NCBI GenBank assembly: GCA_964023275.1
Contig: OZ029921.1
Span: 12,219,806-12,283,805 of the forward strand
Direction: 5' to 3'
From: Norana najaformis
Taxonomy: Eukaryota > Annelida > Clitellata > Crassiclitellata > Hormogastridae
Length of the DNA: 64,000 bases
The first letter of the stretch is position 1. Each line of letters opens with the position of its first letter. This document shows positions 1 through 64,000 of this stretch, piece by piece. The position numbers and the translations under genes are program-made. The notes beneath the pieces are model-generated. The model searched no databases. It had not been told where the DNA came from and was given only the letters and a program-made list of their open reading frames with translations.

Positions 1-1999
1 TCTGACTCTTGGGAGCTGGTCCAGAAAAAATGTCAGGCCAGACTGGATGCGAAACCAGATGGAAACTATAGAGGGAGTGCAGAACCTCCTTGAGACATGA
101 CTGTCAACAATGGATGGATGATTTGGCAACTGAAGCTGAAGCTGCCCTTTGAAAAGGCCAACTCAAAGATGCCTTTTCCATCTTCAGGAGACTGCGCTCT
201 TCCATGCCAAGCGATCCTAGCTCCATCAAAAACAGCGACTGGCAATTGCTTAGCGACAAGAGCCAAAAGATCGAGGATTAGAAGGAGTACTATTCCAACC
301 TTTTAAACCAACTTTCATCGATTTCAGCAGATCCAGGACAGTACTCTTGAGTGTACTGGTAATTTTTCTAATGTAGCAATCCTTTTGGGCTACTACCGGT
401 TGTACCCTTTGTAACCTTTACCTTGCTGTCAGATTGTAACTTGTACCACAATCCCTAGAGGGCGTGACCACTTATAACTACAAGCCTTTGGGAAAGGGTA
501 CATGCAAATGACTAAAACTTCTGTCAATATACATCTATTTCAAGTACTTATCTTACGAATTTCAAATTAAACGAATTTGATCTTGATGAAATGATGGCGC
601 GTTCAAACTAATAGTATAGTTTTAGCAGTTTTATTACAGAAATTAACTAATAGTCAAGATAGTATGATTCAGTTCATATCATGTAACTAAATCTATCTCA
701 TTCTACGACTACTTCATTCCAGCCACTAATCTAACTGGACTGTAAAAACTACCGCGGCATTACCCTTCTATCTGTATCAGAGAAGGTTTTGCAGGTGTCA
801 TTCTAGCAAGGATTAAGGATCACCTGATACAATTGAACAGAGTGACTTCACTCCAGGTAGATCCACGGTGGATTGAATTTTTATGCTGAATTGCTTGATT
901 CAAACAAGAAGGGAGTACAATCAACAATTGTAGATTGCATAATGCAGATCTGAAGGTGGCTCTTGATTCTGTAGACTGAGTGCTCTCTGGAACCTGCTCA
1001 ATTCTCTCTGGATATCCCAGAGGATTGTGGATTTAATCAGAGTGCTTTACACCAACACAGTGAGCATTTTATGGATAGTTTAACATGGAAAGTGGATTAA
1101 GCAGGGCTGCAGACTTGCCCCAGACCTGCTTTTTGACACCAATGGACCAGATCTTGAACCAGACAGTTGCCGAGGGACAAGTGGGTGCACGCATTGGACA
1201 AAAGATGTTTTCTGATCTGGACTTTGCCAATGAAGTGGCCATTCTTGACAAAATTCTGGAGATCTTGGTCCTGTTGTTGGAAATACTAGACAGGGAAGGC
1301 CACCAGTTATGGCAGGAGATCAACTGAGGAAAACCAAGATTCAAACAACAAGTTGCGGGAAACATGGTGGAACTTGTAGAAGGATTCACCTATCTTGGGT
1401 TGAACATAGAGTCTGACGGCAGCAGTGGACTTGAGATTCAACGCTGGAAAGCAATAGCCCGTGACTGTATGAACAGCCTTGATCAAGGAATCTGGAAAAT
1501 AAATATTCTGCATGACACCAAAATCCACTTGGTCACAGCCTACATACTTCCTGTTCTTCTTTAAGAAGCTGAGACCTGGATGCTCTTGGTGGCCCTTGAG
1601 AAGAAAACAGATGCCTTCCAGCAATGGTATCTATGGCAAATCATGCAAATTTTGTTCACTGTGCACGTAACCAAAGCAGAAATATACAGACGCATAAAAC
1701 AGTTGCCAATCTCGGAGATGGTTGAAACACAACAACCCTGGATGTTTGGGTACCTTGCACGTAGCGGTGGCAGACAGGACCGTGCTAGGGCTTTCCAATC
1801 CTTGCTTCTTGACCCTTCTAGGACCTCGAAGAGGCTAGTCAGATGACCAAGACACACACGGATGAAGGTCGAGGTGGATCTTCAGCCACTGAACCTTGGG
1901 CTGCATATGGCCTGGAGCTGAGCCCTGGACTGTGACAGTTGGCGGAGAACTGTGGAAACGGCAATGCTCCAGAGAGGGGCATGCTACTGATGATGATGT
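1..1999 (+). mobile_element. RTE-like LINE, degraded (linker plus reverse transcriptase)
   Basis: Broken frames across this stretch give the typical order of an APE-type LINE. The pre-RT linker at 1-360 reads in pieces like QLKDAFSIFRRLRSSMPS and SQKIEDWKEYYSNLLNQ. RT remnants at 1085-1330 match GxKQGCRLAPDLF and FSDLDFANEVAI (the catalytic FADD region decayed). At 1364-1570 there is VEGFTYLGLNIESDG and YILPVLL. The C-terminal block at 1580-1850 includes FGYLARSGGRQDRA. The end is a GATGATGATG tail at about 1989-1999. The linker closely resembles that of the RTE-like copy at 46.1-48.06 kb, so both are probably one family. Many stops and frameshifts; inactive. Confidence 0.8.
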
Positions 2000-2024
2000 T
2001 CAGCACGGTTCTTTGCATGGTCTT

Positions 2025-3020
2025 TGTCTGTTGACATTGTACACCACACCACTAGGTACACTGCTTGATAATCACTCACAGGGATATAATTTCTATTGCT
2101 ATGGTACTCAAGTCTACATTTCATCTCTCAGTTTGCCTTCACTCATCTGTACATCTGTTGTCTGGTGCCTTTGGGGAGGTGCAGTCTCGGATAGCAACTA
2201 ATAAACTCCTCCTTAATCCACTGAAAACTGAAATTTGTACTATTGGGCACTCTAATGCAACTTAAGAAGTCTGAATGGCTGAAATGGTTGAAACTGAATG
2301 ACTCACTTGTTTAGTTGGCTGATGCTGCTAGTAATTTTGGAGTTGATTTTTATTCTGTTATGTAACTCACAGGCCATGTAAATGGTATCTGTAAGTCATC
2401 AAATATGTAAAATCGTGACATACGCAGAATTAGACGTTATGTCCCCATGTCTTCTAGAACATCTCTGGCAAATTCATTGGTCTTCAGATGCCCTGACTAC
2501 TCTAACTCGCTTCTTGTTGGTATCATACGATCAAACATGCAGAACTCCTTAGCTAGAGCTATAACTAACACAACAAAATATGAGCATATAACCATGCACT
2601 TAAATCTCTATACTGTTCCTGTTTCAAACGGGGCTTATAGTTTATAAAACATTAAACTCTGGCCAACCAAACAATACTTAAATCAGTCCTCATTCCTCAA
2701 ACTTATCACTATTCAACTAGGTCATCTGACTGCCTTTTGTGGTGATACCTAAGACTAAAACGGTTCTTGGTCAACAGGCCTTTTGGTTGCTGGACCTAGA
2801 ATTTGGAACTCTCTTCCTGTATCTGTTTGTTCTGGTGAGTCACTGTGTCAATTTGTTCTCAGCTTAAGACTTACCTCTTTTAAATAGCCGCAGGCTGCCT
2901 CTCTGTTTAGTGGACTGACCTTGATGTTGACCTGATTGAGGCTTGGTATTAGTGTGCCATTGGTTGATGCCTTGTCCTTTAGACACCAGTGCAACAGAAG
3001 TTTCAAATTACAATTACATG
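2025..3020 (+). mobile_element. L2-like LINE 3' portion
   Basis: Broken RT starting at LTLYTTPLGTLLDNHSQGYN (the segment before YADD), then LLLNPLKTEICTIG, QNSLARAITNTTKYEHIT and the usual L2 C-terminal block. The 3' UTR (2850-3000, ending in ...gttgatgccttgtcctttaga) recurs at 58370-58560, which defines a shared subfamily. It ends with an ATTACAATTACA tail near 3008-3018. Heavily mutated. Confidence 0.7.
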
Positions 3021-3127
3021 GTTGACCTAGTACCACATGGTCTCAGGTCAACTGCAGCATGTGGTGAGATGACAGGACTTGTGGTTGCAGCAGCATTTTG
3101 TAAGGAACTCGGAACATGGTACATTAA

Positions 3128-4430
3128 CCTTTTCCCGGGCACCGGGAAGTAGTCTTCCCACTTCTTAGGGTTGTATATAGTGCCATGGGAAACACTTTTC
3201 CCTGTGCGTTTACAGTTATATCTATGCTCAGAGATGTCGTGAAATTTCTATGGCGCATATCTCATAGTCATACACCAGCTTCCTGAACTTCAGAACTACT
3301 AGAGTGCAGATCCGTTGTTGAGTGTTCCATCAGTCATAACTTCAAAGAAGTTCAAAAAAATTACTGAAACCACTGCAATGACAATTCTCTCAATCCACCA
3401 TGTAACCAAAATGGTCATGACAAACTGCCAAAGGTTAGACCACTTTTGAACAAGCTTGGTCCCAATTGTGCTGCTGTCATTAGGATCACTTTCCGCAGAT
3501 GAGTCAACAATTCCTTTCAAACGGTGATCAACATTGAAACAGTATGTGCCCATGAAGCCAGTAAAGCGTGGATACAAAATGTGGTGTCTGGAAGATTCAG
3601 CGATGGGATTCGTGTATGCATTTGATGTTTACACAGGAAAGAGTGCAGAGAAGAACAGCGATACTTGCACTCTTGATGAGAGGGTGGGATTATGTTCCAA
3701 GGCAAGCCTGGAACCATGGGGTACAATTGCCTTTGATAACTTCTCTACTACCATCAAGCTAATGCAGGCACTGTACAGTTGACACTTGTATTCAGTAGGT
3801 ACTGTCAGAGTAAACGGTAAGGACCTGCCAGACATGATGAAAAAGAAATCAAGACTGAGAAGAGGTGAATTCATGTTCCGCACTAAAGGACATGTTTCTG
3901 CTGTGAAGTGGATGGACAACAAGGAAGTGACTGTCCTGTCAACTGCTCACGATCCGAGTAAATCTGCTCCGTAAATCGGCAAGCAAAAGATGAAACAAAA
4001 ATGCTGTGATGTGTCCCTTAGCTACTGCAGAATATGAGAAGATCATGGGTGGAAATTGACCGTTTTGATCAAATTCCATGGAAAGTAGTGAACAATGAAC
4101 AGTCAAAAACTGCATCATATACTTGACTGTAAATCATGTGCCTTGCCACTGTTGGATCAAAGGAATCATCTCATTTGTCTTTTATTATTCATTTGAAGTG
4201 AAAGAAAAGATTTTGGTGAATTTCGGTTGCACTTTCTATAGATTCTGTAGTTGGAATTGTGATGACCCTCATGGGCGCCGGGAAGTATACTTCCCAGTAT
4301 GTGCATACTTATTTTTCATTCGAAATATGGATATATATAAATTACTTTTCAGATGGTCTTATTTTTGTATGATTTTAGCAATGAAAACCCAAATTGCACT
4401 ATTGATATAAAAAATGTGCCTGTGAAAGGG
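3128..4430 (+). mobile_element. piggyBac transposon with TTAA target duplications
   Basis: Ends are well defined. TTAA at 3124-3127 precedes CCTTTTCCCGGGCAC; the other end is the inverted form, GTGCCTGTGAAAGGG, followed by TTAA at 4431-4434 (12 of 15 terminal bases pair). Just inside each end lies a similar palindrome: CCGGGAAGTAGTCTTCCCA near 3142 and CCGGGAAGTATACTTCCCA near 4278. The 1.3-kb length is about half a normal autonomous piggyBac, so the middle of the transposase gene has been lost. Confidence 0.9.
3466..3974 (+). pseudogene. piggyBac transposase fragment (DDE_Tnp_1_7)
   Basis: The frames read ADESTIPFK, LKQYVPMKPVKRGYKMWCL, GFVYAFDVYTGKSAEKN and IAFDNFSTTIKLMQALYS. After an in-frame TGA at 3781 they continue YSVGTVRVNGKDLPDMMKKK and GEFMFRTKGHVSAVKW. 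These match the piggyBac catalytic core: the Asp of DES and the Asp of FDN correspond to the first two catalytic aspartates (D268, D346 in the Trichoplusia enzyme). The third Asp region and the C-terminal Cys-rich domain are missing. About 170 residues survive out of about 600 normal. It sits centrally in the element 3128-4430 and cannot be active. Confidence 0.88.
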
Positions 4431-4686
4431 TTAAATGTGTTGAGGCACACATATCTAAATGGACTACAGTCATGGAGAAGGATCAGAGAAATATGGTTGT
4501 GAACACTGGCCTTCATACAATGTGGAAGAAGGCCCAGGACAGAGGAACTTGGTGCTGCATCTCTGACTCAGACAAGTCTGCCATCATAGAGACACAATGA
4601 AAATAGTGTTAGATCTTCTAACACGAAAAACCACATGCATGCAGTTTTGCCATAAATGAGAACAGCACTCCAATTCTGAACTTACA

Positions 4687-5400
4687 ATTGGTAATTGTAA
4701 TTGTAATCAAGAACTTATAAAGTACCACTTCAAGAAGAACCTCATCAGAGGCACTCCCAGCACGATGTCCCAGAACTAGTGGGTTATAATACGGTCTTCA
4801 AATGCTTGTGGAAAAGAGATGGAGAGAGAGATAGGAAATCCTGCCATGAAGCAGGACCAACAACGGTGAAGCTGCGGCGCTGTGCGGTGGTAGTGCGAAC
4901 TGTAGGGACCACCAAGTCTCACTGAACAGCCAATCGCAACAGTTGGCAACCAGGAACAGTAGAAACAGGGACACAAAATTCCCTAGGGTAAATCAGAGCA
5001 CAGCCAACAAAGCAGCTGCGCAAAAGGACCATAATTTTAAATAGAATGCGCTCTCAAAGTGGAAGCCAGTGAATTTTTTCCCACATAAATGAGGAGATTT
5101 GGCCAAACTTAGGAATGCCACCAATCAAGCGAGCTGCAGCATTTAGCACAGATTGAAGTTGGGAAAGGGAGAAGGATCTAAGACCGGCAAAAACCATGTT
5201 TGCAAAGTCAATTCTGGAGCATATGAGTGCGTGGACTAGAGTGATGGAGGCCTGGGTTGAAAGGGAGTGTCGGATAGTGCGTATTTGATGCAGGTGGTAA
5301 AGACAGGTACGGCAGACATTATTGAGGAGAACCAGGAGAGAGCCGGGCCAGAAATGCCGAATGACCTCTGTTCAGTTGACCTCTGATCTGATCTAATTGA
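4687..5400 (-). mobile_element. L2-like LINE 3' end with GTAATT tail
   Basis: On the minus strand the C-terminal block reads IRHSLSTQASITLVHALICS and FVGCALIYPREFCVP, and ends in a stem-like 3' UTR and a TTACAATTACAATTACC tail (4687-4714 on the plus strand). The same layout and very similar protein occur at 49636-50300. 5'-truncated and broken. Confidence 0.7.
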
Positions 5401-5429
5401 CCTCTGTCAATTACATCTGTTCAGTTGGT

Positions 5430-6060
5430 GGTATTAAGATACTATGTCTATATAATGTACTACTGGTCAGTGGATCTTACCAACCTTAACACTTATATTA
5501 CATTTTACATTTATGCTGATGATATCCAATTCTTCCTTTCATTTGATAGCTCCATATCTAATCCTGCCCTCCAACTTCTTGCTTCTGCTGATGATGTTCA
5601 CCCTTGGATGGCTAGTAATGAACTTCTTCTGAATCCTCAAACTGAATTTCTCCTCCTAGATACAAGCTAGCAGTGCAGTAATTTGATTGCCTTACAACTG
5701 TTCAGTTGGGTGGCTTACTTATTAGTCGCACTAATGCACACAAAATTTTGGGGTGATGTTTGATTCCACCATGTTGTTTTCCACTCATGTTCAGGCTATA
5801 TGCAGATCTGCTCAATTTCACATATAAAATATTAGAAACAGATCTCTTTTGCCTCAAACTGTCTTAATCCAACTAACTAATGCAATGGTTTTGAGCAGAC
5901 TTGACTACTGTAACTCATTTCTTACTGCTATTACTAAGGGAAATCTGCACTAACTACAAATTGTTCAAAACTCTCTTGCCAGAGACATAACAAGGATCTC
6001 TAAATATCAGTATATCAAGCAAATATTACGCTCACTGCACTAGGTTTTATTATTTAAATT
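5430..6060 (+). mobile_element. L2-like LINE RT fragment
   Basis: Contains YADDIQFFLSF (YADD catalytic box at about 5512), NELLLNPQTEFLLL and, further on in other frames, the RSAQFHI / TNAMVLSRLDYCNS block typical of L2. Only the RT tail is present; several frameshifts. Sequence between 6060 and 6297 shows nothing I recognise. Confidence 0.65.
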
Positions 6061-6638
6061 TATTTCCCATGTTGGCATGTAGATGTCAACTCCTTCTGAC
6101 AATTGACAGTCTCGGCAGTTCACTTGTGAAGATGGCCTTCACACAATCAAACACGAGAATGACCAAATCACAATCTGGCATTGAAGCTACAGATCGTAAT
6201 GCTTCTAAACTGACCTCACATCAGCTAGTTCGTATTTCATAGTTTTTAAGGTTTGTTGCTGAGCCTGATGTTGACCAAAAACATGTAGATTCGAGGATTA
6301 CACTGGATCACACGAAAATTTTTTTCGCCTGCTACTAGGCATATGTTATGTGTACTACACTAAATCGAATCTGCTGATTCCAAATCTGAAGTCAGATTTT
6401 GTGTAGCACGCCAGGATCTTAAGATATGCAGCATACATGCTAATAATTATGCAAACTCTTTACAGAACTAGTATTTCCTTATAACTGTGTAATTATGCAA
6501 ACTCAGAGTATTCATAACAAGAAACAAATGTTATTCTTTTATTACTTGAAATTAAAATATGTTTTAAAATGTAATATAAATATATGTATGTTACTCAGAT
6601 GAAAGCATACATTTCGAAATTTTGTCTCTAGCTTAACT

Positions 6639-8324
6639 CTATACGAGTTCAAAAGTGACTTTTGAACACTTGCTCTTGCGCTTGTGAGTGGCCGCTGTTG
6701 CCTGCTGCAGAAACCAGCAGTAATCGCCCATCATGTTGGAATTGCAGTGGCCCTGATATCTTGCTTCAAAGGTGGAGATGTCTTGATGGAATCTCTCTCC
6801 ATGCTCATCGCTTACATCACCCAAGTTTGGTGGGAAAAAATCCAGATGGGAATGTAAGAATTGTATTTTTAGTGACATCCGGCAGCCGAGTTGCTTATAT
6901 GCTGTTAGCATGTTGGTAACGAGTTCAGCATAGTTCTCAGCTCGGTGATTCCCAAGGAAGTTTTGCAGCACCAATGTACATGCATCCTAAGCGGCAAATT
7001 CCAGTGGGTTGAGCTTGGTTCTAAATACAGTATCACGCATTAGTTCGTGGATTTCTGGCCCTATAAAAATTCCAGCCTTCAGCTTAGCATCAGTTTTGAC
7101 GGCTCCAAATTTATCTCTCAGATACTGGAAGCCTTGTCCAGTACGATCCATTGCCACTACGAAATTCCTCATGAGGCCCAGTTTAATGTGAAGTGGTGGT
7201 AAGTACACTTTCAATGGATCAACCAATGGTTCGTGTTGCACGTTGTGCCGACCAACAATGTGCTCGGATCTAGGAGGCCACAGTTTCACTTTGTAATGGT
7301 TGCTGTCATCACGACTGTTCCACAAGCACAAAAAGCACATATGTTTTGTGTACCCCAGCTGTAGACCTAGAATAAGTGCTACCACTTTGAGGTCCGCACA
7401 GATGTTCCATTTGTGGTCTGAGTAGTTGATCACTTTCAAAATGAGTTTCGTTGAATCATATGTCTCTTTGAGGCCTACAGCGTGGGCTATAGGAACAGAC
7501 GGCTTTTCGTTACCATTGTGCACCAACACAGCTTTCAAGCTCACTTGGCTGGAATCTATGAACAGTCTCCACTGATCAGGAACGTATTTGCAACCTAAAT
7601 TCAGCATGAGACCGTTCACGTCAGTACAGAAACAGATATCATTTTCCAGTTTGTAATATGTAGCTAACTGTTTGTGACGATAACGGAAGTGTGATGTTGT
7701 GGTACCTTTTTGAAGCAAGTTCCACTCCCCTAGTCTGGAGGCTAACAGTTCAGATTTCTCCTCTGACAAAGATAGGTCCCTCACCAGATCATCTAACTCA
7801 CCTTGCCTTATCAAATGCGGCCTACCCTCTTCCAAATCTTGATCACTGGATTCATAAACAGTAACGTCATCTTTTGTATTACCATCAGAACTGTCCGTTT
7901 CATCAGCACCTGCAGCAGGCGGAAATGGTACTGGATTCTCTTCATCATGCGGCTCTGGCTTTAGAGCAGACTCGCAATCAGGATAAACGATTTTAGACTT
8001 ATTTTTCTTTGAAAATCCAGCAACTTTAGTAATGCAGAAATAACAGTCTGCATGATGATTTCTTGGCTCGCGCCACACCATAGGCACAGCAAACGGCATT
8101 GAATTCCTTTTGCCATTCAGCCACTGTGTAAGCCCAGAGTAGCACACGGTGCAGCAGACATGAGGTGCCCAACTTTTATCCTGATCTCCGATTTGACATC
8201 CAAAATAATACTTGTAAGCAATCATCACTCTCTTAGTTAACTTCTTGCGCTGGTCACAAAGAGTATATTTACCACAAACATAACAAAAATTGTCTGGATG
8301 GTTAACACAGCCTCGCCTATTCAT
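6639..8324 (-). CDS. Putative CACTA-like transposase (ZAD-like zinc finger + DDE), one internal stop
   Basis: Single-exon gene filling element A. Starting at Met 8324 (MNRRGCV, aligned with MASRGCV of copy B) it spans 561 codons before the final stop. One in-frame TAG at 6989-6987 replaces a Trp conserved in copy B (AAW/SAW), and the frame resumes at once, so this is a single nonsense change. N-terminus: FCYVCGKY...WAPHVCCTVC, a CxxC...CxxC module resembling ZAD/treble-clef fingers, then DCYFC. Core: FIDSS, CADLK, CFLC and GERFHQD, the likely D-D-C2C-E set. About half of residues match copy B by eye. Function as transposase is inferred from the TIRs and motif order; the family is usually labelled uncharacterised. 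Confidence 0.8.
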
Positions 8325-8394
8325 TTCAAAATTAAATCTCACACATTAGCTACAGCTATAGAAGAAAATTTCACCTTCGTTCTACGCAATCTCG

Positions 8395-8403
8395 CCTTAT
8401 ATA
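8395..8403 (-). promoter_or_regulatory. TATA box of CACTA-like gene A
   Basis: Minus strand TATATAAGG, 71 bp before the ATG at 8324 and inside the transposon. This spacing would give a 5' leader of about 40 bases. An AATAAA polyadenylation signal lies on the same strand at 6543-6538, about 100 bp after the stop. Together these describe a compact, intronless transcription unit. Confidence 0.55.
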
Positions 8404-9230
8404 CTGGTATTGATGCTGACGTCAGCTCGCTGACATGCCCAATCATGTCTAGCGGCTGCTGCAGGCTTGCTGTTAGGAATACTTCAGGCGACACTTGCAG
8501 GCATGCACGTATCACTGGCAGCAATCGTGGAGACACATACAACAGAATGTACAGACATAACCGAAAACGAGTCCTTACGTCATTACTTGAATGCATGCAT
8601 AACTTAAAATCTAGACGTGCTGGGCAGTTTCTGACTTCATATTCGGAATCAGCACATTTGAATCAATATAAGTCACATGCATTACTTTCAGTAGCAAAAT
8701 CGTTGTGATCCAGTGTTATACATCGCCTGAAGTCCATCACAACTCAGAGTCACTTGATACTCTGAATGTCAGTTCCACGCTAGCGAATTCTTACGGTCTA
8801 CTAGCAACTCTGTACGAATTTAATGAAGAACTGCACATTAAATCCACTTGTGAATCGTTCAACTGTCAAAGTGCTGTTGTTGTTACAGCTCAGAATGACC
8901 AGTTTCAGAATTGAGAGAGCTTCTCTACAAGAAAATGTAACTCGGTTGATGATCTCAGCTCAACTGAATATATTAATGTTACTGATAGCCACATACAGTG
9001 TGAAAACCTGTCTGCTTGACAGACAATTTCCAGTTGAAGATTGAGATCTGAACTCTTGCAGCTGGTTCCCTGCTTTTGCTGAATCCAGTGTACAGGGATT
9101 CTGCCATGCCCCATAGACTAGTATTCACTTCACTTCATCTCGTTTACTAATCCCAATTCAAAAAAGCAATACGTGTTACAAGCATATACAATTGATAGGG
9201 ATGCAAAAGGCATATCCAGAAGGAACAGAA

Positions 9231-9327
9231 GTTCCACTTACTTAGGGTAACCTGTTACTTAGTAGCAGTGAGATGGCTAAGTTCCACTTACTTAGGGTCA
9301 CCTGTTACTTAGTAGCAGTGAGATGGG
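9231..9327. repeat. Two-copy 50-bp tandem repeat
   Basis: GTTCCACTTACTTAGGGTAA... begins at 9231 and again at 9281. The two units differ at only a few positions. It contains an internal echo (cttacttagggt / gttacttagtag). No coding potential seen; 8716-9420 is otherwise unassigned. Confidence 0.85.
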
Positions 9328-9899
9328 TATTAACATAGCTATAAAACAACATGTCCTTTAAAATCAGTAAATGTCAAACAACAAAAAGAAAAAGACAAAT
9401 ATTCAACTTCAACTAAGCTGAATTGCCTTAGTAACTAAGGTAACATAGAAAACAAAAAAAATTAACTAACTATTGAATGCAAAGTTGCAAGAGATTTTTA
9501 AAAACTGTCGCATCTGCTTCTTAAATAGCTGCAAATTAGGCAGTGAACGTATACTCGCAGGGAGTGAGTTCCACAATGAGAGACTCGCACATTTAATTGC
9601 AAATAACCTTGTGTTCATACGGGCAAAGATGCTATAGTAGTTACCTTGGGAGCTGGTAAAATAGGAGTGGCAGTCAGTGCAATTCTTAAAATAGGTACTA
9701 AAGGCTGGAGGTAGTAATTTATGCTCGTACCTGTACATAAAGATGGATATTTGGAGCTTACTTATAGAGTCAAATTTTAAAATGTTAAAGTTTGAAAAGC
9801 AATGTTCAGTGTTCATACCAGGCAAATCCTTAGCAACAATTCTAATTGAACGTCGTTGCAAAACAGATAAACCTTTTAGTCAGGAATGATAGTTAGAGG

Positions 9900-10018
9900 T
9901 CCAAACAAGATTCTTCATCTGGTTCTCTGCCCTCAGGCACATTCAAACATCCAATGATGCCACACCTCTCAGTGCTGAGCCTCTTCTTTCAGCCTGATGT
10001 ATCCATCCAAACAAGATT
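9900..10018. mobile_element. 93-bp insertion flanked by 13-bp direct repeats
   Basis: TCCAAACAAGATT occurs at 9900-9912 and 10006-10018. In the surrounding LINE this encodes NLVW of SYCNLVW only once, so 9913-10005 is an insert and the 13-bp repeat its target duplication. The insert (cttcatctggttctctgccc...) has no A-tail, no terminal inverted repeat and no similarity that I recognise. A 13-bp duplication fits LINE-type insertion of a short RNA-derived piece. Confidence 0.65.
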
Positions 10019-10313
10019 ACAATATGATAAATAAAGGTAGATCAAAGAACAATGTAAGTTCAAGAGAACATATTGGGGCAGAGCAGAACGAACACGAAAC
10101 ATTATTCTTATGCTTTTGGCAGTTTTGTGTGATATATGAAATATATGGTTCTTTCATGTTAGTTGACTGTCAACATGGACATCAATAAATTTGCAAGAGT
10201 TCACTTGTAAAATTTGTTGTTTATTGATGCAGATAGTTATGTTAATAGTAGGTACTGGTTTTCCTATATGAACAAAATAGGATGTTTTTGGTTTTGCTTA
10301 AATTCAAGGATAA

Positions 10314-12622
10314 CACAGGTCTGCGATGAAATTTTTTTCTTCAAAGTAAATGGTGCTTCTTATACATTTTTACACGGTCATTTCTGGAAAAATATTGTAA
10401 AAATTCTAGCACATACAGTTTTGACACAAATTGGGATTTTTTGTTGGAAAGTTCAATTTTTCCGCAGAAATGCTATTTTACATTGAAAACACAATTACAA
10501 ATACATGCACATAATGAATAATATATTTTATTATAATGTAGTAATGAAGACACCCGAATTCTTGTTATGTTTTCATAAATGCGAAATTGAACCTCGGCCT
10601 GAAAGGGTTAAGACCGGTTTTTACATTAACGACGTGAAAGGATTAAGTCTGGTGTATACATTTATGACTGTCATGGCTTCAAGAGGATGTGTTAATTCTC
10701 CTGACAGGTTTTGTTATATCTGTGGCGAACTGTTAGTGAAAAAGCAAGAGAGAAAGGTCACGGACTTTGTTGAGAAAGTGTATTTTGCATACTTCGGTGT
10801 AAGGCTTGGAGACCAGGACAAGGCATGGGCCCCACATCGAGTTTGTTCCAGTTGTGTGGAAGGACTGCGCATGTGGTCCAAGGGTAAGGTGAAATCTTTT
10901 CGTTTCGGAGTGCCTATGATATGGAGGGAGCCCCGAAACCACAGCGATGACTGTTACTTTTGCTCGTGCAACATACAGGGATACAGCTTAAAAAACAAAG
11001 ACAAAATCTGCTACCCGAACCTGGAATCTGCACTGCGCCCTGTGTCTCATGGACCTGGCATTCCCATACCTTTGCCTCCAGAAAGCCTAAGCGATGTGAG
11101 TGGGCCATCGGGGAGTGAGTCAGATGGCAATTCTGATGAGGAATTTCCACACGACAGCAGTGAGCCCGAACTGTTTTCACAATCACAATTGAACGACTTG
11201 ATTCGAGATCTGGCTCTTTCGAAAGATTCCTCTCAGTTGCTAGGTTCTAGGCTCCAGGAGAAGAACTTGTTGACTCCTGGAACTTCTTTTAGTTGGTTTA
11301 GAAACCGAGAGAAAGACTACGTGCCTTACTTTTCTCAAGACGGTGAACTTGTTTACTGCTCCGATGTTACCGGTCTGATGCAAATGTTCAGAGTTCAGCA
11401 TGAGGCTCACGATTGGAGACTCTTCATTGACTCATCACAAAGAAGTCTAAAAGCTGTCCTTCTTCACAATGGCAACAAATACGCCTCTATACCGGTTGGA
11501 CATTCCGTTCATTTGAAAGAGAAGTATGACAATTTAGCCTTCATCCTGACCAAACTGAACTACAAGAAATACGAATGGACCATCTGTGGCGATCTTAAAG
11601 TGATCTCTATGATCCATGGTCAACAGGGCGGCTACACCAAGTACCCCTGTTTCCTCTGCAAATGGGATAGCCATGCTAAAGCCAAGCACTGGACTGAGAA
11701 GGTGTGGCCAAGCAGGACACTAAAAGTAGGAGAAAAGAACGTGCACTTCGAATCTTTGGTGGAGCCAAGAAAAGTACTCTTACCTCCACTTCACATCAAA
11801 CTTGGCATCATGAAGCAGTTTGTGAAAGCCCTTCCAAAAGATGGTGATACTTTCAAGTATCTTGCAAGCAAGTTTCCACGGTTGTCAGAAGAGAAGCTGA
11901 AAGAAGGGGTTTTAGTCGGTCCTGACATTCGAAAACTCATGAGCGACGAGATATTTGATACCAAAATGAAAGAAATTGAGAGATCGGCTTGGCAATCCTT
12001 TAAAGAAGTGGTAAAGAAGTTTCTTGGCAACTATAGAGACAGTGACTTCGAGAACATCGTAGGAAACATGATGAAGAACTTGAAAGCCTTGGGCTGCTCA
12101 ATGAGCTTGAAGCTCCACTTTTTGAACTCCCATCTAAGCTATTTCCCAGAAAATCTAGGTGCTGTCAGTAAAGAACAAGGAGAGAGATTCCACCAGGACA
12201 TAAAGGAAATGGAACGGAGGTATCAGGGTCAGTGGAACGTTAACATGATAGCAGACTACTGCTGGATGTTGCATAGGGAAGAACCGCAAGCAGTGTACAA
12301 GAGAAACAGTTCTAAAAGGAGCTTTGAAGGGAAGAAGAAAAGATATTATAAAGATTTCTGACTTCTCGGCACCTGTGACAAACATTTACAAATGAATGAA
12401 TGAAAAATCCAGCTGATTTCATTGTAAAAATTTTTAAGTTCTTTGTAAATAAGCGTTTTCCACTCTGCTAGGTCGTCCTGGATGTTTGTCTTCACTTGTG
12501 GAAAAAACCGTACGTGATAGAGGAAAAACCCGTGCATGTTTGAATTCAGCTAACTGAATACCAATGAAAACAAATAAAACGGTGAAGAAAAAAATTGGAA
12601 ACCATTAATATGCAGGCCTGTG
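10314..12622 (+). mobile_element. CACTA-like DNA transposon B, complete, TAA target duplication
   Basis: Left end CACAGGTCTGC at 10314; right end GCAGGCCTGTG finishing at 12622 is its inverse with one mismatch. Both arms also share the core AATTTTTTTCTTCA some 20-35 bases in. TAA occurs at 10311-10313 and 12623-12625 (3-bp target duplication). The element sits in the RT gene of a minus-strand LINE, and removing it restores that coding sequence. It holds one uninterrupted gene, 10673-12361, and an AATAAA at 12573-12578 just inside the right end. Confidence 0.92.
10673..12361 (+). CDS. Putative CACTA-like transposase, intact (562 aa)
   Basis: The open frame begins at 10505, but the Met at 10673 is preferred: it aligns with the start of copy A and opens the conserved block RGCVNSPDRFCYICG. 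Residues: C14/C17...H55, C58/C61 form a ZAD-like zinc module; H90, C94, C97 a second cluster (NHSDDCYFC); 137-166 is an acidic Ser-rich linker. D253 (WRLFIDSS), D307 (CGDLK), C326/C329 (CFLC) and E504 (GERFHQD) are in the order D, D, C2C, E seen in RNase H-fold transposases of the CMC group. D253-D307 spacing is 54. W440, HIKLG and DYCW are shared with copy A. Likely binds the TIRs and cuts and joins DNA in the nucleus; this role is inferred. No stop or frameshift, so possibly still functional. Confidence 0.85.
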   Translation: MASRGCVNSPDRFCYICGELLVKKQERKVTDFVEKVYFAYFGVRLGDQDKAWAPHRVCSSCVEGLRMWSKGKVKSFRFGVPMIWREPRNHSDDCYFCSCNIQGYSLKNKDKICYPNLESALRPVSHGPGIPIPLPPESLSDVSGPSGSESDGNSDEEFPHDSSEPELFSQSQLNDLIRDLALSKDSSQLLGSRLQEKNLLTPGTSFSWFRNREKDYVPYFSQDGELVYCSDVTGLMQMFRVQHEAHDWRLFIDSSQRSLKAVLLHNGNKYASIPVGHSVHLKEKYDNLAFILTKLNYKKYEWTICGDLKVISMIHGQQGGYTKYPCFLCKWDSHAKAKHWTEKVWPSRTLKVGEKNVHFESLVEPRKVLLPPLHIKLGIMKQFVKALPKDGDTFKYLASKFPRLSEEKLKEGVLVGPDIRKLMSDEIFDTKMKEIERSAWQSFKEVVKKFLGNYRDSDFENIVGNMMKNLKALGCSMSLKLHFLNSHLSYFPENLGAVSKEQGERFHQDIKEMERRYQGQWNVNMIADYCWMLHREEPQAVYKRNSSKRSFEGKKKRYYKDF

Positions 12623-13539
12623 TAATCTGTTTGACTGAAACAGTCGGCAACCAATAGTGGTTCATTATTAATAGACTCAATCAAAACATGAAGTGACTTA
12701 AAAGATGAAAAAACATTTGTGTCGTCCGTGAATAGTATAAAATGAAGTACTTTTGATGAAATATGGAGGTCATTTATACATAACAAGAATAGCAATGGGC
12801 CAAGAATTGAACCCTGTGGAACTCCACAATGAATCAATTTAATTTGGGAAAGTATACCATTACATAACACCTGTTGTCTGCTATCAAAATAGCTTCTGAA
12901 CCAACAGAGCGGAAGTCCTCGTATCCCATAAAATTCAAGCTTATTTAATAAGATCGAGTGATTCACCATTTCAAAGGCTTTAACCAAGTCCAGAAAGATT
13001 CCAATCGCATAATGATGATAATCGATGGACAGGGAGATTTTATCTTGAAGACCCAATAGTGCCATTGAGGTAGATTGACCAGGTTGGAAGCCAAATTGGT
13101 TTGATTGTAAAATACTCATTTTATCAATGTAATGATATAGGCGTTCGTACACCAAGTATTTAGCTCTTATTAAAGCCTATAATGCTGACACAAACTTATT
13201 TAATAATTATAACTTTACAAATGCTGTCTTTGATATATAATTAAATACATATACAAACACAATACCAAAGCATCAAACTAACTATATACACCCTACCTAA
13301 CTATTAAGCATAGATGCAATGCAAATATTAGCAGAATTACTACAGTCTAGAAGTGTTTCAAACATCACCAAGACATAGCTTTGAATTGGATACCAATATA
13401 TGCAATAAATCTGTCTTTCAGAAGGATTAAACTTCAGCTTCAGTATGTCTGTTATTTGAAAAACAATCCAAGAAGCCCAACACACAGCTGCGTCTTTTAA
13501 TCTACTAGGTAACTGCTATTCAGTTACAAAATCTCTCTA

Positions 13540-13870
13540 TTTGTAATTGTAATTGTAATTTGAGATTTATAAAGCGCCTCTTAGAGGATAAACTCAACAG
13601 AGGTGCTTCTGACCCAAAGCAGTAAAATCACTGATTAAACAGTACAGTCTTCAGACACCTGCGGAACACTGAGAGGGGGAGAGAAAGGAGCTCAAGTCGC
13701 AATTCTCAAGGGAGACGATTCCAGCAAGTGGGACCAACATAGGCGAAGCTTCTGGACTGGGCAGTAGCGGTGCACATTCGAGGGACAAACAGGAGATCCT
13801 GAGTGGCCGAGCGAAGGGTGCTACGGCCCGGCAACGAGGAGACATCATCTTTGAGTATTTACTCACAACA
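13540..13870 (-). mobile_element. L2-like LINE 3' end with GTAATT tail
   Basis: The plus strand shows tttGTAATTGTAATTGTAATTt then gagatttataaagcgcc, the reverse of an L2-type 3' hairpin and tail. Minus-strand frames give FAYVGPTCWNRLPL and the LSSFLP region of an L2 C-terminus. About 330 bp, 5'-truncated. Confidence 0.7.
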
Positions 13871-15217
13871 ACATCTTCAGGTTCTCAATTTTGACAATAG
13901 TCTCATTGCATAAAAGCACCTCTATACTGTCTCTGATGCAGACTTGTGGTCAAACATATATTAGTGTCTTGCATCAATTATGTATATACAATGAAGTACG
14001 TAAAGCAGCAAGAGCAGACAATGCCAAATGGCTCGAAGACCAATGCAAAGACGTAGAAAAATATTACAGAGAATGCAAAATAAGAGAGGTATACAAGATG
14101 ATCAGAAATATTAACAAAAGATGGCAGCCAAGAACTGCAGACAGGTAATTACAGAACTGAAAGAAATACCTCCACCAGCAGAAGATATTGGAAATGATAT
14201 CTTGGAAGCAGAGGTGATAAGAGCTGTGCAACGATTGAAAAACAACAAAAGTCTGGGCAAGATGATAAAAATGGAGGAGATATCATGATACAGGAGATAC
14301 TCACGCCAGAGGGATGGAAGAAGACAATTCTAGTTGCTCTTCACAAGAAAGGAAATGCACTAGAATGTAATAATTATAGAACTATCGCACTGATAGTCGC
14401 ACTGAAATCACCTTAGCAAAGTATTGATGATGATGCTAACAGAGAGACTTAGAAGCCAGATTGAAGAACATCTTGCAGACAAACAGGTGGGGTTTAGAAG
14501 AGATAGAAGTACTGAACAACAGATACTAGCACTGAGACTGATAGGAGAAAAAGCCAGAAGAAAGAACAAGAAAATCTATAACTGTAAACTTCAAAAAGGC
14601 TTTCGATAGCATAGATCAAAGCGTAACATGGGCAGTCTTGGAATCGTATGGCGTGGATAATAAATTGACCCGTCTCCTGAAGGAAATCAACAGCAATGCA
14701 AAGGCAGCGGTCAGAGTGTGTGGCGAAACTGGAGTTTGGTCTGACACTAGCAGAGGTACAAGGCAGGGTGATCCAATATCACCAAGTGTTTTCATCACAC
14801 TCCTAGAAAAAGCACTGCACAAGATCAAGGAAAATGATGAAGTATCGGTCAGTGGCATGAAAATCAATAATCTTTGCTTTGCTGAGGATATTGACCTGAT
14901 TGAAGAAGACGAACAACGACTGGAGCACACAGTGCAAACAATAAACGAAGAAGAAAAGAGATATGGCCTTAACATGAATTTTGATAAAACAAAAACAATG
15001 GTATTTGGAAAAAAAATTTAACAAAGAAGATGGTCATGGATGGCATTCAGCTGGAAAATGTTGAAAGCTTTACATACCCTGGATGCAATATGACATATGA
15101 CTTGGGCAGTAGGAAAGAAATACTAGTCAGAATTGCAAAGGCAACAGCAACACTGAAAGCTATGGATAAAATGGGGAAGCTAATGATCCAACCAGCAGGA
15201 CTGAATTCAATTACATC

Positions 15218-17314
15218 ATGAATCCCAGTCACACGCTTACAACAGACCCCGACAAGCCGCTGCCCAGTGACTTTCAAGCCATAGGGCCGGCATTTCGAGT
15301 GTTACAACTCAATGTTGAGGGTCTGTCGGCTGCCAAGCGCACACTCATCAGCAACCTAGCCCATCTTCACAACGCAGATGTCATATGCTTACAGGAGACT
15401 CACGTAGCAGACCTAACAGCGGGCAGATACTCCATCGTTGGCTACGATCTCCTCTCCACCTCCCCTGATCCAAAGTTCGGCCGAGCAACATACGTCCGCT
15501 CTGCCATATCCGACGCTTCAGCGGTTTCATCAGAACCATTCTGCGACGTCGTCCAAGTCGGAGACTTTACAATCGCAAACGTCTACAAGCCGCCGAGTGC
15601 TAAGTGGACGGCAAACCTGCCTCCCCCGTTGCAGCATCCGGCGCTGTATGTGGGTGACTTCAACAGCCACCACCCAGACTGGGGCTACAACGACATGAAC
15701 GAAGATGGTGAGCGCCTGGCGGAGTGGGCTGCATATAACGATCTCGTGTCAACCTTTGATGCTAAACAGCGCGGCACTTTCCACTCAGCGAGGTGGAGAA
15801 AGGACTACTCCCCGGACCTCTGCTGGGCTTCCACGGGTGGCGCCCACCGCCAAACCACAATGCAGACGATACTAGACGACTTCCCTAAAAGTCAACACAG
15901 ACCGTCATTGATCCACATTGGGCTGTTACTGCCAACTATCCATAGCGCGCCAAGGCTTCGTTGGAATTTCCGTAAGGCGGACTGGAATACGTTCTGCGAC
16001 AAGCTTGAAAGGAGCGTCATCACCATCCCTAACCGCTCCATCTCAATTCAAGAAGCATACGTTCGATTCCAGAAAGCCATTTTCCATGCAGCCAGAGCGT
16101 CAATCCCTCGTGGCTACAGACCGGTCTACACTCCATGCCTGGACAGCAAGTGCCAGGAACTACTCAAAGAGTATGAGGATTCTGGGGACCCTGACGTGGC
16201 CGACCAACTTATTGACACTCTTGATCTCAATAGACGCAAGGCATGGGAGCAAAGTACATCGTCCCTCAACTTCACCCGCTCCAGTCGGAAAAGCTGGAAC
16301 CTGATACGTCGCCTTGGGGCTGCGCAACGTCCAGTGGCCTCTGCCCGCCCTCAGGTCTCCCCAAATGCGGTCGCCAGCCACCTGATAAAGGTGGCGAAAG
16401 CTCCTCTGGAAAAGGAACAACAACGAAAGGTTAAAGACGAATGGCGGCAGTATTGTCGGCGACCACAACAGAGGAGCCCCTCCGGTGACTTTAAGGCTTT
16501 CGAGGTCTCCGAGCTTCAGACAGTTCTCCAGTCCATCAAGTCAGGCAGGGCTGCTGGATATGACAACATCCTCCCTGAGTTCTTGAAACATCTTGGACCG
16601 GTGGCGTCGTCCTGGCTCGCATCCCTTTATACAAGGGTAGTAACAGAGAGGAAGATACTACGAGAATGGCTACAGGCTAAGGTGATCGCCATCCCCAAGC
16701 CTGGCAAAGACCCACAAAATGCGGCCAGCTATCGTCCCATCTCGCTGCTCTCAGTATGCTTCAAGACACTTGAACGCTTAATCCTGCACAGGATTAGCCT
16801 CACCCTTGAAGATCATATTGTGGTGGAGCAAGCTGGCTTCAGGCGGGGCCGCTGCACATGTGACCAGGTCCTCGCCCTCACAACGTACATCGAAAACGGC
16901 TTCCAGAACAACCTCAAAACTGGAGCCGTTTTCCTGGACCTCACAGCAGCATTTGACACTGTTTGGCACACGGGCCTGCTGCTGAAGATCTCAAAGGCAT
17001 TCCCAATGTGGTTTACGGAGATGATAGTGGTCTTCCTCAGAAACAGACGCTTTCGGGTGCACCTGGGCGACAGGACCAGCTCGTGGAGAACCCAACTAAA
17101 TGGGCTCCCCCAGGGCTCGGTCTTATCACCATGCCTTTTTAACATCTATGTCAACGACCTCCCAACAACGCAATCTCGGAAATTTGCGTATGCTGATGAC
17201 ATTGCCCTGGGGGTGCAACGTAAAACTCTGGAGGAAGTTGAAGAGGTGCTGAACGCGGACGTTGAGCGGGGCTGGCGGGGTACTTTAAGATGTGGCGACT
17301 CCAGCCAAGTATAA
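15218..17314 (+). CDS. LINE protein: APE endonuclease and reverse transcriptase (main part)
   Basis: 698 residues. The APE-type endonuclease (about 25-230) shows LQLNVEGLS, VICLQETHV (catalytic Glu), YVGDFNSHHPDWGY (Asp, Asn) and DDFPKSQHRP with the terminal His region. The RT follows, with GRAAGYDNILPEFLK, IPKPGKDPQNAASYRPISLL, AGFRRGRCTCDQVLAL, FLDLTAAFDTVWH, LPQGSVLSPCLFNIY and the catalytic box FAYADDIAL. The frame then leaves the protein at a G-run (17268-17271) and ends at 17314; the next 307 residues are in the overlapping frame at 17290. Start Met 15218 is the first in frame and gives a 45-bp leader. Codes for target-primed reverse transcription of its own RNA. Confidence 0.88.
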   Translation: MNPSHTLTTDPDKPLPSDFQAIGPAFRVLQLNVEGLSAAKRTLISNLAHLHNADVICLQETHVADLTAGRYSIVGYDLLSTSPDPKFGRATYVRSAISDASAVSSEPFCDVVQVGDFTIANVYKPPSAKWTANLPPPLQHPALYVGDFNSHHPDWGYNDMNEDGERLAEWAAYNDLVSTFDAKQRGTFHSARWRKDYSPDLCWASTGGAHRQTTMQTILDDFPKSQHRPSLIHIGLLLPTIHSAPRLRWNFRKADWNTFCDKLERSVITIPNRSISIQEAYVRFQKAIFHAARASIPRGYRPVYTPCLDSKCQELLKEYEDSGDPDVADQLIDTLDLNRRKAWEQSTSSLNFTRSSRKSWNLIRRLGAAQRPVASARPQVSPNAVASHLIKVAKAPLEKEQQRKVKDEWRQYCRRPQQRSPSGDFKAFEVSELQTVLQSIKSGRAAGYDNILPEFLKHLGPVASSWLASLYTRVVTERKILREWLQAKVIAIPKPGKDPQNAASYRPISLLSVCFKTLERLILHRISLTLEDHIVVEQAGFRRGRCTCDQVLALTTYIENGFQNNLKTGAVFLDLTAAFDTVWHTGLLLKISKAFPMWFTEMIVVFLRNRRFRVHLGDRTSSWRTQLNGLPQGSVLSPCLFNIYVNDLPTTQSRKFAYADDIALGVQRKTLEEVEEVLNADVERGWRGTLRCGDSSQV

Positions 17315-18213
17315 CCAAGACTGTCTCCTGCGCCTTTCATCTTTACAATGCTCAGGCCAATCGAGAGCTGAAAATCTACCTCCACGGGCAGCACATCAGA
17401 CATGAGCCGCACCCGATATACCTGGGTGTGACCCTGGACAGGTCATTGCCTTATCACGAGCACATGAAGAAAACAGCGGCCAAGGTCGGTGCTCGTAACA
17501 ACCTTCTAAGCAAACTTGCCGGCTCAAGCTGGGGAGCCAATGCCCAGACTCTACGTAGTTCAGCACTGGCCCTGTGCTACTCAACAGCTGAGTATTGTGC
17601 ACCTGTCTGGGCTCGCTCAAGCCACACGCACCTGCTTGACGTGGAGCTGAACACATCAATGCGCATCATCTCCGGCACGCTTCGTCCCACCCCTCTGCCG
17701 TGGCTTCCGGTCCTATGTAACATCCCGCCACCACATCTCAGAAGACAGGAGGCGACGGCGAGACTACTCGCTAAAGTCCAACTGAATGACAGTCTCCCGC
17801 TGAACGCTGATATCGCGCTCCATCCAACTGTGCGTCTACCGTCGAGACGGCCTGTGTGGCTGAACTCACCAGTGGACATGACGGCTAATTCGGTCTGGAG
17901 TTCCGAGTGGTCTGCAACTGATGTTGTAAACCATTCCCTCGTGTCCGTGCCATCTGTCTGGCCCCCTGGTTTCAGCCTGCCACGTCGTCTCTGGTCTACT
18001 CTGAACCAATTCAGAACTGGTCAGGGCCGCTGTGCGGCGAATCAGGTTCGATGGAAGCAGGCTACCTCCCCTTTCTGCAGCTGTGGAGAAATCCAAACTA
18101 TGTCCCACATTGTTGATGTCTGTACAATAACTAGTTTCCCGGGCGGTCTATCCGCACTCCACGTTGCTGATGAGGCTGCTGCATGCTGGCTTAGCGCGAA
18201 CTGCATACGCTAA
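17290..18213 (+). CDS. LINE protein, C-terminal part in shifted frame
   Basis: Continuation of the same protein: MWRLQPSITKTVSCAFHL, PHPIYLGVTLDRSLPYHEHM, KVGARNNLLSKLAGSSWGAN, LCYSTAEYCAPVWARSSHTH, then a Cys/His cluster FCSCGEIQTMSHIVDVC near the C-terminus. Related LINE proteins run without a break from YADD through YFKMWRLQPS; here that join (ytLAGYFKMW in the second frame) is broken only by a net two-base change in the G-run at 17268-17271. It is therefore a one-frameshift copy, not a second gene. Confidence 0.85.
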   Translation: MWRLQPSITKTVSCAFHLYNAQANRELKIYLHGQHIRHEPHPIYLGVTLDRSLPYHEHMKKTAAKVGARNNLLSKLAGSSWGANAQTLRSSALALCYSTAEYCAPVWARSSHTHLLDVELNTSMRIISGTLRPTPLPWLPVLCNIPPPHLRRQEATARLLAKVQLNDSLPLNADIALHPTVRLPSRRPVWLNSPVDMTANSVWSSEWSATDVVNHSLVSVPSVWPPGFSLPRRLWSTLNQFRTGQGRCAANQVRWKQATSPFCSCGEIQTMSHIVDVCTITSFPGGLSALHVADEAAACWLSANCIR

Positions 18214-18983
18214 ATAAATAAATGGATAAAATTTGGAAAAGCAAAGCCTTAAAGCTGGAGACAAAACTGAGCGTTCTGAAAACATGTGTTTTCAGTAGCA
18301 TGTTATATGGATGTGAGGTTTGGGTAATAACGAAAGATGTTGAAAGAAGGATACTGGCCTTTGAGAGAAAATGCTATAGGAAGATTATGAAAATAGGATG
18401 AACACAAAAAAGGTGAGCAATGCAGAACTATACAGATGGATACATCTCAAAGAGAACTTGATGCAGAAGGTAATTCAGAGGAAACTGGGATTATTTGGTT
18501 ACATATGCAGAATGAGCAATGATAGGAAGGAAGATCAAGACATTAGTGTTCGGAATGATGGATGGACCAAACAAGAAAGGATGACCTCACATAGAATGGG
18601 TAGACGACATAATCGAATGGGGTGGAACATCACTCCAGGAGCTGACCACGCCCAACTGGAAAGATAACAGTGGAAGAACATAGTGAAAATGGCATCGGAC
18701 ACCTACGGGCGTTGTACCCATGGTTTATGATGATGATGATGATGCATCAATCAACAACATTTTTATCAGCAGTCAGCAATCTTACTCTTAGCACTCCCTT
18801 TCTGAAGAATTAAAACATGTAGACCCCAGCAAGATATTTATTAAAGAAATTAAATTCACTGTATAAACTTAACCATTTGTCTACCTGTTAGATTACTGTG
18901 AGTTGTAATATTAAATACTTTACAATGACATTCCACATGTTTCAAAATTGATTATCTCTGCAACTACTTGTCCTATCAATAAG

Positions 18984-19085
18984 CAATAGCTGATTTTAAA
19001 GAAACAGTAGCTGATTTTAAAGAACAAATAGCTCAGTTTAATGAAGCAATAGCTCATTTTAATGAAGCAATAGCTCATTTTAAAA
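18984..19085 (+). repeat. Five-unit 21-bp tandem repeat encoding a heptad pattern
   Basis: GCAATAGCTCATTTTAATGAA and variants repeat about five times at exactly 21 bp. The plus frame is open for 36 codons and reads AIADFKETVADFKEQIAQF, then NEAIAHFNEAIAHFKRN, stop. A TAA lies immediately before it. No start codon and no link to a known gene, so it may be a chance open minisatellite. The rest of 18750-19860 is intron with no gene seen. Confidence 0.7.
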
Positions 19086-19864
19086 GAAACTGAATATGTA
19101 GCACGCTTATATTAATATCTCAAAAGCTAAAGAAATTGAATTACGACTCATTTTGTAATGGCCAGTAACATACGTGCATGCAGCATGCATGCTGTACAGG
19201 GCACTCAGTATGTATCTTTATTTTTATATAGCATCTTTCAAACACCTACTATTCCATCACTGTTCCAAGCATGCGAGCAGTATACTCAAAGTACACTCCA
19301 TTTCAACGTGGAACAACAATGTGAAGTGCAGGCAGAATAAGCAGAGTAAAATCATAAAATGCACAAGGTTTGTTTTCTGAGTGAAAATGTGGTAGATAGA
19401 ATTAAATAGCTTGATTTAATGGGAGCTATTATTTTATACGAAAGTGCATGGCATGAAATTTGACCATAACACTAATTTAGAAAATACAACAAAGAATGCA
19501 GAGCATATCATATTTACTAATAAAAAACAATTTTCAAACTGCTTAAAAACTTACCCTTCCAACCTTACAAAGGTTGCATGTCCAAGCATAAATAATATAA
19601 CCAGCATGCGCATAATCTACTCACTCTGTTCACTCTTATTCCATGTCTGAACACAAGTGCACAAGAAAGCATGGCATACTTTAATAAAACTGATATAATT
19701 TAAAAAGTCTAGTCTTAGTGACTTTCTGAGCTATTCTAGATCTTCTGATAACTGACCCTGTGATTCTCCCAGGGTAGTCTGGTAGCAGACTTCAACAGGT
19801 TAAATCTGATATTATTGCAAACAACAGCTGCATACTGCAAAGTGCCAATATAAGAATAACTGAC

Positions 19865-20037
19865 CTTGGTTCTCTTTTTGTTCTCACTAAATTAACAAAA
19901 GTGTCAATTTCTGAAGCAGTTATGTGCTTCTCCAAAAGCTTTCGGTTATTATGCAGCAAAGCAGTAATTGTTTCCTCAGCAAGAACATCATAGCCAATCT
20001 GCTTCTGCATAAATGGAAACTCCTTGGCAATGTACTC
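19865..20037 (-). CDS. ITPR: ITPR exon (armadillo/RIH region); most downstream exon found
   Basis: Reads [20 protein letters not shown], then [20 protein letters not shown] and [17 protein letters not shown] plus two bases of Arg. This is almost identical to vertebrate ITPR in the segment just after DYRKNQ. Acceptor ...tttgacag before 20037, donor CCAAG/GTCAGT after 19865. It continues exactly from the exon ending at 28333 (phase 0 to phase 0). The expected next residues (FLDYLSDLC in vertebrates) are not found in the remaining 19.8 kb, so the following exon probably lies outside the window. Strong purifying conservation argues for a working host gene. Confidence 0.96.
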
Positions 20038-20394
20038 CTGTCAAAACATTTAATAAATAAAACAGGTATCAATCGACTCCTATCTCAGAAGGAAAATTCT
20101 TTTCACAAACATAGCCGATAGGGCTCTGAAAAATGAAATAGAAAACCATTCCAGTTACAGTAAAAGTCTGTTTCGTTCCATTAATGCAATAATTCGATTA
20201 ACAAATAGCAAATGGCAGCACATGTACAAGCAGGAATGTAGTATACAGGTATTTTCTTCTTCTTTTTTCTGATTGCTAATATTGGTGAGATGTATCATGT
20301 GTATTTGTACTGTTATGCTATCACTATTTCATGTGTATAAAAACATTTCTATGTATTATAGATCTACAGAAATTATTACAGCCTTAAATAGCTT

Positions 20395-21840
20395 CTGATT
20401 AGGCTTAATATCTACCTCAAGAGAGCACTAGTCACTCCAAGCCACTACCCTTGCATGTTTTGAATTTCTTCACTTCAATATTCAGGCAAGACAAAGGTAA
20501 GGCATCTCCCTGTTACAGGAGTGGCCGGAGCAGGACTTGTGCAAGGTGACTGTCCACGAGGAACTAGTCCAAGGTATGCACTCATCCACCGAGTGTAGCG
20601 ATACAGTTTCCATTACATGCTCAAAGAATGCTGTAGTGCCTTCTCCTTCTGCCCCTGGGGTCAGGTTTCAGGATTTCACCCTACATGCAGCAGGGTGGCC
20701 CTCTCCGAGCCGACAACTTGCTTCACAGGCAGCCGCATACCACTCGAACAGACAAGGCCAGTGAACAGCCTGTAAGTTGCCTGACAGGACGGACAGAGCA
20801 GATGGGTGTTATGGCAGGTGTTATGGCACCCCGCTCAGGGAGTCAAAGTCAACCTCACCATATAATTCCAAGCTTTTCACCCACGCCATGACGAGATCAC
20901 AAGATGCAGATTACTAGGCCCTTCCTCTCATGGTATCGAACCAATCAACCTCTGAAAGGCGGAATACTTCATTGCCATCTAACATCACTGACAGAAAGCA
21001 GTCGGCAGGCACACTAGGGTAACCACTATATATATGAGTGGCACCGTTAGAGGCCATGGAGCTGCCACCAGATATAACAGGAGCGACCGCAGCACCCTTG
21101 GTCACTCCTAGTCCAGCTAAACATTACTCTGCAGGCATGACTAAGGCTTAATAATGATTATGCTTAATATTTGGCTAGCTTAAGAGAGAACTAGTCACTC
21201 CATGCCGTTACCCTTGTGCTTTTTGAATTTCTTCACTCTAACATATCCAATCTACGACATAGGTAAGACTCCTCCCTCTCGGGAGTGGCCCGGGGTGGAC
21301 TTGTGCATATGGCATTCATCCATCAAGTGTCAGTTTCCATCAGGGTGCAACGGAATACAGTCCTGTTTGGAACACGTTCCTGTATGGAACACGGTCGACA
21401 GGCAAGACCAGTGAACAGCCTGTTGGCTGCATGACAGAACAGATAGAGCAGATGGGTGTTGTGGCACCCCGCTCAGGGAGTCAAAGTTGACCTCACCAAT
21501 CGGCTCCATGCTTTCGCTTCCACCATGATGAGATCACACAGCAGAAGCTACTAAGCTCTTCCTCTCATGGTATCCAAGCAATCAAACTCTGTGAAGCGGG
21601 ATATCTAATTGCCATCTAACTTGGCCAACTGATAAAAGCCGCGAAGCATGCTAAAAGCAAATCGGCTGGAAATCTAGGGTACTGAGATGAGTGGCACTGT
21701 TAAAGCCCGCAAAGCTGCTGCCAGATTTTACTGCAATGACCTTATCCCCCATAGGTCACCACTTGTCCTGCGAGGTAGACTCTCTGGGAACAGACTAACG
21801 GACTCACAAGTAATGGCCTGGAGTGACTAGTTACTTAAGA
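20395..21840 (-). repeat. Two tandem ~0.7-kb repeats, UTR-like, next to R2/NeSL-like LINE
   Basis: Unit 1 (about 20395-21130) and unit 2 (about 21145-21830) align through shared blocks: ACTAGTCACTCCA, CCCTTG.GTTTTTGAATTTC, GGACTTGTGCA, GCAGATGGGTGTT, GGCACCCCGCTCAGGGAGTC and TTCCTCTCATGGTATC. A third start (acttaagagagacatagttactccc) begins at about 21832. They lie directly downstream, on the minus strand, of the RLE-type LINE at 21840-23760, so they may be its 3' UTR in tandem, or the 5' UTR of further copies. No protein coding seen. Confidence 0.7.
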
Positions 21841-23760
21841 GAGACATAGTTACTCCCACCATTTACCCGCTGGCTAGTTTTCCAGAGGTATCTCAGACTA
21901 GGTTTGCAACCTGTCATCATTGTAGGTCCGGTATTCGCTCTGTTAAGGTTGCTTTTGGAACTTCCCTGAGCCAGAGCTGGCTCTACCTCAGCCTCTGGAG
22001 CAGCGAGGTTATCAAAGACATTGACTCCCTGTGAATCTTCGCCTTTCGAACGACTGCATTAGGTGATCCTTTTGTAAGACCACTACGGTAAGACCATAAG
22101 ACCACCCGAGAATGGTGCTCAACGCACAGCCCAACCCGTTCCCACTGTCGACCTATTGAAGACCTTAAACATATTCACCGTAAAAGTCAACAACTGGACA
22201 GACAACAAGGACTCATCTCTTGCACTTACTCCGAGTCTTCGGAGAAGCATAGATGAATCATGGTTTAAAGCTCCGTGCCAGTTGAATACCACCCACCAAA
22301 TTCCCAAAGCCGCCCTCCATAGGTCGCTTTGACCCAGTCGATGATATCACCGGTATTGTAGTAATCGACTTTTTCCATAAATGGTCTGTTTAGGTCACAA
22401 TGATCAGCTATAATCGTGACATCAACAACCATGATATGCCATCTACATCGGCCACCAGGTCAGGTTTCCTCCTACCAGCTCTAGTAGGGATAACTGGTTC
22501 ATGGACCACAGAGTGTCCTCGCTACTGTCTTCACAATGATATAGTTGAGAACTGAGTCATGCTTTGCACGACGCAGGCGGAGAGTTCTCGTGCAGCTCTG
22601 GGAAATGTGAGCAAGGGTCCCCTGTGAATTGCACCCTGCATCGCACATTATAGGCAAAGTCCTTCCACCCAGCGAGCTCTATTCTTGCATTTGGAGTAGA
22701 TTGCCCTGACTTGGACTGCCTGTATGTAATCTCCCCCATTCAGCATACTGGTTCCGTTACACACCCAGTTGTTGACATGGGAAGTCTGTTTCTCTGCTGC
22801 CCGAGTCCTCTACCATCCACAGATGTGTAGAGCGAGGTTACCAATAGCTTCTGCATGTCCTTTCCAGTGTTCAGCACCTGACCAGCCACTTTCGTCACCT
22901 TGTCACTCCTAGTTCTGGACCCAAGGAAACTTGGGCTATTCACCACAAACTGCACTACTGGGTCATCAGATGCTTCCATCTTTTCCATCCTTCGTTTCTT
23001 CATAACCAGAATCATGTAACACAGTTGTGGTACCTCTAGCCCACCGTCTGCTGCCTTCGCATGAAAGTACGCCATAGGTGCGTCATGTGGTAGTCGTAAC
23101 CATTTCCGAATATAGTGTCTAACTGTAGGGTTGTACTGCTCCAGCGCAGCCAAATGAGTCTCCCCAAGAACCAGTTCATGGAATGTTTTTGGTAGCAAAT
23201 GACAGCGCAAGATGTACATACGCTGCTGTGGCTTCAGAGGGGCATGTGTTAACCAGTCCAGTTTTTCCTTCAGGAAGCTCCCGTACGCCTTCCTTAGGCC
23301 TGCTGGTCCAGCCTGCAATCCCAGATATTTGTAGGTCTCTACGACATTGAGGGGCCTTATCTCCTGGTCCCCAAGAGTGAGGAAGGAGTATGGATTGATC
23401 ACCCATCGCTTGACTTTCCCATTGATGTCAATTCTCAGTGAAGCACACTTGCCTGGGTTAATCAACAATCCCCTTGTCGCAGACCCTCAGTAACATGGGC
23501 CATCTGGTCTTGCAAGCCTTCAGCAGTAGACGCTACCAGGACAAGATCATCTGCAAACGCAAGACATCTCACCATCAGGCCTGATTGAATCTCATACCTG
23601 ATGGCTTTGCTCAATCCTGCCATCACCTCATCCATAACACAGTTGAACAGAATAGCCGACAACGGGTCATGCTGGTGGCGCCCACAGTCAATGGGCGTGC
23701 TCCTTCTACCTTGAACAAAGGGAGGGAGAGGTTATGGCCGACACCTACCTTAAACTTCTT
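21840..23760 (-). mobile_element. R2/NeSL-like LINE (RT plus restriction-like endonuclease), 5'-truncated
   Basis: Minus strand. RT: DPLSAILFNCVMDEVMAGL, CLAFADDLVLVASTAEGLQ (catalytic FADD), LLINPGKCASLRI, NVVETYKYLGLQAGPAGLR, KPQQRMYILRCHLLPK. C-terminal: RHYIRKWLRLPHDAPMAYFH and GGLEVPQL, characteristic of R2-type proteins. Next is a CCHC-like knuckle (CDAGCNSQGTLAHISQSC, about 22640-22585) and then a PGLVAD / VVDVTIIADHCDLN / KVDYY stretch matching the restriction-like endonuclease (about 22500-22300). The 5' half is missing. Several frameshifts. Elements of this type often insert at fixed sites; this copy lies in an ITPR intron. Confidence 0.82.
22740..23468 (-). pseudogene. R2/NeSL-like RT thumb and linker fragment
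   Basis: Longest single open piece of the element, 242 residues from just after the FADD box. It has KCASLRIDINGKVKRWVINP, the YKYLGLQAGPAG motif, KTFHELVLGETHLAALEQYN and the RKWLRLP / YFHAKAADGGLEVPQL block. The upstream RT fragment with FADD is in another frame (23662-23462). It continues into the zinc knuckle only after further frame changes. Non-functional. Confidence 0.8.
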
Positions 23761-23835
23761 TATAAATTTACCAGGTTATCTTTAGAAATAAAGACCTCAA
23801 ATGAGAGGAGAATTTAAGAATTTGTGTAATACTGA

Positions 23836-26110
23836 TTAGTTTGTGTGATTGCCATAAACCCATATGCAGGTAGTTGGCTGAGTCAATAAACTCCTTGTTT
23901 CCATTCTGCCATTGCTCAATCTCTCTTTGAGCCAATCGACAAGTCCCATCCTTTTCTTAATTTGCATTAAGTGATCTAATGTCCTGTTGACTTCTTTCTG
24001 TATCTCACTTAAAGTTTCAGTCATTCTTAATAGATCAGGTAGCATATGTTTCTTTAACTCCTGCATTTTATGGATCCCTTCTGATGTGACTGATAAGTTC
24101 AGTAACTTAGATATCCTTAAGTTCTTTTCACTCTTCTCCCCTACGTTTACATACGTCTGTGTCCATGTTTCGCAGCCTGCTATTACATGTCCTTGAGTCG
24201 TTTCATATTCGTCAACTTCATTGTTGATTTGAACTGATGACCTATCAGTTGTGATGTCATCTTGTTTGTTCTTGCTGCTAATTATAGCAGTAGTCAGCAT
24301 TTTCTGTCCTTCCTCCAACCCATCCGACCTAGATTTGGATTTCCATTTCTCAGCGTTTAAACATGTTTGATTTCTGTGCACGGTGACAGAATATTCTTTC
24401 ATAATCTGATTATTTTTCGATTTCAGGATTTCATTTCCTGATTTCTGTTTGCCAACATTAAACCCAATTATCATATCATGGACTGGGTTATCCAATGCCA
24501 CCACCTCTAATTTTCCAGTAAGATACTGACTTTCTACTTCAACATTTGTGGTCGGAAAGCTCTTAACCGAAGTATCTGCAAACTTGCAACTTGTTCCTCA
24601 GCTTGTCAACTGCCTAGGCTTCACTCAGCTTGTTCTTATGACACAAGAGTTTGCACCTGAGTTGTACAGACAATTCACTTAGTGTCACAACGATTTCTCC
24701 AGTATTACCACCCTGTCTAAATTACACCTCCTTGTGCATATTTCTCAATTTATTCAATTCATCCTTTGTATTCAGCAGTTCTATGCATAGACAATATGCT
24801 ACACTAAATTCATCTTCATTTAAAGTTTTGACTATAATATCATGGAACTCGATCTCATGACCTCAGGTTCCCTTTGCACACATGCGACTGTGTGAGTCTT
24901 TCCACCTCCATCCCTCTTGGGACAATTTGTAATTAGATGTGAATACGATCCACATCCCCAGCAAATCTTCCTATGATCCTGGTCAGAGTTTTGCTCTCTA
25001 TGAGGTCTATCAAACTTGAAGTCTGATTTGGGTTGATATTTGTCTTTATCCCAACTTCCAGATGGTTTATTCTCAACGAATTTATCCCTGTTTTCATCTT
25101 GACCGTGCTGTTTTCCCTTTTGAACCCACTTCGATTCCTCAATCCTATGGGCTTTGGCAAATGCTTTGGCACTAGCGAGCATCTCATCTAAAGACATTTT
25201 TCCTTTCTCCTTAAGGAAAGTCCTCATACATTTTTCCTTTCACCTTAAGGAAAGTCCTCATATCCATTGGATAGGTTATAAAAAAATGATCCCTCAGAAT
25301 CAGTGTTTCGAGACCTTCAAATGTCTGTTCTAATCCAGCCATCTGGATCCACTCTTTAAGATATCACCTCAGTCTTTGCAAAAACTGTACAGGCATCTCA
25401 TCAACTTCTATTTGGGTTTGCTTAAACTTTTTTCAATATTCACCTTGTGTTAATTTTAACCTTTTCAACAACTGTTCTTTCAGTTTCTTATAATCTTGGG
25501 AACCTTCTACTTCCATTCTCTGTTAAATAGTTAGGGCCTTGCCCTCCAACGAACGAGCAAGTGTGATCGCCCACTTATCCTTCGAAACTTCCAGTGCTAT
25601 GCATGTGCGTTCAAATCTCAGGAGGTATGCATCAAGACAATCACAATCCTCCCTGAACATTGGTATCCTCACATATTTTGCATTCCCATACCTTTCCTCA
25701 GGTTCTACACCTGCTTGATTTAAACTTTCCCTAATTCCTGACCTCTGATCCTCTAGAATCCTTTGGAGTTCAAGTTCTTTCATCCTCAACTCATGTTCCA
25801 TTTCATCTATACACTTTTTCTCCTCAAATTCCATTTCCTGCATTCACTTGCTCTCTGAAGCCTCTAATTCCTCTTGTCTTTTCTTCTCTTCACACTCTTC
25901 CATTCTTTTCCTCTCTTGAGCTTCCTCGACCCTTTTCTTCTCTTCAGTTTCCTCTACTCTTTTCCTCTCTTGAGTTTCACACTCCTCCTGCCTTTGTTTC
26001 TCCTCCTTCACCTCTAATTATCTTTCACTCATGAAACTCCTCAGACTCTTGCCTTCATATCCAAGGTATTGTCCAATTTCCATCCACTTTTGGAATTCGG
26101 CCGCCATGAG
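23836..26110 (-). mobile_element. Ty3/Gypsy-like LTR retrotransposon fossil (gag and protease region)
   Basis: Minus-strand fossil. Near 26106-25523 is a gag N-terminus with a long Glu/Arg/Lys-rich coiled segment and the FRED..LDAYLLRFER block. At 25227-24832 a gag C-terminus ends in a CCHC zinc knuckle (CWGCGSYSHLITNC). At 24504-23836 is a region starting LDNPVHDMIIG, typical of the stretch after the protease, followed by a coiled segment. RT, RNase H and integrase are not recognisable here. It is broken in several places. LTR borders were not resolved; a TG-starting stretch from about 26506 could be LTR but I could not pair it. Confidence 0.7.
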
Positions 26111-28332
26111 AAGTTATTTACTAATAATAATAGGCTACCAATAATAGGCTAAACACAGTGCTATATAAATTCCAGCCACTTACTAAAATCATGCCTCTAT
26201 TACAAACATAATCGCTAATCTGCTCAACCTAGTCTTTATCAATGGCAACAGTGACGTAATAAGCCAACGTCACAATTAACAGGCTAGCGTAAAGCTCCGC
26301 CCAAAACATGGACTAGCGTAAAGCTCAGCCCAATACAGACTGGCACCTCCACATCAATATTCAAAACTTATGAGGTGGAAATAGATTCTCAGCAAATATG
26401 CACATGAAGAACTTACGCACCTATAGCCACTAAATCAGATTCTTACTGACAAATGAATCTCAAAATACGGAACTCAATCCCGCAGATGAGCATCCAAGAT
26501 ATATGTAGCAGTCTTGTTTCATTTTAACTAATTCTCTTTGTCTAGATAGATTACTTACTTATTTGAATTATATGTCTAAATGTGCTATAGAAATACTTGA
26601 GCCTGCTACGTGTTACAAACGTTGATATTATGTTGCAGTACACCTTACTCAAGTACTTACTCTTATCATCAGTTTATAAATAGTATATGGCTCATTATAT
26701 GTGTATTTCAAATGTTTTATTAAAAACAATTCAATGTAATTCGTCCAAACAGTTCATGTACATTCATATAATGAAACAATTTAACAACCTTAATTAAAAG
26801 GCCAGCAAATTATTTATGCTAAAGATGAAGTAAAATTTAACCTCCCTCCCCAAGATGAGATTCTCCATTTGAGCTTTCACCAAAGTCCTTCAACAGAAGA
26901 ATGGATATGTTTCCACCTTTCACACGGCAGTGCAGTTTTCTCAGAGTCCTTCAACATAAAGAGGGCAATATGGCGATCCCTCAATACCACGTTAGAATAC
27001 CACTTGGTAGATGAGTAGTTATACTTTTCTTTCAATGAACATTCGATTGAAAATTCCATTTGACAACCAAACTCGATGATGAGTTAGTCCACAGTTTCGC
27101 GAACAAAGACCTGTTTGGATACAACGATCTAAGTTCCTGCAGTTCATTTTAACTCGCGACGAATCTGCATCGTCCGATTTCAGCATTAATTTCGACTCAG
27201 TTTGAATGGTAAGTCTTTTAAGACTGCTCCTTGCAGCTGAGAAGTCACTTCCCTCATCTTAAACGGCAACTTAGTACAGTCATATCGACTGAATAGACTC
27301 AAACTTTGAGAATTACAAGGCATCTGAAACGACCATTGCGTCTGCTACCTTTTGTAAGACTCTTCAGTTTCAACTGTTTCATGCTTAAAACCTTTGCAGA
27401 AAGATCGCCTGCTGGATGATATCAGAATTTTCAAATTCTTCACTGTCATGCTCGACCTTGCAGTTTCAACGATTAGACTGATCATTTAGTGAACTATGGC
27501 TGCCTGTAAAATTTGCTTTGTCACAGTTAAAACTCGCCTCATTGAACAACGGATTTCAATGGGCGTGCTCAGTCAATACACAGCAAACCCCCAGTAAAAC
27601 CTACTTATTATTCGTAAATTAGCTAAACTGGCCTTCTCTATTACTTATACTATTGCTGGCCACACTAAATCTAGTCATTCTTAACTAATTCCTAACAAAT
27701 TATGACAAACAGTCAGTTTGTGCTAAATCTAGTCAAAGTATATACAAAAATTACAATGCAAATGCGAATTAAAAGGACAGTGCGCTACACAGGTACAACT
27801 ATGAAAGTCAAAGAAAGAAGAAAAGAAGCCACAAAAACTAATAGAATTGAGTTAGATAGAAAAGTATGTGGTGTTCTATAAAATTATAGATAGCTCTATT
27901 ATTCATTTTATTGTAATTTCAATCATTGCACAATCTGTAGGCTGGTGTGTGTGATATGGCCTTGAATGATTAACTGTGGCAGAATTAGCTTTGAGAAATT
28001 TTTTGCCTATTAATACTCTAAACCAATTTATTAAATTAAAATCCCACCCAGTTTTTGAAGAATCTGTAGATTCATATCTGTAAGAACATATCCCGCATTA
28101 TAAGGAAGAGTTTGTTAGTGCTAGTGAGAATTGGGGTTCTTCTATTCACTATCTGCTTTGCATGCTGACATTAACCCTAAGCTTTCGAGACCCTTAAGCT
28201 AAAGAAGCCACATTGTACTAGTACTTGGTTTCTCACTGTCATTCTGAGTAACTTGTAAGTCATACAGTCACAAGAAGTGCTCGTTCCACAATAATTGGGT
28301 AAAACAATGCTTTCTGCCACACAAAAACTTAC
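26110..28332. other. ITPR intron, no gene recognised
   Basis: AT-rich sequence upstream (minus sense) of the Gypsy-like gag. It may contain that fossil's leader or LTR. Nothing coding was recognised in either strand. Confidence 0.5.
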
Positions 28333-28491
28333 CTGGTTTTTACGATAATCGTGTTGCGAAAGTTTCAGTATGCGATAACAAAGGCGACATATCTGTTTGA
28401 ACTGAGCATGTCGCTGGTCTGAAAGAGCATCCATTTGCAGAACTTCAACCTGACCATGGTCAGCAAATGGGGCTTTCAAAATCTTAAAAAT
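28333..28491 (-). CDS. ITPR: ITPR exon carrying IP3-binding Y567/R568/K569 equivalents
   Basis: A 159-bp exon of exactly 53 codons: [13 protein letters not shown] at the start, [13 protein letters not shown] in the middle, QHDYRKNQ at the end. Vertebrate ITPR has IFKLLQAPF, HICRLCYRVLRHS and QQDYRKNQ. Tyr-Arg-Lys of DYRKN equal human Y567, R568, K569, the last IP3 contacts in the armadillo-like domain. Counting across the splice from the R511 equivalent gives 56 residues to this Tyr, the same as in human. Acceptor is ...gttgtag before 28491; donor CCAG/GTAAGT after 28333 is a consensus site. The reading frame runs on past the donor into intron as an artefact. Confidence 0.96.
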
Positions 28492-29550
28492 CTACAACAC
28501 AAAGAAAACTTTGATTTTGCAACCTACAGTCAAGATTCAAACCAGCTTTAATTTCAATGCCATGCATATATTGTTATATGGTTTGACTTCTTGTGACGTG
28601 TTATGGCACCAGAAACAGATTTGGAACCTTGCACATCAAGTGTTTTGTCATTGTTGAAATTGGTGTTTGACCACCACTCCTAATTAGCAATAGATCAATC
28701 CCACATTTTTACTACACATTTCTTAAATTCAAACAGATTATCCAGCAACTGTCTGGCAATAATTATTTATCGTTATTTGTTTCAGAAATAGTTTTTAATG
28801 TCTTTCCATAAATCATTGTGCCCATCTGTAAGAAGCCTTTAAACTTTTTCATGCACTGCACTGATTTCGCTATCGTCAAAGCCTTCATCCAAACTTGTCT
28901 ACACTGACATCACTACCTTACTATCAGCACTCCATATGGCATTCCAACAGTCAAGTTCTTAGCCTTAGATAAACTGCCAGTTGCCTGTAGCTCAATCATT
29001 CCTTAACTAAGACCCAATAACTTCAGCATGTCATATTTAGAAAGAAAATTAATTAACAAATTAATTTCATTGGCAGCATCAATAATTATGATATTGCCAA
29101 CCAAAAAAAATGACCATTTCAGTCAGATTTTCAATAAAACTAAACAAAAAAGATTAAACAGGAACACTGGACTGCTAAGTGAACAGAGCTCCCTGTTAGG
29201 CTATTAAATTCAATAGACAGTTGTATCAGAACCATTTTTAGAGGTAGGGCACATGCTCAATGTCAATTTCAGTCGAATTGTCTTAACTGCCATTTTATTG
29301 TATATTTTGTACAACGTTACAATATGATAGGATACAAAACAGTACAACTGAAATTTCATAATGCCCCCTCACAACAGTTTAGAACTGCACTTTGGAAACA
29401 TTATCAGCCATAAACAGACCATCAGAGGTAAGTTTTCAGCCTAGAGTGACCAACCTGCTCCAGCATGTCAAATTCCCCGCCCATATTCACAATCACACAC
29501 GACTTCATGATCATCATCAATCTCCAGTCTATCTCCAGATATATCTTTCT
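28492..29550. other. ITPR intron, no gene recognised
   Basis: AT-rich intron upstream of the exon ending at 28491. No motif, repeat or coding similarity seen before the L2 copy that begins near 29560. Confidence 0.5.
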
Positions 29551-29559
29551 CTTCTGATA

Positions 29560-31770
29560 CACCATCCAATCATTACCCCATCTTCACACACCTTAACATC
29601 TTACCTACTCCATGTCCTGACCATATCATTTGTTCTTTTTGCCGCATCGATTCAATAAACGTTGAAGCCTTCATACAAGATATCTCCTGCTCAGACCTTG
29701 TTTTAAATCCACCTTCCTCCCTTGATGACCTTCTCTCTTCTAACAAACCACTCTTTCCATGATTCTTGGCAAACACGCTCATATTATTATCAAATCCTGC
29801 TGTCACTCTAACAATCCTTCATACAATTCCTATCTTCAGGCCTTCAAATCTTTCCGGCGATGCCTTGAACGTGCTTACAAATGCACTTGTGATCCTCAGC
29901 TTATCTCTGCCCTTTGATCTGCCACAAATAAATATCATCACCTTCTTGCTGCTGCTAAGAAGAGTTTTTACTCTTTGTTAGTTTGTTAGCTTGCTCCCGA
30001 TCCTCTAATCCTTGCCTTCCCTGGAAAACCATAAACCAACTCCTCCATTGGAACTCCAGCCCATTTCAAAATTCTCTTCTGTCTTCTTCAATAGCCGACT
30101 CGTTCACCTCTTTCTTTTCAAACAAATTTACTACTCTCCGTCTATCTCTTCAATATCTCCTTCCCTAGACCACCAATAACCCACCCGATGATGCTCCCTC
30201 CCCACTCATGACTCCCACCCTCCCCACTTCGATCCTTGTTATCTGTCTTTCAACCCACATCAGAGACTGAAATACAACATCTACTAAAATCACTTCCAAA
30301 TAAACAGTGCAAACTTGACCCTATACCCACCTCATTATTGAAAGACTGTGCATCTGGTCTTGATCCAGTCATTGCCAAAACAGTTAACCTCTCTTTGTCT
30401 ACTGGTAATTTCCCCCTCCTTTTCAAACACTCTTTTGTTACCCCACTTCTCAAGGAACCATCACTTAACAAAGAAATCCCTTAAAACTACCGACCTGTTT
30501 CTAACCCGTCTTTCATCTCCAAATTAACTGAACGGATTGTCATCTCTCAGATCAATGATTATCTAGTTTGCAACTCACTCCTTAACCCACACCAGTCTGG
30601 TTTCACTAAACACCACTCATTAAAGCCTCCTCTGTTGACCGTCATCTGTATGCTGATGACACCCAATTATTCATCTCTTTCTCTCCAAATTGTTTTAACG
30701 ATTCTGTAGATCATCTTCTGCGTTAAACAAATCTCCTCTTTGAGATATCTAATCTCTTGTGCCTGAACCCATCTAAAACTGAATTCATACTTATTGGCCT
30801 AAGTGACCAGCTCAAGAAAATTCCTGACCTCTTTATCTCCCTCAGCCTGGATTCTGCTTCCACCAACACATTTAATACTAACTCTCCTGTCTGCAATTTA
30901 GGTGTAATATTTGACCAAAACCTCTCTTTTCTGATCATATCACCCATCTTTCCCGTCACTGCTTCATGCATATCCATGACCTTCGCAGAATCTTCACATT
31001 ACTATGCCTGATTTCAAAACTGCATCTATCATCACTACATCCATAGTCCATGCAAAACTTGATTACTGTAATTCACTTTTCCTTTACATAGACACAACCC
31101 AGATAAACCGCCTTCAACCGATCCAGGATGCTCTCACTCGTGATGTCACCAAAACCCCAAGACACCATCACATCACTCCTGTTCTCAATCATGTCACTCA
31201 CTTAAAATACCTGAACGAATAGAGTACAAAGTCTTATCACTTATCTACAACACACTTCAATCTGCCCAACCCTCTTATCTTTGTCAGTTATTTACAATCC
31301 AACCACTCCATTCAACCCACTCCTCTTCTGCCCTAACACTTCTCTGCCCTCCCGTCACCTCATCCTTAAAATTTGGAAAACACTCCATAGCCATAGCTGC
31401 TCCACCACTCTGGAATAAACTCCCACCAGAATTATGACAATTATCTTATCCATCATACAAACTCACCATCACTTCACCTCTTGCAATTTCTGCACAGGTC
31501 TTACACTCAAAGCTGAAAACACTCCTGTTCCACAGATCCTATCCTGATTCCTCTCTTCTCCTTTATCTATCCTGCAGATCCAATTCCAAACACCACTCAT
31601 CTGTAGCCACCGTAGCCTGCCTGCCTGACTCTTAGATCTTGACCTAAAACTGAACCCTTCTTGCCCATCGATTTTGTCATGACTGTGCACCTGTGAATAG
31701 GCTGGTTCCCGCGACTTAGCTTTCACTGGTTACTGTAGAAATCTTGAGCTTACGATTTACGATTATGATT
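29560..31770 (+). mobile_element. L2-like LINE (linker, RT, C-terminus), internally deleted
   Basis: Frames give KTINQLLHWNSSPFQNSLLS, SETEIQHLLKSLPNKQCKLD, PIPTSLLKDCASGLDPVIAK and the NYRPVSN / NPHQSGFTKHHS region. After a deletion that removes the middle of the RT, it reads RHLYADDTQLFISFS, LCLNPSKTEFILIGLS, CNLGVIFDQNLSF and the C-terminal block. It ends near 31770 with tacgATTTACGATTATGATTTATGA. Broken by several frameshifts. A further L2-type 3' piece may lie at about 32170-32400 (LKHRLSLRLQFSN). Confidence 0.75.
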
Positions 31771-32689
31771 TATGATAGTCTCATGACAAGGTACGGAGTT
31801 TCAAGCGATATCCTTAACTTTCAAAGCTGCCATTCTAATCTAACATCTGTGGTCATGCCTGGCACAGACAAAAATAAGAGGTTTCCCACACAGCTACCGG
31901 TATATTTAATTCTATCTGAAATCCTGAACTAGTACATTACCATTACTGGGTAAGTCTGAGAGCATGGCAGGCTTGCAGCATGCCCTTTCCAGCACTGATA
32001 CTGATACACTGATACTGATATTATTACTGCCAGGAAGCTGCACAGCCCTTCTTGAAAGGTGCAGTCTATGCTCCCCTAGACCTTCTCTTCTCAAAGTGTT
32101 TCAGCAGCCAAATCCACATGTCTGTCCTGTCTTGTCTCTGAAAGCTCTTCCTCTTCGAGGTTATTATGGCAGGCAGTGAACAAGATCTTACACCCGACAA
32201 ATGCAATATTGCCAATATACTATCGAGCTCTTCATCACAATCTTTCCTCTTATGCTTCTTCTCAGACAAGACTTAAACACAGACTTAGCCTAAGACTTCA
32301 GTTCTCAAACACTCCTTCCTCTGACAGTCTTTCATACTCTAAATTTCCTCCACCATTGACAACCAAACACTCTGGCCGAGGGTCTCATCTCCTAATAACA
32401 ATGTACTTTGAACCCTGATTTTAGTTTGATCATTTGAAGTCTTGAACCCTGATTTTAGTTTGATCATTTGAAGTCTTGGGCCTTTCATGAATTCGCTTAG
32501 GCTTACTCGGAAGTACCGTATATATGCGACTATAAGTCGATTCAAGTATAAGTCGAAGTGTACTTTTTTGAGAAAAAAAGCGTCCAAAATCGACGGCTCG
32601 AATATAAGTCGAACCCATATAGACAGCCTTATAATATGGGCCCATCCATATATTACCTATGCAAAGAAAATTATATTTTCATACCTCTC

Positions 32690-33072
32690 ATATATTTAAC
32701 AGAGGGAGCTTTCTTCGGCAAGCATGCAAAAACTGTGTGGGGAATATAATTATAAAAGGCGACTATACGCATATGGGTATATATGTATCCACCCCATATT
32801 TACAAAACTATATGTACATAAGGTACATGTATATGGTTTTGTAACTCAAGGAACTAATTTAGCGGGTCAGCTTACACCACTTAGTACTGCCTGACTGGTC
32901 AAAGATGACATCCAGATGGCGATGGCAGTGATGTCTGTCTGACCTGCATTCCATTAATTTTTCTGGGTTCTGTCAAATCTTGCTATAGACTGCCTGTGCC
33001 CTCTGGTGACCTGTGTTGCTTAAGGTCTGTATGTCCAACTGCCTGTGACTCAGTTCCCTTGGTCGACCTGGT
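32690..33072 (+). repeat. Unclassified interspersed repeat, copy 1
   Basis: Matches 38055-38450 in the opposite orientation across about 385 bp, for example AACAGAGGG.GCTTTCTTCGGC, GGTATATATGTATCCACCCC, TTTAGCGGGTC, ATGACATCCAGATGGCGATG and CCAACTGCTTGTGACTC-like blocks. It includes the palindromic segment ACATAAGGTACATGTATATGG. It sits inside the pogo-like element, probably as a nested insertion. Confidence 0.8.
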
Positions 33073-33542
33073 TCTCAGCACAGAATATGGCACATGGCTT
33101 TTATATAATGTAATAAACTCCCACGGACGCCTATAGGATAATACAGTGTTATAAATAGGCTAATGTGGACATTTTATTTTGTGTATGTGTAGACTGAATC
33201 TATATATATATTCTCGCTATGTTTATCAATTCCAATTGGTTTTACTTTTGTATGAACTGTGCGTATTATTGACATAGTTATGCGTATATTAGAATAAGCG
33301 TTTGTGTTGACTAACGTAATTACTCACTTAAAATACCTGGCCGGCTTAGGACGTTCAAACTAATCAAAATAGCAAGGCCAGCATAGGTTCTAAAAATATA
33401 TTAAATACGGGGAACAAAGGATGGTTTTCTGAACTAATTTTTACAGGTGATCAACGTGGATGTTGATGGATTATTTTAATCGCAATCTGCCATGGTTTGC
33501 AAGTCATTACGAATGATATTTCAAACTGATGTTTTGATTGCC

Positions 33543-33745
33543 AGCCAATCGCTATTTTACTTGTGGGATTTTTGACCAATGGCGACACGTTGCTATTGGA
33601 AGTCGTCAGCCAATGAGGGGACACAGTGTGACGTGACTCCTTGTTCTTTGTAAACAAATGAGCAGACGAAGATTTCATATAAGGACTATGAAATCGCTAC
33701 AAGTATTGATGAAAGAGGCAGACGATAATTTCGGCCAATAGGAAA
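33543..33745 (+). promoter_or_regulatory. Cluster of four CCAAT boxes, possible promoter
   Basis: CCAAT with favourable flanks at about 33545 (AGCCAATCG), 33578 (GACCAATGG), 33610 (AGCCAATGAG) and 33736 (GGCCAATAGG), plus CATATAAGG at about 33676. Dense same-strand CCAAT is typical of NF-Y-driven promoters. Inside the pogo-like element it may be what remains of its gene's promoter. No following open frame of note. Confidence 0.35.
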
Positions 33746-36454
33746 CCTTATGACGATAGAAAATTCGCTGTGAAAACCTTTGAAGTAGTTAGTTCACGGC
33801 TGGATTTTGGACAGGAAAGTCCTCGTTGCGATTCAGCGTGACTCCGAGAAATAAGTGGTCAGTTGCGGACTTGTCATGTCGAACTGCATTCTCGAATGAT
33901 GAGCATATAAAGGCTCATGTTTTTACAGGTAATTAACCTGTGTTTCCGTTGTGAAATGACAAAGTTTTCGTCGAGAAACTAACGTCAGGAAGTCGTGGAT
34001 TAAGTCCATGTAAGTGCGTCGATATGGACTTAGTGGCGTGAGTCGAAAGACAGCAACGATACCTCGTCTTCGACTCTACAGTGCAACTCCATCTCGTCAA
34101 GGAACCATTCCTTTGGACGGTTACGATTGAATCGTGTGGATTCCAATCCTTGAACTGCAAGGAACTCGCTTAAAGTACCTACTACGAGAGACATTTAATC
34201 GATGGTCTACAAGGTATGTCGGCGTGGTGAATAGAATAGTTTGCGCAGAGACAACTAGTGGTGAGTGACAACCTAACCATTCTACGTCGATGCAAACTCA
34301 CTACAACTCACAGTGAAACTGTTTCAGACTTTATCAAAGAGTCAGTATACAGGGGTAAAATGGCCATCCAAGCTTATGGGTGGGTAGAATCATAGATTTA
34401 GGCTTGATAAGAAGCTGGCCTTAATTAAGAATTAATTAAGACATTGAACTATATAATATACTGATTGATTAATAATAAATGACTTTGTTCATTTTTATTC
34501 AATCATACATTATGATACAAAATGGTAGTGGAAAAATACGAGCTATTGTAATATCATTACAATTTCCGCTAGATATTGCATGTTGATTTGAGTCTGACCT
34601 ATAATTATCATATCAGGAGACTAAACCCCAATTAACATGTGTATCTACCTACTGGCTAAACAAGCTTGTAGGTACCATGGTGTAATGTAAAGTGACTGCA
34701 ATCTATAGTCACCAGAACTAGACAAGAGACTATTAGACACGGAGGTTACAGTACGTACACATTTTGTCGAGACCCACACCTCGCCATACGCACAGTAAGC
34801 AAAATTGCCTAAATCCGATCACCCCTCCCCTCATTGCATACGTAATATATAGATGGGCCCTATACTGGAAAGAGTTGGTAGGAAGCGAATTGAGTCGCCA
34901 GGATCAATCAAGAAGACCAATCAGCATACTGCAATGAAATTTCACTAAAAGCCTTTAAATAAATATTACCAAGTGCATTTACAATGGCATATAGTTTGAA
35001 TATCAGAATGAAGTAAATTATTTCGTTTCAGCCAGAATCATGTGTCTTTAATCTCTTAGAAATATGACCTCTGCAATCACTTCTTATGAGACTTTCCCCT
35101 TTCAAACCGTTTATTAGCTAGGCTCGCAGCCCGACTCCCTCGTTTTGCACACATCTCTACACCTATGTTGGAGGTCTTTCTCTTGCTCGACATCACTACG
35201 CGTATCCATGATATTTGATTTCTTTTGGCAGAGGTTTCGGCAAGCGATAATAAAGGACATCGTTTTCGATGCATGAAACATATCGCAGAAGTATATAATA
35301 AATTGTTTTAAGAGAAGAATATTTCGTTTTGATCTATATGTAGTCAGTAATTTGTTGAAATTTGATTTTTCTTAAAAAACGATATAAAAACAAAGACAAC
35401 TAAAATAAACTGAGGGTTTAATTTTTAAGTCCATTATCGTAATGTTGAATATTCGGTCCGAAAATCTTCCGTCTATTTTGGCTCTCAAGTATAAGTTGAA
35501 GACCTTTTTCGTCGCCCTGAAATAGACATAAATTTCTCGACTTATAATCGCGTTTATACGGTAGATCCACTGAGAACCCAAGTGTCTATTTACACGTGTT
35601 ATTTACGAAAGTCTCTTTACGGATTAATATTTACAACAATCCTTCATTTTACATGATTATCGACCAATTTCATAAAGTCCTTTTAGCAAGGAAAATCAAA
35701 ACCAAGCTCTCACAAATACACAAAGTCTAACAGATGCAGCAGAGAGAATCGGGCTTTCTGGCGTAAGCTCAGCTCTGTTCCATCCTCTTCATAAGCTGAA
35801 TAACCAAGATCTTACACCACAAAAGAACTTGACTGGACCACAGTTTCACTCCAAACCAATCATCTGGGGAAGACAAAGACCAGGGTAAGTTAGGCACTTT
35901 GGCCTCTCAGGTTCCCGTAATGGCACACTGTTATTAGTCATGGCCTCGCTCCCCCAGTCTTTCTCACCGAATCCTCCTCGAATTCCTCAGCTAGCTCCTG
36001 TTGCTCCGACCAATGATTCCTTCAGTTTGCTCTCTCCCTCAGTGGCTCATTCAACCCAGTGACTGACTTCCGACCTTCTAGACACTCGACCTTCTCATTC
36101 AACATGCACAACCACTCATCCTATCTACATGTCAATCAGATAAAGTTATCAGCTTATACCGCATCTTGTGACAGGGTCTAATAATCATATGCAGCATCAA
36201 ACTTTCTCTTGTTGAAGACTGCTTCCCTGCCAGTTTTGTATGTGCATAAGTTTATCCTCTTCTTAATTAAAAAGCCATCAACCTATGAAACTGTCATGCC
36301 ATCTCTGCTCTCATTTTCATTTCAAAACTTCTGGACAAGGTAGATTTTAATTCCCTGAGCTGTCAACTCTTGTCCCACAACCTGTACCTTCCTTTCCAAT
36401 CTGCCTACTGCAAATACCATTCCACTGAAACAGCACTACTTACAATCACTTAAC

Positions 36455-37510
36455 ACATTGGCCGTGTGCCAATTTTTCACAGGCACGGCAAATATAGGCC
36501 AAAAACCCAAAAATTATGGAAATTTTTATTTATTCTTTTTTGACATCCTTTTGTTCAAAGAATCAAAAATAACTGTTCCTTTTATGTGTTCATCTTACTG
36601 TTTCACTGAAGGACGTCTAGAAATCACGTTCAGTGTGATACTTTTTGAAACATAGTACTATACATGGTGCAGTACTATGTTATATGTAGCACTAGGCTCT
36701 GGGGGGCAAGTTTCACAAAAATAACGCGTTTCTTTGCGCTCTCTATGCTTCCTACAAGCAACACACTTCCTGCAAAGGTCCTGCTTCGGTTGCAGTAGCT
36801 GGGATAACATACAGATAGTGCTGTCCACTGAGTCCGAATAGGTCCGAAGCCTTGTGATGCTTGAAGGCCATTGATGGTGCGGCTCTCTGGTCGATCTTGG
36901 CTTCACAGCCCAGACTGAGTAATATTCTGGCGCCTAGTTCCTCCAAGCTTCTTGTTGAGAAGTTATACCCCTGCTACAGCCATGTAAATCATCTGTAGGA
37001 CCATCTTTCTGTACCATTTCAATAACTTTCTCGATGGAGCGTAACGAGGCTAAAAATTAGTCCATTTGGTTCATTCAGTCTTCGCCATATATTTGATATA
37101 CGGAGTCATATAGTGTCCAAAATAATCGTATATGCATTCGGTAGGTGGCAGCACTTGTCCAGTAGTTCTAATAAGCAGCAGGAAATAGCAATGAGACGTT
37201 GAACTGCCTAGAAATAGTTGATACCAGAGGGACATGTATACACGTCCATAAGGCTTAAAATTAGTTCATTTGGTACATTCAGTCTTCAGCATATATGTGA
37301 TATACCAGGCCCTAGAGAGTGTCCAAAATAATCGTATATGTATTCAGTAGGTGACAGAACATGTCCACTATTATTACCAAGCAGCAGGAAATATTACTGG
37401 GACGCTGAACTGACTAGAAAGAGTTGATACCTAAGCGACGTGTTTACACATGGTAGCGTCCCAGCTATACAGTTGTGCGACTTGTTAACATGTCCCTTGC
37501 GTCCAACGAG
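36455..37510 (-). mobile_element. Second piggyBac-like transposon, TTAA duplications, internal 204-bp tandem repeat
   Basis: TTAA at 36451-36454 and 37511-37514. Terminal bases CACATTGGCCG and, inverted, CTCGTTGGACG pair at 8 of 11. The minus strand encodes the transposase C-terminus: KWYRKMVLQMIYMAVA, then a Cys-rich domain CRKCVACRKHRERKETRYFC and ETCPPEPS (36870-36690), the classical piggyBac cross-brace finger. Sequence from 37048 is duplicated in tandem at 37252 (period 204). It differs from the 3.1 kb copy, which lacks the finger but keeps part of the core. Confidence 0.82.
37048..37455. repeat. Tandem duplication, period about 204 bp
   Basis: GGCTAAAAATTAGTCCATTT at 37048 and GGCTTAAAATTAGTTCATTT at 37252 start two units. 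They share GTGTCCAAAATAATCGTATA, CAGCAGGAAAT and GTTGATACC. The units differ at perhaps one base in seven, so the duplication is not recent. It lies within the piggyBac, in what should be the transposase core. Confidence 0.8.
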
Positions 37511-38054
37511 TTAATCAACTCCACAGATAAAGGAAAAATAATTGCTCCCATTCTCCTGAACTATCTGCTTCATTCTGTACTGCTGATCTCAATATACTAC
37601 TTCACCATCTTGAATACTGTGCCCTGAATAACCATCTTCCAACCCATTTGGGGAATGCTCCCAGGCAGAAGGTGAGGACATCTTTGACAATGCAATCAAA
37701 CATACATACAACACAAGATAAAACAAAATATTCAGATGGGAATGCTCAGTGGCGTCGATCCTATGGGTGCCCCTGGGGCCCGGGCCCCGGCAATATTTTG
37801 AGCCTGGGGGCCCGGCCATTGCTTGGGCCCCGGCAATATTTTAGCTGTAAAATCGGTACAAGGCAGCTCTGGACTGACAAAAGTTGTCATTCTTCACTTT
37901 AAGACTTTAGTAAACAATCCCAGTCCGTAATTTCCGATTGTACGTACCTCTCTAGGTATTGCTGTCTATGCCTACTTTTGCTTAGGTAGACAAACGGACA
38001 GACAGAAAGACAGATAGGCCTACATGAATATGTACTACAACAGTACATAATTAT

Positions 38055-38450
38055 ATGCAGGTCGACCAAGCGAAGTGAGTCACAAGCAGTTGGACATACA
38101 GACTTTAAGCCACATAGGTCGCCGGGGGCACAGATCTATAGCAATGTTTGACACAACCCTGAAAAATTAATGGAATGCAGGTCATACAACTTGCTCTCAC
38201 ATCAAGACCATCGCCATCTGGATGTCATCTTCGACTAGTCAGGCAGTACAGATGCAAGCCGACCCGCTAAATTAGTCTCTTCAGTTACAAAACCATATAC
38301 ATGTACCTTATGTACATATGGTTTTGTAATTATGGGGTGGATACATATATACCCATATTCGTATAGTCACCCTTTATAATTATAATCCCCACACAGTCTC
38401 TGCATCGCTAGCCGAAGAAAGCGCCCTCTGTTAAGTATATGGATATAAGA
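38055..38450 (-). repeat. Unclassified interspersed repeat, copy 2 (inverted relative to 32.7 kb)
   Basis: Inverted partner of 32690-33072. It contains a near-perfect 43-bp palindrome, TACAAAACCATATACATGTA...TACATATGGTTTTGTA (about 38287-38329), able to form a hairpin. No coding. It could be a MITE whose own ends I did not define. Confidence 0.8.
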
Positions 38451-38789
38451 TTTCGTTAATTTTGAACAAGTCAATATTGATGGTGAAATTGCACTTGTGG
38501 AGGTAGGCTCATCAGCTTTTCATCACTGTTTGGTGTAGATGCAATGAGGTGAAATTGAAAGCCAGTTACTTAGTTTCCCAAGGTTCAACTCCAGGTATAG
38601 AAAATTTTCCTAGTTGACTCAACTATCCGTCCCATCTGTAGAGGTACAAGAAAAGAATCACGTAAGCGGATTATATAATGTGCTGACATCCGGTTATAAA
38701 TGAGTAATTAATAAATTTAGAGCGATTTTGAGAGGTTATGCGAGGCGCTTTACAAATGCTGTATTACAACAATATGAAATGTAAAATAT

Positions 38790-39784
38790 GAATTTGTTTT
38801 CATTTACACAGTCTGCATTTAAGGCAGGTGATTCAACTCTGTTCTGACACTGGAGTCTTAAACCAAGTTCAGTCATGGATGACAGAAAATGGATTGCTCC
38901 TAAACCCATCCAAAACTGAGTTTCTCCTTTTTGGAACCTCAGAGCAACTGACTAAATTTAATTTTTTGACTTCTGTCCATCTAGGCATCTGCGTCGTACA
39001 ACGCAACTGTTCAACCCACAATTTGGGTGTTGTATTTGACTCCAACCTGTCATTCAATGAACGTATTAATTCTATATGTAGGTCTGCCCACTACCACATT
39101 CGTGATATCCGTAAAATTAGGCACCACATTCCCTTCTCTGCCCTGGTTTGTTTGGCTAATGCTCTAGTCTCCAGCCGTCTTGACTACTGCAACTCGCTTC
39201 TTACTGGCATTTCTAAAGCTAATTTGTTGAAGCTTCAAAGAGTCCAAAATACATTGGCAAGAGCTATCACTAAAACTCCAAAATATGATTATATATCACC
39301 AATCTTAAATGCGTTGCATTGGTTTCCCGTAGAAAAGCGCATATTTTTCAAGACTGGACTAATTGTATTCAAGACTCTACATGTATTCAGCTAACCTCGC
39401 TATCTTCGCTCTGTTCTGACTCCCAAGACTTATCTCTACTCGACCAGGTCTTCTAGCTATGTAAATCTGACTATTCCGTGGACAAGAACAGCTCTTGGAA
39501 GGTGTGCCTTTTCTGTCGCTGGTCCTAGACTCTGTAACTCTCTTCCGACAAATGTTCGCTCGGCAAAGTCTGTTTCGGCCTTCAGACCTCGACTAAAAAC
39601 TCACCTCTTCCTGAACTCATTTCCTCCGTAGGCTGTCTCTGTGTCTTCTGGACTCCTCTTAGGCTTTTCGACCCGGACTCACCATGGAATTTGACTTGGA
39701 CAATGATTTTTTAGCAGCGACCATCGAATGATGATTTGAGCATTATTACATTGACGCTATAGAAGTTCTTAGATTAGATTAGAG
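38790..39784 (+). mobile_element. L2-like LINE 3' portion ending in ATTAG repeats
   Basis: A 188-residue open frame (38828-39394) covers the post-YADD region: ENGLLLNPSKTEFLLFGTSE, HNLGVVFDSNLSFNERINSI, ALVSSRLDYCNSLLTGISKA and ITKTPKYDYISPILNALHWF. The C-terminal block continues in other frames (VAGPRLCNSLPTN-like, LKTHLFL). The end is TTAGATTAGATTAGAG near 39784, the same tail as the copy ending at 55885. It is the best preserved L2 fragment here. Confidence 0.85.
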
Positions 39785-41067
39785 TGATAAAAACTGAAGT
39801 AGATGACAGGCAATCTAAAACCTACAATAGCGGCTAAGTTTGCTATAAGAAGCACAATCAGGAAGAACATTTTGGGCAAGTTCATTTTCGAATAAATAAT
39901 TATGTGCTCATATTGCGCTGCTTTAGCATTACTGCCATATAACTGCTGTGTATAGGCCTACTTAAGTTGACATTCCATTGTAAATAATATTAGCGACATT
40001 TCTCATTGTTTGTCTTCCGAGCTTTGGGCTTTGCGTCTGTCTGCATTAGGCCTACTTCGACCTTGACCCCCATACCAGGGTCTTTGCTCCTGAAGCCCAA
40101 TAGGGCTTCGCATCCAGACCCCATTATAGGCCCGCCCCCCCAATGTTTACGACGGATCGACGCCTCTGGGAACAATCATTCCACCCCGAAGACATGGGCG
40201 GCGGGCCAGACCCGAAACAAAGCTCGTCTAAGTAGGCCGGCTGTCATCACCAGACCCGCAACAATATCTTTAAAAGTATTGTGTGGGATGGGCAGTCAGT
40301 GAAGTAGACACACGTGCATGCAAAGGATACTGCCTAAATTTAGAAATACAGCCAACAAGGCTTTTACACTTGCATAAAGGCATACGTTCCAGCTGCCTAA
40401 TCTGCCATAAACATAGATAAACAGACAGACAAACACAGAGACATACAGACATCCAATCAGAGAAGCAACGAAAAGGAGTAGTCAATAGCTTATGTGTTTG
40501 GAATTCGTGTTGAAACTGCCAGCTCAATGGGCTTTTGAAACCGTGCTCCCACCTAGCGAATGCAAATGAACCATTTTCAATAGGCATGCGTCTTTTCACA
40601 ATCAATGTAGAAGACGCTGTTTAATTTCTACTTATTTTCGAAGATATTTCTTTTTGCTAAACCATGTTTTTATTAGTAAAATATTAGGGCATAACATCAG
40701 TTAAAGTAATTTTATAAGATGCGAAAGTGGTAAAGAACAAACTTGTTCATTCCATGTCGGATACACGCCGACACCTCTATTTTTAAGTAAGTTAGCTGAC
40801 CTCCCCATGTATATTTTGTGTAAACGCATGACTTTAATGGTAAAGTAAGGTAAAGGTCGACGTCAACAACCCTGGCAGCCATAAGATGTTAAACACTAGA
40901 AGCTACTGCAATAAGGCTACCATGTCCAACATTAGGACATAGGGGACACGTTCATTCCAGCTCCGTTGATCCTTGAGCCGGCAATGGATGAATCCCAAGG
41001 TCCTAGACACGGGCCCATTTACTTTCCAGCATAAATCGTTACCAAATTTGACTGCCTGGTGACAAAG

Positions 41068-41470
41068 TTGTAATCGTAATCGTAATTCTGAGATTTCTAC
41101 AGTGCCCAACGAAAGCCGCGCCGCGAGTACCAGCTTATTCACAGGCGCTCAGTCAAAACAAAATCGATAGGCAAAAGGGTTCAGTTCCAAGTCAAGATCC
41201 AAAAGTCAGATGGAGAGACAGGGTGGCAGCTACGGGTGGTGGTGTTTGGGGTTGAAGAGGAGAGAGAGATGAGGAAGAACGGGTGTCAGGGTACAATCTG
41301 TGAAAGAGGAATGTTTTGAGCTTTCAATGAAAGGCCGAAGCAGAAATTGCAAGCGGTGGAGCATCGATGAGTTTGTATGATGGGTCAGAAAACTGTGGCA
41401 ATTCTGGGGGAGTTTATTCCAGAGTGGTGTGGCACGTATGTGCAAACATTCTTCCCTCCCCATCAGTTTT
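41068..41470 (-). mobile_element. L2-like LINE 3' end (GTAATC tail)
   Basis: The minus strand has RATPLWNKLPQNCHSF, LQFLLRPFIESSKHSSF and a 3' UTR ending in the inverted form of GTAATCGTAATCGTAATT (41070-41088). The UTR (gcccaacgaaagc.gcg..gcg) recurs at 57190-57400, so the two are one subfamily. Confidence 0.72.
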
Positions 41471-41539
41471 TTTCTATATTTCTCACCGAAGATTCATTTC
41501 CTCCAACATTTTGTTCCTGCCCTTAAGTCTTCCCCACTT

Positions 41540-41561
41540 AATAATAGTAGTAGTAGTAGTA

Positions 41562-41601
<40 letters not shown>

Positions 41602-41640
41602 CAACAAGAACAATAACAAACACTAATAATAATAATAAAA
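41540..41640. repeat. AAT/AGT microsatellite with L2-type end
   Basis: (TAG)n then (TAA)n with ACAACAAG interruptions over about 100 bp. It is followed by TTTATATAGCGCCGTAGGAC, which looks like the inverted 3' end of another L2-type element (41640-41800). Confidence 0.85.
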
Positions 41641-42378
41641 TTTATATAGCGCCGTAGGACACCCGAGGCCGAAGAAAAGGGCAGGCAGGTGTATTACGTA
41701 TGGATCTGGCAACGCTATACTCACAGCGAAACCTTTAAAAGCAGGTGCTCAGCGGGATGGGCAGGAAATAACATACATGACTAATTATATGCAAACAAAG
41801 AAATCAAGCGTCCGAAATGTAGTAATAACGTCAACAATCCTTCTCATATCTGCAGGCAGCACACTTTCCAGCTGCCTAATCCGCCATAAACACAGACAGG
41901 CCGACAGACAAGCACAGGGACAGCCAAACGTACAGTCCGAAGGAATGTGAAGGAGTGGTCAACACGTGCATAGGATTCCTGTAACCAGCGCGTGATTTGA
42001 TCTAATGGTCTTTTTCAAAACCGTGCTGTCACCTAGCGAATATAACTGACATTAATGAACCTGTGCTGCCATCTTGCTAATGCAATTAAAACATTTTTGA
42101 AAAGAATTATGGTTTTACTTTTGTCTATGCTCAAAGAATTGTCTTTAGGTCCAATCCAAGGAATCTATATGGGTCCAATCCAGTCTTTATTAACGAAAAA
42201 TTTGGGATCTAGAATTAAATAAGTAATTTTATTAGAGGAAGTAGAAAGGAAAAATGTGTTCACTAAATGTGGCCTATAGTTCGACACCTCTATTTGGGAA
42301 GCAGTTACGCTGGTCTTTCTGATGCAAATTATTTTCTTGCGGTGCTACTTCACAGATTTACATTGACACCAATGTTCC

Positions 42379-42650
42379 CAGAGGCGTCAATCATATGGGT
42401 GCCCCCGGAACCCGAGCTCAGGCAATATTTTGAGCATGAGAGCTCGGCCATTGGTTGGCCAGCAATATTTTACCTGTAAAATCAGTAAAAGGCAGCTATG
42501 TACTGATAAAGTTCTCATTCTTCCTGTATTAGGCCTATTCTTGACCCCCATACTAAGGGCTTTGCCTCTGGAACCCGACAGGGGCTTTGCGCCCAGACCC
42601 CCACTTTAGGCCCGGGCCCCTCCAATGTTTACTACGGATCGACGCCTCTG
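42379..42650. mobile_element. 272-bp hAT-like MITE (full copy)
   Basis: CAGAGGCGTCAATC at the left and GATCGACGCCTCTG at the right form the TIR. The interior has the repeated phrase GGCAATATTTTGAGC / AGCAATATTTTACC and a C-rich block (cccagacccccac..aggcccgggcccc). The same interior is found, split, in 37747-37900 plus 40043-40168. Non-coding. Confidence 0.75.
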
Positions 42651-43324
42651 GGAATGCTCTATTGCACACTAAAGTCAGTCAGTCAGTCACCCTATCTGTC
42701 ATGCACTAAAATCAATCACTCAGTTAACTTCATAAATTTCACAACGGAAATATTATCACTGACTGTTGGTTTATGACCAACTTCCTATAACCCAAGATGC
42801 ATCTTATTCAGGGTAGAATGGGGCCATTGACCAAAAGGAATGAACAGGTCTCTTTCCACTCAAACAGAACTTGAAAAAGTGTTGGTCCTTCGAGCTCAAA
42901 TTAAACGGATAGACCCTCCACCTGAAGGCTCATTTTCCCTTCATTATCCTGACTACTTAGAACAGGAGGACTTCTACCTACATTTGATACTCTTGGCTTT
43001 CGACCCTTGGTTGTCATGCAGCTGGAGTCCCTTATCATCTCTCTCCTCATCTGACAACTGACCAGGACCAACAAGCCTTCCCTTCTCATCACCAGAAGCA
43101 CACCAAGATCTGAGATTCCGATTTGATAATGTTTATTTAACGTTTATTTGGCATCACACTGTTTACATAGCCACTGTTGCTACTACCACCTGCCTTGGCC
43201 CTCCCATTGACAACCAATTGCAGGAATCCATCCAGCTGGTTAGTCATCTAGCTCTTCTGCCAGCCAGCTACTGCTTGCCTTATTCTACGGCATACTTACA
43301 TTACTGTATTCCATTCTGATCTAT

Positions 43325-43580
43325 TTAGCATTCCCCCCGCCTCAGGGGGTTGCAAACCAGCAACTCTTCATGCTGGTCCCAAGCCCGGATAAAGGAGGAG
43401 GGTTTGTCAGATGAGTGTCGATGCGCTGACAGTAAAGAACAAAGACGATTGAAATCTGATGCCAAGTAACAACGCTTCGGGAGCTGAGCCATACCGTACT
43501 GGAAATACAACAGTGGAGGAGCGTGGTGAAAATGGCATCGGACACCTACAGGCGCTGAGCCCATGGTGCATGATGATGAG
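43325..43580 (+). mobile_element. SINE-like element sharing the 3' end of the 14-18.7 kb LINE
   Basis: It begins CATTCCCCCCGCCTCAGGGG and runs through gcaactcttcatgctggtcc. It ends GTGAAAATGGCATCGGACAC followed by ..ggcgctgagcccatggtgcatgatgatgag. The last 60 bases match the tail of the LINE ending at 18745. A short non-coding unit with a LINE 3' end suggests a SINE or a deleted LINE copy mobilised by that LINE. Confidence 0.55.
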
Positions 43581-43839
43581 CCTATATCAGGTCTATAAAC
43601 CAGTCCAATTAGTCAGCCCTCCAACATACACTTTTCAAATGTCAGTCTACCTCATTTGCATTTTGCATAGCTAATTAAACCCTGGAATCTCTTAATTCAC
43701 ATCTTCATAACCAGACCTGGAATAACCATCCCCACTGTCAGATGTAATCCCCAATAATACAGTGTCCCATTACATATAAATGTAAGTCTCTTGAAAGAAG
43801 AAAGCATCCATCATATAGACTGCTCTCAAGTCTAGCGAT

Positions 43840-44270
43840 AAATATTTACCCTGCATTAGCTGAGCAGAAGACTGAAATAACTGTTTTCTTACAGTTCCCT
43901 TTCACATATGGGATATTCGTAAAATCAGATCTTACATGCATCAAACTGTCTTGGTTTCTAGCCAATTCAACTGATGCAATTCACTGTGCATTGGTATCTG
44001 TCAGAAAGATTTGCCGAAACTACCTATGGTTCAGATTCCCTGGCAAAAGCTATAACAAAGAGCCTTAATATTAACATATTACGTCCACACTGCATTTATT
44101 ACACAGGTTCTGCCATCAAACATAGAATCCAGTTGAAAATCTGTTTCACATTTTTATTACACTTGATATTACATTTGAATCAGCCACGTTACCTCTGCTC
44201 CTCAAATATTACACTCAATCAATTCTCTTCCTGGGGCGGGTCTCATTGGACAACACTTTAAAGCACTTTT
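43840..44270 (+). mobile_element. L2-like LINE C-terminal fragment
   Basis: Includes pieces of the SLAKAITKSLNINILRPHC block and GTCTTGGTTTCTAGCC (TVLVLA, as in the copy at 55.2 kb). Frames are broken. Confidence 0.55.
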
Positions 44271-45430
44271 AACGTGCGCAATGTCAGTACACATGAAACT
44301 GAGTTGTGGAGAAATGTTTGTTAGGGGCCAAGATGGAATCATGCAAAAGCCAGGATGAAGCAGTTAGTCTTAACAAGTGATTTAAAAGATGACAGCTAGT
44401 TTGCAAGTCGCGCCTTTTGTGGCAGACGATTTCAAATGCAAGAAACGCAGCAGCTAAAGGCATGTGATCTTACAATTCTCCTGAACCTGGGTTCCAGCAA
44501 AAAATCAGTATCAGAAGAATGCAGAAGAGGGCGATATGGAGTCAGTAAAGTATTAAGATATGATGGAAGGCCAGTGTTCTGAGCCTTAAAGGTCAAGCAT
44601 GCAATTTTAATCTTAATATGCCACTCAACAGGAAGCCAGTGAAGTACACAAAGGCGATCTAATGCATTTGATGCAGAACAACTCTAATGTAAAAACCCTA
44701 GAAAGAGAGTTTTGAATCTTCTGGAGCTTTTTTATATTAAATGGGGATATACCATATAACACTGCATTTGCATAATCGAGAACCAACAAGTGCGCAAGCC
44801 ACTGTTTTAGCCGTCATTATTCAGAGAATGTCTGATGTGACAGAATGCCTTGAAGTGGTAGAAACAAGACCTGCAAATCGAAGATATGTGTGAAATCATA
44901 TTGAGCGAGTTGTCAAGGGTGACCACGAGAGTTTTAATTTTGTCTGATAGTGGGATTTTGGTTCCTGCAAGGTCAATAGAAGAATGTGAAGAGAAAGACA
45001 GCAGATGCTGATGAGTTGTAAAATTAATTGCCTCTGACTTATCAGGGTTGATTGCAAGATCATTAAAGCATAACCAAATGTGAAGAGAGGACAAACAGTG
45101 TTCAAGTTCAGTTTTAGCTGAGGGATCTGTTGCACAGACAGCACTGTATAGTTGAGTATCATCAGCATATTGCTGGACCAATGTATTATGCATGCGTGCA
45201 ATTTGACAAACGGGCGAAATAAAGATAGAAAATAGGAGAGGCCCAAGGACAGAACCCTGAGGTACATCTGAGCGACAGGCAATGGGGTCAGATCGAGATG
45301 AGTTTATTGACCCTCATTGAGAACAAACATTGAGATAAGAAGATACCGAGTGAAGAGCAGAACCAGTAATTCCAAAAGATGTATAGAGTCAAGACAACAA
45401 AATACCATGATGCAAATACCAAAATACAAA
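44265..45430 (-). mobile_element. L2/CR1-like LINE, RT and C-terminus
   Basis: Minus strand: FGITGSALHSVSSYL, DVPQGSVLGPLLFSIFI, QQYADDTQLYSAV (YADD), FNDLAINPDKSEAINFTTHQ, SSIDLAGTKIPLSDKIKTL and LHWLPVEWHIKIKIACLTFK. Protein resembles the plus-strand copy at 50.5-52.6 kb (SSIDLAGTAVMLSDMVKTLE), so the same subfamily. Frameshifted. An oppositely oriented L2 C-terminal scrap follows at 45430-45600 (FSYHGPSSWNS). Confidence 0.75.
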
Positions 45431-45857
45431 AGAGAGCTTTATGCTCCAGTCTTGAGTCAACCAAGTCGGCAATTGTTGCGCTCTGCTGTTCATGAAGACG
45501 TACAGGTGCTGTGCTTCTGCACATCAATTCAAGCCCATGGTGCCTTCTCATATCATGGACCTTCCTCTTGGAACAGTCCCCGCTGCACATAAATACAGCT
45601 GCATTGCAAACATTTTCAAAATGTTTTATAATGCACTGATTAGATCTGCGAAACAGCCAATCTTTGTCTTTGTCATTGCCCTAGGATAGATGATGTAAGT
45701 TTGAAAAGTACTGGCATCTAATTTTTGCTGTTTTACAAGTGTCAAATGCGTCATTTATATTGTTCTTCTATTAACAATCATTCACAAACTCTGAATTTTT
45801 TACATTATATTGACTGCAGAAAATAAGGAACATAACATAAGGAATCAGACAACAGAC

Positions 45858-45999
45858 CTGCTTCAAGATGTTCTGTTCTCTCAGTAATTTCGGCCTTTCT
45901 CTGTCAGGATTAGTCAGTTCCACCTCAAATGGATCACTGGATGCAATTTCTTGGTAAGCCACAAAATAAACTATATCAGCCAAAAGCTGAATTGACAGG
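45858..45999 (-). CDS. ITPR: ITPR exon carrying IP3-binding R504/K508/R511 equivalents
   Basis: After one base completing an Arg codon, 47 codons read LSIQLLADIVYFVAYQEIAS, then SDPFEVELTN and PDRERPKLLREQNILKQ. The last block matches vertebrate NRERQKLMREQNILKQ. The Arg, Lys and Arg that contact IP3 phosphates (human ITPR1 R504, K508, R511) are all kept. The acceptor ...gttttag before 45999 is chosen over a second AG 13 bp further in because it restores the Arg codon and the reading SIQ where vertebrates have VTK. Donor is CAG/GTCTGT after 45858, phase 0. Between this exon and the next lie 17.4 kb of intron, the longest complete one here. Confidence 0.96.
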
Positions 46000-46099
46000 C
46001 TAAAACAGATAATAGCAAAATATTTTGTCTTTATATTAACAAGGTAGTGAATTTTCATGCATACAGCAAAGAAGTTTATTTCAACAGAATACCCCGAGT

Positions 46100-48060
46100 C
46101 ATTTCATTACTGGGATGGCCCTAAGCAGAGCTGCAACTGCAACCCAGCATGTTCACGGGTGGTGGATGGTGGACTGGCCTCCAGTATGGAGGTTAGCTGT
46201 GAAATAAGCAGGACTTCCTCTGGTGAATAAGCAGTCACGGGCCAAAAGCGGCATCTCTATCAGGGTGAAGTAGGGTGGCTTCATCATATTGTTATAAGTA
46301 CTGAAGATACCCAATGATGGAGGTGTGACATGGCGAGTTCACACCACCATCCAATAAGCCTGGCCTCCACTGCCATGTGGGTGACCTCGGGAAAGGAAAA
46401 AGCCTACGGGAGAAAACCCAGATACATAAATCTGGCAGGATGTTATACTGCAAGGGCACATTAGATTATATCAAACCGGCCAGTCACCTACCCCGCACCT
46501 TCCTGGCAAGTGGCTGCGGAAAAAATCTCGCTGAAGAGTTTTCCATGAATATGTCTAGCAAGCAGTTTTCCGTACCGCTTCGCCTGTTGTGTGGGTTAAC
46601 AAGGAGTGTGCATCCTCCACTGCCCAGGTGTGGTAAGCAGACTATGATGGATGGACCTACGGGGCAATCACCCTTCGCAAACCACTCCTATGGAGACCTG
46701 GAGTATCAGGTCTCTGACAAGACCCGGCACTGCTGCCTGTTGACCCAGGAGCTTGCAGATGCTGGTATCAAAATAATGGGACTCCAGGAGGTCTGATTGC
46801 TGGACATGGGGGAGATGATGGTTAATGGTTACACCATTTTATGGTCAGGACAACCAGAGGGTTCAGTGAGGCAGTCAGGTGTTGCCTTGGTCCTGGATCA
46901 AATGACTTCAAAAACCCCCATATCCTGGTTGCACGCCGAGCAACAGAGTATTGCTGGCCCACTGTAAATACTCACGGGGAGATCAGACCATTGTGTCAGC
47001 ATGTGCTCAAACCAATGAGGCGCATGAGGCTGACAAAGACATCTAATACAGGACTCTTGAGCAGACAGTGGCAACGGCCAGGAATAAGAACACGGTGGTG
47101 TGCCTCGGATACTTCAATGCAGCCACTGGTACCAACAGAATAGGCTGCAGACATGTGCTGGGCCCTTTGGAAGTGGTACAGCAAATAACAAAACTGAGTG
47201 ACCGATTGACTTCTGCCTTGGAGTGGGCCTCAGGATCATGGTTCCAACACAAGGACATAAACAGAATGTCTTGGTAATCGAACGATGGACATACCAGAAA
47301 GGAATTGGACCACATCCTTGTTAATACCAGATGGTGGCTGCTGCAGAACAGCAGAGTGTACTGCAGGATGGAATTTGACACTGACTACAGCAGTTGTTGC
47401 CAGACTGGAGGTGAAACGCAGTAGCTGAAGCAGAAAAACTCCACCAAAACCTCGATTTAACATTGATAGGTTGAAAGATCTGGCCACTGAAATCATGCTT
47501 ACTGCAGACACTGACGAGGAGTTTGCCAAATGAGCATCTAATGACAGCTGGAAGACCTTTCAGAACATCACTGAGGCAGCTGAGAAACACCTTGGAACTG
47601 AAGAGATAGCCAGGAAGGACTGGATCACCTATAACATGTGGCAGCTGATCCAGAGGAAGCCAGGCTAAGTGCTGAGACAGAGGAATACAGGCGCTTGCAG
47701 AAGGAGTGCAGATCTGCCCTTAGAAAAGACGGCCAGTCATGGGCTGATGAAAATGCAGCAGAAGCTGAGGCTGCTCTTCAAAATAGGCAGCTGAAGGACA
47801 CATTTGACAACTTCAGGAAGCTGCATTTTGCGATGCCACGAGCCTCGAGCCCAGTTAAAAGTACAGATGGGCACCTACTGAGCGATAGGTGCCAGCAGAT
47901 TCAGTGCTGGAGGGAATATTATGAAGACCTCAACCACACTCCATCGCCAGTAGCAGGTGCTTCAGCCCCAAGTTCTCTGAGTTGGATCTGTCGATCAACT
48001 GGTCCCCACCTACTGAACAAGATGTGGCAACTGAGGCACGCAGGCTGAAGAATGAAGAAG
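46100..48060 (+). mobile_element. RTE-like LINE 5' half (leader, endonuclease, linker)
   Basis: Frames give TLDYIKPASHLPRTFLASG in the leader region, LTQELADAGIKIMGLQEV (endonuclease Glu), KNTVVCLGYFNAATGTNRIG (GDFNA with D to Y), ASGSWFQHKDINRMSW, the KELDHILVNTRWWLLQN region, and the linker EEYRRLQKECRSALRKDGQS and IQCWREYYEDLNHTPSPV. It stops where the RT should begin and abuts a Gypsy-like fossil at 48082. The linker resembles that at 1-360. Broken by several changes. Confidence 0.78.
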
Positions 48061-48081
48061 GCATCTAGTATCTGCCACATA

Positions 48082-49600
48082 TTAGCCGAGCTGCTTAAAA
48101 CCGGGAGGAGAGGCAGGCACAAAATGGCTCACCCACGTGATTGCACGCATTTTCCAAAGCATTTGCTGTATAACTCCACTGTATCTCTCAACTAAACCAC
48201 AGTTTTGACTGTGATAAGGTGTGCTCACCAACTGTCTGATAGACAGGAGGAGGCCTACTTCTTTAATCATGGCTCCGGTAAACTGTGATCCATTGTCGGT
48301 TATTATTTCCAATAGCACCCCCAATCTTGAGAAAATGCTGACTAACAACAGCACAGGCATCGATATGTTTAACCAAGATACATTCCAGATATCAGCTGGC
48401 ACAATCTGCTAGTGTTAAAATGTACCGGTATCCTCGCTCGGAACAACATGGTAATGGACCAGTCAAATCAACAACGCACCTTTGGAACACCATATCAATG
48501 ATCGGCATCTTGACTAGTGGGACCTTTGTGACCCTTCCTTTGGGCAGATATCATAGGATCGGCAATACCTAGCAATGTCACTATAGGACCCTGGCCAGAA
48601 GAAGTGTGATAAAATCCCCTCTTAGGTCTAGTGTATGCCTAACTGTCCACCAAGGATGGAGCTATGGGCAATTTCCATCCCTCTCATTCTTATCTGAGAA
48701 GGAACTACAGGTATGTTGCCAATCACTAGATCGTACAAGGTCTCCTTCATACGGAGCACTTTCACCTACCCTGTGAAGTATTCTGATCGGACATCTATGA
48801 TTGCGGTTGGTACCTTGCATATAGTCTTGTCAATTAGAATGCAGTACTCATATACTCTGGACAGTTAATTGACTATCCTTCACTAATCACCTAGTGACAA
48901 CAACCGATGAACATTCGGTGTCTTGAAGTACTTCAGCTTCCCTATCTCCCACATAACCTACCATTGTCGTCATATCTGTCCCCGTTTTCTTTGTTCTAGA
49001 GGCCTCTGCAATCACGTGGGCTTTGCAACCACACTCTAACTCCACTTCATCATAGTCTGAGAGGTTTTCCAGATACTTGGTAATACTGCTTTGATTTCTT
49101 TTGATGCGCCTCAGTGTATTGTTCTGCCAGTTTAGTAAAATCTTTTGGTTCTCCCTCACACAAGAAAAGAGACTAATCGCGATTAACAACCGCAAGATGC
49201 TGTTCCTTGACTGAGAGACATTTCAATCCGTCGAAGTCTTGAGAAATTTTTGCCAGCTCAATCCATTGCATCAAGTAACTTTTTATCCTGGTAATGAACT
49301 GCTGGTGTGATTCTCCTTGCTCTAGTTTGCACGTGTGGAAACGATTGCGAAACCCTTCCTTGGTCAGCTGATACCATTTTAGTACAGCGTCCTTCAATGC
49401 ATCATAATCATCATACAACTCTTGCGGCAGACGTGCGTATACTTCTAAGGCCTGACCCTTCAGAAGCACCGCTAAATACACTGCCATTCTTCTCTTTTCC
49501 ACTTTCTAATAGCCACATTTTTCTCAAATCGTCATAATTAAGCATCCATATTATCCTTTCTGTCTTCAAATGGCAGTAACTTTGGTCCTCTTCGGGCATT
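48082..49600 (-). mobile_element. Ty3/Gypsy-like LTR retrotransposon fossil (gag, protease region, integrase)
   Basis: Minus-strand fossil. Gag is at 49600-49173 (RLPQELYDDYDALKDAVLK, EGFRNRFHTCKLEQGESHQQ), then a protease-proximal piece (49195-48887), and an integrase core at 48402-48090 (EIITDNGSQFTG, the rve D-N-G block). RT and RNase H between them are missing, so it is heavily deleted as well as broken. No LTRs were recognised. It differs from the 24-26 kb fossil in gag sequence. Confidence 0.75.
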
Positions 49601-49635
49601 GATCATCCACCCGGAAGCTTGTTCATCTTCCTTGT

Positions 49636-50330
49636 TATTACAATCGTAATTGTAATCATAAACTTGTAAAGCGCTGCTTCAAGGTAGCCTCATCAGGCTC
49701 ATCCCAGAACTTGGGAATAATACGGTCTTCAAGCGCCTACGGAAGAGGGAGGGGAAGAGGGAAAGAAGCTCCCACTGGAGGTCGGCAGGTAAGGTATTCC
49801 AGGAGGCAGGGCCAGCAAAAGCAAAGCTGCAGCGCTGAGCGGTGGCAGTTCGAGCTAGCAGGATGGCGAACCGACGAACGCAGTACTCTGCGGCCAGGAA
49901 CAGAAAAAAGGGGATGCAGAGCTCCCTTAGATATAAAGGAGCACAGCCAACAAGACAGTTCCACAAGAGGGTCAAGATTTTGAAGAAGATATGCTCCCAT
50001 ATGGGGAGCCAATGCAATTGTTTCAGCAGAAATGAAGAAATGTGGCCGAACTTAGGAATGCTACAAATCAGGTGAGATGCAGCATTCAAGATAGACTGGA
50101 GTTGTGCAGTGTGGGAGGATCCCAGGCCTACGAGGATGGCATTGCCAAAATCAATCCTCGAGCAGATGAATGCATGAACCAGGGTAGTTTCGACCTGAGT
50201 CATGAGGGAGCGTTGGATGGTGCGAATTTGCGTAGATGATAAAAGCAAGAGCGACAGATGTTCTTTATGTGCTCTCGCAGTGTGAGCTCTTGGTCCAGAG
50301 TCACCCCCAGGTCACATGCTGAAGAGGAAA
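49636..50330 (-). mobile_element. L2-like LINE 3' end with GTAATT tail
   Basis: A 189-residue minus frame (50248-49679): TQIRTIQRSLMTQVETTLVH, FICSRIDFGNAILVGLGSSH, HISSFLLKQLHWLP, LVGCAPLYLRELCIPFF and FAFAGPASWNTLPADLQWEL. The tail is the inverted form of ACAATCGTAATTGTAATCAT (49640-49660). Sister to 4687-5400. Confidence 0.8.
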
Positions 50331-50369
50331 AGGAGACATGGGGAAAAGGTAAATATATGCCTCTATATA

Positions 50370-50370
<1 letters not shown>

Positions 50371-50428
<58 letters not shown>

Positions 50429-50433
50429 CCTTG
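50371..50433. repeat. TA dinucleotide microsatellite
   Basis: About 60 bp of (TA)n with few interruptions, between two LINE copies. Confidence 0.95.
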
Positions 50434-50457
50434 TTTCCCTCAACTATAATTACAAGG

Positions 50458-52640
50458 GCAGTTCGTGACATTGGATCTGTTCATTACACCTGCAGGCACT
50501 GCAGACGATTATGCTGAACAGCTCAAGAGAACCGTGTCGCTAACACTGGATAAAGTCGCCCCTATTCACATCCGCTGTCGGCAACCTTCTAAACTTATAA
50601 CAAGGTGGCTTTCCTCAGAAGCAATAGAGGTTATGAGAGAATGTTGTCGACTAGAGAGCGAAGATGAAAAAGCTCAGGCCTTGAGGAGGACAGACAGCGG
50701 TAATGTCATCAGTGCCCCTTCACAAACAAACTCATAAGTGACTCTGGGAGCTCTTACTGCTCTAGGTGAAAAGTGCTCAAACCTCTTGGGACTGATGGCA
50801 CATCTCCCAACATCTTCTGCATTCAAAGGATGCTGTCACCTGCCAATGCTCAGAACAAGAGAACCAGAAACTATGTTCTGACTTTGCTTCATATTTTGAT
50901 AACAAAATTAACAAATTGAAATGTAAAATTGCTCAGTGTACTACTTATCTAATATGGAATGACTTGCTGCTTGACTCTAACTTCTCTTGTGTTGCCTTTA
51001 ATGACATTCCATCTGTCACATACCTTGAAGTCCTGTCTCTTCTTAATCACACTGTCCCTAAATCCTTCTCTTGTTCTGATGTTTTCTCACATCTGATCGC
51101 ACACTTGGCCAACTTTGTCTTTTGCTGAAGGCTGGTTTTCCATCATGTATCAAATCTGCATTAGTTATACCTTTACTTAAAAAAGCTGACCTAGACACCA
51201 ACAACTTCTCAAATTTTAGACCCATCTCCAATCTCAATAACGTTTCTAAGATTCTTGAATGGATTAAGAAACACGTTACTTCATCTCCTAACTTTAGTCC
51301 TTACCAATCAGCTTACCCTGAAGGCTACTCAATTGAAATTGCTCTTACCTTCACATTGGACAACCTCTTCTCATCTATCAATACTGGACAGGCATGCCTT
51401 TTGGTGTGCCTCGACCTTAGTGCTGCTTTTGGCACTGTCGACCACCATCTACTTCTTTCTAGAATCAGCAAAGGTTTTGGTGTGTCTGGGACTGCCTTAA
51501 ACTGACTAGCTTCTTACCTGTGCAGTAGGTATCAGCAAGTGGGCATTGGTTCTGCTCGGTCTGATCCTTCTTTCTGCACTGCTGGTGTTCCACAGGGATC
51601 TGTCCTTGGCCCCTTATTATTTCCAATCTTCACTTCACCAGTCAGCCACGTAGCCAACCACTTTGGAGTGAAGTTACAGCAGTACGCTGATGACACTCAG
51701 CTTTACATTGCTCTGTCACCCACTGATCTGTCAGACAAAGCAACACTTGAAGAGTGTCTCTCTTCTATTCGTGCATGGTTTTGTTTCAATGGTTTGGCCA
51801 CAAATCAAGGTAAATCTGAGGTGATCTTGTTTGGCTCGTGCCAATGTCTGCGTTCTCTCCCTTCACATTCCAGCATTGACCTAGCTGGCACTGCTGTCAT
51901 GCTATCAGACATGGTCAAAACACTTGAGGTAATTTTGGACAGCAATCTCACATTTAAACCTCACATAACATACCTCTGTAAATCTTGTTTCCGTCATTTC
52001 AGGGCATTACGTCACATCAGGTCTGCTCAAACTGTAGCCTGTTCTCTAGTCTGCTCTCGCTTTGATTATGCCAACTCAGTTTTTACAGGTATCTCAAATC
52101 TTGAACTCAAAAGACTTCAACGCATCCAAAATTCCCAGCTCGCATGGTACTGCGTGCACCTCCTCGCACAAATTCTTTAGCTGTATTAGGCCAGCTGCAC
52201 TGGCTTCCTGTGGAATTCCAGATAAAATTTAAACTAGCCTGTCTCACCAATAAAACTCTTACTATGAGCCTTCCTACCTACTTTAATCACTAGTCTCTCC
52301 TTACATCCCTCCTCGCAGCCTAAGACCTTCAGGTAAGGTTCTCTTGGCTGAGCCACGATGCAAAACTGTCCTGGACTCTCATGCATTCCAGACTGCTGTC
52401 CCAAAGGATAGGAACCATCCACTAATGTTTCCCTGAAGCTTGAACTCCTTTCTTCCTTCAAGAAGTGCCTGAAAACTCACTATTTCTCACTGGCTTTCAA
52501 ACATATGGATAACTCTTTTCATCTGGCAACTGACTATCCACACCTCTGATTCACTTTTCTGTGTGACTTTGTGCATGTTAAAAAATTTTGGAATAATAAT
52601 AATAATTATAATAATTATAATAACAACAGTCAAAACTGTT
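50458..52640 (+). mobile_element. L2/CR1-like LINE, linker to 3' end
   Basis: Linker: EQLKRTVSLTLDKVAPIHIR and RWLSSEAIEVMRECCRLESE. RT: FPSCIKSALVIPLLKKADLD, NFRPISNLNNVSKILEWI, YQSAYPEGYSIEIALTFTLD, VCLDLSAAFGTVDHHLLLSR (FDTVDH with D to G), AGVPQGSVLGPLLFPIFTSP and LQQYADDTQLYIALSPTDLS (intact YADD). Then SRFDYANSVFTGISNLELKR. The 3' end is an AATAATAATAATTATAATAATT tail (about 52592-52620). The endonuclease half is absent; a few frame changes. Longest RT-containing L2-type copy in the window. Confidence 0.82.
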
Positions 52641-52735
52641 ATTCAGTACATTTCTAGAAAGAAAAATTAAAGTTGCCCAGTCTAATTTTCAAAATATCCA
52701 AAGTACAAAAATAACATTAGAAAATTTTAATTTAC

Positions 52736-52896
52736 CGTCTATCGTTGTGTGTTACTGTTCCTCTTTCAAGCTTTGTTGCAATTGTGGCAAGCACTTTACT
52801 AGCATCACTAGCAAAGTCCAGGTCTCGAACTTCCTGTGGTGAGACAGGAACAATAGCAAAAGCTTCTTTGTCCTCCTTAATGGCAGCACAACCAAC
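52736..52896 (-). CDS. ITPR: ITPR exon (linker between beta-trefoil and armadillo/RIH domain)
   Basis: The minus strand encodes 53 residues plus two bases: [19 protein letters not shown], then [20 protein letters not shown] and a [12 protein letters not shown] end. It corresponds to the vertebrate ITPR stretch [20 protein letters not shown]. Acceptor is ...tgttaag before 52896; donor is AGACG/GTAAAT after 52736. It enters in phase 0 and leaves with CG of an Arg codon, which the next exon (45999) completes with C. The segment links the beta-trefoil to the armadillo half of the IP3-binding core. The intron from the previous exon is 10.8 kb and holds L2 fragments, the 59 kb fold-back element and an RTE-like LINE. 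Confidence 0.96.
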
Positions 52897-54720
52897 CTTA
52901 ACAAAGGTTACAGAAAAATCTTAAAATTACAATCCATCTTAAAAGTATCACAACCATCATATCAACAGTAAAAATCTGCAAGCCTTAGTTATTGCTTATT
53001 ATGCTTTGTCAGATAATACATTTCCATTCTTATTGAACAGCTTCACATCTGACAGGGTCAGTTATGCACTGCTAACTGTAACAGACACAGACATAGAGTG
53101 TCTCAGGTCTTCTCTAAACATAACAGAAATCATACACTCAGAGTTTTAAGCATGACTGCTCATAAATAAGCAGAAGAGAGGAGTAATAGTAGCCAGATTC
53201 AATCAAGTTCCGAACCAGAAGAGTACTTTGTACCTTTAAACTTATCTTTTCCATAACCATATTCCCAGCAAGCTATTGATCTGCTTTCCTTCCTAATTTC
53301 AAAGGAATTGACTTCACCGTGACTTGCCTATCAATTTCTCTTACTGAGTTGGATAGACAGTTGTCGTGATGTTCCTCTGGTACTGTGTTTGTATGAAATC
53401 CCCTTATTAACCAGTTGGAACCTATGAGGCAGTCTGAGGATTATGCTCAAATGATTAAAACACGATAGGAACAAAATGAAACAGTGTTATTAATGATCTA
53501 CATGTATGTTATACATGCAAACAAACTATAAAACTACAATTCTTCACACTATATAAAACATCACAAGTTCAAAATTAAGCTAAACAAATAACACAATGCC
53601 ATTAGCCCAGGAGGAGCTGCGGAGAGCAAGAAGTGGTAAACAGGATGATATAACAATGACAGGACAATGATAGGACAATGACAAGACATAAGAGAGGTTG
53701 ATTGTAGTGTGATGACATATAAGTCTTCTTGGATAAGAATTTATGGGATAACCATAGGTGTCACAAATAAATGATGAACTTGCAGGACAACACTTCTCTA
53801 GTGGTGATGCAGCAAATGTCAAGGTCTGCTTGGATGAGGAATCTGCAGGACATCCCTTGCCCCGTGACAACAGAGTTCCGACGGTGTCCCAAGACTTGAT
53901 CATGAAAGACCCAGGGCTCAGATGTACTTCAACAATGATCTGGCATCCTTCAAGGATTTCTCAGTATATCTGTACCATGTACTGACTCTTGGACTTGCTG
54001 AACACCAAAACTCTGTACCTCTCTTGACCTCCCAGGTGCTTCATATCAAACTACATGGTCTGCAAAGTGCGTAAAACAACTCTGCACTCAACTGTAAAAC
54101 TGATGCCTGTAAAACTTAACTTAGCATATCCTCAACTCTGTGCTCTGGGTTAATATGGATTATGTCATGCATAGTCCCTCTGAAGACTGAGTCATGTCCT
54201 GCACAGTCTTGCACAGTCTTGTCAGCTCAGGGCGGTTGCCCAGCTCACCAGTCAATAGAAGATGATACCACTGTGTCCAAGCAGTAATAGGGGAAAGGGA
54301 ATGCTTATCATTTAGGCTAGACAGCATTTTTGAAAAGTTTTTCACAAAGCAGCACTATATAAATTCTAATTACAATCACAATTACACAAAAAATAAATTG
54401 CATTTCACTGAAGCCTAACCAATATTGGACCGGTCCACTTATTCAGAAGGGGGACAGGTCCCCAGCTGGACAGTCAAGCCTTAGATCTACAGATCTACGT
54501 ATGCAATCCTGTCTTGTCTTGAACTATTTTCAAGCCAAGGGTTGACTGCATCATGAGCATTTTGTTCCATCTGCTTTCAGTCCCCTGTCTCCTTTGATTA
54601 CTGGGCGAACAATAGTTCGGTTTATCACTTGATGTAGTCGATCCACTGGTTTTGCCTTTCTCATCCTGCTCTTTGCTGGTTTGCATCTTACTTGCACCCT
54701 TGTACAAAATCGTTCCATTT
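52897..54720. other. ITPR intron, no gene recognised
   Basis: Intron upstream of the exon ending at 52896. No coding similarity or clear repeat noticed before the L2 copy near 54730. Confidence 0.5.
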
Positions 54721-54729
54721 CAATCACAT

Positions 54730-55885
54730 CACTTTGATGCAAATGTCTTTCACTGTGGTGTTCCACAAAGTTCTATGCTGGGCCTGCTTCTGTTTACACT
54801 ACATACCACTCCACTGGGTTCACTACTCACTGAAGGCTCTCTAGACCACCATTTGTATGACGATGATGCTGAATGACATAGCTTTCATTCAGCTGTTGAA
54901 TGAAAGCTATGTCTTTCATTCAACAGCTCATCATCTAATTCAGCTCTCCAGTTACTTGCATCTGTTTGGTGATGTTCAGCTTTGATGGCCAGTTACATGT
55001 AAAGTTTCTCCTGAATCCTTCTAAGACTGAATTCCCCCTCGTAGGCAAAGGTCAGTAACTCCAGAAATTTGACTGGCTGACCACTGTTCAGTTAGGTGGA
55101 TTGACCATTGATTGCTTCGAACCTGCATGCGTTTTATGCATAACTTTTGACTCCACCAATTTTTTCTGACCTTGCTAAAACCATCTGCAAATCAGTTCAC
55201 TTTCACACACAGGACATTTGTAAAATCAAATCTTACATGCCTCAAACTGTCTTGGTTTTACTAGTAACTGCTCTGGTTTCTTGCTGACTCAACTACTTCA
55301 ACTCACTTCTCATTGGTATTGCCAAAAGAGCTTTGCAAAAAAATACAAAAGGTAGAAAATTCTCTGGCCAAAGCCATAACAAAAACCCCAAAGTTTCAGC
55401 ATATTAAACCAGTGTTGCATTGGTTGCATTGGTTGCCAATCGAGCAGACAATTCAGTTTAACATCTGTCTTATAGTTCACAAAACACTGCATTCAAATCA
55501 GCTGACCTATATGAACTCCTTGTTCACCTCTCATAAGAGCAAATATTGCACTAGATCAATGGATACTCTGATTCTTAATGTGGCTCACACAAGAACAGTG
55601 TTGGGCCCTTGGGCTTTCTCAGTGGATGGCCCAAGGCTCTGGAACTCACTGTCCAGTTCTAGGCATTCTGTCAGTTCTCTCACGTCATTCAGAACAAAGC
55701 TTGAAACTCAACAGTTTCAGCTTGCTTACCCACGGTAGCCTGACTTCTGGTTTCTCTGACTTATTGGATTTTGACTGGGCTTATCTAGCGGATTATGATT
55801 TTAACTGCTAGTTCCGTGAAGCAACTATGACTGATGTTTTATGCATTATTAAGGGTGCTACAGAAGGCATTAGATTAGATTAGAG
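54730..55885 (+). mobile_element. L2-like LINE 3' half ending in ATTAG repeats
   Basis: FHCGVPQSSMLGLLLFTLHT TPLG precedes a decayed YADD (YDDDAE). Then come the ALQKNTKGRKFSGQSHN region in broken frames and a clean piece 55313-55738: KVENSLAKAITKTPKFQHIK, HWLHWLPIEQTIQFNICLIV and TRTVLGPWAFSVDGPRLWNS. It ends GGCATTAGATTAGATTAGAG. A 20-base inverted repeat, gaatgacatagctttcattcagctgttgaatgaaagctatgtc, sits at 54877-54920 in place of some RT sequence. Confidence 0.8.
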
Positions 55886-56084
55886 AGACAAGAGAGGGAG
55901 AAGAAAGAGAAGGGTTGATGTGGTTCAGTAACCTCAATTGGGTGGTGTCGATAATAAGGAGAGGTTGTGGGAGATTTTCTGGCACTCATTTTTCCAGGCC
56001 ACTTACTCCTGAAGTAAATTTCAGAAAGTTGAATTGTACTTTAGACACATATATGTATTTACATATGTATGTAATATTTGTAAT

Positions 56085-56430
56085 TGCAACTGTAACCACT
56101 CCTAGAGAAACTTCTCAGAGGCACTTACGACCTCTCAACACAAAACCTTGATCAAAAACAAATGTTTTCAAGCTTTTACAAAAACAGACAAAAAAGGCCA
56201 AGAAGCTCATGTTGCCATTGCTAAGCTACTTATTCCAGAAAGATGGCTTATCAACTTCTAAGCTGGACTGTGGAAGTGTGGCCAGTAGGACAACCATGTC
56301 ACCTTGTGCAGCAGAGTGAAAAATTCTGCAGCCAAGAGTGGAAGAAACTGAGATGCAAAGCTTATAAGATAAGATGGAGCACAGCCTTTAAGACAATCAC
56401 ACATTGGCATTAGGATCTTAAACTCAATGT
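56085..56430 (-). mobile_element. L2-like LINE 3' end remnant
   Basis: Plus strand tgtaattgcaactgtaaccactcctagagaaacttctcagaggcac has the same layout as the inverted 3' ends at 4687 and 13540 (tail, then a GAGGCAC-type hairpin). Weak coding match on the minus strand. 56430-57165 shows nothing I recognise. Confidence 0.5.
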
Positions 56431-57164
56431 TCTACATAGGTAACAAGAGCAGCTCCTCCCTGTCATGACCCTGCTCGATTCTGCCGAGGTGAAGGAAGGA
56501 CATGATGAAATCTCACTCAAGCTGAAAGGGTGTTTCTATTTTTACTCATAACAACTACGGAGGTATTTACAACTAAAGTACAAATCTACCTTGAAAATCA
56601 CTCTAATAACAGTGTCCGAATCTGTTCGAGTTCAATCATCGGCAGAGTTCTTGTTTGCCACTCAGTTTCTGGAGTGTACTCTTGAGTGAGGCATAACCCC
56701 TCCTTAATATACGATGCGAATCCATTACCTCCCTCAGATCTACAGTCTAACGGTCCCCGCCAGATGTCCTCATTAACGTTTCCTTCAACATCTAGGTGTC
56801 CGTTTGATCAGAGCATTAATATCATCAGAGGGACTTCACCAGATGCCCTTGTTAAAGGCCCTATTTGATGGCTTAATAACCCCAGCGACGGTCTGCAGAC
56901 CGTTGCCCAATGGCCTCGTGCCACTAATTAACATCTGTCAAGTGTCAGCTCTGAAGGGGTCAGAAGTATGCACCAAGAGATGTGTATTATGTCTTCCCAG
57001 TGTTGCTGGTGACCGGGGGGGGGGGAGTCGTCGTTTGCTCCGGTGGCTCCTCGAACATCTTCTTTAATCAGCATCTTCTTAGATGACTGATTGACCGTGG
57101 TGAATTGTCTGCAGTGGCTGGCACAACTGCAACAACCCACACAAAACTGGATATGCCCAAACCT

Positions 57165-58060
57165 AGGTAATCGTAAATTGTAATCCCAAGATTTCTACAG
57201 CGCCCAACGAAAGCTGCGCTGCGGGGAACAGTTTATTCACAGGCGTTCAGTCAAAACAAAATCGATAGGCAAAAGGGTTCAGTTCCAGGTCAAGATCCAA
57301 AAGTCAGACGGAGAGACAGCATGGCAGCTATGGGGTGGTGGTGTTTGGGGTTGGAGAGGAGAGAGAGAGATAAGAGGAAGAAGGGGCGTCAGGATAGGAT
57401 CTGTGAAAGAGGTATGTTTTCAGTTTTGAGTGAAGGGCCGAAGCAGAAATTGCAAGGTACACTACTGTTTAGCTGAGCCACAGCATTTAAAACATGTTGC
57501 AGCTTATTAATGAGGGAAAGGGTAAGGTCTGCAAAAATGGCATTGCCATAGACAACTCTGGTGTACGTTAATGAAACCATCAGGGTCTTAGCAAGTGAGT
57601 TGTAACAGAACAGCATATAGTGTGAATCTGACACAAGGGAGTAAAAGCACTTTCGACACATGCTCTTCACATGCTCTACGAAGATCCATTCCAGGTCTAA
57701 GGTACATCCAGATCATGCACAGTAGCAAGGAAAATAACATCAGGGAAGTGGTATTGCTGATAAGGCAAAGTAATTTTAGAAATCTGCCCATGCTACCAAG
57801 CCAGATGAACTGCATTTTCCCAGAGGTGATTGAACAACATCTAGGCATGAAGCATCTCCTATGTCTGCAGCATTTCTCCACTAAGAAGAAAGCCTCTGCA
57901 GCTCTTTTGTAGACATAAGCCTCAGCATCATCAGCATACCGATATTCAGCAATTTCCAAAGAAGGACTAGGTTTAAATCAGTGACATAAAGGTCACAGAG
58001 GGACCTAAGATGGAATCCTGCAGAAGACCAAGTCACACCATGGACCAGACCCATCATGTG
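57165..58060 (-). mobile_element. L2-like LINE RT and 3' end
   Basis: Minus frames: EIAEYRYADDAEAYVYKRAA (YADD), LAKTLMVSLTYTRVVYGNAI and LINKLQHVLNAVAQL. The 3' UTR (gcgcccaacgaaagctgcgc inverted) matches 41068-41250. Upstream, DSILGPS marks the RT motif before YADD. Many frame changes. Confidence 0.7.
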
Positions 58061-58369
58061 AAGCCAAAACAAACAGCCTGACGTTGCCAGAGAAGAATAA
58101 GAGGAATGAACACAACCATGACAGAGGGCCAACCAGTGCACCAAACGATGTTTCAAGGGACTCTAAAAGAATGCCATGGTCAATTACTTGTTGTCAATGG
58201 TCTTATTCACAAATATGGTCCACAGGATAACCCTTGTCCTGGGTTGCACAAACCATCACTTTCTGTGCTTACCCCACCTGCATCATCAAGTGAGCCCTAA
58301 ACCCAAGTCAGCCACAGCTTCCCCCAGAAGTACTGATCAAACCCCCTTTTGTTCTGTTCAGTCTCTTCT

Positions 58370-58560
58370 GTCATTTTGTTCTCAACTTAGGACTTGCCCT
58401 TTTTAGTTGGCTCATCCACCACAGGCTGCGGCTCTATCTTAGTGGACTCACCTGGATATTGACCTGATTGTGCCTTGGCTTTGGTGTGCCACTGGTTGAT
58501 GCCTTGTGCATTAGATACCACACAACTGAAGTCATTAATCAGTAATAACAATACTGTCAC
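58370..58560 (+). mobile_element. L2-like LINE 3' UTR fragment
   Basis: Matches 2850-3000: CACAGGCTGCGGCTCT..TTAGTGGACT, TATTGACCTGATTG.GCCTTGG and GTGCCACTGGTTGATGCCTT. Non-coding tail only. Confidence 0.65.
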
Positions 58561-59015
58561 AAATATTGTTGCTCATAAAGTAAAATTTTTGCTCAGTCCA
58601 AGTCGGTCTTTAGAGGAAGTATTATACGTTTTTATGTATGTATGTATGTAGATACTTAGTATTACAGTGCAGACGTGTTAACACGAAGTCATGGGGGACA
58701 CACCTTCGAAACAGTGTGTAAACCAGTTCACGCATTAAATGGGACAATGTTGAAATATATCTCCTCTGCTACTTGGTCACCCACACTCCCCTATCCCCCC
58801 TGTTCCCTCCAGCCAAGCTCCTCCTTGCCTCTTTGCATGGTAGGCGGGTCTGTACCCAGTGGCCGCCCAGCCAGCCAACCTCTCTGTGGTCATGCCAGTC
58901 AGGTCATACCTGCCTTGTCCAGCTGATTCCCCTTCCTAACACGTTAAAACCAGTTCCAGCCAGACTTCCTTGTCCATCCCTCCAGCCCTAAATAGGTCCT
59001 TCCCACGGTTGAGTT

Positions 59016-59675
59016 GGTAACAGGACAATAACCCCCGGACAATAACCCCCCGGACAATAACCTCCGGACAATAACCCCCCATGCAAAAACCCCCCGGACA
59101 ATAACCCCCTATACTGAAACAGTACATACAGTAAAGAGTAGACATGAAAGAATGACTAAACATCCAAGAACTAAATATTAGACAATTATTAGACAATTGG
59201 GCACAGAGTAGACATGAAAGACTTACCATACATCAAAAATTAATTATTAGACAATTATTAGACAACTGGGCACAGAGTAGACATGAAAGAATTACCATAC
59301 AACATGAAAGAGGTCAACTACTATACAACAGAAATGGTTTATGGAAAATACAAAGTTTAAAAATTTGATCTATTTCTGTCCATGATGGAATTTATAAAAT
59401 CTGATCAACTAAAAGATAATCTTAGTTTTGAAGGTTATGTATACGTAAAGCAGAAAAATTTAGCAAATGGTGTAGTGTTGTTTGAGTGCGAAAAGAGGCG
59501 TATATGTCTAATAAATTAATATATAAACTGTATGATTAATATACATTATTTGTATATTTATATAATTAATATATCAGTATAGGGGGTTACTGTCCGGGGA
59601 GTTTTTGCATGGGGGGTTATTGTCTCGGGGTTATTGTCCGGGGGGTTATTGTCCGGGGGTTATTGTCCTATAACC
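59016..59675. mobile_element. Fold-back DNA element with about 100-bp arms of a 15-bp motif
   Basis: The left arm 59016-59117 starts GGTAACAGGACAATAACCCC; the right arm 59574-59675, read inward, starts GGTTATAGGACAATAACCCC. Both arms then carry repeats of GGACAATAACCCCCC, one variant CATGCAAAAACCCCCC, and end TATACTGA. They pair with only a handful of mismatches over about 100 bp. GTTGAGT flanks both ends (59008-59014, 59676-59682), a 7-bp target duplication (possibly 8 with one mismatch). The centre is AT-rich with a 70-bp tandem repeat. No transposase, so non-autonomous. Confidence 0.88.
59135..59305. repeat. 70-bp tandem repeat, about 2.5 units, inside the fold-back element
   Basis: AGAGTAGACATGAAAGA starts units at 59135, 59205 and 59274. 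Each unit includes ATTAGACAATTATTAGACAA. Non-coding. Confidence 0.85.
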
Positions 59676-60229
59676 GTTGAGTCACATGCCCATTTATTTA
59701 GAAGACACCCTCCCGCCTGTACGACTAATGCCAAGTTTGGAGGGATAAATGGAATAATACAGCCGCAAGAGTACGTCTTACAGATCATCTTCCAGTGATT
59801 CAAATAGCCTTATTCCTGGTAGTAAATCGGCGAGCCCGTATATTTAGCGCTACATTGCAGTTGTTGTACAACATGTTAACTGACATGGCATGTTAAGTTA
59901 ATATCTTTGGGGGACATACGACCACTTTGCGTTATGCGGAATCACGGGTAAACCGGGAGCGAGTCCACACAGTACACCTTTTAATTACTCCTCAAAACTG
60001 CTGCCTAGGTATTTTATTGTCAAAACACCCTACACTGGTAGACCAAGAGGTCAGTCAACCCTATCACCCCTCTCTGGATCACTGCGACAATCAATATCCA
60101 ACATCCAACAATTAACATCAAGCATCAACATGCCAGCTATTTACATGCTAACCACTAGACCATGCACATCACAGACTATCATGCACCCTCATATATGTAA
60201 GTCTAACAACTATCAAATTTGGGGCATCT

Positions 60230-60600
60230 ACAGGATTAATCACAATTATCCTGTCACTGCTCTGATATCTTTAGCTAATGCCAGTCTTCTGTCACCTAAC
60301 TGCTGCAATTCCCTTGTGACTGGCATCCAAAGGCTAATTTAGCCAAATTTTAAACAGTTCAAAACTCTTTGACCATAGCTACCATAAAATTTCCAAACTG
60401 AGAATATGCATCCTTAATTCTTAAATCAATACACTGGCTTTCCATAGCAAATTATCTTCAAACCTGGCTAATTGCCCATAAAGCTTTGCATTTTTACCAG
60501 CTACAGCATCTTCACCACTTGCCGACTCAGACCCGAGGTCGCACAGTTGCCAAGTGGCTAATGCATTGGCTTTCTTTAATCTAATGTAATCTGGAAATCT
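60230..60600 (+). mobile_element. L2-like LINE C-terminal remnant
   Basis: TALISLANASLLSPNCCNSL and VTGIQRLI equal the LANALVSSRLDYCNSLLTGI block of the 38.8 kb copy. A decayed C-terminus and tctaatgtaatct end follow. 59690-60225 has no feature I recognise. Confidence 0.6.
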
Positions 60601-60689
60601 TTATAGCACCATTACTGCATTGTTAGAGGTCTTCTCTGGAGACAACATGCACTGTTCCCCCAGCGGTGTGAGAAATGGGCAAGGGACTG

Positions 60690-63345
60690 TTAGGGCGTAC
60701 CCCATAAGCGACGAATTTATAATTAAGATGGCCTGGAACGTGGGAACCCTCAGGAGAGGTCTAAAAAGATCATCAACGCAGAGAACAGCAATAAACATGT
60801 TCTGCCTGCAGGAGACTCGAAGGACAGGACAGGGAGCTTAGAACCGGGAGATGGATATTAGTTGTTGAATAATGAAGGTAAAGACAAGCACAGACCACAC
60901 AGCCATAGGAGCAGATATAAACAGACATGTTGAAATGGATGCTGCAGGTTATGAGGGAGTACATGGAGGACAAGGTTTTGGTCATAGAAATCAGGAGGGA
61001 GAAAGATTCCTAGACATGGCGCAGGGATTGGATTTGGCCATCGCAAATACATACTTCAAGAAAATAGAAGAGCATAGAAAAACATACCACAGTGGAAAAT
61101 GTGCAAGCCAGATCGATTACTTGTTGGTGAGACAGGAGGACACGAAAAACATAAGAGATTGCAAGGTGATACCAGGAGAAGGGGTAGTCATCCAGCATAC
61201 AGTCCTGGTCATGAATATACAAGTGCAGAATCGACACCAGAAAAGAAAGAAGATCAAACAGAAAGAACATAACAGAACATGGAAACTGAAGGGAGATAAA
61301 AGAGATGCCTTCAGACTGGAAGTACAAACACGGCTTGCTGATACAGAAGAAGTAACAAGAGATAAACTGAAAACAAGCATGACAGAGGCAGCAAAGAAGA
61401 TATGTGGCATGACAAGAGGTCAAAAGAGACAAGAACAAGGAACCTGGCAGTGGACGAAGGAGGCACATAAAGCGGTAAAGAATAAGAAGGCTGCCTTTAA
61501 AAAGTGGCAGGCAGATCGGCAAGATGCTGCTCTAAAAGCAACATACAAGATAATGTGTAAGGAAGCAAAGAAGGCTGTAGCAATAGCCAAAAGCAAGGCA
61601 TTACATCATGTATATGAAGAACTTAACACCAAAGAAGAAGAGGCAAAGATATATAAAATAGCAAAAGCAAGACAAAGAAGTAAGCAGGATAAGCAACCAG
61701 CAAATGTAATTAAAGATAAAGATGGTAAGATGCTAACTGAGGAGGATGCTATCAGAGCCAGATGGAAGACATAATTTGAAGAACTGCTAAATGAAGAAAA
61801 TTCAAGGGAGCCATTAAAAAAAGCCTTTCCCGTGGCAGGACCAGAAAATGAAATTACCCGCAAAGAGATTGAGATAGCAATTGAAAAGATGAAAAACAAC
61901 AAAGCACCAGGACCATCTGGAATGACTGCCGATAAGTGTAAAGCACTTGGCGTGATGGTATCGAATGGCTATACATATTTTAAACGACTTTACGAAATAG
62001 GAAAGGCTGCCACAAGATCTGAAGGAAAGTGAAAAAATAGCAATACATAAAGGAGATATACTGGACTGTAGTAACTACAGAGGAATTAAGCTGCTGGAAA
62101 TTGGACTGAAAGTGTATGAAAGGGTGATCGAAGGGCGCATCAGGGAACGGGTCAAGCTACATGATAATCAGTTTGGCTTTAGACCAGGTAGAGGCATAAT
62201 GGATGCAATATTCATACTGAGACAGGTGCAGGAGAAAATACTTGAAGGAAACAACAAGAGATATTGGACTTTTGTAGATTTGGAGAAGGCTTTTGATAGA
62301 GTACCAAGAGAGGTCATATATAAGAGTCTGAGGAAAAAGAGAGTATCAGAAAAAATATTGCAACTGGTGAAATCAATATACGAAGATGCATAGACTTCAG
62401 TGAGGAGTAATATAGGAAACACAGTAAAATTTGATATTCGAGTGGGTGTACATCAGGGATCCTGCTTGAGTCCTCTCCTGTTCGTCATAGTAATGGATGC
62501 CACATAGGAAAATGTGAGAAGAGAAGTATCATGGGATATGATGACCTCATAGTGGCAGACGATGCAGCGACAAAGATACAAGGGCGTTTCACTGATTGGC
62601 AGAAGGCACTGGAGAGCAAGGGTCTTAAAATAAATATCAATAAAACAGAGACCATGGTATGTTTCAAAATGGATGAGACACTTGTGGTCAAGGACATTGC
62701 AGAAAATGCAATGAAACAAGTAGAAACCTTTAAATACCTTGGGTCGATAATGAATGCTAAAGGAGAATGCAAACATGATGTTAAGAACAGGATTAAAGCA
62801 GCATGGCCAAAAATGGAAAGACCTATCGGGTGTATTATGCGATGTCAAAATGCCAGTTTAACTCAAAGGAAAAGTATACAAAACAATGATAAGATCAGTG
62901 ATGATATATGGAGCAAAAGCCTGGACATTGATGGAAGAGGAGGAGAAGCTTTTGGAGAGAACAGAAATGAGAATGCTCTGATGGATACCTGGAATCTCAC
63001 TGAAAGACAAGAAAAGGAATGAGTATATCAAACAGATATTGGGAGTGGCATGTATATCTGACAAGGTATGAGAAGTCAGGCTGAGATGGTATGGTCAAGT
63101 GATCAGCAGAGCGGAGGAAAGCTGCATTAAAAGAATTATGACAGCAGAGGTTTACGGATGCCACAGTTGGGGACGACAAAAAAAGAGATGGGGAGACATG
63201 ATTCAGCAAGACCTAAAGCTTCTCAGACTGAAGAAAGAATACACTGGAGATAGAAACAAATGGAAAAGAAGGATCCATGTGGCTGATCCCTCCTTAGGAG
63301 GTATTAATACCAGCCAGAAGGAAAGAATTTATACATACTAAAAAT
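60690..63345 (+). mobile_element. RTE-like LINE, most of one copy
   Basis: Order: endonuclease start (FIIKMAWNVGTLRRG, MFCLQETR), endonuclease middle (DYLLVRQEDTKNIRDCKVIP), a Lys/Glu-rich linker (61240-61770), and the pre-RT segment KEIEIAIEKMKNNKAPGPSG. RT: LHDNQFGFRPGRGIMDAIFI, FVDLEKAFDRVPREV, VHQGSCLSPLLFVIVMD. The catalytic box reads YDD (GYDDLIVADDA), one codon short of YADD. C-terminal pieces follow: LKININKTETMV, VETFKYLGSIMNAKGE and the GRQKKRWGDMIQQDL block. Several stops and frameshifts. Confidence 0.85.
60872..61774 (+). pseudogene. RTE-like LINE endonuclease C-terminus and linker
   Basis: 300 residues open: HTAIGADINRHVEMDAAGYE and GFGHRNQEGERFLDMAQGLD (endonuclease after the GDFN position, here GADIN), YHSGKCASQIDYLLVRQ, then a basic linker to QPANVIKDKDGKMLTEEDAI just before the RT. 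The start at 60872 is only the first Met after a break. Part of the broken LINE at 60690-63345. Confidence 0.8.
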
Positions 63346-63500
63346 AACAGAGGGCCTAGGATAAACCCTTGAGGTACTGCACGCTGAATGGACTTTATAT
63401 AAGACAGGGTCCCATTGCATAAAACCTGCCGTTCTCTGTTATTAAGTTAGCTATTAAACCAACAGGGTGGCATCCCTTGCACCCCATAGAATTCCAGCTT
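63345..63500 (-). mobile_element. Fragment of the CR1/Jockey-like LINE family of 9.4-13.2 kb
   Basis: The minus strand gives LEFYGVQGMPPCWFNS, RQVLCNGTLSYIKSIQ and AVPQGFILGP. The 12.55-13.16 kb copy has LEFYGIRGLPLCWFRS, QQVLCNGILSQIKLIH and GVPQGSILGP. A short internal RT piece about 200 bp from an ITPR exon. Confidence 0.75.
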
Positions 63501-63695
63501 CTTTACTAGAATTGAATTCAAGTTCAATTATCCAAATTTTCATCAAATACAAATATTCAAAATATCCTATTATTTGGCTGAATATGGTGATTCAGAACAC
63601 TCTAAGAAACACTGAGGCCAAACAAACCAAAGTCATAAGAAAGCACACAAAACAAAAGCAAAATGATGCACCAGTTTATTGAAATGTGAATTCAC

Positions 63696-63795
63696 CTTGC
63701 TCATGATTGGCTTGTCTTCTTCTTTGTCAATTGGAATTGAAGTACTATGCACCCAGGTGTTTGTACATAAATGGCGCAATCGTACGAAAGAAGAT
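63696..63795 (-). CDS. ITPR: ITPR exon (end of MIR/beta-trefoil region); most upstream exon in window
   Basis: Exon of the inositol 1,4,5-trisphosphate receptor, the ER calcium-release channel opened by IP3. The minus strand reads [19 protein letters not shown] then [14 protein letters not shown], nearly the vertebrate ITPR sequence at the end of the second beta-trefoil (MIR) unit of the IP3-binding core. Splice borders are visible: acceptor ...attttag before position 63795 and donor AAG/GTGAAT after 63696. The 100-bp exon starts with the third base of a codon and ends in phase 0, matching the next exon at 52896. Reading past the donor gives residues unlike any ITPR. The 5' flank to 64000 is intron. 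Very secure by similarity to remembered ITPR sequences. Confidence 0.95.
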
Positions 63796-64000
63796 CTAAA
63801 ATAGTTTATCTCACTGACTTTCATCAAATGCATAAAAATTAATATGAGACCAACACACCATTAAAATAAATAAAATCTAGCAATAACATTAATAAAAAAT
63901 TACACTAGTTTAATGCACAAATAAAAATTTGGCTAATTTACTTAGTAAAGTTTAATCCCACTTCTGAAAGTTCTCCTGCACTGAGAAGCCAAATCCTACA

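Follow-up and report, generated by a model that had tools for sequence, protein, structure and literature searches.

Two transposons with CAC ends, very probably of the Chapaev3 group, and their putative transposase

In a 64-kb stretch of DNA (the window, that is, the whole stretch analysed here) two genes for the same type of protein lie close together in opposite orientation, each between inverted repeats. This raises the question of what the protein does for the elements that carry it, and to which group of transposons these elements belong. The surrounding DNA looks like an animal genome. An earlier note had proposed that an uncharacterised protein family is the transposase of CACTA-like elements. 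From the anatomy of both elements there is good support for the protein as their putative transposase and for a place in the CACTA-Mirage-Chapaev (CMC) group. Among the members of that group, Chapaev3 fits better than CACTA in insertion site (ATWAT) and size.

The limits of the pair, 6301 and 12622, are as first described, and so are the inverted repeats starting with CAC and the 3-bp direct repeats. Element A spans 6301-8715 (2,415 bp, gene on the minus strand). It has a perfect 12-bp terminal inverted repeat (TIR), CACTGGATCACA at 6301-6312 on the plus strand and its partner at 8704-8715 on the minus strand, and is flanked by a TTA duplication at 6298-6300 and 8716-8718. Element B spans 10314-12622 (2,309 bp, plus strand), with the TIR CACAGGYCTGC, one mismatch in 11, at 10314-10324 (plus) and 12612-12622 (minus), and a TAA duplication at 10311-10313 and 12623-12625. 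Both elements thus have CAC...GTG termini and a 3-bp TWA duplication, and both are inserted between a 5' A and a 3' T: A-TTA...TTA-T for element A and A-TAA...TAA-T for element B.

Further inverted repeats lie inside the ends. In A, two arms of 83 nt at 6348-6430 (plus) and 8596-8678 (minus) are 73% complementary; in B, a 14-bp repeat is found as AATTTTTTTCTTCA at 10330-10343 (plus) and again at 12583-12596 (minus). A core, TTTTTTTC, had been described in the TIRs of both elements. It is present at the left end of each element and, as the inner 14-bp repeat, in the right end of B, but was not found in the 45 nt examined at the right end of A. The distance of 2 kb given before is approximate: the genes are about 2.3 kb apart and the elements 1.6 kb.

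To see how often such structures occur by chance, the window was scanned for 11-bp ends with at most one mismatch, CAC/GTG termini, an identical 3-bp duplication and a length of 1-4 kb. The scan returned two candidates, exactly A and B, against a mean of 0.40 in 300 first-order Markov sequences. With 10-bp ends and the same lengths (1-4 kb) the two observed candidates compare with a Markov mean of 1.36, and in a looser scan (10 bp, 100-6000 bp) with a mean of 2.8 in 30 Markov sequences. As these values are near what is observed, CAC ends with any 3-bp duplication are not significant on their own. When A-TWA...TWA-T is added to the 11-bp scan there are still two candidates, against 0.0 in 300 Markov sequences: the ATWAT context is what distinguishes A and B from chance. 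No further end flanked by ATWAT was found in the window (12-bp ends, up to two mismatches), and an Rfam search of the window gave no match.

Next, the genes. In each element the transposase gene is the sole open reading frame (ORF) of at least 150 codons. The gene of B, at 10673-12361 on the plus strand, is open and encodes 562 amino acids; its frame is open from 10487, with in-frame ATGs also at 10505, 10514, 10544 and 10664. The frame of A, at 6640-8324 on the minus strand, has 561 codons, of which codon 446 is a stop (ORF 6987-8324 plus the remainder), so of the two protein genes described earlier only that of B is open. The proteins are of the same type, as had been claimed: tblastn gives 48% identity (E 2.8e-176, query residues 1-552) and a MAFFT alignment 50%. 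Divergence at the three codon positions is 0.40, 0.29 and 0.67. Among 549 aligned codons, 118 are identical, 158 differ synonymously and 273 have a changed residue. This pattern is one of apparent constraint at the protein level.

The predicted DDE catalytic region of B is encoded at 11429-12184 (plus strand) and holds D253, D307, C326/C329, LH at 373-374, H482/H487 and E504; the two aspartates, the glutamate, CFLC at 326-329 and GERFHQD are all at the positions first described. The motifs C(2)C, LH and H(4)H are all present in B. A has the same residues, including the three acidic ones, with the exception of a Q for H482, the first H of H(4)H. Ahead of this region, a zinc-like module in the N terminus of B (10712-10963, plus strand) has CxxC at residues 14-17, 58-61 and 94-97. 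Taken together these features suggest a mechanism in which each element encodes its own transposase of about 562 residues in one exon. The N-terminal module would bind the inverted repeats. An RNase H-type core formed by D253, D307 and E504, with a long insertion and a RAG1-like C(2)C/H(4)H site that may hold zinc, would cut at the CAC ends, and the cut ends would be joined to TWA inside ATWAT, giving the 3-bp duplication.

Both elements resemble Chapaev3 transposons, here compared by their published description. In Zhang et al. 2014 (PMC4079192), all Chapaev3 elements examined have a TWA duplication preceded by A and followed by T, and CAC/GTG ends and C(2)C-LH-H(4)H motifs are given as further traits; in all of these, save for the Q in the H(4)H of A, A and B are like Merrow, Garfield and Conan. 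According to the same text, Garfield has 2,289 bp and a protein of 78+478 aa (556 aa), and Merrow 2,451 bp and 78+484 aa, so that with A and B the elements are all about 2.3-2.45 kb and the proteins 556-562 aa. In contrast to A and B, with one exon, Merrow and Garfield have two exons each; one exon is apparent in most other Chapaev3 transposases described there. On this comparison with published descriptions, A and B very probably represent two separate Chapaev3 families of cut-and-paste DNA transposons in the CMC/CMCT group. They are two new families within a known group and no new class of element. The label "uncharacterised" does not hold as a claim of novelty: PMC4411706 cites a Repbase report on Chapaev3 dated 2008, and a study of the group followed in 2014 (PMC4079192).

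It is improbable, although less so than the other readings considered below, that A and B are animal CACTA (EnSpm) transposons proper, with a transposase in the EnSpm branch of CMC. The CAC...GTG ends and 3-bp duplications are EnSpm traits too, and A and B share with CACTA a C(2)C/H(3-4)H between the second D and the E. As reported in PMC12730594, the C(2)C and H(3-4)H in this place are common to EnSpm, Mirage, Chapaev, Transib and RAG1, and two C and three H are shared across the whole CMCT clade. LH and H(4)H alone can therefore not separate Chapaev3 from CACTA, being at least partly common to the clade, and what favours Chapaev3 is mainly the TWA-in-ATWAT site, seen in both elements, together with size. 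Against EnSpm, both insertions are of TWA between A and T, as in all the Chapaev3 elements examined in PMC4079192, and element size and coding capacity match those described for Chapaev3. For these reasons "CACTA-like" is better replaced by Chapaev3.

Pfam contains a CACTA transposase model. However, searches with the whole B protein and with two pieces of A matched no family up to E 10, and with four queries covering parts of the proteins the sole matches were FYVE, Zn_ribbon_12 and DUF234, none of which reached the cut-off, so that similarity to CACTA transposases was not seen in Pfam. At the N terminus, FYVE (E 0.078) and Zn_ribbon_12 (E 0.8) came up for B without reaching the cut-off, and A has no match. 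The module had been called ZAD-like; we find no support for this reading, as zf-AD is not among the Pfam matches of either protein. For Chapaev3 proteins a separate zinc domain, named Chapa, has been reported.

The lack of a matching Pfam model, together with a comparison to Chapaev3 made by description, also leaves some room for a separate, unnamed CMC clade, which would share the target preference of Chapaev3 while being no nearer to it than to Chapaev or Transib. We consider this very unlikely, since PMC4079192 describes Chapaev3 with the same insertion site, ends and set of motifs, with similar lengths and, for most transposases, with an apparent single exon. Equally doubtful is a CMC clade of its own ancestry that has Chapaev3-like target choice, links Chapaev3 with the RAG1/Transib core and is common under the name "uncharacterised protein".

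There is a resemblance to RAG1 and Transib in the order of the motifs: D, D, C2C, H4H, E. In B the second D is 19 residues from the first C, the two C are 3 apart and the two H 5 apart, which is identical to mouse RAG1 by the residue numbers in PMC4914335. The H-E spacing is 17 in B but 20 in RAG1, and the D-D spacing 54 against 108.

Transib and RAG-like elements make a 5-bp target duplication and Mirage a 2-bp one. With their 3-bp duplication, A and B do not fit Mirage. Nor do they fit Transib/RAG-like elements, by the duplication and by a profile search with the catalytic region, which had no match among PDB chains that include RAG1 entries. A PDB search with the N-terminal profile and a plain sequence search gave one chance match each (E 1.3 and E 2). 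As a test for a Chapa domain, the N-terminal module was compared with the RAG1 zinc domain; the match was not significant, with an hhalign probability of 1.7%. Local alignments to the same domain scored 40 for B and 45 for A, in a register where the first CxxC of the query pairs with the second CxxC of RAG1. These scores were reached by 29 (B) and 10 (A) of 1000 full shuffles; with C and H kept fixed, by 62 and 27 of 1000 when the query was shuffled, and by 107 and 31 of 1000 when RAG1 was.

Structure models are poor, and we base no inference on them. Mean pLDDT was 34.7 when AlphaFold, run on a two-row alignment, modelled the complete B protein, and 47.5 when it modelled the catalytic part alone. 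In the latter model helices at about residues 376-490 of B are mostly above 50, with some above 80, while the region with both D is below 50. Foldseek with this poor model returned 101 matches at E <= 10, none at E <= 0.001 (best E 1.5), and there was no transposase and no RAG1 among the best 50 of the 101. That the role of transposase is read from sequence, with models too poor to support the fold, is what speaks for a host or passenger gene acquired by the elements, an idea that is hardly credible given a sole ORF of at least 150 codons at the same place in each element, proteins about 50% diverged, and DDE and zinc motifs that follow the CMC order and are spaced partly as in RAG1.

A tblastn search of the window with B matched only A and B itself; one chance-level match is seen at 31493-31576 (E 0.92). 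Searches for related loci found no homologues in the collections of viral contigs and genome contigs, tblastn none in plasmids or phages, and megablast no match of element B in E. coli genomes. Two pattern scans of the viral contigs gave six loci (L001-L006). The best tblastn match, in a search of these six loci only, is one of 31 residues at L002 (E 0.002). We read it as chance: it sits in an ORF of 85 codons that contains the very motif searched for, the other matches at this locus have E >= 6, and the frame is stopped on both sides of the best match.

If there are many such "uncharacterised" animal proteins, as the earlier note supposed, they should be renamed as Chapaev3 transposases instead of being taken for host genes. 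That Pfam has no model matching B above the cut-off may be why such proteins remain unnamed.

Finally, we ask whether the elements can still move. A is a relic, unless another transposase still moves its ends. B is a candidate working copy that may be mobile at present. It interrupts a LINE reverse-transcriptase gene: an ORF on the minus strand at 12550-13119 (RVT_1, E 1.3e-19) has its last codons inside element B. When the flanks of B are joined with one TAA, the split reverse-transcriptase motif SNRLSLNLSKTKNILF is restored across the site, indicating that B is a true insertion into the LINE. A search of the rest of the window for paralogous empty sites, made with the joined flanks of A and of B, returned none that crosses the insertion point; for B it is the restored motif that carries the argument for insertion. 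Since its frame is open, its ends are clear and its empty site can be read, B would be a reasonable choice for an excision assay. Near the site of B the LINE frame is shifted once, upstream of the join.

Two complete elements are present in 6301-12622, and their ends, duplications and target context can be observed directly. Element A (6301-8715, 2,415 bp, gene on the minus strand) ends in a terminal inverted repeat of 12 bp without mismatch, is flanked by a duplicated TTA, and has an additional 83-nt subterminal inverted repeat that is 73% complementary. In element B (10314-12622, 2,309 bp, plus strand) the terminal inverted repeat is 11 bp long and contains one mismatch; the duplication is TAA, and a perfect inner 14-bp inverted repeat contains TTTTTTTC. 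The interval between the elements contains a nearly exact 50-bp tandem duplication (9229-9326, 97% matches).

A scan for CAC...GTG ends of 11 bp with no more than one mismatch, the same 3 bp duplicated on both sides and a length of 1-4 kb gives 2 candidates in the window, against a mean of 0.40 per sequence in 300 first-order Markov sequences. If the duplication must also be TWA framed by A (5') and T (3'), that is an ATWAT site, the Markov mean is 0.0 (n=300) and both real candidates have the pattern, although both insertion sites had already been seen before it was applied. The pattern is nevertheless an outside criterion, not fitted to the window, because it is taken from the published description of Chapaev3 elements (PMC4079192). 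With 10-bp ends the scan finds 2 against a mean of 1.36 (1-4 kb, 300 sequences), or 2, again A and B, against 2.8 (100-6000 bp, 30 sequences). These looser scans are not significant without the flank pattern; when it is added, both controls drop to 0.0.

For B the insertion itself is directly visible. To its right lies a LINE reverse-transcriptase ORF on the minus strand (RVT_1, E 1.3e-19), and once the flanks of B are joined through a single TAA, the site again reads SNRLSLNLSKTKNILF, a motif whose form N.L..N..KT occurs at three further places in the window. This LINE carries one more shift of frame a short way upstream of the join, which means that it was already broken or has decayed. No other copy spanning the site is found in the window for the joined flanks of either element; for A the duplication is thus the sole evidence of insertion.

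In B a frame of 562 codons is open from 10673; it is open already from 10487, and four more in-frame ATGs lie upstream of 10673. The frame of A has 561 codons and a single in-frame stop, at codon 446. At 48-50% protein identity, A and B belong to two separate families rather than being recent copies of a single one. By codon position they diverge by 0.40, 0.29 and 0.67, the pattern of a coding sequence conserved in its protein. The motif residues of B are D253, D307, C326/C329, LH373-374, H482/H487 and E504, and A retains every one except H482, which is Q. In its present state A cannot yield the full protein; B may still be active.

PMC12730594 ranks Chapaev3 as a sublineage of Chapaev and groups it in one clade with EnSpm/CACTA, Mirage, Transib and RAG1, the C and H motifs being common to all of them. 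These motifs consequently place the protein in the clade. Within it, what speaks for Chapaev3 is the TWA duplication in an ATWAT site together with the element size. According to Zhang et al. (2014, PMC4079192), Chapaev3 transposons end in CAC/GTG, every one examined had a TWA duplication lying between A and T, and their motifs are C(2)C, LH and H(4)H; Garfield has 2,289 bp and 556 aa, Merrow 2,451 bp and 78+484 aa, and most other Chapaev3 transposases apparently have one exon. Compared with this published description, B agrees on every testable point, and A agrees except for the stop and one H. The earlier note called both elements CACTA-like, which holds at the level of the CACTA-Mirage-Chapaev group, but as a name Chapaev3 is better. 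Two Chapaev3 families are also listed in a blowfly (PMC3630058).

Some spacings in B are the same as in mouse RAG1 by residue numbers (PMC4914335): 19 from the second D to the first C, 3 between the C residues and 5 between the H residues. Others differ, with H-E 17 in B and 20 in RAG1, and D-D 54 and 108.

Chapaev3 is described as carrying a zinc-binding Chapa domain in PMC4411706, which cites a 2008 Repbase report on the group; the putative N-terminal zinc module gave no significant match when a Chapa reading was tried by comparison with the RAG1 zinc domain. Pfam gives no match for the whole proteins and none above cut-offs for parts. Among PDB sequences, the B protein has one match only, at chance level (E 2), the N-terminal profile one chance match (E 1.3) and the catalytic profile none. 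Two AlphaFold models were both poor, and a Foldseek search with such a model gave nothing of use. Searches of viral contigs, prokaryote genomes, plasmids and phages gave no homologue of the protein, as expected for an animal element.

The mechanism of A and B is very probably cut-and-paste. By analogy with the family, a predicted DDE transposase would bind the element's inverted repeats through its putative N-terminal zinc module, cut at the CAC ends and insert at ATWAT with a 3-bp stagger. The group is known and the two families are new. No paper was found for the protein motif GERFHQD in a search mostly without subscription journals, which says little on publication of these families.

The window has the look of animal DNA, and LINE remnants with reverse-transcriptase ORFs are abundant in it. 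At 15218-18213, one LINE ORF encodes endonuclease and reverse-transcriptase domains (15218-17314), and its end overlaps an ORF for which Pfam gives no match (17290-18213). Probable remnants of another LINE lie at 60872-63022, with a 300-aa ORF that matches nothing in Pfam and a sub-cut-off reverse-transcriptase match (62531-63019). A 206-bp tandem repeat is present in two copies at 37047-37449 (81% matches). Finally, 59023-59668 (646 bp) has tandem arrays of GGACAATAACCCCC at its left end, the reverse complement GGGGGTTATTGTCC at its right and an internal tandem repeat of 69 bp; it resembles a DNA transposon of the foldback type or a miniature non-autonomous one.
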